A DNA stretch of 52,148 bases from Candidatus Rokuibacteriota bacterium (GTDB lineage Bacteria > Methylomirabilota > Methylomirabilia > Rokubacteriales > CSP1-6), in the NCBI GenBank assembly GCA_003221615.1, contig QHSQ01000040.1, positions 1-52,148 of the forward strand, in the 5' to 3' direction. A model generated the notes under the pieces. That model was given only the letters and a program-made list of their open reading frames with translations. It did no database searches and had not been told where the DNA came from. Below, in pieces: positions 1-52,148 of this stretch (position 1 is its first letter; each line of letters begins with the position of its first letter). The translations under genes and the position numbers were made by a program.

Positions 1-164
1 GTGAGGATCACCACGCGGCCGGCGGGGTTGGCCTCGATCTCGTCGAGCGCGGTCAAGAGCTCGCGGCGCATGGCGAAGTCGAGCGCGTTGCGCGCCTCCG
101 GGCGGATCAGCGTGATCGTGGCGATCGGGCCGGTCTGATCGACGATGAGAGTCTCGTAACTCAT
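1..164 (-). CDS. Enoyl-CoA hydratase/isomerase family protein, N-terminal part (cut by window start)
   Basis: Only the first 54 residues are inside the window. They begin MSYETLIVDQTGPIATITL and contain the RPEARNAL stretch typical of the crotonase fold N-terminus (usual form RPxxxNAL), followed by the first helix. Crotonase enzymes hydrate or isomerise acyl-CoA thioesters, usually in beta-oxidation-like pathways. The CoA-binding and catalytic regions lie outside, so the exact reaction cannot be named. The ATG overlaps the stop of the upstream acetyltransferase gene in an ATGA, so the two are probably co-translated. Confidence 0.85.
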   Translation of the reverse strand, partial: MSYETLIVDQTGPIATITLIRPEARNALDFAMRRELLTALDEIEANPAGRVVIL

Positions 165-673
165 GGCGTCTCCTTCATTCGCTGGCGCGCCGTGTCGAAA
201 CGCTGCATGACGCCGCGGCCGTCCGGCCGCGGCGTCTCCTCGTAGCGCCCTCCGGTGTACTCGCCGATGACGCGTCGCCAGAACTTCTGGGCCTCGACGT
301 TACTCGCGAGCTGCGTGACCTCCCACTTGCCGGGAAACGCGTCGAACATACGCCGGGCGACCTCGCCGCCGATACCCTGACGACGGTGGCGCCGCAGGAT
401 GAAGAACTCGCTGATGTCGCGCGTGCCGTCGCCGGCGAAGTAGGCGCCGTCGCGCGAGAGGACGAAGCCCGCCAGCACGCCGTCGGCACGCACGAGGTAG
501 GACGTCATGCGGGGATCTGTCCAGAATCCCTCGATCGTCGCGGCGCTGCCGTAGAAGCCGTCCTCGCCGATCGCCCAGTCGTCGATGGCGGCGAAGTCGT
601 AGAGGTAGAGCTGCATGAGCCGTCTCAATACCGGAACGTCCGGGGGCCGCGCCTGTCGAAGCTCGATCTTCAT
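161..673 (-). CDS. GNAT family N-acetyltransferase
   Basis: This 170-residue protein has the GNAT layout: an N-terminal beta-alpha region, an acidic strand ending ISEFFILRRHRRQGIGGEVA, and a late NVEAQKFWRRV segment. RRQGIG is the Q/RxxGxG/A loop that binds the acetyl-CoA pyrophosphate. It should transfer an acetyl group from acetyl-CoA to an amine, but the substrate cannot be read from the sequence. It is divergent from the BtpA-family gene, with only 23 bases between the two starts, and its stop overlaps the start of the enoyl-CoA hydratase gene. No clear Shine-Dalgarno sequence precedes the ATG. Confidence 0.85.
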   Translation of the reverse strand: MKIELRQARPPDVPVLRRLMQLYLYDFAAIDDWAIGEDGFYGSAATIEGFWTDPRMTSYLVRADGVLAGFVLSRDGAYFAGDGTRDISEFFILRRHRRQGIGGEVARRMFDAFPGKWEVTQLASNVEAQKFWRRVIGEYTGGRYEETPRPDGRGVMQRFDTARQRMKETP

Positions 674-696
674 CGCGTCATGCTAGGCTACCGCTG

Positions 697-1479
697 ATGC
701 GACTCGAGCGCACGATCATCGGCATGGTCCACCTCCTGCCCCTGCCCGGCAGTCCGCGCTGGGACGGGTCGATGGCCCGCGTCGTGGAGTCCGCGCTCGC
801 GGACGCGCGCGCGCTGGTCGAGGGCGGCGTCGACGCCGTCCTCGTCGAGAATTTCGGCGATGCGCCGTTCACCCCCGGCCGCGTCGAGCCCGCCACGGTG
901 GCGGCGATGAGCGTCGTAGCCGCCGAGGTGAGGAAGGCGCTGCCGCGAACGCACCTGGGCGTGAACGTCCTGAAGAACGACGCGCGCGCGGCGCTGGCCG
1001 TGGCCGCCGCGGTCGGCGCCGAGTTCATACGCGTCAACGTCCACGCGGGCGCGGTGCTGGCCGACCAGGGCATCGTTCAGTCCGACGCGTACGGCACACT
1101 CCGCGATCGGCGCCTGCTCGGTGTCGACGTCGCGATCTTCGCCGACGTCGGGGGCAAGCACGCGGTGCCGCTGGCGCCGACCGATCTCGAGCAGACCGCG
1201 CGGGACCTCGTGCACCGGGGTCTGGCCGACGCCCTCGTCGTCTCGGGGCCGGCGACGGGCCAGGTGACGCCGCTCGCCGACATCAAGCGCGTGCGGAGCG
1301 CCATCGCCGACGTGCCGCTCCTCGTCGGCAGCGGGGTCACCGCCGAGACCGCCGCGGAGCTCCTGTCGATCGCCGACGGGTTGATCGTCGGCACCGCGGT
1401 CAAGCGCGACGGCGACGTCCGGCTCGCTGTCGAGCGCGCGCGCGTGGAGAGGCTCGTTGCGGCGGCTCGCCGCCGCTAG
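697..1479 (+). CDS. BtpA/SgcQ family TIM-barrel protein
   Basis: The 260-residue protein starts MRLERTIIGMVHLLPLPGSP, the hallmark opening of the BtpA family. It continues through GGVDAVLVENFGDAPF, HLGVNVLKNDA, AEFIRVNVHAG and a C-terminal phosphate-binding-like GSGVTAET...ADGLIVGTAVK, all typical of this TIM-barrel family. BtpA was named for photosystem I stability in cyanobacteria, but most members occur in non-photosynthetic organisms and look like enzymes of unknown substrate (SgcQ-like). No photosynthesis gene is nearby. The 3' end overlaps the GH3 gene by 23 bases, suggesting one transcript. Confidence 0.88.
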   Translation: MRLERTIIGMVHLLPLPGSPRWDGSMARVVESALADARALVEGGVDAVLVENFGDAPFTPGRVEPATVAAMSVVAAEVRKALPRTHLGVNVLKNDARAALAVAAAVGAEFIRVNVHAGAVLADQGIVQSDAYGTLRDRRLLGVDVAIFADVGGKHAVPLAPTDLEQTARDLVHRGLADALVVSGPATGQVTPLADIKRVRSAIADVPLLVGSGVTAETAAELLSIADGLIVGTAVKRDGDVRLAVERARVERLVAAARRR

Positions 1480-2566
1480 CCTCCTCAGCGTTCTCCTCAC
1501 GGCCGGCTGCGGGTCCACGCTCGCGCCCGACGGCGCGCGCCTGACCGCACTCGAGCGCGAGCTTGGCTCGCTCGTCCTCGTGGGCTTCCACGGCACCGAC
1601 GCGGACGGCAACCCGGAGCTGTCGAGGCTTCTCTGCGACCTCCGGGTCGGCGGCGTTCTCCTCCTCGGCCGCAACATCGTCGATGCCGACCAGCTGAGCC
1701 GGCTCACCGGCGCGCTCACGGCGCAAGCATCGACGTGCACCGGCCGGAAGCTCCTCGTCGCGGTGGACGCCGAGGGCGGTAACGTCATGCGGCTGGCCCC
1801 GCGCTTCGGCTGGCCGGCGACGTTCTCCGCGCAGGAGCTCGGCGAGTCGAACGACTTCGTCCTGACGGAGCTGGAGGCGCGCCGCATCGGCGCGATGCTC
1901 CGGGCGGTGGGGATCAACTGGGATCTGGCGCCGGTCGTGGACGTCGGCTACAACCCGGCGAATCCGGTGATCGTCGGCGCCGCGCGCAGCTTCGGCGCGA
2001 ATCCGCAGCAGGTCACCGAGCACGCCCGGGCTTTCGTGCAGGGTTTGCGCGCCGAGGGCGCGCTGACCGCGCTGAAGCACTTTCCGGGGCACGGCTCGAG
2101 CTTCGGCGATACGCACCGCGGCTTCACCGACGTGACAGACACAGCGGTGCCCGAGCTCGAGCTGGCGCCGTATCGCGCGCTGATCGCGGACGGACTGGCC
2201 GACAGCGTGATGATCGCGCACGTCTTCAACCGCCGGCTCGACGATCGATACCCGGCGACGTTGTCGCGCCCAACGATCGACGGGCTGCTCCGCGGCGTGC
2301 TCGGCTTCAAGGGCGTCGTCGTCAGCGACGATCTGCGGATGGGCGCGATCGAGAAGCAGTACGGGATCGGCGAGGCGGCGGTGCTGGCGCTCGACGCCGG
2401 CGTGGACGTGCTGCTCATCGTCGAGGACCGCCTGCCCGACGGAAGCTCGGCGACGCAGCTGGCGCTGGCGGCCATGCGCGAGGCGCTTGCCAAGGGTACG
2501 CTCGACCCGGCGCGGGTCGAGGCGGCTATCGATCGCGTCCGCGCATTCCGGGCGCGAGTGCGTTAG
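1457..2566 (+). CDS. Glycoside hydrolase family 3 lipoprotein, NagZ-like beta-N-acetylhexosaminidase
   Basis: The 369-residue product opens with a lipoprotein signal ending LLTAGC, with the lipidated cysteine at residue 18. The GH3 barrel follows, with KHFPGHG at 207-213, DTH at 218-220 and the SDDLRMGAI nucleophile segment at 290-298. The KHFPGHG and DTH loops are diagnostic of NagZ-type enzymes, which release N-acetylglucosamine from peptidoglycan fragments by a His-Asp assisted mechanism. A lipobox implies a membrane-anchored, extracytoplasmic enzyme, unlike cytosolic E. coli NagZ. The start is TTG inside the BtpA gene, chosen because it gives the complete signal peptide. Confidence 0.9.
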   Translation: MRRLAAASLLSVLLTAGCGSTLAPDGARLTALERELGSLVLVGFHGTDADGNPELSRLLCDLRVGGVLLLGRNIVDADQLSRLTGALTAQASTCTGRKLLVAVDAEGGNVMRLAPRFGWPATFSAQELGESNDFVLTELEARRIGAMLRAVGINWDLAPVVDVGYNPANPVIVGAARSFGANPQQVTEHARAFVQGLRAEGALTALKHFPGHGSSFGDTHRGFTDVTDTAVPELELAPYRALIADGLADSVMIAHVFNRRLDDRYPATLSRPTIDGLLRGVLGFKGVVVSDDLRMGAIEKQYGIGEAAVLALDAGVDVLLIVEDRLPDGSSATQLALAAMREALAKGTLDPARVEAAIDRVRAFRARVR

Positions 2567-2571
2567 TTGGC

Positions 2572-3099
2572 ATGGGGATCCTGATCGATGCCGTCCCAAG
2601 AGCCAAGCGGATCGCGGTTCTCGGGAGCCCCGACATGCCCTCCTATGCTCCGTCCGTCAAGGCTTTGCAGGAGGCCGCTCGCCCGTCCCAATTGCAGCTG
2701 CGGACCGTGGTGGCGCGGACCGGAGCAGACTTAGAGAACGCCTTTTCGGCTATGGCTCGCGAGCAGGCGCAGGCCGTTGTCGTGCTCGGCTTCGGCCCCT
2801 ACATGGCCGCGAGACAACGAATCGCCGAGTTAGCTCTCAGGTACCGACTGCCGACGTTTTTTTCGTGGAGGGATCATGTGGAAGCGGGGGGCTTGATGAG
2901 CTACGGGCCGGATCTCACCGATCTATTCCGGCGCGCCGCCATCTATGGGGACAAGATCCTCAGGGGCGCGAAGCCCGCTGACCTTCCCGTCGAGCAGCCC
3001 ACGAAGTTCGAGCTGGTGATCAACCTCAAGACCGCGAAAGCCTTAGGCCTGACGATCCCGCAGACGCTGCTGCTGCGGGCGGATCAGGTGATCCGGTAG
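2572..3099 (+). pseudogene. Truncated ABC transporter substrate-binding protein (PF04392-like), C-terminal half only
   Basis: The 175-residue reading frame matches only the second half of the ABC-type uncharacterised substrate-binding family: AVPRAKRIAVLGSP, then VEAGGLMSYGPDLTDLFRRA, then the conserved ending KFELVINLKTAKALGLTIP. Full members are about 320 residues and start with a secretion signal, which is missing here together with the first lobe. The frame begins 6 bases after the GH3 stop, where the family would already be in mid-protein. I infer a deletion that fused the remnant to the end of the GH3 gene region. A short functional protein is possible but unlikely without a signal peptide. 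Confidence 0.75.
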
Positions 3100-3214
3100 C
3101 GTGCTCGGCCAACGCGGCCAACTCCTCCGCGTAGCCCTCGGCTTCGCGGGCTCCCGCGCCCATCCTCCGACATCCGAAGCGCCCGGCGTAGCCGAGGCGC
3201 TCCTCGAATTCTCG

Positions 3215-4180
3215 CTACGCGAGCGGGTCGGTGCTGCGTTCACGCGTGGCTCCAAGGAGCCGATCGACCTCCGCGCGAGTCGGCAGCGACGGCTGGGCGC
3301 CGCGGCGCGTGCAGGCGAGCGCGGCGGCCGCGCTGGCAAATCGCAGCGCGTTCGGGAGCGTGTCGCCGCCGCCGAGCGCCGCTCCGAGGGCGCCGTTGAA
3401 CGCATCGCCGGCGGCGGTCGTATCGACCGCCTCGACCGAGTAAGCGGCGGTGCGAATGTCGCCCTGCGCCGTGCACGCGATGGAGCCCTGAGCGCCGAGC
3501 GTCACGATCACGGTGCCGACCCCGCGCGCGCGCAGCGCGTGTCCGGCGGCGCCCGCGGAGCGGGCGTCCTGGACCGGAATCCCGCTGAGGCGCGCCGCCT
3601 CACCCTCGTTCGGCGTCAGATAGTCGACACGCCGCCAGACGTCGTCGGAAATACCCTCGCGCACCGGCGCCGGATTGAGCACCGTGACGAGGCCGCGCCG
3701 TCGGGCTTCCTCCAGCGCGAGCTCGAGGGTCTCGAGCGGCGTCTCGAGCTGACAGAGGACCACCTGCGCCCACGCGAAATCGTCCGCGCGCGAGCGGACG
3801 TGCTCGACGGAAAGTCGCCGGTTCGCGCCGGGCGCGACCACGATCTGGTTGCGGCCCTGGCCGTCGACGACGATGAGCGCCGTGCCCGTCGCGGCTTCAG
3901 GGGTGACCATCATGCCGTCCATGCCGATGCCCTCGGCCTCGAGCGCCGCGCGGATGTCGCGGCCCGAGGCGTCGTCGCCAACACAGGCGACGAAGCGGAC
4001 TTCCGCGCCGAGCCGGCGGGCGGCGACAGCCTGATTCGCGCCCTTGCCCCCATGATTGACGAGCAAGGTGCCGCCGCTGACCGTCTCGCCCGCGCCCGGC
4101 AGACGCGGGGCGGCGACGGTGAAGTCGACGTTGGCCGAGCCGACTACGAGGACGCGTCGCGCGGTGCTGGGCCCGGGCAC
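3215..4180 (-). CDS. rbsK: Ribokinase, PfkB carbohydrate kinase family
   Basis: From the chosen GTG the protein has 321 residues, beginning near RRVLVVGSANVDF. It carries the PfkB N-terminal signature GGKGANQAVA at about 44-53 and the C-terminal DTTAAGDAFNGAL at 253 onward, with the catalytic Asp at 259 (AAGD in place of the common GAGD). It should phosphorylate ribose at O5 with ATP. It overlaps the end of the nucleoside hydrolase gene by 37 bases, so the pair makes sense as salvage: nucleoside to ribose to ribose-5-phosphate. The frame stays open upstream of the GTG, but that part reads as a shadow of the hydrolase gene. The exact start is uncertain. Confidence 0.88.
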   Translation of the reverse strand: MPGPSTARRVLVVGSANVDFTVAAPRLPGAGETVSGGTLLVNHGGKGANQAVAARRLGAEVRFVACVGDDASGRDIRAALEAEGIGMDGMMVTPEAATGTALIVVDGQGRNQIVVAPGANRRLSVEHVRSRADDFAWAQVVLCQLETPLETLELALEEARRRGLVTVLNPAPVREGISDDVWRRVDYLTPNEGEAARLSGIPVQDARSAGAAGHALRARGVGTVIVTLGAQGSIACTAQGDIRTAAYSVEAVDTTAAGDAFNGALGAALGGGDTLPNALRFASAAAALACTRRGAQPSLPTRAEVDRLLGATRERSTDPLA

Positions 4181-5073
4181 AGGCGGTCCAGAAACCACCG
4201 GATGAACCGGTTGCTGTCGATGCCCTTCGCGACCCGGCAGTTCGGAGCTCCGTTGATCCGGAGCGTCTCGCCCTCGGGCCCGATGGCCAGGCGAGCCGCC
4301 TCCCACTTGCCGAGCGACGGATCGATCGCGAGCCCGACGGCGAGGGGGTCGTGCAGCGCCATGCCCTGCTCGCCGTCGCCGTGAGCGATCCGGAACCCGC
4401 GCTCGCTGAACCCCTGGATCCGCGACGCCAGCAGACCCGGCGAGCGCGCGAGCGTGGCGCGCATCCCGGCGCGGGGCAGCATCGCCTGGCGCGTCGCGTC
4501 AAGCGGGACCAGCTCGATCGGCAACCCGGCGGCGAAGACCCGATGCGCGGCCTCGGGGTCGACGGACATGTTGAACTCGGCGGTCGGGGTGACGTTGCCG
4601 GGCACGTCCACGGCGCCCCCCATCGCCACCACTCGTCCAACCCTTCCGAGCGCGGCCGCGTCTTCCTTGAGCGCGAGCGCCAGGTTGGTGAGCGGGCCTA
4701 GCGCCACGATCGTGAGGGCCCGCTCGTGGCGCCGCGCAAGGTCGATGATGACGCTCACGGCGTCCGGCGACCCCGGCAAGGGTGCGACGTCCGGCCAATC
4801 GGGCAGGTCGCCGAGCCCGTCTTCCCCGTGGTAGCGGGTCGCAGTCGTCAGCGCCCGGGCGAGTGGGCCCGAAGCACCGACGGCAACGAGAGGCCGCGGG
4901 ACCGGTTTCCGGAGCGCCAGGAGGCGCTGCAGGTTCGTGGTCGCGATGTCCACCGGCACGTTCCCGGCGACCGTCGTGATCGCCTCCACCTGGATCTCGG
5001 GCGAGTTCCAGGCGAAGAGCAGGGCCAGCGCATCGTCAATGCCGGGATCGGTGTCGATCAGGATCGGCGCCAC
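4144..5073 (-). CDS. Inosine-uridine preferring nucleoside hydrolase
   Basis: This 309-residue protein begins MAPILIDTDPGIDDA, the aspartate cluster at residues 7-14 that binds calcium and the ribose in this family. It continues with TTVAGN, the FNMSVDPEAA segment and LHDPLAV near the C-terminus, all conserved landmarks. It hydrolyses the N-glycosidic bond of ribonucleosides to free base and ribose. The downstream overlapping ribokinase gene would use the ribose. The first gene of the pair starts 65 bases from the divergent selenoprotein gene, so both promoters must lie in that short gap. Confidence 0.92.
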   Translation of the reverse strand: MAPILIDTDPGIDDALALLFAWNSPEIQVEAITTVAGNVPVDIATTNLQRLLALRKPVPRPLVAVGASGPLARALTTATRYHGEDGLGDLPDWPDVAPLPGSPDAVSVIIDLARRHERALTIVALGPLTNLALALKEDAAALGRVGRVVAMGGAVDVPGNVTPTAEFNMSVDPEAAHRVFAAGLPIELVPLDATRQAMLPRAGMRATLARSPGLLASRIQGFSERGFRIAHGDGEQGMALHDPLAVGLAIDPSLGKWEAARLAIGPEGETLRINGAPNCRVAKGIDSNRFIRWFLDRLCPGPAPRDASS

Positions 5074-5138
5074 GGAATCTCCTCATCGATGTCCCCCATC
5101 ATATTAGAATGAGAGTCACTTTCAGGGAGGAGGCGCGG

Positions 5139-5366
5139 ATGAACATCCAGATCAGATACTGCGGCGAGTGAAACTACCTGCCCCAGGCCTCCAGTTTGCA
5201 GGCCGCCATCAAGACCAAGTACGGACTCACCGCGGTTCTCAAGGAAGGGCACAGCGGGATCTTCGAAGTGTCGATCAACGACGATGTCGTCTACACGAAC
5301 GAGACGACATACCGGTTTCCGACGGACGAGGAAATCTTCGAGAAGATCGACGCCGCTAAGAAATAG
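5139..5366 (+). CDS. SelW/Rdx family selenoprotein with in-frame UGA (selenocysteine)
   Basis: A standard reading stops at the UGA at 5169-5171. Reading that codon as selenocysteine (U) gives a coherent 75-residue protein: MNIQIRYCGEUNYLP, then a helix ASSLQAAIKTKYG, strands TAVLKEGHSGIFEVSIND and a final helix DEEIFEKIDAAKK. C8-G9-E10-U11 is the CxxU redox motif of the SelW/Rdx thioredoxin-like family, and length and strand order fit. A strong ribosome site (AGGGAGGAGG) sits 5 bases before the ATG. A hairpin with a G-starting loop follows the UGA at a spacing suited to a bacterial SECIS. The role is probably thiol redox, with the partner unknown. The 3' end overlaps the convergent CoA-transferase gene by 11 bases. 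Confidence 0.88.
5186..5204 (+). promoter_or_regulatory. Bacterial SECIS-like hairpin downstream of the UGA
   Basis: The segment folds as five base pairs (GGCCU with AGGCC), one C-C mismatch, two more pairs and a GUU apical loop. Its first loop base, G at 5194, is 22 bases after the UGA. Bacterial SECIS elements recognised by SelB need a short hairpin within the coding region at about this distance, with a G among the first two loop bases. The fold was done by eye; no energy was computed. Confidence 0.65.
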
Positions 5367-6624
5367 CACGCCGAAGTAGCTCCTCTCGAAAGCGGGGATG
5401 GGCGACGGCGATGAGCGCTTCCGCCCGTCCCCGTTCTCCTTTCCCGCGCAGTGCCGCCGCACCGTGCTCGGTCACCACCCAGTCCGCCAGCGCGCGCGGG
5501 CTCGTCACCGCCGCTCCCGGTTGCAGCGACGGGACGATCCGCGACACCGCGCCGTCGCGCCCGGTCGACGGCAGCGCGATGACCGCGGCGCCCCCGCGCG
5601 AGCGCGAGGCGCCGAGGACGAAATCGAACTGGCCGCCGATCCCGGCCACCTGGCGCGGCCCGAGGCTCTCGGCCGTGACCTGTCCCGTCAGGTCGATCTC
5701 GAGCGCGGAGTTGATCGCCACGAATCGATCGAGCTGCGCGACCGTCTCCGGATCGTGAACGAAGCTCGAGGGCTCCATGTTGACGACGGGGTTCTCGTGG
5801 AGGAAATCGAAGAGCCGGCGCGTCCCCATCCCCTCGCCGACGTCCATGCGCCCGCGGTGCACGCGCTTGAGCGCGCTGGTGACGACGCCGCGCTCCACCA
5901 GCGAGACCGACGCGTCGACCAGCAGCGAGTGCAGCGAGAGATCGCGATGGTCGCCGAGCGCCTCGAGGACGGCCTGCGGGATCGCGCCAACGCCCACCTG
6001 CACCGTCGCGCCGTCGGGCACGAGCCCCGCGACGTAGCGCCCGATCGCGCGCTCGATGTCGCCGATGGGCGTCGGCGGATAAGGCGTGAGCGGCTCGTCC
6101 ACTTCCACCCAGCAGTCGATCTGGCTTCGGTGCAGGCACGCGTTGCCGAGCGTGCGCGGCATCGACGGATTGACCTGCGCGATCACGAGCGGAGCGCGTC
6201 GCGCCGCCGGCAGCGCCACGCTGACCGAGACGCCCAGGCTCAGGTAGCCTCGCGCGTCGGGCGGCGCGCAGTGGACCAGGACGCAGTCCGGCGCCCACAT
6301 GCCGCCGGCGGCGAACTGCGTGACCAGATCGAAATAGCGGATCGGGACGAACTCGACGCGTCCGCGGCGCCGTGCGTCCTCGAGCTGCGGCGACATGTGC
6401 CACGTCGCGAAGCGGAGCGCCGCGTGCTCCGGATGCGTCCACGGATAGTCGCCGAGATGGATCCCGCCGAGCAAGGTGAGGTCGCGCAGGCGCGCGGACT
6501 GACGGCAGATCTCCGCCACGAGCGCCACCGGCTCACCGCACGCCGGCGGCAGCAACACCTTCATCGCCGGCCCCAGCCGGGCGACGGCGTCAGCGAGCGA
6601 GCGACGGGTGAACGCGCGCGGCAT
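5356..6624 (-). CDS. Acetyl-CoA hydrolase/transferase family protein (4-hydroxybutyrate CoA-transferase-like)
   Basis: The 422-residue protein has the two-domain CoA-transferase family I architecture: an N-terminal part with FVPIRYFDLVTQF and the CAPPDARGYLSLG loop, then GATVQVGVGAIPQAVLEAL, PVVNMEPSSFVHDP and the C-terminal QVAGIGGQFDF and VTEHGAAALRGK motifs. Such enzymes move CoA between acyl groups through a glutamyl-CoA intermediate. At the usual catalytic site (HTE or HSE) this protein reads LHSLLVDA, so the catalytic glutamate is not evident. It may belong to a divergent subgroup. Only 45 bases separate its start from the divergent lipoprotein gene; a TATATATA tract lies there. Confidence 0.82.
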   Translation of the reverse strand: MPRAFTRRSLADAVARLGPAMKVLLPPACGEPVALVAEICRQSARLRDLTLLGGIHLGDYPWTHPEHAALRFATWHMSPQLEDARRRGRVEFVPIRYFDLVTQFAAGGMWAPDCVLVHCAPPDARGYLSLGVSVSVALPAARRAPLVIAQVNPSMPRTLGNACLHRSQIDCWVEVDEPLTPYPPTPIGDIERAIGRYVAGLVPDGATVQVGVGAIPQAVLEALGDHRDLSLHSLLVDASVSLVERGVVTSALKRVHRGRMDVGEGMGTRRLFDFLHENPVVNMEPSSFVHDPETVAQLDRFVAINSALEIDLTGQVTAESLGPRQVAGIGGQFDFVLGASRSRGGAAVIALPSTGRDGAVSRIVPSLQPGAAVTSPRALADWVVTEHGAAALRGKGERGRAEALIAVAHPRFREELLRRAIS

Positions 6625-6669
6625 GAATCGCGACGCTATATATACCTGATCCCGCGATAGAATGGCCGC

Positions 6670-6867
6670 ATGAATCGGCGCCCGCGCTCGCTCGCGCTGC
6701 TGTTGCTGTTCGTCGCGTTCGCCGGATGCGCCTCCGCATCGTCGAATAGCGGTCAGTCTTCGAGCAGCAGTAGCTCCCCACGCGTACGCTGCCTGACGGA
6801 CCCGGCCCGCGACAGCGCGTCGGGCACCCGGCCGCTTTTCTTCCTGTTCTGCGCGGAGAGTCCGTGA
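6670..6867 (+). CDS. Small putative lipoprotein
   Basis: This 65-residue frame starts with MNRRPRSLALLLLFVAFAGC, a basic stretch, a hydrophobic core and a lipobox (FAGC) with the cysteine at residue 20. A serine-rich linker follows (SSNSGQSSSSSSSP), then about 28 residues with two further cysteines and a hydrophobic FFLFC patch. No family is recognised. The stop overlaps the start of the SDR gene in GTGA, which supports it being translated as the first gene of the SDR-RidA-MarR operon. It could alternatively be a leader peptide. Confidence 0.55.
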   Translation: MNRRPRSLALLLLFVAFAGCASASSNSGQSSSSSSSPRVRCLTDPARDSASGTRPLFFLFCAESP

Positions 6868-7631
6868 CGAATCCGCCCGGTCAGCCGGTCGCGCTCGTCA
6901 CCGGCGCCGGACGCGGCATCGGCCGTGAGATCGCGCTGGCGCTGGCCCGGGAAGGCTGCCCCGTCGCGGTCGCCGCGCGGTCGTCCGATCAGGTGGAAGC
7001 GACGGCGGCGACGGTCTCCAGCCTCGGTGTGCCGTCGATGGCGCTCGTGCTCGACGTGACCGACGAGCGCGCGGTCGCGCAGGGGGTTGCGGCGATCGTG
7101 GCGCGCCTCGGCCGGATCGACGTCCTCGTCAACAACGCGGGCATCGCCGAGTCGGCGCCGTTCGCCAAGACCGACACGGCGCTCTGGGAGCGCCACCTGC
7201 GGGTCAACGCGACCGGACCCTACCTGCTCGCGCGCGCCGTGCTGCCCGCGATGCTCGAGCGTCGCTGGGGACGCGTGATCAACATCGCCTCGCTGGCCGG
7301 GCTCGTCGGCGCGCCGTACGTCACCGCGTACACCGCGTCCAAGCACGCGCTCGTCGGCTTCACCCGGGCGCTCGCCGCCGAGGTCGCCGGCAAGGGCGTC
7401 ACCGTGAACGCCGTCTGCCCCGGGTTCGCGGCGACCGACATCGTGTGGAACGGCGCGCGGAACATCGCGGCGCGAACGGGGAAATCCTTCGAGGACGCCG
7501 TCGAGGCGATGGCGCGGCTCAACCCGGGCGGCCGGCTCATCGAGCCCGTCGAGGTGGCGGCGGTGGCGGCCAAGCTGCTCCGTGACGACTCCACCAACGG
7601 CGAAGCGATCGTGCTCGACGGCACGGCGTAG
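6864..7631 (+). CDS. Short-chain dehydrogenase/reductase (SDR, classical type)
   Basis: The 255-residue protein has the NAD(P) motif TGAGRGIG at 13-20, NNAG at 90-93, the catalytic Ser143, and YTASK with Tyr156 and Lys160, all in classical SDR positions. It ends with VNAVCPGF and a substrate lid region. It should reduce or oxidise a carbonyl or alcohol with NAD(P)(H); an arginine in AARSS after the second strand would favour NADP. The GTG start overlaps the preceding lipoprotein gene by four bases. RidA and MarR genes follow closely, so the group looks like one regulated catabolic or detoxification operon. Confidence 0.92.
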   Translation: MTNPPGQPVALVTGAGRGIGREIALALAREGCPVAVAARSSDQVEATAATVSSLGVPSMALVLDVTDERAVAQGVAAIVARLGRIDVLVNNAGIAESAPFAKTDTALWERHLRVNATGPYLLARAVLPAMLERRWGRVINIASLAGLVGAPYVTAYTASKHALVGFTRALAAEVAGKGVTVNAVCPGFAATDIVWNGARNIAARTGKSFEDAVEAMARLNPGGRLIEPVEVAAVAAKLLRDDSTNGEAIVLDGTA

Positions 7632-7649
7632 CGCTTTCAGGAGGTTGAG

Positions 7650-8066
7650 ATGACGCGCGAGATCGAGTTCCTCAATCCGCCCGAGCTCATGAAGCCCGTG
7701 GGGTTCTCCCATGCCGCCGAGACGCGGGGTGGCCGCACGCTGTTCCTGGCCGGCCAGGTCGCCAAGGACCGGGACGGCCGCGTCGTCGGCAAGGGCGACC
7801 TGGTCGCCCAGTTCCGTCAGGTGTGCGAGAACTTGAAGACGCTCGTCACGGCGGCGGGCGGGCGTCTGACCGACGTCGTGAAGCTGACGATCTACGTGCT
7901 CGACGCCGGCGAGTTCAAGCGCCAGGGCCAGCCGATCGGCGTCGTCTACCGCGAGTATTTCGGCAAGCACTATCCGGCGATGACCCTGGTGGGCGTGCGC
8001 GACCTCTACGACGCCTCCGAGGGGTGCATGATCGAGATCGACGGCTTCGCCTGCCTGGCCGAGTGA
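7650..8066 (+). CDS. RidA family protein (YjgF/YER057c/UK114), enamine/imine deaminase-like
   Basis: The 138-residue protein matches RidA: TRGGRTLFLAGQVAKDRDG, a helix with FRQVCENLKTLVTAAGG, DVVKLTIYVLD and the terminal MIEIDGFA strand. An arginine in VGVRDLYD lies where the conserved active-site arginine precedes the last strand. RidA proteins hydrolyse reactive enamines or imines to keto acids and ammonia; several subfamilies do other chemistry in catabolic operons. A Shine-Dalgarno sequence (AGGAGGT) precedes the ATG. The stop overlaps the MarR gene start in GTGA. Confidence 0.92.
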   Translation: MTREIEFLNPPELMKPVGFSHAAETRGGRTLFLAGQVAKDRDGRVVGKGDLVAQFRQVCENLKTLVTAAGGRLTDVVKLTIYVLDAGEFKRQGQPIGVVYREYFGKHYPAMTLVGVRDLYDASEGCMIEIDGFACLAE

Positions 8067-8524
8067 GGCGGGCGGCCGACCGCCATCTGGCGGTCAGCAC
8101 CTGGCTGCGGCTGCTCCACGGCTACGCGGTAATCGAGCGCGAGCTGCGCCGCGCCGTCGCCGATCACTGCACCTTTCCGCAGTTCGACGTCCTGAGCCAG
8201 CTCGACCGCGAGCGCGACGGGCTCACCTTCGTCGAGCTCTCACGCCGGCTCCTGGTGACCGCGGGCAACCTCACGGGCATCGTGGATCGCCTCCACACGG
8301 AGGGCCTCGTCCGGCGCAGCGTTCACCCGGCCGACCGCCGCGCCTTTCGCCTCACCCTGACCCCGAAGGGCCGCCGCCTCGTACGCCGGGCGCAGCGCCG
8401 CCATCACCGCGCGCTGACCGCGCTGCTGGCGGGGGTGCCGGCCCGCGATCTCCGCGTGCTCCGCCGACTGCTCGACCGCCTCCGCGCCAGCGCGGCCGCG
8501 CACGCCGTCCGAGGGGCGAGATAG
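8063..8524 (+). CDS. MarR family transcriptional regulator
   Basis: From the GTG that overlaps the RidA stop, the protein has 153 residues. It shows the MarR winged helix: FPQFDVLSQLDRERDGLTFVELSRRLLVTAGNLTGIVDRLHTEGLVRRSVHPADRRAFRLTLTPKGRRL, where the DRR wing arginines are typical. A longer in-frame extension upstream is the shadow of the RidA gene and is discarded. MarR proteins bind DNA as dimers and release it on binding phenolic or other small ligands. It sits between the SDR/RidA genes and the Old Yellow Enzyme gene and probably controls both. Confidence 0.9.
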   Translation: MRRAADRHLAVSTWLRLLHGYAVIERELRRAVADHCTFPQFDVLSQLDRERDGLTFVELSRRLLVTAGNLTGIVDRLHTEGLVRRSVHPADRRAFRLTLTPKGRRLVRRAQRRHHRALTALLAGVPARDLRVLRRLLDRLRASAAAHAVRGAR

Positions 8525-8626
8525 GATATATTTAGATAGTCCAGGTTTAAACAAAGAGGTTTAGACACGCTGGATCAGCTCGGGCATCGGGTCCGTCACC
8601 CTCTCCCGCCGGCACGCTGGCCGACC
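8525..8626 (+). promoter_or_regulatory. AT-rich promoter/operator region before the Old Yellow Enzyme gene
   Basis: This gap contains a markedly AT-rich stretch (about 8524-8566) in an otherwise GC-rich window. It holds two direct copies of AGGTTTARAC (8543-8552 and 8557-8566), 14 bases apart, the first including the palindrome GTTTAAAC, and a nearby TTTAGATAG. The spacing and the adjacent marR gene suggest a promoter with an operator for that regulator. No consensus -35/-10 pair is certain. Confidence 0.45.
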
Positions 8627-10069
8627 GTGGAGGAGGCCGCGCGCTCCCGCTGGTTCTCCCCGATCCGGCTCGGGCGGACCGTGACCGCCGCCGAGCGGAC
8701 GTGGGTGCCGGCGATGGTGCCGTGGCGCGCCACCGCCGACGGCTTCGTCACCCCGGAGGTCCTCGAGTGGTATGCGCGGTTCGCGGAGGGGCAGCCCGGC
8801 GTCCTCGTCGTGGAGGCGACCGGCATCCGCGACGTCGCGAGCGGCCCGCTGCTCCGCATCGGCGACGACCGGTTCATCCCGGGGCTGCGCACCCTGGTCG
8901 AGACGGTGCGCGAGCGGAGCCGCGGCCGGACCCGGCTCTTCATCCAGCTCCTCGACTTCGTCGCGGTCCGGCGGCGGCCCGAGCCTCGCCGATTCTTCGG
9001 CCGCTACCTCGAGATCACCGATTCACTGCGGGCTCAGATCGCCCTCTGGCTCGACGAGCCGCGCTGGCGTGAAGCCAAGGACGACGACGTGCGCGCCTAC
9101 CTCAGCGCCGCCGACCGCGTCACGCTCGAGACCGTGCTGACCGACCGCGAGCTCGAAGCCCTCGACTACGGCTACCGCGAGCGGATCTGGGACATGCACC
9201 TGCCCCACATCCGGGAGCTGCCCCACGTGCTGCCGCCGCTCTTCGCCGAGGCGGCGCGGCGGGCGCGTGAGGCGGGCTTCGACGGGGTCGAGCTGCACTA
9301 CGCTCACGCCTACACGATGGCGTCGTTTCTCTCGCGCCTGAACGTGCGGTCGGATGGCTACGGCGGCGCGCGGGAGAACCGGGTCCGGCTACCGCTCGAG
9401 GCGCTCGCGACTGTCCGCGCCCGGGTCGGCGACGATTACGTCGTCGGTATCCGCTACCTGGGCGACGAGGTCGTAGCCGGCGGCAGCGATCTCGAGGACG
9501 CGATCTGGTTCGGCGCGCGCTTCGCCGAGGCCGGCGTGGACTATCTCTCGGTCTCCAAGGGCGGGCGGTTCGAGGACGCCAAGCAGCCAAAAGTCGGCGA
9601 AGCCGTCTATCCCTACACCGGCGCGTCCGGCTATGAGTGCATGCCGACCGTCCTCTCGGACGAGCGCGGCCCGTTCGGGCGCAACGTGCCGCTGGCGGCG
9701 TCGATCCGCCGGGCGATCCACGACGCCGGCCGGTCGACGCCGGTCGTCACCAGCGGCGGCATCACCACCTTCGAGCAGGCCGAGAGCATTCTCGCGCGGG
9801 GCGAGGCCGACTGCGTGGCCGCCGCTCGCCAGACCCTCGCCGACCCCGATTGGTTCAGGAAGATCCGGCTCGGCCGTGGCGATCTCGTGCGGCGCTGCGA
9901 GTTCACGAACTACTGCGAGGGCCTGGACCAGCGCCACAAGCAGGTCACCTGCAAGCTCTGGGATCGTCAGCTCGATCCCAGCGATCCGGCGCTCAGGCTC
10001 GCGACCGACGGAAAGCGGCGGCTCAGCGCGCCCTCGTGGTCGCCGCCCGACGACGCGCCAGCCGGTTGA
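8627..10069 (+). CDS. Old Yellow Enzyme family NADH:flavin oxidoreductase
   Basis: The 480-residue protein is an FMN TIM barrel: an N-terminal substrate region (LGRTVTAAERTWVPAMVPWRAT), GFDGVELHYAHAYTMASFLS with HYAHAY at 224-229 in place of the common HxAHGYL, RSDGYGGARENR at 241-252, and the phosphate-binding end TSGGIT with a late ADPDW. It should reduce activated C=C bonds or related substrates with NAD(P)H. The C-terminus has cysteines at 424, 430 and 442 (CEFTNYC then VTC), which could hold a metal but do not match the dienoyl-CoA reductase iron-sulphur spacing exactly. The start is a GTG downstream of the AT-rich region. Its 3' end overlaps the convergent acetyltransferase gene. Confidence 0.88.
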   Translation: MEEAARSRWFSPIRLGRTVTAAERTWVPAMVPWRATADGFVTPEVLEWYARFAEGQPGVLVVEATGIRDVASGPLLRIGDDRFIPGLRTLVETVRERSRGRTRLFIQLLDFVAVRRRPEPRRFFGRYLEITDSLRAQIALWLDEPRWREAKDDDVRAYLSAADRVTLETVLTDRELEALDYGYRERIWDMHLPHIRELPHVLPPLFAEAARRAREAGFDGVELHYAHAYTMASFLSRLNVRSDGYGGARENRVRLPLEALATVRARVGDDYVVGIRYLGDEVVAGGSDLEDAIWFGARFAEAGVDYLSVSKGGRFEDAKQPKVGEAVYPYTGASGYECMPTVLSDERGPFGRNVPLAASIRRAIHDAGRSTPVVTSGGITTFEQAESILARGEADCVAAARQTLADPDWFRKIRLGRGDLVRRCEFTNYCEGLDQRHKQVTCKLWDRQLDPSDPALRLATDGKRRLSAPSWSPPDDAPAG

Positions 10070-10529
10070 GCGGCGCGCCGGTCAGTCGCGTCAGGATCCA
10101 CTGCCGGCGGAGCTTCGCGCCGAGCTTCTGATAGAACCTGATGGAGGGCGTGTTCCAGTCGAGAACCGCCCATTCCATCCGCCCGCAGCCGCGCCGCTTC
10201 GCGATCCGCGCCAGCTCGCCGAGGAGCGCGTGGCCCGCGCCCCGTCCGCGCTCCTCGGGGAGCACGAACAGGTCCTCCAGGTAGAGACTCGGGCGCCCGA
10301 GGAAGGTCGAGTACGTGAAGAAGTAGAGCGCGAAGCCGACGGGCGTGCGGCCCCGGCGGCAGATGAGCGTCTCGAAGTAACGCCGCCGCCCGAATCCATG
10401 GCGTCGGATCTGGCTCGTGGTCGCCACCATCTCGTGGGCCAGGCGCTCGTACTCGGCGAGCCCGCGGATCAGCCGGACGATCACCGGCACGTCGCGCGGC
10501 GTCCCGCGGCGGATCGACAGGGTGGGCAT
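10023..10529 (-). CDS. GNAT family N-acetyltransferase, diamine/spermidine acetyltransferase-like
   Basis: The 168-residue protein resembles the SSAT/diamine branch of GNATs: SIRRGTPRDVPVIVRLIRGLAEYERL, YFFTYSTFLGRPSLYLEDLFV, the acetyl-CoA loop RGRGAGHAL, then MEWAVLDWNTPSIRFYQKLGA. The YSTFxGxPxxYLEDL stretch is characteristic of that branch, so a polyamine or other small amine is a reasonable substrate guess. It starts one base after the stop of the unknown 122-residue gene and is likely the last gene of the minus-strand run. The 3' end overlaps the Old Yellow Enzyme gene by 47 bases, tail to tail. Confidence 0.88.
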   Translation of the reverse strand: MPTLSIRRGTPRDVPVIVRLIRGLAEYERLAHEMVATTSQIRRHGFGRRRYFETLICRRGRTPVGFALYFFTYSTFLGRPSLYLEDLFVLPEERGRGAGHALLGELARIAKRRGCGRMEWAVLDWNTPSIRFYQKLGAKLRRQWILTRLTGAPLNRLARRRAATTRAR

Positions 10530-10530
10530 G

Positions 10531-10899
10531 CTAGCGCTTCACGTTGAAGAAGATCTCACGGGCGGCCTTACGGCGGGGATCGATGATCGCCCGATCCGTC
10601 GCGACCAGTACGTAGAGCATGTTCAGCGCGGTCAGCGCCGAGGGCACGGCGCGACGGTTCTTCGAGCGTGAGTAGACGAGCCTCGCGGTGAGCCCGCGCC
10701 GGCCGCGGAGCCGCCGATGGAGCTGGTCAACCGCCGAGCGGCTGACCAGATTGAAGTTGCCGGCGTCGCGCTTGCTGAGCGAGAGCGACATGACGAAATA
10801 CTGCCGCGCGCTGGAGAGGACGTAGTAGTGCTGCCGCTTGCCCTGCACCTCGCCGTGAAATTGCAGGCCGGTCGTCAGACTGTCGACGCTCAGCTTCAT
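10531..10899 (-). CDS. Conserved-looking protein of unknown function
   Basis: The 122-residue protein starts at the ATG overlapping the upstream Ddn-like gene's stop (ATGA); the frame upstream of it is that gene's shadow. It is very basic and shows no signal peptide or membrane segment. It reads as strands and helices: QHYYVLSSARQYFVMSLS, GNFNLVSRSAVDQLHRRL, LTARLVYSRSKNRR, then a hydrophobic helix ALTALNMLYVLVATDRA. I do not recognise the family. The basic character and regular pattern would suit a nucleic-acid-binding protein, but that is a guess. It sits between the Ddn-like gene and a GNAT gene, with overlap or one-base spacing on both sides. Confidence 0.7.
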   Translation of the reverse strand: MKLSVDSLTTGLQFHGEVQGKRQHYYVLSSARQYFVMSLSLSKRDAGNFNLVSRSAVDQLHRRLRGRRGLTARLVYSRSKNRRAVPSALTALNMLYVLVATDRAIIDPRRKAAREIFFNVKR

Positions 10900-11363
10900 C
10901 GGCGCACCTCCGTGTCGATCGGCACCAATTCGAAGACGGGATAGCGCGCGGCGATCGCGGCAAACGCGCCGGGGGGTGAGCCGGCGGGCACCGGGAAATA
11001 GCGCTGGACGACCGACCGGTATTTCTCGAGATAGGCGAGCAGCACCGGCGGCTTGTCGGCGTCGGCGAGGGCGCGAAGACGAAACCGCCGGCTGCTGGAG
11101 CCTCGCTTGAAGATGACGTCGTTCGAGACCTCCACGTTGCGGACCCACTGGGTGCGCCCGCGGGGCGTGACGAGGAATCGCACCCCGTGGAGCGGCACCA
11201 GGCTCACGGGGTTGCGGTACACGCGACCCGACTTCCGGCCCTTCACCTCGAGGAGGTAGTAGTCGGCCGGAGCGAGTCCGAGCCCGACGAGCAGGCCGAA
11301 GGCCCGGTTGAAGACGCGCTCGAGCGGGCTCGGCTCCCGGAACGCGGGGTCCGCGGGCGCCAC
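10896..11363 (-). CDS. Nitroreductase/quinone reductase family protein (Ddn-like, F420-type)
   Basis: From a GTG that shares one base with the preceding TAG, the protein has 155 residues. The stretches YYLLEVKGRKSGRVYRNPVSLVPLHGVRFLVTPRGRTQWVRNVEV are typical of the Ddn/DUF385 split-barrel family, which includes F420-dependent quinone and nitro-compound reductases of actinobacteria and relatives. KGRKSG...NPV contacts the deazaflavin phosphate region in characterised members. Whether this organism makes F420 cannot be told from the window. The gene is tightly packed after the polysaccharide deacetylase gene and before the unknown 122-residue gene. A much longer in-frame extension upstream is a shadow of the deacetylase gene. 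Confidence 0.82.
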   Translation of the reverse strand: MAPADPAFREPSPLERVFNRAFGLLVGLGLAPADYYLLEVKGRKSGRVYRNPVSLVPLHGVRFLVTPRGRTQWVRNVEVSNDVIFKRGSSSRRFRLRALADADKPPVLLAYLEKYRSVVQRYFPVPAGSPPGAFAAIAARYPVFELVPIDTEVRR

Positions 11364-12184
11364 TAGCGCTGGCTCAAGTAGTGCTCGGCGACCTCGATCG
11401 GGGGGGCGATCCACACGTCCTTCTTGGCGAGGATGTGCTGGATGAGCCGCTCGACCATCCGCATGCGCGAGGGCCGGCCGATCACTTGCGGGTGGCCCAT
11501 CAGGTTGAAGAACCCGCCCTCCTCGTAGGCGCCCTCGAACTCTTCCTTCCAGATCTCGAAGACGTCCTCCTGGCTCCAGATTCCGTTGCCGACCGGCGGC
11601 ACCGCGCTGAACCCGAAGTACACCCAGTCGTTGTTCACCCACGAGGTCGGCAGCTCGACCAGCTCGCCGTAGGAGGTCTTGTGACAGTACGGAAGGTCGG
11701 TGTCCATCAGGTTGCTGTGGTAGACGAAGCCGTGCTTGCGCAGGAGCTCCATCGTGTGCTTGCTCGGGTCGCACGAGGGCGCCCGCGAGCCGCGCGGGCG
11801 CACGCCGAGCACATTCTGGAAGATGTCCAGGCTCTTCACCAGCAGCGCTTCCTCTTCCTCGCGCCCCGAGAGGAAGAACGGCTTTTCGTGCAGGTGGCCG
11901 TGGTGGCCGAGCTCGTGACCGCGGCGCAGCGCCTCACGCGCCATCTCCGGATAGCGCTCGACGATCCAGCTCGGGATGAAGAAGCACACCTTGACGTCGT
12001 AGCGGTCGAGCACCCGCATGATGCGCGGCATGCCGGTCTTCGGGCCGTAGGCGCCCATGCCCATGTGCAGCGGGCGCTCGGCGAGCGCCGCATCGCGATG
12101 GATCCACGGGCTCTCGCCGTCGACGTCGAACGAGAGGGCGACCGCGCACCGCGCGCCGTTCTTCCACTTGATCGATTCGCTCAT
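11363..12184 (-). CDS. Polysaccharide deacetylase family protein (NodB homology, PuuE/allantoinase-like)
   Basis: The 273-residue protein has the NodB fold: motif 1 ALSFDVDGE at about 16-24 with the aspartates, motif 2 HELGHHGHLHEKP with the metal-binding histidines, then RAPSCDPSKHTMELLRKHGF and a late NLMGHPQVIGRPSRM. It lacks a signal peptide, so it acts in the cytoplasm. In that setting members often cleave amide bonds of small molecules (for example allantoin-like or imide substrates) rather than polysaccharides. The M20 peptidase gene is 34 bases upstream in the same direction, which supports a shared amide-degrading pathway. Confidence 0.88.
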   Translation of the reverse strand: MSESIKWKNGARCAVALSFDVDGESPWIHRDAALAERPLHMGMGAYGPKTGMPRIMRVLDRYDVKVCFFIPSWIVERYPEMAREALRRGHELGHHGHLHEKPFFLSGREEEEALLVKSLDIFQNVLGVRPRGSRAPSCDPSKHTMELLRKHGFVYHSNLMDTDLPYCHKTSYGELVELPTSWVNNDWVYFGFSAVPPVGNGIWSQEDVFEIWKEEFEGAYEEGGFFNLMGHPQVIGRPSRMRMVERLIQHILAKKDVWIAPPIEVAEHYLSQR

Positions 12185-12218
12185 GATCTCTCCAATCCCG
12201 CATCGCGCCGGAGCCGGG

Positions 12219-13547
12219 CTACGCGCCCGCGACCTTCATCAGCATCTCGGTGTAGATGCGCGCGCCCTCGCGCAGGTTCTCGAGCGAGATGCGCTCGTCG
12301 TTGCCGTGGATCCGCTGAACCTCGGCGTCGTCGAGGATGAAGGGGCTGAAGCCGTAGCCGTGCAGTCCGCAACGCCGGAACACCCAGTTGTCGGTGAAGG
12401 CGACCAGGATCATCGGCGCCACCACGACCCCCGGCGCCCGCCGCTGCAGCGCGTCGGCCATGGCCTTGTAGAGCTCGGTGTCCGGTGACGAGAGGTTCGG
12501 AATCTTCGGCTCCCGGGCGATCGTGACCTGCACGTGCTCGTCGGCGATCACGCCGCGGACCCAGGCGGCGATCTCCGCCGGGTCGTCCCCGGCCAGCATG
12601 CGGCAGTCGATCTGGGCTGTCGCCTCGGGCGGGATGACGTTGCTCTTCTCGCTGCCGCGCAACATCGTCACCGCGAAGGTCGTCTGGACCATCGCCGCGT
12701 ACTGGCGGTTCGACACGAAACGAGCGCGGAACTCCGGATCGCGCAGACTCCGCTCGAGGTCGTCGTACCCCGCGCCGCTCCCGGCCGTCATCAGCCCCGA
12801 CACCCGCGAGAAGAACTCCTGGACTTCCGGGAGCACGCGCGTCGGCCGCTCGGCTTCGAGCAATCGATGGAGCGCGCGCACGAGTCGATTCGGCGCGGTG
12901 TCGGGCCACGGCATCGAGCCGTGGCCGGGCTCCCCGCGCGCGGTGAGCACCAGCGCGAGCCCGGTCTTCTCCGAGATCACGATGGCCCCCAGCGGCGCCT
13001 TGAGGCTCGGGTGCGTCTGGATCGCCGCGAGCTCCGAGATCGCGTACTCGGCCCCCGCGATCCACTCGCGCCGCCGGTCGGCGATGAACTGGGCGCCGAA
13101 CTCGCTGCCCGCTTCCTCGTCGGCGGTGGCCAGGAACACGAGATCGCGCTTGAGCGGCACGTGCGCGCGCTTGAGCGCCAGCATCGCCGCGAGATGCAGG
13201 ATGCCCGTGGACTTCATGTCGATCGCGCCGCGGCCATAGAGATAGCCGTCGGCGATCGCGCCGCCGAAGGGGTCGACGGTCCAGTAGCGGCGATCGGCGT
13301 ACACGACATCGATGTGGTGGTGCAGGACGATCCCGCCGAGCGAGCCGTCGCCGGCGAGGCGCGCGCGAAGGCTGGCCCGGCCGGGCGCGGCCTCGATCGT
13401 CTCGCTCTCGATCCCGTCGCGGGCCAGCACCTCGGCCAGGAACCGGGTGCCCGCGATCTCGTTTCCGGGCGGGTTCGTGGTGTCGATCGTCAGATAGCGG
13501 CGCAGCAGATCGACCGTCTCGTCGCCGAGAGCCGCCCAGTCCATCAT
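12219..13547 (-). CDS. M20 family metallopeptidase (ArgE/DapE/carboxypeptidase-like)
   Basis: The 442-residue protein shows the M20 di-zinc layout: VLHHHIDVVYA (first histidine and aspartate), GRGAIDMKS (bridging aspartate), TADEEAGSEFG (catalytic EE pair), the dimerisation domain with GHGSMPWPDTAPNRLV, and the C-terminal RRCGLHGYGF...HGNDERI histidine. It hydrolyses an amide bond of an N-acyl amino acid or small peptide. The first ATG overlaps the stop of the small upstream gene in ATGA, with a second ATG immediately after. It belongs to the minus-strand run with CoA ligase, deacetylase and substrate-binding proteins. Confidence 0.9.
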   Translation of the reverse strand: MMDWAALGDETVDLLRRYLTIDTTNPPGNEIAGTRFLAEVLARDGIESETIEAAPGRASLRARLAGDGSLGGIVLHHHIDVVYADRRYWTVDPFGGAIADGYLYGRGAIDMKSTGILHLAAMLALKRAHVPLKRDLVFLATADEEAGSEFGAQFIADRRREWIAGAEYAISELAAIQTHPSLKAPLGAIVISEKTGLALVLTARGEPGHGSMPWPDTAPNRLVRALHRLLEAERPTRVLPEVQEFFSRVSGLMTAGSGAGYDDLERSLRDPEFRARFVSNRQYAAMVQTTFAVTMLRGSEKSNVIPPEATAQIDCRMLAGDDPAEIAAWVRGVIADEHVQVTIAREPKIPNLSSPDTELYKAMADALQRRAPGVVVAPMILVAFTDNWVFRRCGLHGYGFSPFILDDAEVQRIHGNDERISLENLREGARIYTEMLMKVAGA

Positions 13548-13726
13548 CGGCTCTCCGCCTCCGGGTTCATCGCGCGGATGTCGCCCAGCTCCCAGCGCGC
13601 CATGTGACAGTAGAGGTCGAGCAGCTGCATCGTGCGCTCGATGGCGGGGTTGTCGCTCGCCTGCCGGAGCTCCTGCACACGCGCCTGCACGTCGCGAATG
13701 CGCTCGAGCGTCTCCTCACGGGTCAC
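13544..13726 (-). CDS. Small 60-residue protein of unknown function, coupled between CoA ligase and M20 peptidase
   Basis: The GTG start overlaps the CoA ligase stop (GTGA) and the stop overlaps the M20 start (ATGA), so the frame is locked between two real genes by four-base overlaps. The product reads VTREETLERIRDVQARVQEL, then RQASDNPAIERTMQLLDLYC and HMARWELGDIRAMNPEAESR. It is charged, highly helical in character and likely forms a helical hairpin or short coiled coil. No family is recognised. The arrangement suggests an accessory or assembly subunit for one of its neighbours. Confidence 0.72.
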   Translation of the reverse strand: MTREETLERIRDVQARVQELRQASDNPAIERTMQLLDLYCHMARWELGDIRAMNPEAESR

Positions 13727-15099
13727 GCCTGCCCCCTGCCCGCGAGCTGCCAGCGGTGCCCCGCCGGCCGGTGGTCGAAGAAGCGCTTGGCCTTCAGCTC
13801 GTAGCGCGGCAGGCTGCCGGGGGCCTGCACGGTCACGTCGATGCTGACGCCGATGACCGATTTGAAGACCCCTGCCGCATCGCGCCCGAGCTCGGCGTAG
13901 CGCGCGCCGTCGATCTCGGGCCGCGCCTCGGCCTTCACGGTCACGAAGTCGTTGGTCGTGTCGCGGTCGACGTGGACTTCGTAGTGCTCGGACAGACCCG
14001 CGACCCGGTGCAGCAGCGCTTCCACGGCCGCCGGGTACACGTTGACGCCTTTCACGATGATCATGTGGTCCGTGCGCCCCAGCACGCCGCCCGGATAGTA
14101 GAGCCACGTCGTGCCGCAGCCGCATGCTCGGTCCGTCCAGCGAACCAGGTCGTGGGTGCGGTACTTGATCAGCGGCTGACCGTCCTGGATGTAGCTCGTG
14201 ACGATGTGCTCGCCGACCTCGCCGTACGGCACCGGGTTGCCCGACTCATCGACGACGAGCGCGTGATACCAGTCCTCGCAGAGATGGACGCCCTCTTGCA
14301 AGGGACAGCCCGGATTCGTCGGACCGATCTCGGCGATCCCGTAGAGCTCGTAGCACCTGGCGCCCCACAGAGCCTCGATCGCGTGGCGCGTCGCCGGAAT
14401 GCTGCCGCCGGGCTCGCCCGACACGATCACGATCGAGATCGACGTCTTCGCGAGATCCATGCCGATCTCGCGAGCGGTCTCGCCGAGATAGAGCGCGTAC
14501 GTCGGCGTCGCCAGCATGACGTCGGGACGGTACTGCTCGATCTGGCGCAGCCGCGCCTTGCTGTCGAGCCCGCCCCCGGAGACGACGGTGGCGCCGAGCC
14601 GGCGTACGCCCATGTAGGCCGACCAGAAGGCGGCGAAGATTCCCCAGTTGAACGGGAAATAGAAGGAGTGGCGCGCTCGGATTCCGGCCGCCCAATAGAG
14701 GTACACCCACGATTCGCCCCACAGCTCAGCCGAGTGATACGTGAGCGGGATGTGCAGCGGCGCGCCGGTCGAGCCGGACGTCGCGAAGCGCTGGTGGAAG
14801 AAGTCTTCCGGGATCGCGAGGGCGTCACCGAACGGTGGGCTGACCGATTGCGCGTCGAGAATCTCTTTCTTGTCGATGAACGGCAGACGCTTGACGAAGT
14901 CGTCTATGGTCCGGATCTGCTCAGGCTTGACCTTGTGACGATCGAGAAGCTTTTTGTACATCGGGCTGCGCGCGTACGCGTACTCGATCGCGGTCTGGAG
15001 CTTCCGGAGATGGAGCCGATCGAGGTCGGCCCTCGGCATCGTCTGCGTGTGCGGGTTCCAGAACTTCTGGGCTTCGACCACTGGCTTGTAAAGTTTCAT
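13723..15099 (-). CDS. Phenylacetate-CoA ligase family protein (PaaK-like adenylate-forming enzyme)
   Basis: The 458-residue protein has the adenylate-forming P-loop TSGSTGAPLHIPLT at 107-120, YELYGIAEIGPTNPGCP around the A5 region, VTSYIQDGQPLIKYRTHDL (A7/A8), a CGCG segment and the final PRYELKAKRFFDHR with a candidate A10 lysine. It should activate an aromatic or other carboxylate to its CoA thioester with ATP. PaaK homologues in transport clusters act on varied acids, so phenylacetate itself is not assured. The gene lies just upstream of the coupled 60-residue protein and M20 peptidase genes. A 35-bp tandem repeat lies between it and the MetE-like gene. Confidence 0.87.
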   Translation of the reverse strand: MKLYKPVVEAQKFWNPHTQTMPRADLDRLHLRKLQTAIEYAYARSPMYKKLLDRHKVKPEQIRTIDDFVKRLPFIDKKEILDAQSVSPPFGDALAIPEDFFHQRFATSGSTGAPLHIPLTYHSAELWGESWVYLYWAAGIRARHSFYFPFNWGIFAAFWSAYMGVRRLGATVVSGGGLDSKARLRQIEQYRPDVMLATPTYALYLGETAREIGMDLAKTSISIVIVSGEPGGSIPATRHAIEALWGARCYELYGIAEIGPTNPGCPLQEGVHLCEDWYHALVVDESGNPVPYGEVGEHIVTSYIQDGQPLIKYRTHDLVRWTDRACGCGTTWLYYPGGVLGRTDHMIIVKGVNVYPAAVEALLHRVAGLSEHYEVHVDRDTTNDFVTVKAEARPEIDGARYAELGRDAAGVFKSVIGVSIDVTVQAPGSLPRYELKAKRFFDHRPAGHRWQLAGRGQA

Positions 15100-15146
15100 T
15101 TATCGGAGGTTTTTGCTCGGAACCATCGAGGGTGGCCTGAGATAGA

Positions 15147-15285
15147 TGCGAGCCGGCTCCGCACGCCCGGTCATCCGTCGTGCGAGCGGCTCCGTCACGC
15201 CCGTTCCACCCGTTATGCGACCCGGCTCTGTCACGCCCGTTCACCCGTGGTGCAACCCGGCTCCGCACGCCCGGTCAACTCCTGG
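15147..15285. repeat. Tandem repeat, about four imperfect copies of a 34-35 bp unit
   Basis: Four consecutive copies start at 15147, 15181, 15216 and 15251; the last diverges in its final ten bases. All share TGC-A-CCGGCTC-G near the start and CACGCCCG in the middle, with variation at the end. There are no unique spacers. The third and fourth copies overlap the last 18 codons of the MetE-like gene, so its C-terminal residues (about GRAEPGCTTGERA) come from repeat DNA. The gap between that gene and the CoA ligase gene otherwise holds only about 47 bases of unremarkable sequence. Confidence 0.85.
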
Positions 15286-16295
15286 CGGACTTGTCTCGTG
15301 CCGATGACGAGCGCCTGAAGCTTCGCGAACGCGAGGTGGCGGGGAAGCCGCGCGAGCCCGCAGTCCGGGTTGATCCAGAGCCGCTCGGCCGGCACGCTCT
15401 CGAGCATTCTCCGGATGCGCCGCGCGACCAGCTCGGGGCTCTCGACGTAGAAGTTCTTGAGATCGAGCACGCCGGCTCCGAGCTCCTTGGGGCAATCGAA
15501 CTCGCGCCAGAGCCCGGTCTCGGCCATCTCCCGGTTGGCGAACTCGAACACGAGCTGGTCGGCCGAGGCGCTCGAGATCATCGGAAACAGCGGCCGGTAG
15601 GTCCGCTCGCCGAAGCCGAACCCCTCGAGGGTCCCGAAGCAGATGTGCCAGAAGCGCCGCGTGACGGCCACGCCCTCGAAGCAGCGATCATAGAGCTCGA
15701 CCAATCGCTTCGGCTCCATCATGAAGCTCTGGTAGACGTCGTCGATCTGGAGGTTCTCGGCGCCGCCGGCGGCGAGCGCGCGAAGCTCCCGGTTGATGAT
15801 CGGCGCCAGATCCGTGGCCACCTCGACGCGGTCCCGGTAGGGTCCGCCCTTCGTGATCTGCGTCGCCAGCGTCAGCGGGCCCGGGAGCGTGATCTTGAAC
15901 GGGCGCGCCGTCACCTGTCGCAGATATTGAAGCTCCCTCACGGTCCCCAGGCCGTCGGGCGCCGAGATGCGCTCGACCGGCTCGTAGAGCACGTGGCCGT
16001 CGTAGGAGAGCACACCGACCTTCCGGCGGGGCTCGATCGGTTTGAGCCCGTGGAAGTACTTGAAGATCGAGACGATGAATCCCTGGCGCCGCATCTCGCC
16101 ATCGGAGATCACGTCGACGCCGGCGCGCTCCTGATCGCGGACGGCGGTGGCCACCGCGTCGTTCTCGGTCTCGGCGACGTCCATCCGGCCGAAGCCGCCC
16201 GCCTCGATCTTCTCGTACGCGGCCCAGAGCCAGGCCGGGATCGCGTAGCTGCCGACGACGGTCGTGGGGAGGATCGGCAGCGTCGAGGCGGTCAC
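15231..16295 (-). CDS. Cobalamin-independent methionine synthase (MetE C-terminal domain) family protein
   Basis: The 354-residue protein matches the UROD/MetE-like barrel: LPTTVVGSYAIPAWL, DVISDGEMRRQGFIVS, KITLPGPLTLATQI, NLQIDDVYQSF, HICFGT, and LWINPDCGLARLP with the C-terminal zinc-type cysteine. Stand-alone proteins of this type lack the N-terminal MetE domain and use varied methyl donors or act on other thiols; true MetE is about 750 residues. The start is GTG. It begins 6 bases after the substrate-binding protein gene, pointing to one operon. The extreme C-terminus is encoded by the tandem repeat and may not be functional. Confidence 0.85.
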   Translation of the reverse strand: MTASTLPILPTTVVGSYAIPAWLWAAYEKIEAGGFGRMDVAETENDAVATAVRDQERAGVDVISDGEMRRQGFIVSIFKYFHGLKPIEPRRKVGVLSYDGHVLYEPVERISAPDGLGTVRELQYLRQVTARPFKITLPGPLTLATQITKGGPYRDRVEVATDLAPIINRELRALAAGGAENLQIDDVYQSFMMEPKRLVELYDRCFEGVAVTRRFWHICFGTLEGFGFGERTYRPLFPMISSASADQLVFEFANREMAETGLWREFDCPKELGAGVLDLKNFYVESPELVARRIRRMLESVPAERLWINPDCGLARLPRHLAFAKLQALVIGTRQVRQELTGRAEPGCTTGERA

Positions 16296-16301
16296 GTGTC
16301 G

Positions 16302-17477
16302 CTACTCGGAGAGCGTGAAGACGCCCTTTTTGACGGTCAGCGCCCAGATCTGTCCGACGTTCACCCCCACCTCGTTCATCGTGATCGCCCCGATCGCGCC
16401 GTCGTAGCCCTTGAGCCCCGCCCAGCACTTCGCGAGGCGGTCGCGGTCGCTCTCGAGATCGTCGGGCTTGTTCGTCACGCCCGTCGTCTCGATGCACGTC
16501 TTGGCGATGAAGAGCTGGTCGTACATCGCGGGGCCGGACGAGTTGGGGCGCTTGCCCCCGGAACGCTCCAGAAACTTCTTCACGAACGTCTGCATGCGCG
16601 GGATCGGCCGCTCATTCCAGGCGTACGTGGTCGTGTACCAGCCCTCGACGGCGTCGCCGCCGAGCGTGACGAGATCGGGTGTGGCGGTCGCGACGCCGCC
16701 CTGGATCGGCCCCTTGAAGCCCTGCTTGCGCGCCTCCTTGGCGATCAGCGCGGCCTCGCGCGAGGCCGAGCCCAGAAAGAGCATGTCCGGCTGCTTCGCG
16801 AGCGCGCGCGTGACCTGGGCGCTGAAATCGAGGTCGCCGGTCTGAAACGTGATCGAGTCGAGGAGCTCGACGTTGGCCTGCTGGAAGGTCGGCGGCATCA
16901 CCACGGTCGCCTCGGCCTTGGAGATCGCGTCGGCCTGGTTATAGAGCACGGTGGCCTTCTTGACCTCCGGGTGGTGCTTGCGGAGCGCGGCGAGCCCCGT
17001 GCCGAGCGCGCGGGCGGCGCCCGGGTTCATCGTGTAGGCCCACGGACGGAACTTGTCGGTGAGGCCGGGCGCGGCCGCGGTCGGCGAGACGATCGGCACC
17101 TTCAGGCTGGCCGACAAGGGGTACATGACGCCGGCGCTCGAGCTGGAGATCGAGCCGTGGATCATGAGGACGCGATCGGTCTGCGCCAGACGCCGTGTCA
17201 GGGTCACGGACTCTTTCGGGTCGCCCCGATCGTCGACCATGACGAGCTCGAGCGGGAGCCCGCCGATCCCGCCCGCGGAGTTGATCTCGTCGCGCGCGAT
17301 CTCGGCGCCGATGATCCCGTGCTGGCCCCAGTCCACGAAGATCCCGGCCTGCGGCATGATGACGCCGAGCCGCACTTTCTCGCCTGCGAGCTTCGCGCCG
17401 ACGGCCAGCGTGACCACGCTCGCGAGGAGCCCCATGACGAGAACGACTCCGATCGCCCCACGCCGCATCCGGGTCAT
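16302..17477 (-). CDS. ABC transporter substrate-binding protein, branched-chain amino acid type (LivJ/LivK-like)
   Basis: From the ATG preceded by AGGAG at 5 bases, the protein has 391 residues. It has a signal peptide (MTRMRRGAIGVVLVMGLLASVVTLAVGAKLAGE), then the type I periplasmic binding fold: VRLGVIMPQAGIFVDWGQHGIIGAEIARDEINSAGGIGG, VDDRGDPKESVTLTRRL, ISSSSAGVMYPLSASLKVPIVSPTA and a C-terminal GYDGAIGAITMNEVG. Such proteins capture amino acids, amides or aromatic acids for Liv permeases. A longer frame upstream has no ribosome site and is rejected. It lies 29 bases after a second substrate-binding gene and is divergent from the LivHMGF genes that probably use it. Confidence 0.9.
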   Translation of the reverse strand: MTRMRRGAIGVVLVMGLLASVVTLAVGAKLAGEKVRLGVIMPQAGIFVDWGQHGIIGAEIARDEINSAGGIGGLPLELVMVDDRGDPKESVTLTRRLAQTDRVLMIHGSISSSSAGVMYPLSASLKVPIVSPTAAAPGLTDKFRPWAYTMNPGAARALGTGLAALRKHHPEVKKATVLYNQADAISKAEATVVMPPTFQQANVELLDSITFQTGDLDFSAQVTRALAKQPDMLFLGSASREAALIAKEARKQGFKGPIQGGVATATPDLVTLGGDAVEGWYTTTYAWNERPIPRMQTFVKKFLERSGGKRPNSSGPAMYDQLFIAKTCIETTGVTNKPDDLESDRDRLAKCWAGLKGYDGAIGAITMNEVGVNVGQIWALTVKKGVFTLSE

Positions 17478-17506
17478 GCCGACTCCTCTCACTCTGTGAG
17501 CGCGCC

Positions 17507-18385
17507 TCACGTCAGTGGCAGCGCGAGCTGATCGAGCGCCGTGACGTGCATCTCGCGCCCCATTCCCCAGCGATTGATGGCCGCCATGACCTCCGCGAGC
17601 TTCTCCGGAGGATACGGCGCGAAGACGAAGCGCTCTCCGGCGCCCCACCCATCGACCCGCCACTGCCGATCGGCGAACTCGGGCGGGATGCACTTCGTCC
17701 ACAGCGGCAGGTAGCGTTCGACAGCGCGGTCGAGCGCCTCATCGGCGCGCGCCAGCGCCGTGAAGTAACGGCGCAGCACGTCGCGATCGCTCGACTCGTC
17801 CACCCACCACAGGGTGTTGAACTCGCCGCCCAGGATCTTCCGCAAGCCCAGCTCCTCGGCCATGTAGATCTGTGGATCGAGAAGGCTCGCGGCCTCGACC
17901 TCGCCTTTGAGCAGCGCGTCGAGCCGGCGACCGAAGCCGCCGACCGGCTCGATCTTGATGTCGGCCAGCGGCAGGTGGCTCTCGAGACGATACGGGACGT
18001 TGTAGTGGCTTCCCGCCATGAGACCGACCGCGACGGGCACGCCGGCGAGATCCGCCGGCCGGCGGATGCGCGAGTCCGGACGCACGCAGATCGCGTGCCG
18101 CGCCACGCCGTAGGCGTCGGGGACGAACTTCCCCATGCCGGCGCCCGCGTTGCAGACGCTGCCCCAGGCGCACGCGTTGCCGATCGCCTGCGCGCCTTCC
18201 AGAAATGGCTGGTCTTGCGGGCGGGCCTTGTAGCCCCCGGTCCACGCCTTCATCTGCCCCAGATAGACGTCCCACATCACCTCGGGATCGAGGCGTTGCT
18301 CGCGGAAGAATCCCTCCTCGAACGCGATCCACTCGTGCAGCCGCATGCCGGTGGGGAAGATGCGGATCTTCGTGGGGGCGTCCAT
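17507..18385 (-). CDS. NMT1/THI5-like ABC substrate-binding protein without a signal peptide
   Basis: The 292-residue protein resembles the NMT1/SsuA-type fold: IRIFPTGMRLHEWIAFEEGFFREQRLDPE, RPADLAGVPVAVGLMAGSHYNVPYRLE, GFGRRLDALLKGEVEAASLLDPQIYMAEELGLRKI, then a helical C-terminus with FAPYPPEKLAEVMAAIN. These proteins bind sulphonates, pyrimidines or other small ligands. No secretion signal precedes the domain, so it could work in the cytoplasm as a sensor or enzyme (as THI5 does) or start elsewhere. It is the first gene of the minus-strand run and is divergent from the LivH gene, 64 bases away. Confidence 0.8.
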   Translation of the reverse strand: MDAPTKIRIFPTGMRLHEWIAFEEGFFREQRLDPEVMWDVYLGQMKAWTGGYKARPQDQPFLEGAQAIGNACAWGSVCNAGAGMGKFVPDAYGVARHAICVRPDSRIRRPADLAGVPVAVGLMAGSHYNVPYRLESHLPLADIKIEPVGGFGRRLDALLKGEVEAASLLDPQIYMAEELGLRKILGGEFNTLWWVDESSDRDVLRRYFTALARADEALDRAVERYLPLWTKCIPPEFADRQWRVDGWGAGERFVFAPYPPEKLAEVMAAINRWGMGREMHVTALDQLALPLT

Positions 18386-18449
18386 CGGTTGGGCGACGGT
18401 AATACGCGGGGCCGAGGCCTGTCAAATCCAGGTGATATCATCGCGCACA
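18386..18449. promoter_or_regulatory. Short divergent intergenic region between the binding-protein run and livH
   Basis: The 64 bases separate two divergent operons and so must hold promoters for both. A TGATATCA palindrome at 18433-18440 and an AGGTGA ribosome-site-like stretch precede the livH ATG. No consensus promoter boxes stand out, so this call rests on position. Confidence 0.35.
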
Positions 18450-19319
18450 ATGTTCGCCCAGCAGCTCGTCAACGGGCTGATGCTCGGCGGCGCCTATGCC
18501 CTGGTCGCGATCGGTTACACGCTCATCTTCGGCGTGCTGAACCTGCTCCACCTGGCCCACGGCGAGGTCTTCATGGTCGGCGCCTACGTGGGCCTGGCGC
18601 TGGCGCTCGCCGGCTTCTCGCCGTGGGTCACCCTGGCCGGCGCCATGCTCGCGGCCGCCGTGCTCGGGGTTCTCGTCGAGCGCGTCGCGTTTCGCCCGGT
18701 GCGCAACCGGGGAAGCCACGTCACGCCGCTGATCACGACGATCGCGGTCGGGCTCGTGCTGCAGCACGTGGTGGTGAAGATCTTCGGCGCCGAGCCGGTG
18801 GCCTTCCCGGCCCCCTTCGCGTCGGCGTCCCTCGCGCTCGGGCCGGTGACGCTCACGACGCTCCAGCTACTCATCCTCGGCACCTCGGTGGCGCTGATGG
18901 CGCTGCTCGAGATCTTTCTGCGCTCGACGCGGACCGGCATGGCGATCCGCGCCACCGCCGAGAACCAGACGGTCGCCGGGCTCATGGGGATCAACGTCTC
19001 GCTCGCGATCGTCATCACCTTCGCGATCGCCTCGGCGCTCGCCGGGGCAGCCGGAGTCTTGCTCGCCTGGAACTTCACCGGGCTGAGCCCGTTCTTCGGC
19101 GTCAAGGTCGGCCTCAAGGGGCTCGCGATCATGCTGCTCGGCGGGCTCGGCAACGTCACCGGCGCCATGGTCGGCGGCCTGATCGTCGGCGTCGTCGAGG
19201 TGATGAGCGTGGCCTACCTCGCGTCGTCGTACCGGGACGCGTTCGCGTTCGCGGTCATGATCCTCATCCTGATGGTGCGCCCGACCGGCCTTTTCGGCGC
19301 TCGCCTGCAGACCGGCTGA
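18450..19319 (+). CDS. livH: Branched-chain amino acid-type ABC transporter permease (LivH-like)
   Basis: The 289-residue protein begins MFAQQLVNGLMLGGAYALVAIGYTLIFGVLNLLHLAHGEVFM, the standard LivH opening with the HGE motif. It continues with about eight membrane segments and the permease signature ATAENQTVAGLMGINV (the EAA-like loop that contacts the ATPase), ending LMVRPTGLFG. It forms the inner-membrane channel with LivM. An in-frame extension upstream overlaps the divergent gene and is discarded. The LivM gene follows 6 bases later. Confidence 0.93.
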   Translation: MFAQQLVNGLMLGGAYALVAIGYTLIFGVLNLLHLAHGEVFMVGAYVGLALALAGFSPWVTLAGAMLAAAVLGVLVERVAFRPVRNRGSHVTPLITTIAVGLVLQHVVVKIFGAEPVAFPAPFASASLALGPVTLTTLQLLILGTSVALMALLEIFLRSTRTGMAIRATAENQTVAGLMGINVSLAIVITFAIASALAGAAGVLLAWNFTGLSPFFGVKVGLKGLAIMLLGGLGNVTGAMVGGLIVGVVEVMSVAYLASSYRDAFAFAVMILILMVRPTGLFGARLQTG

Positions 19320-19325
19320 GGCCAC

Positions 19326-20180
19326 GTGCTCTCGGATCACACCCTCTCGATCCTGATCTTCGCGGGCATCGACGTCATCATGGCGCTGTCGTTCTATCTG
19401 CCGGCGTCGGCCGGGCAGCTCTCGGCCGGCCAGGGCGGCTTCATGGCGCTCGGCGCGTACACCGCGGCCTATCTCACGGTGCAGCACGGCGCGCCGTTTC
19501 CGCTGGCGCTCGCCGCCGGCGGGCTCGTCGGTGGGCTCGTCGGGCTCGCCGTGGGCTTCCCGGCCCTGCGCTTGCGCGGGCTCTATCTGGTACTCGTCAC
19601 CTTCGGATTCGGCGAGATGGTCCGCGTGCTGTTCCTGAACGCGCCGGCCTTTGGCGGACCCGGCGGCTTCGCCGGGATCCCGCCCGAGACCACCATCTGG
19701 CACGTGCTCGGCCTGCTGATCGTTCTCGTCTATTTCTTCACGCGGCTCAGCGGCTCACGCATGGGGCGCGCGTTCGCCGCGCTCCGCGACGACGAGGCGG
19801 CCGCCGAGGCGATGGGCGTGAACTCGACCTACGTCAAGCTCGCGGCCTTCGCGGCCGGCGGCGTGATCGCCGGGCTCGGCGGGGCGCTCTACGCGCACTA
19901 CACACTCTTCATCGATCCGGAGGCATTCGGCGTCGGACGGTCGCTCTTCGTGATGCTCTACGCCGTCTTCGGCGGCCTCGCGAGCTTCTGGGGCGCCGTC
20001 GTGGGCGCGACGATCCTCTCGATACTTCCCGAGCTCCTGCGCTGGGTGAAGGACTGGCGCGAGATCTTCTACGGGCTCCTCGTGCTGATCATGATGCTCG
20101 TGCGGCCGCAAGGGTTGCTCGACCCGACCTTGCTGGCCCGGCTCTCCCTGCGCGGTGAGCGCGCCGCTGCTCGCGGTTGA
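19326..20180 (+). CDS. livM: Branched-chain amino acid-type ABC transporter permease (LivM-like)
   Basis: The 284-residue protein is rich in membrane segments and shows LivM features: SFYLPASAGQLSAGQGGFMALGAYTAAYL, GLAVGFPALRLRGLYLVLVTFGFGEM, AALRDDEAAAEAMGVN (the ATPase-contact loop) and a C-terminal VRPQGLL. It pairs with LivH. It uses a GTG start and its last 26 bases overlap the LivG gene, implying coupled translation. Compared with E. coli LivM it lacks a long N-terminal extension, as is common in these systems. Confidence 0.93.
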   Translation: MLSDHTLSILIFAGIDVIMALSFYLPASAGQLSAGQGGFMALGAYTAAYLTVQHGAPFPLALAAGGLVGGLVGLAVGFPALRLRGLYLVLVTFGFGEMVRVLFLNAPAFGGPGGFAGIPPETTIWHVLGLLIVLVYFFTRLSGSRMGRAFAALRDDEAAAEAMGVNSTYVKLAAFAAGGVIAGLGGALYAHYTLFIDPEAFGVGRSLFVMLYAVFGGLASFWGAVVGATILSILPELLRWVKDWREIFYGLLVLIMMLVRPQGLLDPTLLARLSLRGERAAARG

Positions 20181-20922
20181 CGGGCTCTCCCGGATCTTCG
20201 GGAAGCTCGTCGTCCTCTCGAAGCTCGATCTCACGGTCGAGGCCGGCGGGATCCACGCAATCATCGGACCGAACGGCGCCGGCAAGACGACCTTTTTCAA
20301 CCTGGTGACGGGCGCGCTCAGCGCCGACGCCGGGCACATTCGCTTCGACGGAAGCGAGATCGGCGACCTTCCCGCGTATCGGCGCACCGCGCTCGGCATC
20401 TGCCGGACCTTCCAGAACATCCGCCTCTTCGGCTCGATGACGGTGCTCGAGAACGTGCTGCTCGGGCTCCACTGCCGGACTCACGGCGGCCTCCTGTCCC
20501 CACTGTTCGGCGTCCCCTTCCGACCGTCGAGCGCCGAGACGAGCGCGCGGGCGCGAGCCGAGGAGATCCTGGAGCTGGTGGGGCTCGCGGCGCGCGCCCG
20601 CCAGCCGGCGATCGAGCTGCCGTACGGCGAGCAGCGACGGCTCGAGATCGCGCGGGCACTCGCCAGCGCGCCCAAGCTTCTCCTGCTCGACGAGCCGTCC
20701 GCCGGGATGAACACACAGGAGACGCTCGAGCTCGAAGCCCTGATCGTGCAGGTCAACCGCCGCGGCGTGACGATTTTGTTGATCGAGCACAAGATGTCGC
20801 TCGTCATGAAGCTCTCGAAGGTTGTGACCGTGCTCAACTTCGGGCAGAAGATCGCCGAGGGTCCACCGGCTTTCGTCCAGCGGGATCCTCGAGTCATCGA
20901 GGCTTATCTTGGTGGCGAATAG
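20155..20922 (+). CDS. livG: ABC transporter ATP-binding protein (LivG-like)
   Basis: The 255-residue ATPase has Walker A GPNGAGKTT at 38-46, the Q-loop region CRTFQNIRLFGSMTVLENV, a variant signature LPYGEQRRLEIARAL around 155-169, Walker B LLLLDEPSAGMN at 175-186 and the H-loop IEHKMS. The LivG-specific insert after the Q-loop (GLHCRTHGGLLSPLFG) is present. It powers the LivHM permease together with LivF. It starts with GTG inside the LivM gene. A 239-base gap with a long inverted repeat separates it from livF, which is unusual because the two ATPase genes are normally adjacent. Confidence 0.93.
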   Translation: MSAPLLAVDGLSRIFGKLVVLSKLDLTVEAGGIHAIIGPNGAGKTTFFNLVTGALSADAGHIRFDGSEIGDLPAYRRTALGICRTFQNIRLFGSMTVLENVLLGLHCRTHGGLLSPLFGVPFRPSSAETSARARAEEILELVGLAARARQPAIELPYGEQRRLEIARALASAPKLLLLDEPSAGMNTQETLELEALIVQVNRRGVTILLIEHKMSLVMKLSKVVTVLNFGQKIAEGPPAFVQRDPRVIEAYLGGE

Positions 20923-20980
20923 CACTTGGATCAGTCGCTGCGGGCACGCTGGCGGAGCGCTTGAGGCGGGCGGGGCCTGT

Positions 20981-21099
20981 CATCGGGGTGCCCCCGGGCC
21001 GGCGGGCTCCGTCACCCGCTCGCCCGATTCGCGGCTCTTCGAGCTGCGGGCGGGACGAGGGGGTCCCACTCCGCCCGCCGACCCGGGAGCACCCCGATG
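20981..21099. repeat. Long imperfect inverted repeat between livG and livF
   Basis: The left arm (20981-21007) and the reverse complement of the right arm (21073-21099) agree at 25 of 27 positions, starting CATCGGGGTGC and containing CCCGGG and CGGCGGGC. The loop is 65 bases. GC-rich flanks outside the arms are also partly complementary. The whole 239-base gap from 20923 to 21161 holds no convincing gene. It could be a strong RNA hairpin tuning livF expression, or a miniature mobile or repeat element. Confidence 0.8.
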
Positions 21100-21161
21100 C
21101 CACCCGCCCGTCTCCCCGTTCCATCAGCGCGCGCTGCTTCTCCATCCGCGATTCGCAAATC

Positions 21162-21899
21162 ATGCAGCCTAGCTCCGGCGCGCTGTTGGAGGTGGAGGAT
21201 CTGCACGTGAGTTATGGGCGGATTCGGGCCGTGCAGGGTGTGAGTCTATCCGTGCCTGAGGGGACCGTCGTGGCGTTGATCGGGGCGAATGGGGCGGGAA
21301 AGTCGACTTTGCTGCGGGCGATCTCTGGGATCGTGCGGCCGCGCCGGGGCGTTGTGCGCTTTCGCGGCGAGAACCTCGTAGGACTGCCGGTGCATCAGAT
21401 CGTTCGGCGGCGGGTGATCCACGTGCCCGAGGGGCGGGGGATGCTGGCGCGCATGACCGTGCTCGAGAACCTTCGGATCGGCGGGTTCGCGCGGCGAGAC
21501 CGCGCGGACATGACCGGAGAGATGGAGCGAATCTTCGCCCTCTTTCCGGTGCTGGGCGAGCGCCGCGGGCAGCCGGCGGGCAGTCTGAGCGGCGGTGAGC
21601 AGCAGATGCTCGCCATCGGCCGCGCAATGATGGCGGGACCGCGGCTCTTGATGCTCGACGAGCCCTCGCTCGGCCTGGCGCCCCTCATCGTGCGTGAGAT
21701 CTTCCGGATCATCCCTCGCCTCACCGCCGAGGGCACCGCGGTGCTGCTCGTGGAGCAGAACGCGCGCATGGCGCTGCAGTGCGCGGCGCACGCATACGTG
21801 CTGCAGACCGGGCAGGTCGTGCTCTCCGGCCCCGCGGCGGATCTGCTCGCCACGCCGGAAGTCCAGCGCGCGTACCTCGGTACGGGCGAGGCGTCGTGA
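21162..21899 (+). CDS. livF: ABC transporter ATP-binding protein (LivF-like)
   Basis: From the ATG the protein has 245 residues, with Walker A GANGAGKST at 41-49, RVIHVPEGRGMLARMTVLENL, signature SLSGGEQQMLAIGRA, Walker B LLMLDEPSLGLAP and VEQNARMAL, all LivF hallmarks. It is the second ATPase of the Liv transporter. The frame upstream of the ATG runs through the inverted repeat and has no family similarity. Its 5' third uses many GGG, TTG, TCT and GTG codons, less like its GGC/CTC-rich neighbours. The stop overlaps the SnoaL-like gene start (GTGA). Confidence 0.93.
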   Translation: MQPSSGALLEVEDLHVSYGRIRAVQGVSLSVPEGTVVALIGANGAGKSTLLRAISGIVRPRRGVVRFRGENLVGLPVHQIVRRRVIHVPEGRGMLARMTVLENLRIGGFARRDRADMTGEMERIFALFPVLGERRGQPAGSLSGGEQQMLAIGRAMMAGPRLLMLDEPSLGLAPLIVREIFRIIPRLTAEGTAVLLVEQNARMALQCAAHAYVLQTGQVVLSGPAADLLATPEVQRAYLGTGEAS

Positions 21900-22243
21900 C
21901 CTTCCAGGACAAGGTACGGCGGCTCTCGGACCTCTATCGAGCGTTCAATCGGCGCGAGATCGACCGGGTCCTGGCAGCCCTGAGCCCTGCCGTCCGGTGG
22001 CCGAACGTGCTCGAGAAGAGCGAGCTTCGCGGGCACGCGGCGGTCCGAGCATACTGGCTGAAGCAGCTCGAAACGATCGAGCCGCACGTGGAGCCCGTCG
22101 AGTTCGAGGAGCGTCCGGACGGCGTCGCCGTACGGGTGCGGCAGGTCGTCACGGTCAAGGCGACGGGTCAGGTCACCGAGTCGAGCGTCACGCACACGTA
22201 CGCGTTCGACGATAGCCTCGTGACATCCATGGTGGTCTCATAG
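21896..22243 (+). CDS. SnoaL-like/NTF2-fold protein
   Basis: The 115-residue protein has the cone-shaped NTF2-like pattern: VRRLSDLYRAFNRREIDRVLAALSPAVRWPNVLEKSELRGHAAVRAYWLKQLE, then strands VEPVEFEERPDGVAVRVRQVVTVKATG and VTHTYAFDDSLVTSMVV. This resembles nuclear-transport-factor/ketosteroid-isomerase-like domains, which bind or isomerise small molecules. No catalytic residue can be assigned. The GTG overlaps the livF stop, and a second LivH-type permease follows 12 bases later, so it is embedded in the transport operon. Confidence 0.85.
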   Translation: MTFQDKVRRLSDLYRAFNRREIDRVLAALSPAVRWPNVLEKSELRGHAAVRAYWLKQLETIEPHVEPVEFEERPDGVAVRVRQVVTVKATGQVTESSVTHTYAFDDSLVTSMVVS

Positions 22244-22255
22244 CCGGAGACCGCG

Positions 22256-23149
22256 ATGCCGGATCTGGCATTCTTCGTGTTTCTCGTCACCGACGGGGCG
22301 CTGGCCGGATCCATCTACGCCCTCGTCGCCCTGGCCTTCGTGGTGGTCTACAAGGCCTCTCGCATGATCAACTTCGCGGTCGGCGAGTGGACGATGCTGG
22401 GCGCGCGGACGACCGCTGCCGCGAGCCACATGTTCGGCCTGGGCCTCGCCGGGGCGATCGGCGTCGGCTGCGCGGCCATGGTCGCCGTGGCACTCCTCTT
22501 CAACCAGGTCGTGCTGCGCCCTCTGCGGCGTCGATCCTTGCTCTCGCTGATCATGCTCACGATCGGCGTCGGCATGTTCATGCGGGCCTCCGCAACGGTC
22601 GTCTTCGCGGGCATCCCGTCCCGGATCGCGTCGCCGTTTCCGCTCGAGCCGCTCGTGGTGGGCGGCCTGCCGGTCTCGATCGACAAGATCGCCGCCGCCG
22701 CGATCGCGGCCGCGTGCATCGCCGCCCTCAGCTGGTTCTTCCACGGCAGCCGCACCGGGCTCGCGCTGCGCGCGGTGGCCAGTGATCAGCAGGTCGCGCT
22801 GGCCGTCGGGATCGACCTCCATCGCCACTTCGCGATCACCTGGGGCCTGGTGGGCGTCCTCTCGGTGCTCGCCGGCACGCTCTGGAGCTTCACGTCGGGC
22901 GGCGGCTTCGGCATCGAGCTCCTCGGCTTCAAGGTGTTCCCGATCGTGATCCTCGGCGGGCTCGACAGTCTTCCGGGCACCATCATCGGCGCGTTCGTCG
23001 TCGGCATCCTGGAATCACTCGTGGCCGGCTACCTGGATCCGATCGTCGGGGGCGGGTTCAGCCACGTCGCGTCGTACCTGGTGCTGATCGCGACGTTGTT
23101 CGTACGCCCGTGGGGGCTCTTCGGTCGACAGGAGGTCGAGCGAGTCTGA
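22256..23149 (+). CDS. Second branched-chain-type ABC permease (LivH-like), unpaired
   Basis: The 297-residue membrane protein opens FLVTDGALAGSIYALVALAFVVVYKASRMINFAVGEWTMLGA, the LivH layout with GE in place of HGE. It contains the ATPase-contact loop RAVASDQQVALAVGIDLHRH, then GIELLGFKVFPIVILGGLDSLPGTIIGA and a final LFVRPWGLFG. It lies at the end of the livHMGF-SnoaL cluster but has no LivM-type partner in the window. It may replace LivH for a different substrate or be left over from a second transporter. Convergent to the cupin gene. Confidence 0.9.
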   Translation: MPDLAFFVFLVTDGALAGSIYALVALAFVVVYKASRMINFAVGEWTMLGARTTAAASHMFGLGLAGAIGVGCAAMVAVALLFNQVVLRPLRRRSLLSLIMLTIGVGMFMRASATVVFAGIPSRIASPFPLEPLVVGGLPVSIDKIAAAAIAAACIAALSWFFHGSRTGLALRAVASDQQVALAVGIDLHRHFAITWGLVGVLSVLAGTLWSFTSGGGFGIELLGFKVFPIVILGGLDSLPGTIIGAFVVGILESLVAGYLDPIVGGGFSHVASYLVLIATLFVRPWGLFGRQEVERV

Positions 23150-23174
23150 CTCCAGCCGATTGCCGGCCCAGCCG

Positions 23175-23585
23175 TCAGGTCTCGAAAACCCGGTAGCCGC
23201 GCGCGTCACTCTGCGCGCCGTCCTTGTAGTTGACGATCCGCTTGGGCGAGGCGTGAGTGCCGAGGAGGCGGAGCACCTCGTCGCCTACCACGCGGAAGCT
23301 GTGCGGCACCTGGGGCGGGATCGCGATCGTGTCGCCCTTACGGAGCGTCACCTTCGCGTCCTCGCGGCCGTCCACCCACGCCTCGGCCACACCGTCCAGG
23401 ATGTGCAGGACCTCCATGTAGGGATGCGAGTGAACGGGCGCCACGTAGCCGGGTTGAGAAGTCTGGATGCCCGTCCGGATCGGCGTGGTCCCTTCGTCGT
23501 CGCCGAGGATCAGCTGGTAGATCGCGTCCGGTCCGAACTTCACGACCTCGGTCTCGTCGAGGCGAACGACCTTCAGCTCGTCCAT
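23175..23585 (-). CDS. Cupin domain protein
   Basis: From the ATG preceded by GGAGG at 5 bases, the protein has 136 residues. It has both cupin motifs: PGYVAPVHSHPYMEVLHILDGVAEAWVDG (HxH plus E, metal ligands) and GDTIAIPPQVPHSFRVVGDEVLRLLG (final H). It is a single-domain beta-barrel that probably binds a metal ion and a small ligand. No specific enzyme activity can be assigned. It is divergent from the tandem QueG-like genes, with 73 bases between the starts. Confidence 0.9.
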   Translation of the reverse strand: MDELKVVRLDETEVVKFGPDAIYQLILGDDEGTTPIRTGIQTSQPGYVAPVHSHPYMEVLHILDGVAEAWVDGREDAKVTLRKGDTIAIPPQVPHSFRVVGDEVLRLLGTHASPKRIVNYKDGAQSDARGYRVFET

Positions 23586-23658
23586 TGGTCCCTCCATGGT
23601 GTTCTCGGCAGTCTCGCCCAGGTGGGGAGGCGAGCGCAAGCTGTGCCATGATAGGCGC

Positions 23659-24642
23659 ATGGCGCTGACCGCCGAGATCGTCAAAGCGAAGGCGCGCGAG
23701 CTCGGCGCCGATGGCGTCGGCATCGCCGACGCCGCCGTGCTCAACGCCCACCCTCCGGACGCCGCCTATCCGCAGATCCCGGTGCGGGTCTCGCCCGAGA
23801 TCAAGAGCTGCGTCGCCTTCTTCAAGCGCATTCCGGCCGGCGCCTTCCGCGCGCGTGACAACGCGTGCATCCACCACGTCGATCAGCTCGTGCTGCGCGA
23901 GATGGACCGCGTCGGTTACCGGATCGCGCGCTTCCTCGAGGAGCACGGTCACTGGGCGTTCCAGACGGCGGCGCAGGAAACCGTCTGGGAGATGAAGAGC
24001 GCGAGCTACGGCTATCTCTCGACGCGCCACGTCGCGATCGAGGCCGGCCTGGGCACGATCGGCTTCGAGCTGAATCTGCTCACGAAGGAAGCGGGGCCGC
24101 GCTGCTACACGACCGTCGTTCTCACCGATGCGGTGCTCGAGCCCGACGGCAAGCTCACCGAGCAGCTCTGCATCGGCGAGCCGTGCTCGCGCTGCCTGTA
24201 TTCCTGTCCCCCCGACGCCGTCCAGCACTGGGGGCTCGACAAGCGCCGCTGCGCCACGTTCGCGCAGGAGTTCGGCTTCTCGACGATCCTGCGTGTCTTC
24301 AGCGGGCTCGTCGGTCAGGAAGGCGCCGAAGCCAAGCTCGGGACGCTCGCGGGTCACGAGTGGTTCGGCATCTGGCAGGGCTTGCTGCGCGTGGTCGGCG
24401 CGTTCGGCGACTGCCCGCGCTGTCTCGCCGTCTGTCCCGTCGGCGACGACTACAACCGGTTCCTCAAGGACGCCCAGCGCGAGATTCCCGAAAAGACCGA
24501 CGAGAAGGTCGCGCGGGCGCGCCAGCTGCTCGGCATCAGGAAGCGGGGCGAGCCGATCCGCGGCATGGCCGATGGGCGCGTGCGCTGGATCGGCGAGGAT
24601 GGCTATCGCCCGCCGGCCCGGCGTGCCGGAAGTCACGCGTGA
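23659..24642 (+). CDS. QueG-like iron-sulphur protein, first of two tandem copies
   Basis: The 327-residue protein resembles epoxyqueuosine-reductase/reductive-dehalogenase-type proteins: an N-terminal ADGVGIADAAVL, STRHVAIEAGLGTIGFELNLLTKEAGPR, and a ferredoxin-like domain. Cysteines at 171, 176, 179 and 183 (CIGEPCSRCLYSCP), 198, and 252, 255 and 259 (CPRCLAVCP) fit two [4Fe-4S] clusters. True QueG is about 380 residues and acts on tRNA with cobalamin. The absence of QueG's C-terminal HEAT-like part and the paralogue next door argue for another reduction reaction. The start is the ATG after a short leader. The stop overlaps the second copy. Confidence 0.85.
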   Translation: MALTAEIVKAKARELGADGVGIADAAVLNAHPPDAAYPQIPVRVSPEIKSCVAFFKRIPAGAFRARDNACIHHVDQLVLREMDRVGYRIARFLEEHGHWAFQTAAQETVWEMKSASYGYLSTRHVAIEAGLGTIGFELNLLTKEAGPRCYTTVVLTDAVLEPDGKLTEQLCIGEPCSRCLYSCPPDAVQHWGLDKRRCATFAQEFGFSTILRVFSGLVGQEGAEAKLGTLAGHEWFGIWQGLLRVVGAFGDCPRCLAVCPVGDDYNRFLKDAQREIPEKTDEKVARARQLLGIRKRGEPIRGMADGRVRWIGEDGYRPPARRAGSHA

Positions 24643-25595
24643 GCCTCACTGCGGCGGCGGTCAAGGCAAAGGCGAAGGCGCTCGGCGCGGATCTCGTCGG
24701 CATCGCGCGTGGCGAGGTGCTGGATCACCATCCGCCCGACCCGGCGCGCCCGCAGACGCCGAGCCGCATCACGCCCGACGATGCGAAGTCGGTCGTCGTC
24801 CTGGCGCGCCGCCTCCTCACCGGGATCAACCGTCTGCGTGGCCACGACGATCGACACAAGCAGTACTCGACCGAGCTCGTCCTGACCGACCTCGAGGAGA
24901 TCGAGCTGAAGCTCGTCTACTTCCTGGAGGACGCGGGCTTCCCATCGATCACGATACCGCCCGTGCATTTCGACCCGCGTCAGTACGATCCCAAGGGCGA
25001 CACGCGCGGTCCGCTCTCGCTCACCCACGCGGCGGTGGAGGCCGGGCTCGGCACGCTGGGCTTGAATCTCATGCTGCTCACGCCCGAGTACGGCCCGCGG
25101 ATCATGCTCGGCGCGGTGCTCACGAGCGCCGATCTCGAGCCCGACCGGCCGATCGCCGAAGCGCTGTGTCTCGGCGAACCGTGCGGCCGCTGCCTCCTCG
25201 CCTGCCCCGCCGACGCGATCGGCCAGTGGACGCTCGACAAGGAGCGCTGCGCCCCGCTCGCGTCGCCCTACGGGTTCACCTACCTCATGGGCCACGTCGA
25301 GCGCCTGGTGAAAGCGCCGCGCGACGCGCAGCTCGCCCTCCTGAAGTCGAAGGAGTCGTTCATGAGCTGGCAATCGATCCTGCGCGGCGTGGGCGTCTAT
25401 TCGGGCTGCACGCGCTGTGTCGATGTCTGCCCGGTGGGGCGCGACTATGACGCGCACCTGCGCGACGCGCAGGAGGAGATCGCCGAGCGCACGCCCGAGA
25501 AGGAGCGCCGCCTGGCGGAGATGGCGCGCCGGCGCGAGTCGGGCGACCGCGGCCCGTACTACGCGCGCTCGGCGCGCTGGATCGGTGGCGCCTGA
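24639..25595 (+). CDS. QueG-like iron-sulphur protein, second of two tandem copies
   Basis: From the GTG overlapping the first copy's stop, the protein has 318 residues. It mirrors its neighbour throughout: TAAAVKAKAKALGADLVGIARGEVLDHHPPD, LSLTHAAVEAGLGTLGLNLMLLTPEYGPR, CLGEPCGRCLLACP (cysteines 177, 182, 185, 189), C204 and CTRCVDVCP (257, 260, 264). The two differ in the middle (about 55-120), where this copy has VVVLARRLLTG...RHKQYSTELVLTDLEEIE. Conserved cluster ligands in both suggest both are functional, perhaps as a heterodimer. A long frame further upstream is a shadow of the first copy. Confidence 0.85.
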   Translation: MSLTAAAVKAKAKALGADLVGIARGEVLDHHPPDPARPQTPSRITPDDAKSVVVLARRLLTGINRLRGHDDRHKQYSTELVLTDLEEIELKLVYFLEDAGFPSITIPPVHFDPRQYDPKGDTRGPLSLTHAAVEAGLGTLGLNLMLLTPEYGPRIMLGAVLTSADLEPDRPIAEALCLGEPCGRCLLACPADAIGQWTLDKERCAPLASPYGFTYLMGHVERLVKAPRDAQLALLKSKESFMSWQSILRGVGVYSGCTRCVDVCPVGRDYDAHLRDAQEEIAERTPEKERRLAEMARRRESGDRGPYYARSARWIGGA

Positions 25596-25598
25596 CCT

Positions 25599-25985
25599 TC
25601 AGCGGACGAGCGCAGGGACTGCGATCGTCAAGCTCGGGAAAGGCGGGAGTGGACCGCGATCAGTGCCGCCGAGGCGCGCCGCCATCTGAAAAACGCCCCC
25701 CGTCAACGTAGAGGCTTCGATACTCGGCATCGCGGGGTCCACGATCCAGTAGTGTGCGATTCCATGTCGCGCATAGAGCTGAAGCTTGGCGCCACGATCA
25801 ACTTGGGCGGTTGAGCGCGACACGATCTCGACGGCGAGTGTCGGAGGCCCTTCGATACCCCGTGCGGTGGCGAGCGAGGACCGCGCAGAGTCCAGAAAGA
25901 TCAGATCGGGCTGGACGACAGTCGTCTCGCTGAGAGGCTCATGGTGAACCCGCTCACTCGCGAGCTCCTGCCCATGCGCCTGATG
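25599..25985 (-). pseudogene. Uma2 family endonuclease-like gene (DUF820), N-terminally truncated
   Basis: The open frame from 25985 reads through Uma2 signatures: TTVVQPDLIFLDSARSSLAT, ARGIEGPPTLAVEIVSRST and KLQLYARHGIAHYWIVDP. These are the PD-(D/E)xK-like core of the family, in which PD and E bind metal. Upstream the frame is closed by TAG at 25986-25988, and no ATG, GTG or TTG precedes the core in frame. The family's N-terminal helix and first strands are absent. A short product from the GTG at 25823 would lack the catalytic PD. It is therefore a remnant. Uma2 genes are common in genomes with mobile elements. Confidence 0.78.
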
Positions 25986-26061
25986 CTAGCCGGCGCGACC
26001 GGGAGGAACTGGGCTCCCGCGCTCCTATCTTCCTGAGGCTCGCGCGCTCACTCGCCGCGCC

Positions 26062-26697
26062 TCACGCGAACGGATCGTCCTCCGCCCCCTCGCGCCACAC
26101 GTACTCCATGTTCCGCGCCGACGTGAGCGCCATCTCGCGGCCGTGAAGGCGCGCGATGAGGCTCAACGCCATGTCGATCCCGGCTGATACGCCCGACGAG
26201 GTCAGCACGTTGCCGTCGTCGACCCAACGCGCCTTGCGCTTCCAGAGGACGCGCGGCCCCTGCTGGGTCACCCAGTCCCAGGCGATCTTGTTCGACGTGG
26301 CGGGCCGGCCGTCGAGCAAGCCGGTGCGCGCGAGCAGGGCCGAGCCGGTGCAGACCGTGGTCGTGATGCGGGCGCGCCGGCTCGCGGCCGCGAGGCGCTC
26401 GAGGAAGGCCAGGTCGGCGACGGCTTTCCGCGAGCCGAAGCCGCCGGGGATCAAGAGAATGTCGTAGTCGGGGGCCTTCTCGAAGCTCCACTCGGCCCAG
26501 CTCGCGGGGCCTTCCCCGGCCTTGACTTTCCCGGCCTCGCTCGCCATCGAAAAGACCTCGAACAGGGGGCGCCGGGTGCCGTCGGGCTGCACGGTCCGGC
26601 ACGAGGCGAACGCCTGGACGGGTCCGTAGACGTCCAGGACGGTGAAGCCTTCGAAGAGCGCGACGGCGACGCGTTGAAGCGCGGGCGCGGTGGTCAT
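26062..26697 (-). CDS. DJ-1/PfpI family protein (isonitrile hydratase-like)
   Basis: The 211-residue protein matches the DJ-1/PfpI superfamily: RVAVALFEGFTVLDVYGPVQAFA, YDILLIPGGFGSRKAV, the nucleophile elbow TTTVCTGSALLARTGLLDGRPATSNK with the catalytic cysteine, and a late LTSSGVSAGIDMALSLIARL. The arrangement resembles isocyanide hydratase and the sensor domain of AraC-type regulators, but no DNA-binding domain is attached. Substrate unknown. The ATG overlaps the stop of the SnoaL-like gene upstream (ATGA), so the two are made together. Confidence 0.9.
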   Translation of the reverse strand: MTTAPALQRVAVALFEGFTVLDVYGPVQAFASCRTVQPDGTRRPLFEVFSMASEAGKVKAGEGPASWAEWSFEKAPDYDILLIPGGFGSRKAVADLAFLERLAAASRRARITTTVCTGSALLARTGLLDGRPATSNKIAWDWVTQQGPRVLWKRKARWVDDGNVLTSSGVSAGIDMALSLIARLHGREMALTSARNMEYVWREGAEDDPFA

Positions 26698-27080
26698 GAG
26701 ATCTCTCCCAGGAGCGGGGCCTTCGCCTTGGCGTAGGTCAGCTTCTCCGTGATGCGGCCGTTCTTGACGTGCAAGATGTCGAGGCCCCGCCACGCCGCCG
26801 GGCCGCGCTTGGTCTCGAGCGTGCAGAGCCACCGGATCAGCGCTTTGCCCTCGATGGCGTCCACGAAGAGGTCCTCGGTGTTGAAGCGCAGCTTGCCGTA
26901 GTCGCCGCGGAACTGGGGCACGAAGGCCGCCCGGATCGCCGCCGCGCCGCGGTTGATCGTCCCGTTGAACTCGTCGTAGATCGCGTCCTCGGCCATGAAC
27001 GCCATCACGCCGTCCAGGTCGTCGCGGTTGAACGCCTCCGTGAAGCCGACCACCAGATCCACGAGCTTCTCGCGTTCCAT
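26694..27080 (-). CDS. SnoaL-like/ketosteroid isomerase-fold protein
   Basis: The 128-residue protein has the NTF2 pattern [52 protein letters not shown], then [50 protein letters not shown]. Typical members bind a small hydrophobic substrate in the cone and use an aspartate; D33 or a residue of YDEFNG may serve. A GAGGAG ribosome site precedes the ATG. It precedes the DJ-1-like gene with a four-base overlap. The glutamate dehydrogenase gene is divergent from it. Confidence 0.88.
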
Positions 27081-27265
27081 GCTCGTCTCCTCGTCCCACG
27101 GGGCCGGCCCGTCACCTCAGAGCCGCCGTGTCTATCCGCCGCCCGCGACGATACCGCCTCGGCTCGGTTACCGCCAGCCCTCGCCGCCCGGAGAAGGGGC
27201 GGTCGCACGGGGTCTTACGCGCTCACGGGTTCGGCATGCGAAGATTCTTTCTGGGAGGTGCTGAC

Positions 27266-28684
27266 ATGGCAGGAGCGCAGTCGGGTCCCGGCTTCTTCGA
27301 GACGGTCAACATCTACTTCGACAAGGCGGCTGCGCTCACCGACTACCCGCAGGGGCTCCTCGAGCAGATCAAGGCGTGCAACGCCGTCTACGCCATTCAG
27401 TTCCCGATCCGGCGAAACGGCGGCTACGAGGTCGTCAGCGCCTGGCGAGCCCAGCACAGCCACCACCGCCTGCCCGTCAAGGGCGGCATTCGCTACGCGC
27501 CCACGGTCGACGAGGACGAGGTCAAGGCGCTCGCCGCGCTGATGACCTACAAGTGCGCCATCGTCGACGTGCCGTTCGGCGGGGCCAAGGGCGGCGTGCG
27601 GATCGACACCAAGAAGTACACGGTGCAGGAGCTCGAGCAGATCACCCGTCGCTACACCTCCGAGCTGATCAAGAAGAACTTCATCGGCGCCGGCATCGAC
27701 GTCCCCGCACCCGACTACGGCACGGGCCCGCGCGAGATGGCGTGGATCTACGATACGTACTCGGCGTTCTACCCGGGCTCGATCGACGCGATGGCCTGCG
27801 TCACCGGCAAGCCCGTGACCCAGGGCGGGGTCCGCGGCCGGGTCGAGGCGACGGGCCGCGGCGTCTTCTTCGGGCTTCGCGAGGTGTGCGATCAGGCCGA
27901 CGACATGAAAGCGCTCGGACTCTCTCGCGGGCTCGAAGGCAAGCGTGTCATCGTGCAGGGGCTCGGCAACGTCGGCTACCACACCGCGAAGTTCTGTCAG
28001 GAGGCCGGCTGCCTCATCGTGGGACTTTCGGAGCGCGAGGGCGGCATCTATCGCCCCGAAGGACTCGACGTCGACGCGGTCCTCGCGTTCCAGAAAGAGA
28101 CGCGCTCGATCGTGAACTTCCCGGGCGCGCGGAACATCACACCGACCAACCTGACCCTGGAGGCCGACTGCGACATCCTGATCCCGGCCGCGCTCGAGGG
28201 TCAGCTCACCCAGAAGAACGCGCCGAACATCCGGGCGAAGATCGTGGCGGAGGCGGCGAACGGCCCGACGACCGCCGAGGCCGAGAAGATCCTGCTGGAC
28301 CGCGGAGTGCTGATCGTGCCCGACATCTATCTCAACGCCGGCGGCGTCACGGTCTCGTACTTCGAATGGATCAAGAACCTGTCGCACGTCCGCTTCGGCC
28401 GGGTCGGCAAACGGTTCGAGGAAGCCGCCTTCGATCGCATGCTCTCGGCCGTCGAGAAGGCGACGGGCCGGTTCTTCCCGCCGGAGGAGCGCCTGAAGAT
28501 CGCGCGCGGCGCCGACGAGATCGACCTGGTCAACTCCGGGCTCGAGGAAACGATGATCAGCGCGTACCATCAGATCCACGAGCTATGGAAGTTCACGCGG
28601 GCCGACGATCTCCGGACCGCCGCGTTTCTCAACGCGCTGAAAAAGGTCGCCGCGACCTATCTCGAGCTCGGCATCTTCCCGTGA
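27266..28684 (+). CDS. Glu/Leu/Phe/Val dehydrogenase (glutamate dehydrogenase)
   Basis: From the ATG 5 bases after GGGAGGTG the protein has 472 residues. It has the dehydrogenase core: [43 protein letters not shown] with the catalytic lysine region, [21 protein letters not shown], and the Rossmann part [20 protein letters not shown]. The C-terminal [10 protein letters not shown] motif follows. The length exceeds the usual 410-450 residues slightly through a longer C-terminus. It reversibly deaminates glutamate (or a related amino acid) with NAD(P). A frame extending upstream lacks a ribosome site. Single gene, promoter in the 185 bases before it. Confidence 0.92.
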
Positions 28685-28730
28685 GCGAGCCCGCCCGCGC
28701 GCGCACGTTCGGCGCATAGCAGCAGACCTC

Positions 28731-29378
28731 GTGAGCAAGGACTCCGACACCCCCGAGTACGGCCGCCTCAGTCTCTTCCGCGATCCCGCCGGCCTCGATG
28801 GCGAGCGGGCGCGCGAGCTGGCGTTTCGCAACCTCGAGACGCGCGGCAAGTCTCCAGACGAGGTCGCGGCGCGTGCCGAATACCTCGACCTCCTCGGGAT
28901 CCGGCCGGGGCAGCAGGTCCTCGACGTGGGCTGCGGGAGCGGGGTAGTCACCCGCGACATGGCACGGCGGGTGTCGCCGGGGGGCCGTGCGATAGGCCTC
29001 GATCCCAGCGCGGAGTTTCTCACGATCGCTCGCGAGCTGGCGCGAGACTCCCACCCGGACCGCGCGCTCATCCGCCGCGTCGTCGCCGCGTTCTCGGATC
29101 ACGCCGCCGTCGATGGCTGGCTCGTGCGCCGTCTTCCGGGACTGCTCAGTCAAGCCGGGCTCCAGCACGTCGCGACCCGCGCCTTTCTGCCCCTCGAGCG
29201 GGAGCCGGACGGGTTCTATGGACGGGCTGCCGTACGGGCGGCCGACGTGGCGGCCCAGACCGGGGCGATCACCGAGTCCGAGCGCGAGGGTTGGCTCGCT
29301 GCGCTCCGCGCCGAGCAGGCCGCCGGCAACTTTCTCGGCGGCCGCGTCCACATTTTTTGCTGGGGCGTCAAGCCTTGA
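28731..29378 (+). CDS. Class I SAM-dependent methyltransferase with an apparent internal deletion
   Basis: The 215-residue product has motif I at 63-71 (VLDVGCGSG) and the post-I acidic end GLDPS. It then jumps at about residue 106 from FLTIARELARDSH straight into RALIRRVVAAFSDHAAVDGWLVRRLPGLLSQAGL, which in this family lies after motifs II-III. The segment normally carrying the DxxxLPF...FD and LxPGG strands is absent, roughly 70 residues. The frame is intact. The protein probably cannot fold normally or bind S-adenosylmethionine, so it may be decayed. Start GTG, 46 bases after glutamate dehydrogenase. Confidence 0.72.
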   Translation: MSKDSDTPEYGRLSLFRDPAGLDGERARELAFRNLETRGKSPDEVAARAEYLDLLGIRPGQQVLDVGCGSGVVTRDMARRVSPGGRAIGLDPSAEFLTIARELARDSHPDRALIRRVVAAFSDHAAVDGWLVRRLPGLLSQAGLQHVATRAFLPLEREPDGFYGRAAVRAADVAAQTGAITESEREGWLAALRAEQAAGNFLGGRVHIFCWGVKP

Positions 29379-29412
29379 CCGACATCGGGGGTGAGCTCGA
29401 GGCCTTAGACCA

Positions 29413-30585
29413 CTACCCCGTCCACTCGTACTTCTTCGCCGATTTCTCGTTCAGCTCGGTACCCCAGCCCGGTGCGGTCGGGATCTTCATGTGGCCGTCC
29501 GCGATCTCGGGCAGCGCCGTGAAGAGCTCGTCGCGATAGGGCGTCTGCTCTGGATCGCTCTCCATGATCCGCACGTTCGACACCGAGGCGCAGAGGTTGA
29601 GGCTCTGGAACGTGCTGAGGTGGCCGTTGTAGTTGTGGGGCGCGATGTTGAGCTCGAACGTTTCGGCGAGGTCGGCCACTTTCTTCGCCGCCGAGAAGCC
29701 CTGCCACTGCACGTCCACCTTCACCACGTCCATCGCGTGCAGCTCGAAGTACGGCCGGTACTGTCTGATCGTTTGAAGCTGCTCGCCCGAGCAAATCGGC
29801 GCGCGCACCGACGATTTCAGCTGGGCCAGCGCGTGCGGGTCCTGGTTGTCGATCTCGAGCCAGAAGAGGTCGTAGGGTTCCAGCGCTCGGCCCACGCGGA
29901 TCGCCTCGCTCGGCTTGAAGTTGACGTTGATGTCCAGGCAGATGCCGACGTCCGGACCGACGGCGTCGCGCATCGCCGCGATCTGCGCCACCGACTGCTT
30001 GACGATGTCGCGCGACGCCACCTGATCGTGCGGGCCGAGCCGCCCTTGTGAGATGGCGCGCGCCGGCTCACCCGGCCAGATGATGTTGGTCTTGAACGCG
30101 GTGTAGCCGCGAGCCGGCGCCTCGCGCGCCGCGTCGGCGAGATCTTGCAGGGTCTTGAGCGGCTTCACGCCGAGGAGCTTCCAGTTGTTGGCGCGGTACG
30201 TCGCCAGGTGCGACCAGTACACCCACTGGCGCTCGCGGTGCGGCCCGCCCATGAGCTTGTAGACCGGCACGCCCAACGCCTTGCCAGCCAGATCCCACAG
30301 CGCCAGCTCGATCCCGGCGATCGCCTGCTGGGTCGCACCGTAGGGCGCCTGGCGGACGGCGCGATAGAGATCGACGTAATGCTTCTCGACGGCCGTCGGA
30401 TCCTTGCCGATCAGGCGATGACCGAGGTCTTGCACCAGACCGACCAGGCCGCGCGTGATCCCGTCCGACCCGAACTCGCTGTAGCCGGTGAGTCCCGCGT
30501 CGGTGCGGATCGCGCAGAAGTGCCACGGGCGCGGCGGCGTGAAACCGTTGGACACGACGAACGTCTCGATCCCGGTGATCTTCAT
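29413..30585 (-). CDS. Enolase-superfamily protein (mandelate racemase/muconate lactonizing type, sugar-acid dehydratase-like)
   Basis: From the ATG preceded by AAAGGA, the protein has 390 residues. The capping domain begins MKITGIETFVVSN, followed by GIELALWDLAGKALGVPVYKLMGG. In the barrel, ARGYTAFKTN supplies the lysine strand, VGICLDINVNF the first metal ligand, LFWLEIDNQDP the second, and APICSGEQL the third. IAPHNYNG provides the catalytic histidine strand. The order fits acid-sugar dehydratases such as galactonate dehydratase. It follows the fused monooxygenase gene by 29 bases in the same direction. Substrate not determinable. Confidence 0.87.
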   Translation of the reverse strand: MKITGIETFVVSNGFTPPRPWHFCAIRTDAGLTGYSEFGSDGITRGLVGLVQDLGHRLIGKDPTAVEKHYVDLYRAVRQAPYGATQQAIAGIELALWDLAGKALGVPVYKLMGGPHRERQWVYWSHLATYRANNWKLLGVKPLKTLQDLADAAREAPARGYTAFKTNIIWPGEPARAISQGRLGPHDQVASRDIVKQSVAQIAAMRDAVGPDVGICLDINVNFKPSEAIRVGRALEPYDLFWLEIDNQDPHALAQLKSSVRAPICSGEQLQTIRQYRPYFELHAMDVVKVDVQWQGFSAAKKVADLAETFELNIAPHNYNGHLSTFQSLNLCASVSNVRIMESDPEQTPYRDELFTALPEIADGHMKIPTAPGWGTELNEKSAKKYEWTG

Positions 30586-30614
30586 GTCTGTCCTTTCATA
30601 ATCGCGCCTCGGCT

Positions 30615-32870
30615 TCAGTCGAGCCGCGGGTTGAACCCCTTGACCGAGACGTACGGGTCGGGCCACGGCAGGTCCCATCCCTGCTCGTACGCGGCGTGCC
30701 GCGTCCAGTAGGGATCGTAGAGATGGCCGCGGGCGAGCACGCAGAGGTCGGCGCGGCCCGCGGCCAGGATGCTGTTGACGTCGTCGTACGAGGCGATGCC
30801 GCCCACCGTCATCGTCGGGATCTCGGCCTCGCCGCGGATTCGATCGCTGAACGGCGTCTGGTAGAGCCGGCCGTACGCGGGCCTCTGATCGGGTACGGTC
30901 TGGCCGGTCGAGACCGTCACGATGTCGCAACCGTGCTCGCGGAGCCTACGCGCGAAAGCCACGGCCTCGTCGAAGTCGAGCCCTCCTTCGGCCCAGTCGG
31001 TCGCGGAGATCTTCGCCGACATCGGTCGGTCCGACGGCCAAACGGCGCGAGCCGCGTCGAAGACCTCGAGGGGGTACCGCGCGCGATTGTCCGGGGAGCC
31101 GCCGTACGCGTCGGTCCTCGCGTTCGTCAGCGGCGAGATGAAGCTCGCCAGCAGATAGCCATGGGCCATGTGGAGCTCGAGCATGTCGAAGCCCGCCTGC
31201 TCGGCCATGCGCGCCGCGCTCACGAACTGACCGCGCACCCGGTCCATGTCGGCGCGGTCCATCGCCTTCGGGACCTGGCTGTAGGGATGGTACGGGAGCG
31301 CCGAGGCGGAGATGAGCGGCCAGTTGCCGTCGGAGAGCGGCTCGTCCATCCCTTGCCACAGAAGTCGGGTCGAGCCCTTGCGGCCGGCGTGGCCCAACTG
31401 GAGCGCGATGCGCGCCGGGCTGGCCGCGTGGACGAAGTCGACGATCCGCTTCCAGGCGGCGACGTGCTCGGGCTTGTACATGCCGGTGCAGCCCGAGGTG
31501 ATCCGCCCCTCGCGGCTCACATCGGTCATCTCCGCGACGACGAGCGCCGCGCCCCCGACCGCGCGCGAGCCCAGATTCACGAGATGCCAATCGCCGGGCG
31601 TCCCGTCCTGGGCCGAGTACTGGCACATCGGCGAGACCACGATGCGGTTCGAGAGCAACATCTCGCGCAGGCGGAACGGCGTGAACATCGGAGGCGGCGG
31701 TGGGGCGGCGGGGATCGCGACCCGGCTTTGCCGCTCGGCGCGCGAGGCGAACCATCGATCGACCTCGGTCACGAAGCCGGGATCGCGGCGTTTCAAGTTG
31801 TCGTGGGTCACCCGCAGGCTCCGCGTCAGGAGGCTCATCGCGAACTGGATCGGCTCGAGGCGGCCGTGATACCGCTCGGCGTCCTCGAACCACTCGAGGC
31901 TCACCTGTGCCGCGCGCTGCAGGCGCTCGACCTCCGGGCGCCGGTCTTCCTCGTACGCGGCCAGCGCCTTGGCGACCTCGCCGTGGCGCTGGAGCGCGCG
32001 CGCCAGCGCGATCGCGTCCTCGAGCGCCAGCTTCGTTCCCGAGCCGATCGAGAAGTGCGCCGTGTGCGCGGCGTCGCCGACCAGCACGACGTTGCGGTGA
32101 CGCCAGCTCCCGTTGCGGACCGTCGGGAAATTCCGCCAGAGCGAGCGGTTCTTCAGGAGGCGATGCCCCTTCAGCTCTTCGGCGAAGAGTCGCTCGCAGA
32201 AGGCCAGCGTCTGGTCCTCGTCCGCGTGATCGAGACCGGCGCGCCGCCACGTCTCCTCGGTCGCCTCGAGGATGAACGTGGACATCGAGGCGTCGTACCG
32301 ATAGGCGTGCACGCGCCAGAGGCCGTGCGGGCTTTCCTTGAAGAGGAACGTGAACGCCGGGTACGGAAACGTCGTGCCGAGCCAGACGAACTTGTTGGGC
32401 CGCCAGTCGATCTGCGGCCGGAAGTGCTCGGCGTACCGGCTGCGGACGACGCTGTTGACGCCGTCGGCGGCCAGCACCAGATCGGCGTCGGCATACACCG
32501 CGAGGTCGCTGACGTCCTGCTGGAACTCGAGCCGGACGCCCAGCTCGGCGCAGCGGCGCTGCAGGATGTCGAGCAGGACCTGGCGTGACATCCCGGCGAA
32601 GCCGTGGCCCGTCGAGGTCAGCACCTCGCCGCGGTAGTGGATGTCGATGTCGTCCCAGTGAGCGAAGTGACTCGTGATCTCCGCGTGGCTCTCGCGATCG
32701 GCCTCGGCCACGTGCTCGAGCGTGGCGTCGGAGAACACGACACCGAACCCGAAGGTGTCGTCGGGCCGGTTCCGCTCGACGACGGTGATGTCGTGGGCGG
32801 GGTCCGACTTCTTCATCAGCAGGCTGAAGTAGAGCCCGGCCGGGCCGCCCCCGATCGCGACGATCCTCAT
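30615..32870 (-). CDS. Bifunctional FAD monooxygenase/Old Yellow Enzyme fusion (2-aminobenzoyl-CoA monooxygenase/reductase or salicylyl-CoA 5-hydroxylase type)
   Basis: The 751-residue protein fuses two enzymes. Residues 1 to about 385 form a class A flavin monooxygenase: GGGPAG near the N-terminus, FGFGVVFSDATLEHV, and VLVGDAAHTAHFSIGSGTKLALEDA. A proline-rich linker (AIPAAPPPPPMF) leads to an FMN barrel from about 395 with SPMCQYSA, HAGRKGST, HMAHGYLLASFISPLTNARTDAYGGS and PTMTVGGI. This architecture matches 2-aminobenzoyl-CoA monooxygenase/reductase and salicylyl-CoA 5-hydroxylases, which hydroxylate CoA-activated aromatic acids and, in the first case, reduce the ring. No aromatic-acid CoA ligase is adjacent, though a PaaK-like gene lies elsewhere in the window. 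Confidence 0.9.
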   Translation of the reverse strand: MRIVAIGGGPAGLYFSLLMKKSDPAHDITVVERNRPDDTFGFGVVFSDATLEHVAEADRESHAEITSHFAHWDDIDIHYRGEVLTSTGHGFAGMSRQVLLDILQRRCAELGVRLEFQQDVSDLAVYADADLVLAADGVNSVVRSRYAEHFRPQIDWRPNKFVWLGTTFPYPAFTFLFKESPHGLWRVHAYRYDASMSTFILEATEETWRRAGLDHADEDQTLAFCERLFAEELKGHRLLKNRSLWRNFPTVRNGSWRHRNVVLVGDAAHTAHFSIGSGTKLALEDAIALARALQRHGEVAKALAAYEEDRRPEVERLQRAAQVSLEWFEDAERYHGRLEPIQFAMSLLTRSLRVTHDNLKRRDPGFVTEVDRWFASRAERQSRVAIPAAPPPPPMFTPFRLREMLLSNRIVVSPMCQYSAQDGTPGDWHLVNLGSRAVGGAALVVAEMTDVSREGRITSGCTGMYKPEHVAAWKRIVDFVHAASPARIALQLGHAGRKGSTRLLWQGMDEPLSDGNWPLISASALPYHPYSQVPKAMDRADMDRVRGQFVSAARMAEQAGFDMLELHMAHGYLLASFISPLTNARTDAYGGSPDNRARYPLEVFDAARAVWPSDRPMSAKISATDWAEGGLDFDEAVAFARRLREHGCDIVTVSTGQTVPDQRPAYGRLYQTPFSDRIRGEAEIPTMTVGGIASYDDVNSILAAGRADLCVLARGHLYDPYWTRHAAYEQGWDLPWPDPYVSVKGFNPRLD

Positions 32871-32890
32871 CGCCTCGATTCTAAGGCCAG

Positions 32891-33094
32891 TCAGCCGAGG
32901 TTCACGTCGCGAGCTTCAGCTTCTGAATTTCGCCCCGATTCGCGCGGCCTTTTCGCGCGCCGCCGAGATCGCCGGGGACCATTCATCATCGGCGTGGGAT
33001 GAGTCCTCTCAGGACTCTGTGCCATCGCGGGGCTCGGGGCGAGGCCTGCCACCGCCATGGCCTGAAGGAAGCGTCGACGGTCGGCGATGCTCAC
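32891..33094 (-). pseudogene. Tat-signal small protein, apparently frameshifted
   Basis: The frame starts with GTG overlapping the sialidase-fold gene's stop. It encodes a twin-arginine-like signal, ADRRRFLQAMAVAGLAPSPAMAQS. After this the frame turns into arginine-rich residues (RRSRRRAKRPRESG) unlike a real protein. In the -1 frame the same DNA reads EDSSHADDEWSPAISAAREK and ARIGAKFRS then stop, a normal-looking soluble segment. The switch lies at a GAGAG tract around 33006-33016, where a two-base slip would restore the frame. I infer a decayed exported protein of about 60 residues, function unknown. Confidence 0.55.
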
Positions 33095-34311
33095 TTCACG
33101 AGCCTGATCGCCTGCGTCACCGTCTTCAAGACGGGGAACTGCTCCTCGTGCCACGCGACCACGAAATCGCCGCTCGGCGCCACCGCGACGTCCGGTGCGT
33201 AGGCCTTGATGGCCTGCGACAGCGCCTGCGGCGCGCTGAGCGTCCGCCCTCCGTCGGTTGAGTAGCGCAGCAGGACACGCCGCCGGACGGCGGTCGCCTC
33301 CTCCCAGACGATCGCGACGTGTCCCGCCGGATCGGCGGCGAGCCGCACCTGGTCGGGGATGTATCCGGCCGCGGTGTTGAGGCGCGAGGGCGCCGCGAAG
33401 CGGAGCCCGTCCGGGCTGGCGGCGAAGAGCATGCGCGGCTGCCCCTCGGCCGTCTCGGTGTACCAGGCCAGGTAGACGCGACCACGGCCATCCATCGCCA
33501 CGCTCCCCCCGCGATGCGGGCAGGCATTGATCTTCCAGCGATCGGCGTGCACGAGCCCCGCCAGACTGAAGGAGCGAGCGCCGTCACGCGAGAGCCCGAC
33601 CACCATGTCGCGGATGCTGCCCGGGAACACCTTGCGCCACGCCACCGCGACGGTGTCGCCCGGACCCGCCGCGACGTCGATGCGACAGCACACGCACGTC
33701 TCACCCTCGTCGAGCTTCAGCGTCTTCTCGACGCGCGATCCGCGCTCCGTGATTCGAGCCAGGTACGTACCCGCCGTGCTCGGACCGTCCCGGCTGTCGA
33801 TCCAGGACACGATGACGGTGCCGTCGGGCGCGACACCGAGGCCCTCGAACGAGTGGGAGATCGGACGGTCCTCGTTCACCCGCAGGGGACTCTCGAATGT
33901 CCTGCCGCCGTCGAGCGAGCGCGACAGGCGGAGATCCGAGGCGAAGAGCCCGCCCTCGGGGACCGGCTTGGCCGACGACCACGAGACGTAGACTTCACCG
34001 CCGGGGCCCAGCGCCAGGCCGGGCGGCTGGTGCAGCGAGTCGGCGAACAGCCCGTCGGGGTTGACGCGCACCGGCTTGGGCGCGCTCCCGAGCTGCGCGA
34101 CGAAGAGGTTGTGGTCGTGGCCTTGCTGGGCGATCCAGGCGACCACGGTCTTGCCGTCACGCGTGACGGCCACGGCCGGAGCCGAGACGTGCGCCTCGTG
34201 GGGCTTGTCGAAGACCGTCAGCTCTTGCCGGGGGGCCAGCGCGGGTCCGGCGGCATGAGCCGGGGGCGCCACGAGAAGAACGGCGAGCGCGGCGGCGACG
34301 AGAACTCTCAT
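33091..34311 (-). CDS. Secreted sialidase/BNR-fold repeat protein
   Basis: The 406-residue protein has a signal peptide MRVLVAAALAVLLVAPPAHAAG and then BNR/sialidase-type beta-propeller repeats with Asp-box-like motifs: SRSLDGGRTFESP, SRDGARSFS, STDGGRTLSAP. Middle motifs GETCVCCRIDVAAGPGD and WKINACPHRGG are distinctive, with a CxCC cluster that could bind metal. Catalytic sialidase arginines are not evident, so it is probably a binding or scaffold protein rather than a glycosidase. It is coupled by ATGA to the TonB receptor gene upstream and by GTGA to the Tat-signal gene downstream. Confidence 0.85.
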   Translation of the reverse strand: MRVLVAAALAVLLVAPPAHAAGPALAPRQELTVFDKPHEAHVSAPAVAVTRDGKTVVAWIAQQGHDHNLFVAQLGSAPKPVRVNPDGLFADSLHQPPGLALGPGGEVYVSWSSAKPVPEGGLFASDLRLSRSLDGGRTFESPLRVNEDRPISHSFEGLGVAPDGTVIVSWIDSRDGPSTAGTYLARITERGSRVEKTLKLDEGETCVCCRIDVAAGPGDTVAVAWRKVFPGSIRDMVVGLSRDGARSFSLAGLVHADRWKINACPHRGGSVAMDGRGRVYLAWYTETAEGQPRMLFAASPDGLRFAAPSRLNTAAGYIPDQVRLAADPAGHVAIVWEEATAVRRRVLLRYSTDGGRTLSAPQALSQAIKAYAPDVAVAPSGDFVVAWHEEQFPVLKTVTQAIRLVK

Positions 34312-36180
34312 TTGAACCTCCAGCTCACGCCGCCGTAGAAGGCACGGCCGTCTCCCGGCTCGAAGAACCGTCCGTTCGCGTTGTCCACGACCACGGACGA
34401 GACGTAGCTCTGGGCGGCGAGGTTGCGCGCCTCGAAGTACACGCTCAGGTTGGTCGGTTTGTGATCGTACCCCACGCGGACGTTACCCAGCGCGTAGCTC
34501 GGCGTGCGCACGGTGTTCTCGCTGTTGACGAAGTAGCCGGTCGGCACCCACTCGACATTCGGCGCGATCCAGAAGCCCGAGAGATGGTCGTAGCGCAGCT
34601 CACCGCGAACGAAGTGACGGGGCGCACCCGGCAAATCATTGTTGTTAAAGGTCGGATCGTCGACGAAAACGAAGCGCGAATAGGTGTAGGCGACGCGGGC
34701 GGTCAATGCGTCGCCCGTGGCGCCCAGACCCATACTCTTGGCGGCGTCCCGGACGAGCACGACGTCGGCGCCGGCCTCCACGCCCGTGTGCCGCGAGCGA
34801 TCGATGTTGGTGAAGCGCGGGATCGTGAACGGCGCGAAGGGGAACGGCTGAACGTTCACGTTACGGATCTCGTCCCAGAGCTCGATGTCGTACAGCGCGA
34901 CGTCCCACGTGACACGGTTGCCGAGCGTTCCGCGGGTGCCCACCTCGAACTGCCAGGCCTTCTGCGCCTTGAGCTCGTTCAGCTCGCCGCCGATCTGGCC
35001 CGGCGCCGTCAGCTCGAGCACCAGCGGCGGCTCGTACGACCGGCTCGCGTTGGCGAACACCTGCCCCGTCGGCGCCACCTTCCAGACGAAGCCGAGCTTC
35101 GGGACGAACGAGAAGAAGTCCACCGAGTCGGACTGGTTGCCGTCGCTCAGGAAGCGGTCACGGACCTCGCGGACCGCGTATTGCGCGCGGCCCCCGACGA
35201 CCGCCGTGAAGGTCGGCACGATATCGAACTGGTCCTCGGCGTAGGCGCCGACGTTCGTCGCGATGTTGATCTGATTCTTGGTCAGGGCTCCGCGATGCCC
35301 GCTGAGGTTCTGGAGGTTTCCGTTCCTGACGGAACTGGACGACGCTCGGATCTTGCTGTCGCGGATTGCTCCGGAACTCCTGCAGGGTGAGGGAGCCGGG
35401 CAGCTCTTCCTCGCTGTGGGTGTACCCGAGATCGAGGCGAATGGTGGTGCCGCCCGGGAGCGCGTAGCCGAAGGTGGCGTAGGCGCGCCGGCGTACCTGC
35501 TCGCTGTGATCGCGGTACCCGTCGAGCTCGGTGTCGGCGAACGCCGCGTAGATGTCGACCGGGCCATAGACCTGCCCCGTCCCGATGTAATTTTTCAGGA
35601 AGCCAAACGAGCCGGCCTCGCTGCGCAGCTCGACGCGGCCCGCGTCGTAGCCGGTCTTGGTGACGAGGTTGATCGCTCCGCCCAGCGTGTACCCGCCATA
35701 CGCGAGCGCGTTGGCGCCTTTGTAGATCTCGATGCGTTTGGTCGTCAGGAGCTCGAGGGACTCGAAGTCGCTGAACCCATCGGCCTGTCCGTAGATGAAG
35801 CCATCGATGAGGACGTTGATGCCGCGCAGGTGAAAGTTGTTACGGAGTCCGGAGCCTCGAATCGAGAGCTGGCTCTCGTCGGCGGCGCCGAAGCGCGGAC
35901 GGATCATGACGCCCGGCACGAAGTCGAGCACGTCCTTGAGGTTGGCCCCACGCGTCTGCTCGATCGTCGTCTGGTCGATGACCGCGGTGCCGCCGGGAAC
36001 GCGCGAGAGCTCCTCGCTGGCCTCCTGGTCGGTGCGCGTGCGGTCCGCCGGCACGCGGACGCCCTCGACCACGACCGGCTCGAGCCTGGGGGGCGCCTGT
36101 TGCGTCGGGGGCGCGGTCGGTTGCTGAGCCATGGCTGGTACGGCGAGGAGCACGACGAGCATCGACACGACGATTCGCAT
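34308..36180 (-). pseudogene. TonB-dependent outer-membrane receptor, disrupted by a frameshift (probably with a deletion)
   Basis: The start ATG at 36180 follows AGGAG. The first frame gives a signal peptide (MRIVVSMLVVLLAVPAMAQQ), the plug domain (GGTAVIDQTTIEQTRGANLKDVLDFVPGVMIRP...LSIRGSGLRNNFHLRGINVLIDG) and the first barrel strands. Near 35320-35345 it slips into nonsense, while the next frame takes up the barrel at GNLQNLSGHRGALTKNQ and runs to the final SWRFK. The two parts sum to about 625 residues. The barrel segment expected between the NPRQQDP turn and GHRGAL seems missing, so a deletion of perhaps 100 codons is likely. A sequencing indel cannot explain the missing segment. Confidence 0.78.
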
Positions 36181-36188
36181 AGAGGCTC

Positions 36189-36947
36189 CTATCGAAGGCG
36201 AAATTCCACGGGGAGTAGCACCCATATACCGACCGCTTCAGCTCCGCGTCTGGCCGGCTCGAAGTGCCAGCGCTTGACGGCTTCGGCTGCTGCGTTGTCG
36301 AGGTCGGGATGGCCGGCGGAGTCGTGAATCAGCACCTCCGTAACGCGTCCGTCGGCGGCGACGTAGACACGCAAGGTCGTCATTCCCTGGATCCCCATGC
36401 GCCGCGCGCTACTCGGGTATGACGGACGCACCTGGTAGCCGCCGCGGGGAATCGCCGTCTTGGTGATGCCGTCGGAGGGAATCGTCGCGACGCTCTTCGG
36501 CGGAGGCTCAGTACCCATATTCGATCCGCCTCGGCCCGTGTCGATCGGTAGCTGGACGGCGGACGAGCCCCCCGCGACCTCGAGCGACGTCGCGGGAGCC
36601 GGCACTGTGGCGGGCTCCCTCGCGGCCTCAGAGGCCGGAGGCGGAGGGACCGGCGGCGGAGTCTCGACGGCTTCCTTCTCCGCAATGGGCACTGGCATCG
36701 GCATCACTATGGGCTTCGGCAACGTGAGCTTCGCGGGCTTGGGCCGGGCCGGCGCGGGAGCGCCGGGCGCCGGAGCGTCGACGAGGCGAGGCGATTCGCT
36801 CAGGGTCAGGTCGGCGATGAGAACCGCGGGCACTTTGGGCATGACGAGGTCGCGACCGATGGCGATCGCGGCACCGACGAGCGCCACGTGAATCAGGCAC
36901 GACACGCCGAGGGTCGTGCAGCGGTGCAGCGATACTACCTTCGCCAT
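36189..36947 (-). CDS. tonB: Energy transducer TonB
   Basis: The 252-residue protein has an N-terminal membrane anchor (LGVSCLIHVALVGAAIAIG), a proline-rich periplasmic spacer (PKPAKLTLPKP, PPPVPPPPA) and a C-terminal TonB domain YQVRPSYPSSARRMGIQGMTTLRVYVAADGRVTEVLIHDSAGHPDLDNAAAEAVKRWHFEPAR. It transfers proton-motive energy from ExbBD (not in the window) to outer-membrane receptors. It lies 8 bases upstream of the receptor gene in the same direction, so it is a dedicated TonB for that receptor. Confidence 0.93.
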   Translation of the reverse strand: MAKVVSLHRCTTLGVSCLIHVALVGAAIAIGRDLVMPKVPAVLIADLTLSESPRLVDAPAPGAPAPARPKPAKLTLPKPIVMPMPVPIAEKEAVETPPPVPPPPASEAAREPATVPAPATSLEVAGGSSAVQLPIDTGRGGSNMGTEPPPKSVATIPSDGITKTAIPRGGYQVRPSYPSSARRMGIQGMTTLRVYVAADGRVTEVLIHDSAGHPDLDNAAAEAVKRWHFEPARRGAEAVGIWVLLPVEFRLR

Positions 36948-37035
36948 GAGCCCGCGAAATCCGCCTCTCGCTTGGTTGAATGTGGAGCGAATCAGGACCC
37001 GGACACGCCGGGTCTGCGCACGGAACGAATGCGAG

Positions 37036-37557
37036 CTAAGCGGAGATCGGAGGGGCGCGACCCTGATGGGCCGCGAGGCTCGACGCGTCGAAGCTGAGCT
37101 GCTGCGGAAGGACGACCCGCTCCTGGGAAGTCAGGACGAGGTGTTCTTGTGTCGTGCCGTCGACCTGGGTTCCGGCGAGATGGGCGGTCGCGGCCGCCAC
37201 GGAACACGTCGGCCCTGAACGGAGATCGTCGAGATGACGGAGATCGTTGAGGTGGTGAACCGAATGAACGCCGTTCTCGAACGCGAACAGTCCCAGGATC
37301 AGGACGACCGCCAGCGCGAGCGCGCGGCGCGGGCGGCGCCACGAGATGATCAGCGCCGCCGCCGCGCCGAGCAGCGCAGGCCATGGGACTCCCGGCGGCG
37401 TCGGTGCGGGAGACCAGGCCATCGTCGACGGCGGAGCCGCCGGCAGCTCGGCCGCGGCCTCGAGCGCAGGGTGCGCCCACGCCGGCGTGCCCCAGAAGAT
37501 GGCGACAGCCAGCACCAGCAGCGATGCCAGAGTGAAGCGACGCAACATTCGCGTCAT
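37036..37557 (-). CDS. Membrane protein with His-rich loop, first gene of the TonB module
   Basis: The 173-residue protein has a signal or first membrane segment (LASLLVLAVAIFWGTPAWA), a periplasmic stretch, two more membrane segments (WPALLGAAAALIISW and ALALAVVLILGLFAF), then a loop GVHSVHHLNDLRHLDDL and a cysteine-containing TCSVAAATAHLAG. The histidine pattern suggests metal binding. It resembles small membrane proteins that accompany TonB receptors for metals, but I cannot name a family. It heads the minus-strand order: this gene, TonB, receptor, sialidase-fold protein, Tat protein. Confidence 0.75.
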   Translation of the reverse strand: MTRMLRRFTLASLLVLAVAIFWGTPAWAHPALEAAAELPAAPPSTMAWSPAPTPPGVPWPALLGAAAALIISWRRPRRALALAVVLILGLFAFENGVHSVHHLNDLRHLDDLRSGPTCSVAAATAHLAGTQVDGTTQEHLVLTSQERVVLPQQLSFDASSLAAHQGRAPPISA

Positions 37558-37672
37558 CGTAGCATGGATCTGACGCGCTCCTGATGCCGGCTCCTCTCCC
37601 GAGCATCGCGGTCGGCGCCCTGAGACGGCTTCGTTGACAGGCCCCCGGCGCCTTGGGCATAGTCGCCGCCAG

Positions 37673-38539
37673 ATGGCGAAGAGCGTCTATCGCGACTACG
37701 ACCAGCACGCCCTCGACGCCGAGTACAACAACCGTGAGAAGGTCAAGGAGAGCGCCGACTGGCTGTCGCGGTACGCGGTCGCCAGCGCCGAGGCGCGCAC
37801 CGCGCTCGACTGCCGGCTCGATCTCGCCTACGGCGCGCACCCCGGCGAGCGCCTCGACGTCTTCCCCGCCCGCGGTGGCCCGGCGCCCGCGCACGTGTTC
37901 ATCCACGGCGGCTCCTGGCACCGGCTCGACAAGTCCGACTCGAGCTTCGTCGCGCGCGCGTTCCAGCCCGCGGGCGCGGCGGTCGTCGTGGTCAACTACG
38001 CCCTGATCCCCACGGTCGACATGGACGAGCTCGTGCGCCAGTGTCGCGCGTCGATCGTCTGGGTTCATCGCAACGCCGCGTCGTTCGGCGGCGATCCCAA
38101 TCGCATTTTCGTGTCGGGCCACTCGGCCGGCGGGCATCTGACCGCCATGCTGATGTCGACCGACTGGAGCGCCTTCGCGGGCTTGCCCGCCGATGTCATC
38201 AAGGCCGGGTGCGGGATCAGCGGGCTTTACGACCTCGAGCCGATCCGGCTCTCGTACCTCAACGAGGTCTTGAAGCTCACGCCGGAGACGGCGCGCCGCC
38301 TGAGCCCGGTGCACTGCCCGCCGGCGCGCTCGGGACCGCTGCTGCTCGCGGTCGGCGAGCTCGAGGGAGCCGAATATCACCGCCAGGGTGAGGAAATGGC
38401 CGCGGTGTGGCGCACCCGGCGCCTGCCCTGCCAGGCGCTCGACATGCCCGCGCACAACCACTTCTCGATCCTCGCGGAGCTCGAGGACCCGGGCACCACG
38501 TTGAGCCGCCTGCTGCTGCGTCAGATGGGCTTCCGCTGA
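37673..38539 (+). CDS. Alpha/beta hydrolase (esterase, kynurenine formamidase-like)
   Basis: The 288-residue protein has the hormone-sensitive-lipase-type oxyanion motif HVFIHGGSWH, the nucleophile elbow GHSAGGHL, and a C-terminal MPAHNHFSILAEL with the catalytic histidine. The N-terminal AEYNNREKV stretch is typical of kynurenine-formamidase-like esterases. It hydrolyses an ester or formamide; the substrate is not known. The ATG at 37673 was chosen because the family's N-terminus begins just after it. The Lhr helicase gene follows 18 bases later. Confidence 0.87.
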   Translation: MAKSVYRDYDQHALDAEYNNREKVKESADWLSRYAVASAEARTALDCRLDLAYGAHPGERLDVFPARGGPAPAHVFIHGGSWHRLDKSDSSFVARAFQPAGAAVVVVNYALIPTVDMDELVRQCRASIVWVHRNAASFGGDPNRIFVSGHSAGGHLTAMLMSTDWSAFAGLPADVIKAGCGISGLYDLEPIRLSYLNEVLKLTPETARRLSPVHCPPARSGPLLLAVGELEGAEYHRQGEEMAAVWRTRRLPCQALDMPAHNHFSILAELEDPGTTLSRLLLRQMGFR

Positions 38540-38557
38540 GGCGTAAGATTCAGTTGA

Positions 38558-41500
38558 ATGGCCGACTTCCTGCCGTTCGTCCGCCGCTGGTTCGATGAGA
38601 CCTTCGCCGAAGCCACCCGCGCCCAGCGCGAGGGCTGGGAGGCGATCGCCTCCGGTCGCGACACGCTCATCGTCGCGCCGACCGGCTCCGGCAAGACCCT
38701 GGCGGCGTTCCTGTGGGCGCTCGACCATCTCTGTCGCCTCGGGCTAGACCGCCAGCTCGAGGACCGCGTCTACGTCGTCTACGTCTCGCCGCTTCGCGCG
38801 CTCAACAACGACATCGAGAAGAACCTCCGGGCTCCCCTGGCCGGCATCCGTGCCGCGGCCGCCGCCGACGGGCTGAAGCTCCCGGAGATCCGCGTGGCGG
38901 TGCGCACCGGCGACACGTTGGCCGCGCAGCGGCAGGCGATGACGCGCCGGCCCCCGCACGTGCTGATCACGACGCCCGAGTCGCTGTTCATCCTGCTCAC
39001 AAGCGAGCGATTCCGCCCGGCGCTCGCCCACACCCGGTTCCTGATCGTCGACGAGATTCACGCGTTGATGGGGTCCAAGCGCGGCGCCCATCTGGCGCTC
39101 TCGCTCGAGCGCCTCCAGGGTGTTGTCGAAGCGCGCGACACGGCGAGCCGCCCGCAGCGGATCGGCTGCTCGGCGACGGTGAGCCCGATCGAGTCGGCTC
39201 GCGGCTTCCTGACCGGCGCCACCGCGACCGACGCCATCACGGTCGACGCCGGCTTCACGCGCGACCTCGACCTTCAGGTGATCGCGCCGGTAGACGACTT
39301 CCTGACGGCGCCGAGTGACACCATCTGGGAAGCGGCGCTCCAGCAGATCGCCGAGCTGGTCCAGGCGCACCGGACGACCCTCGTCTTCGCGCAGAGCCGG
39401 CGCGCCGCCGAGCGGCTCGCGCGCGATCTGAACGACCGGATCCCCGACGGTCGCGTCGCAGCCCATCACGGCTCGCTCTCGCGCCGCGCCCGCCTCGAGG
39501 CCGAGAACCGGCTGAAGGACGGCGAGCTGCGCGCGCTCGTCGCAACCTCGTCGCTCGAGCTCGGGATCGACGTCGGGGCTATCGACCTGGTGGTGCAGCT
39601 GCAGTCGCCGCGCAACATCGCGGCGGCCCTCCAGCGGGTCGGCCGTGCCGGTCACCTGCTGAGCCGCACCTCGAAGGGCCGGATCGTGGTGACCAAGGGC
39701 GAAGAGCTGCTCGAGGCGGCGGCGGTCGTCCGCTCGATCCACGAGCGACACCTCGATCGAATCGCGATGCCCGACGCGCCCCTCGACGTGCTGGCGCAGC
39801 AGATCGTCGCGGCCGTCGCCGCCGAGTCGCTGACGATCGACGCGGTGTACGCGCGCTTCCGGAACGCGGCGCCGTATCGCGAGCTCTCGCGCGAGGCGCT
39901 CGTCGCGGTCATCCGCTCGCTCGCCGAGCCGCTCCCCGCCGAGGTGAAGGGCGCGGCGCCGCGAATCCTGTGGGACCGCGTGAACGACCGGCTGCACCCG
40001 CGCCGGGGCAGCCGGTTCCTCGCGCTGACCTCCGGCGGCACCATTCCCGACAACGGGCTCTACGACGTCTTCGTCGCCGAGACCGATCTGAAGGTCGGCA
40101 CGCTCGACGAGGAGTTCGTGACCGAGAGCCTGCCCGGCGACGTGTTCCTGCTCGGCTCGCATTCGTGGAAGATCGTCAAGGTGCGCGCCGATCGGGTCCT
40201 GGTCGAGGATGCGCAGGGCATGTCCCCGACGATCCCGTTCTGGAAGGGCGAGCATCCCTCGCGCTCGTGGGAGCTCGGGCTGGCGGTCGGGCGACTGCGC
40301 CGCGACGCGGCCGAGCGTCTCGACGCCCCGGACTTTACCGCGTGGGCGGCGCAGGCTTGCGGTCTCGATTCGCGTGCCGCGTCGGCGATGCACGCCTGGC
40401 TCGTGAAGGCCGGTGAGGTGCTCGACGGCGTTCCCGACGATCAGGGGATCGTCGTCGAGTCGTTCTCGGACGAGATGGGCGGCCGCCACGCGATGATCCA
40501 CTCGGTCTTCGGCATGCGGGTCAACGGCGCGTGGGGCATGGTGCTGAAGGAAAAGCTGCGGCGCGCCGGCCTCGTCGCCGAGGCCAGTCACGTCGACGAC
40601 GGCATTCTCCTCTCGTTCGCCCCAGGTCAGGTGCCGCCGTCCCCCGAGCGCCTGGTGACCTTGATCGCGCCCGAGGAGGTCGACACGCTCCTCGGCAAGG
40701 CGCTGATCGGCACGCCGCTCTTCGGCACGCGCTTCCGTCAGTGCGCGATCCGCGCGCTCTTCATCCCGCGCATGTACCGGGGCCAGCGGACGCCCGCGTA
40801 TCTCCAGCGGCTCAAGGCCGACGCGCTGCTCGAGTCGGTCGGCGGCCAGGCCGAGTTCCCGATCGTGGCCGAGACCCTTCGCGAATGCTTCAACGACGCC
40901 CTCGACGTGACGCGGCTTCGCCGTCTGCTCGAGCGGGTGCACGACGGTGAGATGTGGCGCCGCCACGTGGACACGCCGCTGCCCTCGCCCTTCGTCTATC
41001 CGCTCCTGCTCGCGTGGGACTGGGCGTACCTGGGCGCCGGCCACGCCGAGGAGCGACGGAGCGACGCGGTCACGATGCGCAAGGCCTGGTCGGTGGCGCC
41101 CGGTCCGCTGAGGCCGGAGATCGTCGAGGCCGTCGAGGCGGAGCTCCAGAAGACCGCGCCCGATCGGCGCGCGCGGGACGCGAACGAGCTGGCGGGAATC
41201 CTCGACGATCTCGGCGATCTGACCGACGCGGAGATCGCCGCGCGGGTGGTCGCCGACGCCCCGGCGCTGATCGGCGCCCTCACCGAGGCGCAACGGATCG
41301 GCCTGCTCGAGTTCGCGAGCGGACGACGGGCGTGGATCGGGGCGACCGACGCCGCGCTCTATCGATCGCTCGACACCGCCGAAGGGCTGGAGCGCCTGGT
41401 CCTGCGCCTTCTGCGCACGCGCGGGCCGGTGACGGCCGCGTGGCTCGCCGAGCGCTACGGCCTGGCCCTCGACGCGACGACGGGAGCGCTCGAGCGGCTG

Positions 41501-42889
41501 GCGGCACGCGGGCTCGTCCGCCAGGGCTCTTACCTCGCGGACGTGACGGCTCCCCAGTTCGTCCACATCGCGGTGCTCGACGAGATCCAGCGGCGGCAGG
41601 TTCACGCGCGCCGGGTTCCCCGTCCGGTGGCCTCGGCCGAGCAGTTCTCGGCCTTCCTGCTGCGCCGCCATCATCTTCATCCCGACCACCGCCTGATCGG
41701 GCCGCCGGGCGTGCTCGCGGCGGTCGAGCTCCTGCAGGGCGAGGACCTGCCGGTGCGGGTCTGGGAGCAAGACCTCCTGCCCGCGCGCGTGGAGAACTAC
41801 GAGCGCGAGTGGCTGGATCGTCTGGGACTCGCCGGCGAGATGGTCTGGACGGTGTTCGATCGCGCGGCGGGCGACCGCGGCCGATCCACGCGAGTCGGCA
41901 CCGCCCTCCGCGAGAACGTCGGCTGGCTCCGCGAAGGCGCGGCAGCGCCTCCGGAGATGGACGCGCGCGTCAAGAACGTCTTCCTGCACCTCCAGCTTCG
42001 CGGCGCCTCGTTCGCCCAGGACCTCGGGCGCGCGACCGGGCTCGCGACGCCCGAGGTGCTCGCGGCATTGTGGGAGCTCTTCTGGGCCGGCCTCGTGACG
42101 CCCGACACCTTCAGCGCGATCGTGGCCGGCATGACGCCGCCGCGGCGCGCCCCGGACGGCGGCGCCCAGCGCCGGCGGCGCCGCGGTCAAGCCCGCGGCG
42201 TCCTCGCGCGCCTACCGGTGATCGGACGCTGGAGCGTGCTCGGCGACGACGAGCGCCTCTCGCCCGAGGAGCGCGAGGAAGCGCGCGCCCAGCTGCTGCT
42301 CGCGCGCTACGGCGTCGTGGCGCGCGAGCTGGCCCAGGGCGACTGGGCCACGCTACGGCACACACTGCTCCGGATGGAGTATGGCGGCGAGGTCGTGCGC
42401 GGCTACTTCGTGGCCGGCCTGTCGGGCGAGCAATACGCGCTGGCCGACGCGCTCCGCGACCTCGATGCTCCCTCGCGCCGCGCCGAGCCCCACGTGCTGG
42501 TCAACGTGGTCGACCCCGCGAACCTCTGGGGCCGCGTCTTCGCCCTCTCGCGGCGCGACGGCGCGCGCGTGACGGCTCCGCGCCTGCCCCAGAACTGGCT
42601 CGTGTTCCGTCAGGGCCGGCCGCGACTTCTCGCCGAGGGCTACGGCCGTGACCTCACGCCGCTCGCGGGTTGGGAAGAGGTCGATCTGCCTGGAGTGATC
42701 GCCGCGCTCCAGTCCCTCATGGAGCGGCCGCTCTTGCAGAGGCCGGTGCGCCGGCTCGAGATCACCACCTGGGACGGAGGCCCCGTGCGCGGCAGCGCGA
42801 TCTTCGAGCCGCTCGTCGCGGCCGGTTTCAGCGCCGATGGCCCGCGGCTTTCGTGGGACGGCTATCCCGGTCCGCGCTCTCTGAAGTGA
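38558..42889 (+). CDS. lhr: Large ATP-dependent helicase Lhr (with C-terminal Lhr-CTD)
   Basis: The 1443-residue protein is full-length Lhr. Helicase domain 1 has motif I APTGSGKT at 40-47, VYVSPLRALNNDIEKNL and motif II DEIH at 165-168. Domain 2 has SLELGIDVGAIDLVVQ and the ALQRVGRAGH motif VI. The Lhr-specific winged-helix and beta-barrel region is followed by a long C-terminal domain with LLRTRGPVTAAWLAERYG and VNVVDPANLWG, ending LSWDGYPGPRSLK. Lhr is a 3'-5' DNA/RNA helicase linked to DNA repair. It overlaps no neighbour; an SDR gene follows 7 bases later. A very long antisense reading frame across it is a composition artefact. Confidence 0.95.
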   Translation: MADFLPFVRRWFDETFAEATRAQREGWEAIASGRDTLIVAPTGSGKTLAAFLWALDHLCRLGLDRQLEDRVYVVYVSPLRALNNDIEKNLRAPLAGIRAAAAADGLKLPEIRVAVRTGDTLAAQRQAMTRRPPHVLITTPESLFILLTSERFRPALAHTRFLIVDEIHALMGSKRGAHLALSLERLQGVVEARDTASRPQRIGCSATVSPIESARGFLTGATATDAITVDAGFTRDLDLQVIAPVDDFLTAPSDTIWEAALQQIAELVQAHRTTLVFAQSRRAAERLARDLNDRIPDGRVAAHHGSLSRRARLEAENRLKDGELRALVATSSLELGIDVGAIDLVVQLQSPRNIAAALQRVGRAGHLLSRTSKGRIVVTKGEELLEAAAVVRSIHERHLDRIAMPDAPLDVLAQQIVAAVAAESLTIDAVYARFRNAAPYRELSREALVAVIRSLAEPLPAEVKGAAPRILWDRVNDRLHPRRGSRFLALTSGGTIPDNGLYDVFVAETDLKVGTLDEEFVTESLPGDVFLLGSHSWKIVKVRADRVLVEDAQGMSPTIPFWKGEHPSRSWELGLAVGRLRRDAAERLDAPDFTAWAAQACGLDSRAASAMHAWLVKAGEVLDGVPDDQGIVVESFSDEMGGRHAMIHSVFGMRVNGAWGMVLKEKLRRAGLVAEASHVDDGILLSFAPGQVPPSPERLVTLIAPEEVDTLLGKALIGTPLFGTRFRQCAIRALFIPRMYRGQRTPAYLQRLKADALLESVGGQAEFPIVAETLRECFNDALDVTRLRRLLERVHDGEMWRRHVDTPLPSPFVYPLLLAWDWAYLGAGHAEERRSDAVTMRKAWSVAPGPLRPEIVEAVEAELQKTAPDRRARDANELAGILDDLGDLTDAEIAARVVADAPALIGALTEAQRIGLLEFASGRRAWIGATDAALYRSLDTAEGLERLVLRLLRTRGPVTAAWLAERYGLALDATTGALERLAARGLVRQGSYLADVTAPQFVHIAVLDEIQRRQVHARRVPRPVASAEQFSAFLLRRHHLHPDHRLIGPPGVLAAVELLQGEDLPVRVWEQDLLPARVENYEREWLDRLGLAGEMVWTVFDRAAGDRGRSTRVGTALRENVGWLREGAAAPPEMDARVKNVFLHLQLRGASFAQDLGRATGLATPEVLAALWELFWAGLVTPDTFSAIVAGMTPPRRAPDGGAQRRRRRGQARGVLARLPVIGRWSVLGDDERLSPEEREEARAQLLLARYGVVARELAQGDWATLRHTLLRMEYGGEVVRGYFVAGLSGEQYALADALRDLDAPSRRAEPHVLVNVVDPANLWGRVFALSRRDGARVTAPRLPQNWLVFRQGRPRLLAEGYGRDLTPLAGWEEVDLPGVIAALQSLMERPLLQRPVRRLEITTWDGGPVRGSAIFEPLVAAGFSADGPRLSWDGYPGPRSLK

Positions 42890-42896
42890 GAGCCCG

Positions 42897-43691
42897 GTGA
42901 GCGGACGGCTGAACGGCAAGGTCGCGATCATCACCGGCGCCGGCTCGCGCGGCCCCGGCCTCGGCAACGGCAAAGCGACCGCCATCCTCTTCGCGCGCGA
43001 GGGCGCCAAAGTCCTCTGCGTCGACCAGGTGAAGGACCGCGCCGAGGAGACCATGGTGACGATTCGCGCCGAGGGCGGCGAAGCGGTGGCCCACGCCGCG
43101 GACGTCACGCGCCCCGCCGAGTGCGCAGCGGTGGTCAAGGCCGCGGTCGATCGCTGGGGCGGCGTCGACATCCTGCACAACAACGTCGGCATCGAGTCGC
43201 GCAAGGGCCTGCTCGATACCACCGAAGAAGAATGGGATCGCGTGATCGCGGTCGACCTCAAATCGATGTTCCTCGCGACGCAGGCGGCCGTGCCCGCGAT
43301 GGTTCGGCGCGGCGGCGGCGCGGTCATCTGCGTCTCGTCGATCGCGGCACTGCGCGGTTACGGTCGCACCGCGTACGCGACGGCGAAGGCGGGCGTGATC
43401 GGGTTCGTCCGCTCGGTCGCGGTTCAGCTCGGCCCCAAGGGCATTCGCGTCAACGCGATCGCGCCCGGGCCGGTGTGGACGCCGATGGTGCAAGAGCTCG
43501 GCGAAACCGCCCGCGAGAGGCGCCGACGCGCGAGCCCGCTGGGGACCGAGGGGACCGGGTGGGACGTAGGTTGGGGCGCCGTCTACCTGGCCAGCGACGA
43601 GGCGCGCTGGGTCACGGGACAAACTCTCGTCATCGATGCCGGGCTGACCGCGACGACTCCCGAGGGAACGCTTGGCGATGAAGCTCGGTGA
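42897..43691 (+). CDS. Short-chain dehydrogenase/reductase (SDR)
   Basis: The 264-residue protein has NAD(P) motif TGAGSRGPGLGNG (an extended TGxxxGxG variant with inserted residues), HNNVG replacing NNAG, VSSIAALRGYGRTAYATAKAG with the catalytic serine and YxxxK, and a C-terminal WVTGQTLVIDAGLTATTPEG. It is likely an oxidoreductase acting on a hydroxy-acyl or sugar-like substrate with NAD. The longer GlyRich loop and HNNVG mark a distinct subfamily. Start GTG with no strong ribosome site. Confidence 0.9.
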   Translation: MSGRLNGKVAIITGAGSRGPGLGNGKATAILFAREGAKVLCVDQVKDRAEETMVTIRAEGGEAVAHAADVTRPAECAAVVKAAVDRWGGVDILHNNVGIESRKGLLDTTEEEWDRVIAVDLKSMFLATQAAVPAMVRRGGGAVICVSSIAALRGYGRTAYATAKAGVIGFVRSVAVQLGPKGIRVNAIAPGPVWTPMVQELGETARERRRRASPLGTEGTGWDVGWGAVYLASDEARWVTGQTLVIDAGLTATTPEGTLGDEAR

Positions 43692-43719
43692 GGGCGCTCA
43701 CAGTGTGTAGCATCGGAGC

Positions 43720-44721
43720 ATGACTCCCCAAACCCGTCCGTATCGCTCGGTGTGGCCCGCGATCCTTCCCGCTCTGATTGCAGTGCTTCTCCTCGGGGGT
43801 TGCGCGAAGGGGGGCAAGATCGAGTGGGAGAGCCAGGCGGAGCGGGCGCATCCGCTGGTGGGGCGGATCTGGGACGTGAAGGCCGGGACGTTCATCCCGG
43901 AGGACACGCTGGTCGCGCGGCTGGTCGCGAGTCGCTTCGTGCTGCTCGGCGAGCGGCACGACAACCCGGATCATCACGTGCTCCAGGCGAAGCTGGTCCG
44001 CGCCATGGTCGAGGCGGGACGGCGCCCGGCGGTCGGATTCGAGATGCTCGCGACCGACGACGCGCCCGCGATCGTGCGCTATCTGGCGCGAAGCCCCAAG
44101 GACGCCGCCGGGCTCGGCGACGCCGTGAACTGGTCGCGCTCCGGCTGGCCCGAGTGGCGCTTCTACCAGCCGATCGCGCAGGTCGCCCTCGACGCGAGCG
44201 TGCCGATCGTGGCCACGAATCTCTCGCGCGCCGCCACCGACGCCGTCCGGCGCAACGGTCTCCCGGGGCTCGGCCCCACGCTCATGAGCCAGCTGCGGCT
44301 CGCCGAGCCGACGCCCGACACACGGCTGGCGATGACGCGCGAGCTTCGCGAATCCCACTGCGGCCAGATCCCCGAGGACGTGATCGACCGGATGGCGGAC
44401 ATCCAGTGGGCGCGCGACGCGCGCATCGCCGCGAGCCTGGCGCGCGGCGGCCAGCGCGACGGTGCCGTCCTCATCGCGGGGGCCGGCCACGTCCGGACCG
44501 ACCGCGGGGTACCGCTGCACCTGGGGCGCCAGATCCAGGACGTCGCGATCACCAGCGTCGCCTTCGTCGAGGTCGACGCCGCGGCGGAGAAGCCCGGCGA
44601 TTACGCCAAGCGATTCGGAATTGACACGCTCCCCTTCCACTACGTCTGGTTCACGCCGAAGGTCGACGAAGCCGACCCGTGCGAAAAGCTCAAGACATCG
44701 ACGGAGACGATCGGAAAGTGA
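43720..44721 (+). CDS. ChaN family heme-binding-type lipoprotein
   Basis: The 333-residue protein has a lipoprotein signal ending LLLGGC (cysteine 28), then ChaN-type features: FVLLGERHDNPDHHVLQAKLV, RRPAVGFEMLATDD, a middle helical region with WPEWRFYQPI, and VLIAGAGHVRTDRGVPLHL. The ERHDNxxHH motif is the hallmark. ChaN binds stacked hemes in Campylobacter and may take part in iron uptake; other members resemble erythromycin-esterase-like folds. The stop overlaps the DUF488 gene in GTGA. Confidence 0.9.
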   Translation: MTPQTRPYRSVWPAILPALIAVLLLGGCAKGGKIEWESQAERAHPLVGRIWDVKAGTFIPEDTLVARLVASRFVLLGERHDNPDHHVLQAKLVRAMVEAGRRPAVGFEMLATDDAPAIVRYLARSPKDAAGLGDAVNWSRSGWPEWRFYQPIAQVALDASVPIVATNLSRAATDAVRRNGLPGLGPTLMSQLRLAEPTPDTRLAMTRELRESHCGQIPEDVIDRMADIQWARDARIAASLARGGQRDGAVLIAGAGHVRTDRGVPLHLGRQIQDVAITSVAFVEVDAAAEKPGDYAKRFGIDTLPFHYVWFTPKVDEADPCEKLKTSTETIGK

Positions 44722-45128
44722 TCGCGGCCCGGCGCATCTACGACCCGCCCAGCGACTCGGACGGCACGCGGGTCCTGATCATGCGCCTGTGGCCGCGCGG
44801 CATCAAAAAGAGCCGCGTCGACGTCTGGCTGAAGGAGCTGGGCCCGGTGCTGCCGCTGCTCCGTGCGTTTCGAGGCGGCGAGCTCACCTGGGCCCAGTAC
44901 ACGCGGCGCTATCTCGCGGGGCTCGAGCGTCCGGAGGCGCAGGCCCAGCTGGCGCAGGTGCGCGCCGCCGCGAAGGACGGCACGGTCACCTTGTTCTGCG
45001 GCTGCTCCGACGCGGCCCGCTGTCACCGATCGCTACTCCGCGCCTATCTGCTAGACTCACCCGCGTCACGTCGGAGCAAGCCCGATCCCACGCCACGCCG
45101 ACGGGCGCCCACGGGAGGTGCGAGATGA
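44718..45128 (+). CDS. DUF488 family protein
   Basis: From the GTG at the ChaN stop the protein has 136 residues. It matches DUF488: ARRIYDPPSDSDGTRVLIMRLWPRGIKKSRVDVWLKELGP, FRGGELTWAQYTRRYLAGLERPEAQ, then VTLFCGCSDAARCHRSLLRAYL. The CxCxxxxxCHR signature is diagnostic, although the C-terminal CHR is also near a stretch of basic residues (RRSKPDPTPRRR). Function is unknown. It overlaps both neighbours by four bases (ChaN upstream, Lrp-like domain downstream). Confidence 0.88.
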   Translation: MIAARRIYDPPSDSDGTRVLIMRLWPRGIKKSRVDVWLKELGPVLPLLRAFRGGELTWAQYTRRYLAGLERPEAQAQLAQVRAAAKDGTVTLFCGCSDAARCHRSLLRAYLLDSPASRRSKPDPTPRRRAPTGGAR

Positions 45129-45394
45129 CGAAGGGCGGATCGAAGAAGATGCGCGCGTACGTCCTCATCGAAACGGCGCCGGGGAAGACGAAGGCCGTCA
45201 AGAAGGAGCTGGCGGCGATCCAGGGCACCGATTCGACCGTCGCCAACCTCGACGCGGTCACGGGCCCGTTCGACTTCATCGCGGTGGTCGAAGGCCCGAC
45301 GCTCGACGCCGTCGGCCGCCTCGTCACCGACGAGATCGGCTCGATCGACGGAGTGACGCGCACCACCACTTGTCTCGCCGTGGCGATCGGCTAG
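45125..45394 (+). CDS. Stand-alone Lrp/AsnC ligand-binding (RAM/ACT-like) domain protein
   Basis: The 89-residue protein reads MRAYVLIETAPGKTKAVKKELAAI, VANLDAVTGPFDFIAVVEGPTLDAVGRLVTDEIGSIDGVTRTTTCLAVAIG. This is the RAM domain of Lrp/AsnC regulators: beta-alpha-beta with the VxGxFDFIxxVE effector site. There is no DNA-binding helix-turn-helix, so it may oligomerise as a small-molecule sensor or buffer. It is coupled to DUF488 by ATGA. A remnant of a second copy follows immediately after its stop. Confidence 0.9.
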   Translation: MTKGGSKKMRAYVLIETAPGKTKAVKKELAAIQGTDSTVANLDAVTGPFDFIAVVEGPTLDAVGRLVTDEIGSIDGVTRTTTCLAVAIG

Positions 45395-45469
45395 ATGCAG
45401 GGCCACAGGGAGATCGCCCTCAATCGAGTAACCCGAACGACCACGTGTCTCGCGGTGGCGATCGGCTAG
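45395..45469 (+). pseudogene. Remnant of a second Lrp/AsnC-type ligand-domain gene
   Basis: A 24-residue frame starting right after the previous stop reads MQGHREIALNRVTRTTTCLAVAIG. Its last 13 residues (VTRTTTCLAVAIG) equal the C-terminus of the preceding gene, and the DNA ends with the same GATCGGCTAG before ATGCAGG. Codons differ at six synonymous third positions over those residues, with no amino-acid change. A second paralogue appears to have been mostly deleted, leaving its tail. Confidence 0.75.
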
Positions 45470-46417
45470 ATGCAGGTCCTGGTCATCGGCGGCACCGAGT
45501 TCATCAGCCTGCACCTGGTGCGGGCGCTGCTGCGTGATGGCCACCGGGTCGCCGTCCTCAACCGGGGCCGGAATCCCGCGCGCCTGCCGGCCGGCGTGCG
45601 GACGATCGTGTGCGACCGCACCGACCACGCGGCCCTGCGCAAGACCCTCGCGAGCGAGCGCTGCGACGCGCTGGTCGACATCGCCTACGCGCCGACGAGC
45701 GGCGCCGACGTCGAGGCGCTGGTGGATGCGCTCGACGGCCGCGTGGGTCACGCGGTGTTCGTCTCGACCGGACGCGTGCACGATCACGCGCTGCCGATTC
45801 CTTATCACGAGGACACGCCGCGCAACCTCTACTGGGGCGACTACGCCAGGAACAAGATCGCGGGCGAGGACGTGCTGATGCGGCGCTGGCGCGAGCGGCG
45901 GCTGCCGGTCACGATCGTGCGTCCGACGCACGTATACGGCCCGCTCAACACGCGGAACAACGAGACGTTCTTCTTCGACCGGCTCGTCCGCAACCGGCCG
46001 ATCCTCGTTCCGGGCGCGGGCGGCTGGCTTCGCCAGTTCGGTCACGTCGAAGACCTGGCCGATGCCATGGCGGCGATGCTCGGCGTGCCGGCGTCGTTCG
46101 GTCAAGCGTACAACGTGACCGGCGAGGAGGCCGTGACGCAGGTCGGCTTCGTCGAGCTGATCGGCGAAGTCCTCAAGCGGCCGGTCACCTTCGTCCACGT
46201 CGAGACGGAGCATGGCGACAAGCCGGTCGCCTTCGGCCAGAATCTGGTCTACGACTGCCACGCGGTGTACACGACGACGAAGATTCGCGCCGAGCTCGGC
46301 ATCCGAGCCCGCTACTCGCTGGCGGCCGGGCTCGCGCAAACCTACGAATGGTACGTGCGCGAGGGGCTCGATCGTCGCGACGTCGACTTCTCGGCGGAGG
46401 ACGCGCGCCTGCGGTGA
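45470..46417 (+). CDS. NAD-dependent epimerase/dehydratase family protein (extended SDR)
   Basis: The 315-residue protein has a Rossmann opening MQVLVIGGTEFISLHLVRALLRDGHRVAVLNRG, where GGTEFIS replaces the usual GxxGxxG. It continues with VDIAYAP, FVSTGRVHD, WGDYARNK (YxxxK) and a C-terminal substrate domain (PTHVYGPLNTRNNETFFFDRLV, GHVEDLADAMAAML). It resembles nucleotide-sugar or mRNA-associated extended SDRs such as CSP41-like proteins. Substrate unknown. The start ATG lies directly after the Lrp remnant; the stop overlaps the next gene (GTGA). Confidence 0.87.
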   Translation: MQVLVIGGTEFISLHLVRALLRDGHRVAVLNRGRNPARLPAGVRTIVCDRTDHAALRKTLASERCDALVDIAYAPTSGADVEALVDALDGRVGHAVFVSTGRVHDHALPIPYHEDTPRNLYWGDYARNKIAGEDVLMRRWRERRLPVTIVRPTHVYGPLNTRNNETFFFDRLVRNRPILVPGAGGWLRQFGHVEDLADAMAAMLGVPASFGQAYNVTGEEAVTQVGFVELIGEVLKRPVTFVHVETEHGDKPVAFGQNLVYDCHAVYTTTKIRAELGIRARYSLAAGLAQTYEWYVREGLDRRDVDFSAEDARLR

Positions 46418-47352
46418 CCCGCCCGACGGTCCTGGTCTACCACGCCGATCCGCGCTACGTCGAGCTCATGCGCGTGCCCAAGCGCGGCGCGCTCATCCGC
46501 ACCGCGGCCACGCCGCGCGAGGCCGCCGAGCCCGTCTCGGAGGCCGAGATCCTCTACGCGTGGAAGTTTCCGCCGCAGCTCTACGCGAAAGCCGGGCGGC
46601 TCAAGTGGCTCCAGGTGATGGGCGCGGGCGTGGACTGGGCGCTGGTGCCCGAGCTGCCGGCGGGCGTGCAGGTCACCCGCGTGCCGGGCGTCTTCGGGCC
46701 GTGGATGGCCGAATACGTCGTCGGCTGGTGCTCGTGGGTGACCCAGCGAATGCGCGTCTACCGGGACGCGCAGCGACAGCGTCGCTGGCTCGACCACGTG
46801 CTTCCCGATCGCCTGCTCGGCAAGACGCTCACCATCGTGGGCCTCGGCGACATCGGGCGCGACATCGCGCGCATCGCGCGCGGGTTGGGGATGCGGGTCC
46901 TCGGCGTGACCCGACGCGGGCGACCGGTGCGCGAGGCCGCACGGGTCTACCCGGTGAGCGCGCTCACCCGCGCCCTGGGCGAGGCGGACTTCGTCGTCGT
47001 GCTCTTACCGCTGACCGAAGAGACGCGTGGGATCATCGGCGGCGCCGCGCTCGCCGCGATGAAGCCTACCGCGTGGCTCATCAACATCGCCCGCGGCGCC
47101 GTGGTCGACGAGGCGGCCCTGCTGGCGGAGCTCGAGCAGCACCGCATCGCCGGCGCCGTCCTCGACGTATTCGACCGCGAGCCGCTTCCGCCGAGCCACC
47201 CGCTGTGGAAGCTCGACAACGTCGTGGTCACGCCGCACATCTCCGGGCCGAGCACGCCCGACGAGATCGCGCCGGTCTTCAACGACAACCTCGCCCGCTA
47301 TCTCGCCGGCCGGCCGCTTCGCCACGTGGTCGACCGCTCCCTGGGGTACTGA
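46414..47352 (+). CDS. D-isomer-specific 2-hydroxyacid dehydrogenase
   Basis: From the GTG at the epimerase stop the protein has 312 residues. It has the catalytic domain start RPTVLVYHADPRY, the NAD motif GLGDIG at 143-148, INIARGAVVDEAALL with the active-site arginine, FDREPLPPSHPLW with the glutamate and VVVTPHISGP with the catalytic histidine. It reduces a 2-oxo acid to a D-2-hydroxy acid with NAD(P)H or the reverse; it looks like the glyoxylate/hydroxypyruvate-type branch. Probably co-transcribed with the epimerase and the following PPOX gene. Confidence 0.92.
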   Translation: MTRPTVLVYHADPRYVELMRVPKRGALIRTAATPREAAEPVSEAEILYAWKFPPQLYAKAGRLKWLQVMGAGVDWALVPELPAGVQVTRVPGVFGPWMAEYVVGWCSWVTQRMRVYRDAQRQRRWLDHVLPDRLLGKTLTIVGLGDIGRDIARIARGLGMRVLGVTRRGRPVREAARVYPVSALTRALGEADFVVVLLPLTEETRGIIGGAALAAMKPTAWLINIARGAVVDEAALLAELEQHRIAGAVLDVFDREPLPPSHPLWKLDNVVVTPHISGPSTPDEIAPVFNDNLARYLAGRPLRHVVDRSLGY

Positions 47353-47353
47353 C

Positions 47354-47821
47354 ATGCCGTCCCGACGCAGCACCATCACCATGTCCGAGCCGGAGCTGAT
47401 GCACTTTCTCGACGAGGAGCGCGTGCTCACGTGCGCGACGATCGGGCCGGGCGGACGCCCGCACCTGATGCCGCTCTGGTACGTACGCGATGGGAGCGCG
47501 CTGCTCGCCTGGACATACGGCAAGTCCCAGAAGGTGCGCAACCTCGAGCGCGACGGGCGCGCCACCGTGCAGCTCGAGGCGGGCCGCGACACGTACGGCC
47601 AGCTGCGCGGCGCGATGCTCGAGTGCGACGTCACGATCGAGCGCGACCCCGGGCGCGTGGGCGAGTTCGGCCTCAAGCTGATGGCCCGCTACACGGGCGC
47701 CGAGCTCTCACCGGAGGCGCGGGCCGGTGTCCTGCAGCAAGCAGCCAAGCGCGTCCTGCTCCGCTTCATGCCGACCCGCATCGTCTCCTGGGATCACCGA
47801 AAGCTCGGCGGCACGTACTGA
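47354..47821 (+). CDS. Pyridoxamine 5'-phosphate oxidase-like (PPOX, flavin or F420-type split-barrel) protein
   Basis: The 155-residue protein has the split-barrel pattern ERVLTCATIGPGGRPHLMPLWYV, LLAWTYGKSQKVRNLERDGRATVQLEAG, LRGAMLECDVTIERD and a C-terminal VLLRFMPTRIVSWDHRKLGG. KSQKVRNL is the phosphate-binding strand of the family. Members use FMN, F420 or heme; the cofactor cannot be decided here. It starts one base after the D-2-hydroxyacid dehydrogenase stop. An F420 role would match the Ddn-like protein elsewhere in the window. Confidence 0.88.
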   Translation: MPSRRSTITMSEPELMHFLDEERVLTCATIGPGGRPHLMPLWYVRDGSALLAWTYGKSQKVRNLERDGRATVQLEAGRDTYGQLRGAMLECDVTIERDPGRVGEFGLKLMARYTGAELSPEARAGVLQQAAKRVLLRFMPTRIVSWDHRKLGGTY

Positions 47822-47852
47822 GCTGGGCCGCCGCCCTACCTCGCGCCGCCAG

Positions 47853-48509
47853 GTGAGTGTCCCGATCTCACTCGTGATCTTCGATTGCGACGGCGTACTG
47901 GTGGACACCGAGCGCATCGCCGTGCGGATCGACGTCGCCGTGCTCGCCGAGCTCGGCTGGCCGATGACCGAGGCGGAAGTGATCGAGCGATTCATGGGTA
48001 AGAGCGACGAGGAAATGACCCGACAGATCGAGGCGCACCTAGGTCGGTCGCTTCCGGCGAGCTGGGAAGAGCCATTCCGACATCTGTATCGAGAGGCCTT
48101 CGCCGCCGAGCTCGCGCCGGTACCCGGGATTCTCGAGGCGCTCGACGCCATCGCGATCCCGACGTGTGTCGCGTCGAGCGGAACTCACGAGAAGATTCGC
48201 TACACGCTGGGGCTCACCGGGCTCTACGACCGCTTCGCGGGCCGGATCTTCAGCGCGAGCGAGGTGGCGCACGGCAAGCCGGCCCCCGATCTTTTCCTGC
48301 ACGCGGCAAGTCGCATGGGGGTGACGCCCGCGGGCTGCGCGGTCGTCGAGGACAGCTCGTATGGGGTACAGGCCGCCCGGGCCGCCGGGATGCGGGCCTT
48401 CGGGTATGCCGGAGGGCTGGCCCCGCGGCGCTCGCTGGAGGGCCCGCAAACCGTTGTTTTCGACGACATGCGGGAGCTTCCGCGACTGCTCTCGAGCGTC
48501 GGCTTCTAA
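47853..48509 (+). CDS. HAD-superfamily hydrolase, beta-phosphoglucomutase-like phosphatase
   Basis: From GTG the protein has 218 residues, beginning MSVPISLVIFDCDGVLVDTE. Motif I is DCDGVLVDTE (nucleophile D11), motif II CVASSGTHEKI, motif III lysine in VAHGKPAPDLFLHAA, and motif IV VVEDSSYGVQAARAAGM. A helical cap lies between motifs I and II (subclass IA). It dephosphorylates a sugar phosphate or similar small metabolite. In-frame extension upstream overlaps the PPOX gene and is discarded. The gene ends 67 bases before the MarR gene. Confidence 0.92.
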   Translation: MSVPISLVIFDCDGVLVDTERIAVRIDVAVLAELGWPMTEAEVIERFMGKSDEEMTRQIEAHLGRSLPASWEEPFRHLYREAFAAELAPVPGILEALDAIAIPTCVASSGTHEKIRYTLGLTGLYDRFAGRIFSASEVAHGKPAPDLFLHAASRMGVTPAGCAVVEDSSYGVQAARAAGMRAFGYAGGLAPRRSLEGPQTVVFDDMRELPRLLSSVGF

Positions 48510-48532
48510 CGTTGTTCCCCTCGGTCCCTTTA

Positions 48533-48557
48533 TTGGCTAAACTATTAACTTAGTCAA
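48533..48557. promoter_or_regulatory. Inverted repeat, likely MarR operator upstream of the RND operon
   Basis: TTGGCTAA (48533-48540) and TTAGTCAA (48550-48557) form an inverted repeat with 7 of 8 matching positions and a 9-base spacer, in an AT-rich stretch unlike its surroundings. MarR dimers bind such palindromes, often overlapping the promoter of their own operon. It ends 19 bases before the marR ATG; a GAAAGG ribosome site follows. Confidence 0.6.
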
Positions 48558-48576
48558 AAGATCACGGGCGAAAGGT

Positions 48577-49077
48577 ATGGCGACCAGGACCAAGCGGGCG
48601 ACGACCAGCGAAGCGCACCAGATGCTCGAGCTGCTGAATTCGCTCGGCGGCTCGATTTTCCGGCAGCTGCTCTGGCAGAAAGCCTCCGACCTCGATCTCA
48701 CCTACGCCCAGTCGCAGGTGCTCTTCCGGCTCGCCGAGCACCCGGGCTCGCACATGGGCGACGTGGCCAAGGCCTTCGGAGTGACCCTCCCCGCCGTCAC
48801 GCACATCGTGGATCGGCTGGAAGAAAAAGGGCTCGTGACCCGCGGCGATCATCCCGCCGACCGGCGCGTCTACGTGCTGGACCTGACGCGGGCGGGCAAG
48901 GCCCTGGTGGAGGAGCTCGAAGCGATCCGCCTGCGCGGCATGGAGCGCGTGCTCGCGCGGATGTCGGCCGACGACCGACGGCGCGTGCTGACGGGGCTGG
49001 TGGCGCTCGTCGACGCGGCCGATGGCGCGCCGGAAGATGACGCCCGACCGGCCCGCGGCCGGAGGGCGAGCGTATGA
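48577..49077 (+). CDS. MarR family transcriptional regulator of the RND operon
   Basis: The 166-residue protein has the MarR winged helix: DLTYAQSQVLFRLAEHPGSHMGDVAKAFGVTLPAVTHIVDRLEEKGLVTRGDHPADRRVYVLDLTRAGK, with the DRR wing. The C-terminal helix provides dimerisation. It is translated as the first gene of an operon with the efflux adaptor and pump, coupled by ATGA. It probably represses the pump until a drug-like or phenolic ligand binds. Confidence 0.92.
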   Translation: MATRTKRATTSEAHQMLELLNSLGGSIFRQLLWQKASDLDLTYAQSQVLFRLAEHPGSHMGDVAKAFGVTLPAVTHIVDRLEEKGLVTRGDHPADRRVYVLDLTRAGKALVEELEAIRLRGMERVLARMSADDRRRVLTGLVALVDAADGAPEDDARPARGRRASV

Positions 49078-50273
49078 CGGCGCGCCACCTGACCTTCGCC
49101 GCCTGGGCCCTGGGAGCCCTCTTGCTCCTCGCGGCGTGCTCGGACAACGCCGCCGGCAAGGCGCGGGTCCAGCTGCCGCCGGTGCCCGTGTCCCTGGGCG
49201 ACGTCGTCGAGAAATCCATCCCGGTCCAGCTCACGGCCGTCGGCAACGCGCAGCCCTACACCTCGGTCGGGATCAAGTCGCAGATCAACGGGCAGCTCGT
49301 GGAGGTCCGCTTCAAGGAAGGACAGGACGTCCAGAGGGGCGATCTCCTCTTCGTCATCGATCCTCGTCCCTTCGAGGCCGCGCTGCGCCAGACGGAGGCG
49401 GCGCTGAATCAGCGCCAGGCCGAGGTTCGCCAGGCGCAGGCGACCGTCGAGCGCGACACCGCGCAGCTCGCGAACGCGCGGGTGCAGGAGCGTCGCTATC
49501 GCGAGCTGGTGGCCAAGGAGCTGATCGCGCGCGAGCAGTACGACCAGCTCAACACGAACATGGCGGCCATGGAGGCCACGGTCGAGGCCGACAAGGCGGC
49601 GGTCGAGAACGCCCGCGCGGCGCTCCAGGCCGCGCAGGCCAACGTCGACAACGCCCGGCTCCAGCTCGGCTACACGACGATCCGCGCGCCGATCGACGGG
49701 CGCACGGGGAATCTGCTCGTCCAGAACGGCAACATCTTGAAGGCCAACGACGATAACCCCATCGTCGTGATCAACCAGATCCATCCGATCTACGTGTCGT
49801 TCGCGGTGCCCGAGCAGCACCTGGCCGACATCAAGAAGTACCGGGCGGCCGGCATGCTCAAGGTCGTCGCGAGACCGCCGCGCCAGCAGGAGACGCTCGC
49901 GACCGGCGAGCTCACGTTCGTGAACAACACCGTGGATCTGACCACCGCGACCATCCAGCTCAAGGCGACGTTCGCGAACCAGGACAACGTGCTCTGGCCG
50001 GGCCAGTTCGTGGACGTGTCGATGGTGCTCACGAGCCGCACGGCGATCGTGGTGCCCTCGCAGGCGATCCAGCCGGGTCAGCAAGGCCCCTACGTCTTCG
50101 TCGTGAAACCAGACCAGACGGTCGAGACGCGACAGATCACACCCGGTGTGCGGCTGGGGGCCGAGACGATCGTCGAGAAAGGCCTGAAGCCGTCGGAGCG
50201 CGTCGTGACCGACGGCCAGCTCCGGCTGGTGCCGGGCTCCCGAATCGAGGCCCGCCCGCCCAAGGCGTCATGA
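49074..50273 (+). CDS. RND efflux periplasmic adaptor (membrane fusion protein, AcrA/MexA-like lipoprotein)
   Basis: The 399-residue protein has a lipoprotein signal ending LLLLAAC (cysteine 22). A biotinyl-lipoyl-like half follows (SVGIKSQINGQLVEVRFKEGQDVQRGDLLFVID), then a long coiled-coil hairpin (about 105-195, from LRQTEAALNQRQAEVRQAQATVERD on) and the second lipoyl half (YTTIRAPIDGRTGNLLVQNGNIL). The beta-barrel and membrane-proximal domains end it (VVPSQAIQPGQQGPYVFVV). It links the RND pump to an outer-membrane channel. Coupled by ATGA on both sides. Confidence 0.94.
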   Translation: MTARHLTFAAWALGALLLLAACSDNAAGKARVQLPPVPVSLGDVVEKSIPVQLTAVGNAQPYTSVGIKSQINGQLVEVRFKEGQDVQRGDLLFVIDPRPFEAALRQTEAALNQRQAEVRQAQATVERDTAQLANARVQERRYRELVAKELIAREQYDQLNTNMAAMEATVEADKAAVENARAALQAAQANVDNARLQLGYTTIRAPIDGRTGNLLVQNGNILKANDDNPIVVINQIHPIYVSFAVPEQHLADIKKYRAAGMLKVVARPPRQQETLATGELTFVNNTVDLTTATIQLKATFANQDNVLWPGQFVDVSMVLTSRTAIVVPSQAIQPGQQGPYVFVVKPDQTVETRQITPGVRLGAETIVEKGLKPSERVVTDGQLRLVPGSRIEARPPKAS

Positions 50274-52148
50274 ACACCGAGCTCTTCATCCGGCGGCCGG
50301 TCCTCACCACGCTCCTGATGGGCGCGATCTTGCTGTTCGGCATCATGGGCTTCCGGCTCCTGCCCGTGAGCGATCTGCCCAACATCGACTTTCCGACGAT
50401 CCAGGTCGCCGCGGCGCTGCCGGGCGCCAGCCCGGAGACGATGGCCTCCGCGGTGGCGACGCCGCTGGAGAAGCAATTCACGACGATCGCGGGCATCGAC
50501 TCGATGACGTCGGCGAGCGCGCTCGGGCTCACGCAGATCACGATCCAGTTCAGTCTCGACCGGAACATCGACGCCGCCGCTCAGGACGTCCAGGCGATGA
50601 TCGCGAAGTCGGCGCCCCTCCTGCCTCCCGGCATGCCGACGCCACCGACCTACCAGAAGGTGAATCCGGCGGACCAGCCGGTGCTCTACCTGGCCTTGAG
50701 CTCGCCGACCTTGCCGCTTTACACGGTCGACGAGTACGCGCAGACGAACCTCGCGCAGCGAATCTCCACGATCACCGGCGTCGCGCAGGTACAGGTGTTC
50801 GGCTCGCAGAAGTACGCGGTCCGGGTGCAGCTCGATCCCCGCGCGCTGACGACGCGGGGCATCGGCATCGACGAGGTCCAGCAGGCCCTCGGCCGCAGCA
50901 ACGTGAACCTGCCCACCGGCACCCTCTACGGCCAGCACCAGATGTTCAACGTGATGGCGACGGGTCAGCTGCAGAACGCCGAGGCCTTCCGGCCGCTGAT
51001 CGTGGCCTACCGCAACGGCTCGCCGGTGCGGCTCGAGGAGCTCGGGCGCGTGATCGACGGCGTGCAGACCGACAAGGTCGCCAGCTGGTACAACGACGAG
51101 CGCGCGGTAATCCTGGCGATCCAGCGCCAGCCCGGAACCAACAGCGTCGAGGTCGTCGACTCGATCCGGGCGTTGCTGCCGCGCTTCCGTCAGGAGCTGC
51201 CGGCCGCGGTGAACCTGAACGTCCTCTACGACCGGTCGGTCGCGATCCGCGAATCGGTCCACGACGTCGAGTTCACCCTGGCGCTGGCCATCGCCCTGGT
51301 GGTCCTGGTCATCTTTCTCTTCTTGAGAAATGTGTCGGCGACGATCATCCCGAGCCTCGCCGTCCCGCTCTCGATCGTCGGCACCTTCGCGGTCATGTAC
51401 CTGCTCGGCTACACGATCGACATCATCTCCCTGATGGCGCTTACCCTCTGCGTCGGGTTCGTCGTCGACGACGCCGTGGTCATGCTCGAGAACATCGTGC
51501 GCCACATGGAAGACGGCAAGAGCCGCCGCGAGGCCGCGCTGATCGGCGCCAGGGAGATCGGGTTCACAATCATGTCGATGACCCTCTCGCTGGCGGCCGT
51601 CTTCATCCCCGTGCTGTTCATGGGTGGGGTCATGGGGCGGCTCCTCCACGAGTTCGCCGTGGTCATCACCGCCGCGGTCCTCGTGTCGGGCTTCGTCTCG
51701 CTGACGTTGACGCCGATGGCCTGCAGCCGCTTCCTGAAGCCCCCGGGCCAGTCGCATGGACGGCTCTACATCGCCTCCGAGCGCTTCTTCGAGGGCATGC
51801 TCCGGACGTACGATCACACGCTCCAGTGGACCCTGCGCCACCGGCGCCTGACGATGGCCGTGATGCTGCTGACGTTCCTGTTGACCGCCTGGCTCTTCGT
51901 CATCATCCCCAAGGGCTTCATCCCGACCGAGGACACCGGGCAGATCTTCGCATTCACCGAGGCCGCGCAGGACATCTCCTTCGACGCCATGGTGGACAAG
52001 CAGCGCGCCGCGGCCGCGATCGTGCTGAAGCAGCCCTACATCGACCAGATCATGTCCTCGATCGGCGCCTCGACGATCAACGTCGTCCCGAACACTGGAC
52101 GCATCTTCATGCGGCTCAAGCCGCGCGACCAGCGCCCGCCGGCCGACA
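50270..52148 (+). CDS. RND multidrug efflux pump (AcrB/MdtB/MdtC-like HAE1 type), N-terminal 626 residues, cut by window end
   Basis: The frame starts MNTELFIRRPVLTTLLMGAILLFGIMGFRLLPVSDLPNIDFPTIQV, the standard RND opening. It runs through porter subdomains (GASPETMASAVATPLEKQ, NIDAAAQDVQAMI), then the membrane domain with FTLALAIALVVLVIFLFLRN and LTLCVGFVVDDAVVMLENIVRHME. The paired aspartates in VVDDAVV match the AcrB proton-relay pair. It exports hydrophobic or drug-like compounds using the proton gradient. The DLPNIDFP and TTRGIGIDEVQQAL segments favour the MdtB/MdtC-like group. The C-terminal part and any TolC gene lie outside. Confidence 0.95.
   Translation, partial: MNTELFIRRPVLTTLLMGAILLFGIMGFRLLPVSDLPNIDFPTIQVAAALPGASPETMASAVATPLEKQFTTIAGIDSMTSASALGLTQITIQFSLDRNIDAAAQDVQAMIAKSAPLLPPGMPTPPTYQKVNPADQPVLYLALSSPTLPLYTVDEYAQTNLAQRISTITGVAQVQVFGSQKYAVRVQLDPRALTTRGIGIDEVQQALGRSNVNLPTGTLYGQHQMFNVMATGQLQNAEAFRPLIVAYRNGSPVRLEELGRVIDGVQTDKVASWYNDERAVILAIQRQPGTNSVEVVDSIRALLPRFRQELPAAVNLNVLYDRSVAIRESVHDVEFTLALAIALVVLVIFLFLRNVSATIIPSLAVPLSIVGTFAVMYLLGYTIDIISLMALTLCVGFVVDDAVVMLENIVRHMEDGKSRREAALIGAREIGFTIMSMTLSLAAVFIPVLFMGGVMGRLLHEFAVVITAAVLVSGFVSLTLTPMACSRFLKPPGQSHGRLYIASERFFEGMLRTYDHTLQWTLRHRRLTMAVMLLTFLLTAWLFVIIPKGFIPTEDTGQIFAFTEAAQDISFDAMVDKQRAAAAIVLKQPYIDQIMSSIGASTINVVPNTGRIFMRLKPRDQRPPAD

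Follow-up and report, generated by a model that had tools for sequence, protein, structure and literature searches.

A selW-like gene with a conserved in-frame UGA in a Rokuibacteriota genome, very probably encoding a selenoprotein of the SelW/Rdx family

Here, we describe a small gene located between two minus-strand neighbours in a stretch of 52,148 nucleotides from Candidatus Rokuibacteriota bacterium (contig QHSQ01000040.1 of assembly GCA_003221615.1), which is called the window in the following. The features of the locus are given in window coordinates, each with the evidence on which it is based.

4144..5073, minus strand: nucleoside hydrolase gene (PF01156), divergent from selW; profile match, conserved synteny.
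5124..5133, plus strand: ribosome-binding sequence AGGGAGGAGG, shortly 5' of the ATG; read from the sequence.
5139..5366, plus strand: selW-like gene (Rdx family, PF10262); translation, profile matches, homologues.
5160..5171, plus strand: redox-type motif CGEU, codons 8-11; translation, structure model.
5169..5171, plus strand: putative Sec-encoding UGA, codon 11; translation, homologues.
5186..5204, plus strand: proposed bacterial SECIS hairpin GGCCUCCAGUUUGCAGGCC (GGCCUCC-AGU-YUGCAGGCC); folding, constraint, alignment.
5356..6624, minus strand: gene of the acetyl-CoA hydrolase/transferase family (PF13336, PF02550), convergent, with an 11-nt overlap with the end of selW; conserved synteny.

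An earlier note on this DNA had proposed a frame that reads through a UGA, with CGEU at residues 8-11, a strong ribosome site and a normal TAG end. Both the frame and the ribosome site, AGGGAGGAGG upstream of the ATG, are present as described. The frame at 5139-5366 comprises 75 residues followed by TAG (MNIQIRYCGEUNYLPQ...DAAKK, from the translation of 5139-5369), and codon 11 is its sole in-frame UGA. A reading under table 11 does not give one single frame; the note had expected standard gene callers to split or miss the gene. The statement that only wrong frames are open here is roughly correct and needs to be spelled out: among table-11 ORFs of at least 60 aa, selW is overlapped by one of 134 aa on the minus strand (5058-5462) and one of 63 aa on the plus strand (5168-5359) in a frame different from that of selW. 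On the neighbour side, the 3' end of the convergent ORF 5356-6624 (-) overlaps selW as well, and the minus-strand ORF 5291-6442 overlaps both selW and this neighbour.

The product was compared with protein family models and known structures. It reaches 58.3 bits (E 9.2e-16) with Pfam Rdx (PF10262), where the cut-off is 22.6, and 53.3 bits with the NCBIfam model TIGR02174 CXXU_selWTH, where it is 34.2. With the equivalog model NF041051 SelTWH_Campy it stays at 72.9 bits, under the cut-off of 88; judging by its name, we take this model to hold the SelW of Campylobacter jejuni, which belongs to the same family. A sequence search of the PDB gave six chains at E up to 1, including 3dex, 2ljk, 2fa8 and mouse SelW (2npb, E 0.51). 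For an AlphaFold2 model, the window protein was aligned with 20 of the 35 public homologues and U was entered as C; the mean pLDDT of the model is 93.6. In this predicted model, CGEU is located between strand 3-8, at its end, and helix 14-28. The best match of the model in a structure search against the PDB is a selenoprotein-W-related structure (E 2.0e-6, probability 1.00), and 22 chains lie at E <= 0.001, with TM values up to 0.91. These comprise 2fa8 and 2p0g, both titled selenoprotein-W-related, 2obk (putative Se binding protein), MIEN1 (2ljk), and 2ojl, 2oka and 3dex, whose titles name no family; mouse SelW follows next at rank 23. The Agrobacterium protein 2fa8, which presumably carries Cys at the U position, matches the fold with a TM of 0.85-0.90 at 24-25% identity in the structural alignment, and mouse SelW with a TM of 0.69 by query length at 20% identity. 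The suggested SelW/Rdx membership is thus borne out by two profile scores over cut-off, PDB sequence matches, a CxxU motif between first strand and helix and a predicted thioredoxin-like SelW fold: by profile and predicted structure, the product is a SelW/Rdx-family protein.

A scan of public genome contigs yielded 35 selW loci, 33 of them titled Rokubacteria or Rokuibacteriota, one Methylomirabilota and one Zixibacteria. TGA stands at codon 11 in 34 of the 35, and Cys is found there in none of them. This alignment with homologues had been suggested beforehand as a check, and it demonstrates a UGA that is kept, free of decay. The frame goes beyond chance, as judged from the Rdx match and from its retention in 34 of 35 homologous loci.

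The remaining locus, L025 (4001-4250), carries a 57-nt in-frame deletion that removes residues 2-20 together with CGEU and the hairpin, and leaves the start site and all other codons of the frame in place, so that the ATG is joined directly to codon 21. It belongs to the relative AR26 (genome G001), apparently the same genome as G089 of the same genus. The deletion may be real or an assembly artefact. Loss of the Sec trait as its cause is not supported, given the full-length selA of G001; the tRNA-Sec match of this genome is under the cut-off, but its selA starts 576 nt from a contig start, as against a distance of about 1.4 kb between tRNA-Sec and selA in the host genome.

A search across the phylum covered 95 genomes, with class as the most distant kinship listed and with sets that overlap the 35 loci. 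Rdx matches occur in 53 of them: 51 are of this selW class, G098 has another UGA class only, and G043 has a Cys type (CTQC). Of the 60 genomes that belong to the host's order, the host genome among them, 51 have the selW class, which was not found in any of the 35 others. Exactly one TGA lies inside the match in 49 of the 51. Of the two left, one is the copy with the deletion and one is truncated at the end of its contig. The codon at which the TGA stands was read in the 35 homologous loci and in separately inspected loci. The order members G078 and G079 carry an additional, separate Cys-type Rdx gene (CTQC).

Selection on both sides of the UGA was compared. For dN/dS pooled against the window sequence, 33 rows were used, excluding L025 and, as a distant one, L042; the ratio is 0.25 before the UGA (codons 1-10) and 0.29 after it (codons 12-71). 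Residues 12-25, right after the UGA, form the most conserved part (pN 0.006 vs 0.19 for residues 26-71). When each of 34 rows is compared with every other, pS amounts to 0.39 in codons 1-10, 0.42 in codons 12-15 and 0.38 in codons 24-71, and drops to 0.016 in codons 17-19 and 21-22, where there is almost no synonymous variation. For the serine at codon 19, every one of the 34 rows uses AGT, a codon that accounts for 1.7% of the 177 serine codons counted in 12 ORFs of the window taken as genes. By these measures, the frame downstream of the UGA is under purifying selection.

This bears on the explanation that the UGA is a true stop, followed by a decaying remnant or by a separate gene starting at TTG codon 20. 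In its favour, a TTG start is possible at this position, and L025 has its ATG fused to codon 21. However, purifying selection persists downstream of the UGA, the residues directly past it vary least, and none of the 34 loci that retain the region has anything but TGA at codon 11; CTG at codon 20 in eight of 34 rows removes the putative TTG start. The ongoing selection and the constant TGA lead us to reject a stop with decay, and we hold this explanation as a whole to be highly improbable.

The earlier note had proposed a search of the genome for the sel genes. The host genome is a 7.24 Mb draft in 596 contigs (96.48% complete, 8.55% estimated contamination), and all four genes, which together make up one criterion for bacterial selenoproteins, are found in it, each over its family cut-off: tRNA-Sec with 69.8 bits (cut-off 47; anticodon tca), selB with 377.4, selA with 586.7 and selD with 333.7. 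The genes for tRNA-Sec, selA and selB lie within 5 kb of each other on contig C263, the tRNA gene approximately 1.4 kb upstream of selA, and selD is located on contig C106 and has an in-frame UGA of its own after SCAG. Among 14 control genomes, the cut-offs are passed by tRNA-Sec in five, selB in two, selA in one and selD in two. Matches to tRNA-Sec under the cut-off are uninformative, as 14 of 14 control genomes give them.

Alternatively, a near-cognate tRNA might read the UGA, or the code might be reassigned, with a residue other than Sec inserted. The identity of the inserted residue cannot be told from sequence alone, which leaves room for this explanation. Against it stand the Sec system of the host genome, including a tRNA-Sec with anticodon tca, and the loop and spacing of the hairpin, which agree with the bacterial SECIS model. 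Moreover, six of 34 loci (L014, L021, L028, L035, L039, L042) also seem to end with a UGA where the C-terminus is expected, so that general reassignment is rejected. We give such decoding a very slim chance.

Among relatives, 35 genomes have homologous loci, and in 31 of them selA scores above the cut-off. In the phylum search, this applies to 83 of 95 genomes and, where this selW is present, to 47 of 51. The tRNA-Sec gene passes its cut-off in three of six genomes in one search and in three of eight in another, with 150 first-look candidates scored per genome (of 446-815 in G092, G112 and G122). These three genomes carry a Sec-selW and gave no match to selA and, among the 150 candidates scored in each, none to tRNA-Sec. 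Missing contigs are a possible reason, and they could explain the joint absence since the genes for selA, selB and tRNA-Sec are clustered; the completeness of G122 is put at 100%. Likewise, tRNA-Sec was not found among 150 scored candidates in either G088, with a partial selA, or G089, with a full one.

The letters of the hairpin at 5186-5204 are conserved. Its apical loop is GUU at 5194-5196 (GUY across rows), with 22 nt between UGA and loop, and both features agree with what the published bacterial SECIS model (PMC13188914) asks of loop and spacing. The bSECIS criterion asks for a stem of 4-16 bp and an MFE of at most -7.5 kcal/mol. The candidate has a stem of 5 + 2 pairs around one C-C mismatch and reaches -7.1 as a 19-nt hairpin and -8.6 within 50 nt, so its energy is borderline. 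Compared with shuffles, its stability is not higher, with z values of 0.15 (50 nt), 1.18 (60 nt) and -0.75 (80 nt). A comparison with Rfam gave one match only, far under the gathering score, which we take as chance.

Covariation was assessed on 48 sequences, 29 of them distinct; five class III paralogues, whose hairpin sits differently, were left out, and the shuffles leave sequence relatedness in place. Paired cells amount to 89.7% and the covariation score to 0.167 (shuffled mean 0.064), values that none of 500 shuffles reach, and slid versions of the hairpin pair at most 57.8%. The pair formed by columns 23 and 31, which corresponds to the C-C mismatch, is unpaired in 19 of the 29 distinct rows. 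The number of pairs changed on both sides (2 vs 1.4 in shuffles; reached by 223 of 500) and that of further pair types (5 vs 4.4; reached by 221 of 500) equal the shuffles. The two changed pairs are a U-A to G-C exchange between classes and a G-C to A-U exchange within class II. Two of the 35 class rows, L014 and L017, are without the two basal pairs, and L017 alone prefers another fold. Overall, the covariation evidence from these alignments is mixed.

Further UGA-containing genes of the host genome carry hairpins as well. A second Rdx gene, on contig C10, has its UGA in CVVU. In this second Sec-SelW class, a hairpin of eight pairs, one of them G-U, follows the UGA in 10 of 10 sequences; its basal pair is G-C in five and A-U in five, which, in such closely related sequences, reflects few independent events. 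Two FDH-alpha-like genes with in-frame UGA (UHAP and VUHGP; L112 and L114, on contigs C531 and C512) score below the TIGR01591 cut-off, and a third FDH-alpha-like match contains one TGA. The hairpin apex of L114 matches that of selW: the motif CAGUNUG after the UGA is common to selW, the second Sec-SelW gene and this one FDH-like gene, where the element reads GGUCGUC-AGU-CUGGCGGCC. L112 and selD likewise carry a hairpin after their UGA, each with a different apex from this one.

These observations have to be weighed against the explanation that selW does encode a Sec protein, while the constraint after the UGA has a cause other than a SECIS hairpin, or the SECIS folds differently. In its favour are the near-uniformity of the class I sequences, which leaves most pairs without information, and two covariation measures and a folding energy at the level of shuffles. 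Nevertheless, two pairs have changed on both sides, and hairpins with the same apex come after the UGA in one FDH-like gene as well as in two classes of SelW; we regard this explanation as improbable.

We return to the reading of selW as a selenoprotein gene, the conclusion already drawn in the earlier note, which is supported by the machinery genes, the UGA kept free of decay and the SelW/Rdx family. From the comparative data, 5139-5366 is very probably a functional single gene for a SelW/Rdx selenoprotein, with SelB-dependent Sec insertion via the hairpin and a redox product. Our confidence is held up by family, machinery, UGA conservation and synonymous constraint; covariation is given less weight. 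Counting against this reading are the mismatch and the shuffle-level stability of the hairpin, the two covariation measures within the range of shuffles, the lost basal pairs in L014 and L017, the three Sec-selW genomes that gave neither a selA nor a tRNA-Sec match, and the estimated contamination of the draft. Translation would start at 5139. Once codon 11 is reached, the hairpin 5186-5204 would, following established Sec biology, be bound by SelB with Sec-tRNA-Sec, and the ribosome would insert selenocysteine at the UGA and continue to the TAG. The product would be a small thioredoxin-like cytosolic protein with a redox activity that is likewise expected from Sec biology, and C8-x-x-U11 would most likely cycle between selenol/thiol and selenenylsulfide forms.

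The neighbourhood of selW is near-constant and consists of the nucleoside hydrolase, a PfkB-type kinase and the CoA hydrolase family. The acetyl-CoA hydrolase/transferase-family gene adjoins selW in 34 of 35 loci (not in L042) and the nucleoside hydrolase in 33 of 35, the exceptions being L040, which offers 84 nt before selW, and L042, which is without any of the five window neighbours tested. A wider proposal, in which a Sec-SelW without Cys replacement at the locus extends through nearly the whole order, accompanied in part of the genomes by additional Sec-SelW paralogues, the CAGUNUG apex is the element for SelB, and the neighbourhood points to a dedicated selenium-dependent redox role near nucleoside or carbon metabolism, is speculative and in our judgement rather unlikely as a whole.

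The gene resembles SelW-like (SELENOW-like) selenoproteins of bacteria in its family, in its CxxU near the N-terminus and in the hairpin downstream of the UGA. It differs from other bacterial members by its branch in Rokubacteria-titled genomes and by the conserved nucleoside hydrolase and CoA hydrolase-family neighbourhood. SelW-like proteins in bacteria are listed in papers from 2005 and 2006 (PMC1088965, PMC1794560), top the selenoprotein table of the GOS data with 427 genes (PMC2398784), and appear as a CxxU selenoprotein family in a 2026 review (PMC13188914), which also refers to a MAG of Methylomirabilota for which 63 selenoprotein genes are predicted. Full translation of C. jejuni SelW past the Sec codon is described with backing from Ribo-seq and proteomics (PMC11955535), and SelW genes missed by annotation are reported in Epsilonproteobacteria (PMC4607533). 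Among the papers listed for selenoproteins or selenocysteine in Rokubacteria and for selenocysteine in Methylomirabilota, none is, by title and abstract, on this selW gene. SelW-like CxxU proteins are thus an already established bacterial selenoprotein family, of which this gene appears, from its sequence relationships, to be a well-supported further member. The general picture of bacterial selenoproteins is unchanged, since family and mechanism are already in print. What is gained is that an order known here from metagenome-assembled genomes would keep a Sec-containing SelW which is not one frame under table 11, and that the variant hairpins across relatives offer a natural set for testing what SelB recognises.

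Some minor observations concern the relatives. One paralogue class with UGA, CVxU-GYxPVAVSV, occurs in L061 (1426-1719, minus strand) and in L094-L102, and also in the host genome. Another, CxVU-xD[LI]RREAxxL, was seen in relatives (L092, L093, L103, L104, L105); L105, the one member tested, is under the TIGR02174 cut-off. L109 and L110 look alike in using UGA both as Sec codon and as apparent stop. On the Zixibacteria contig (L042, 4001-5137), the gene that comes directly downstream of selW encodes an arsenite methyltransferase (NF008823, 341.5 bits, cut-off 263).
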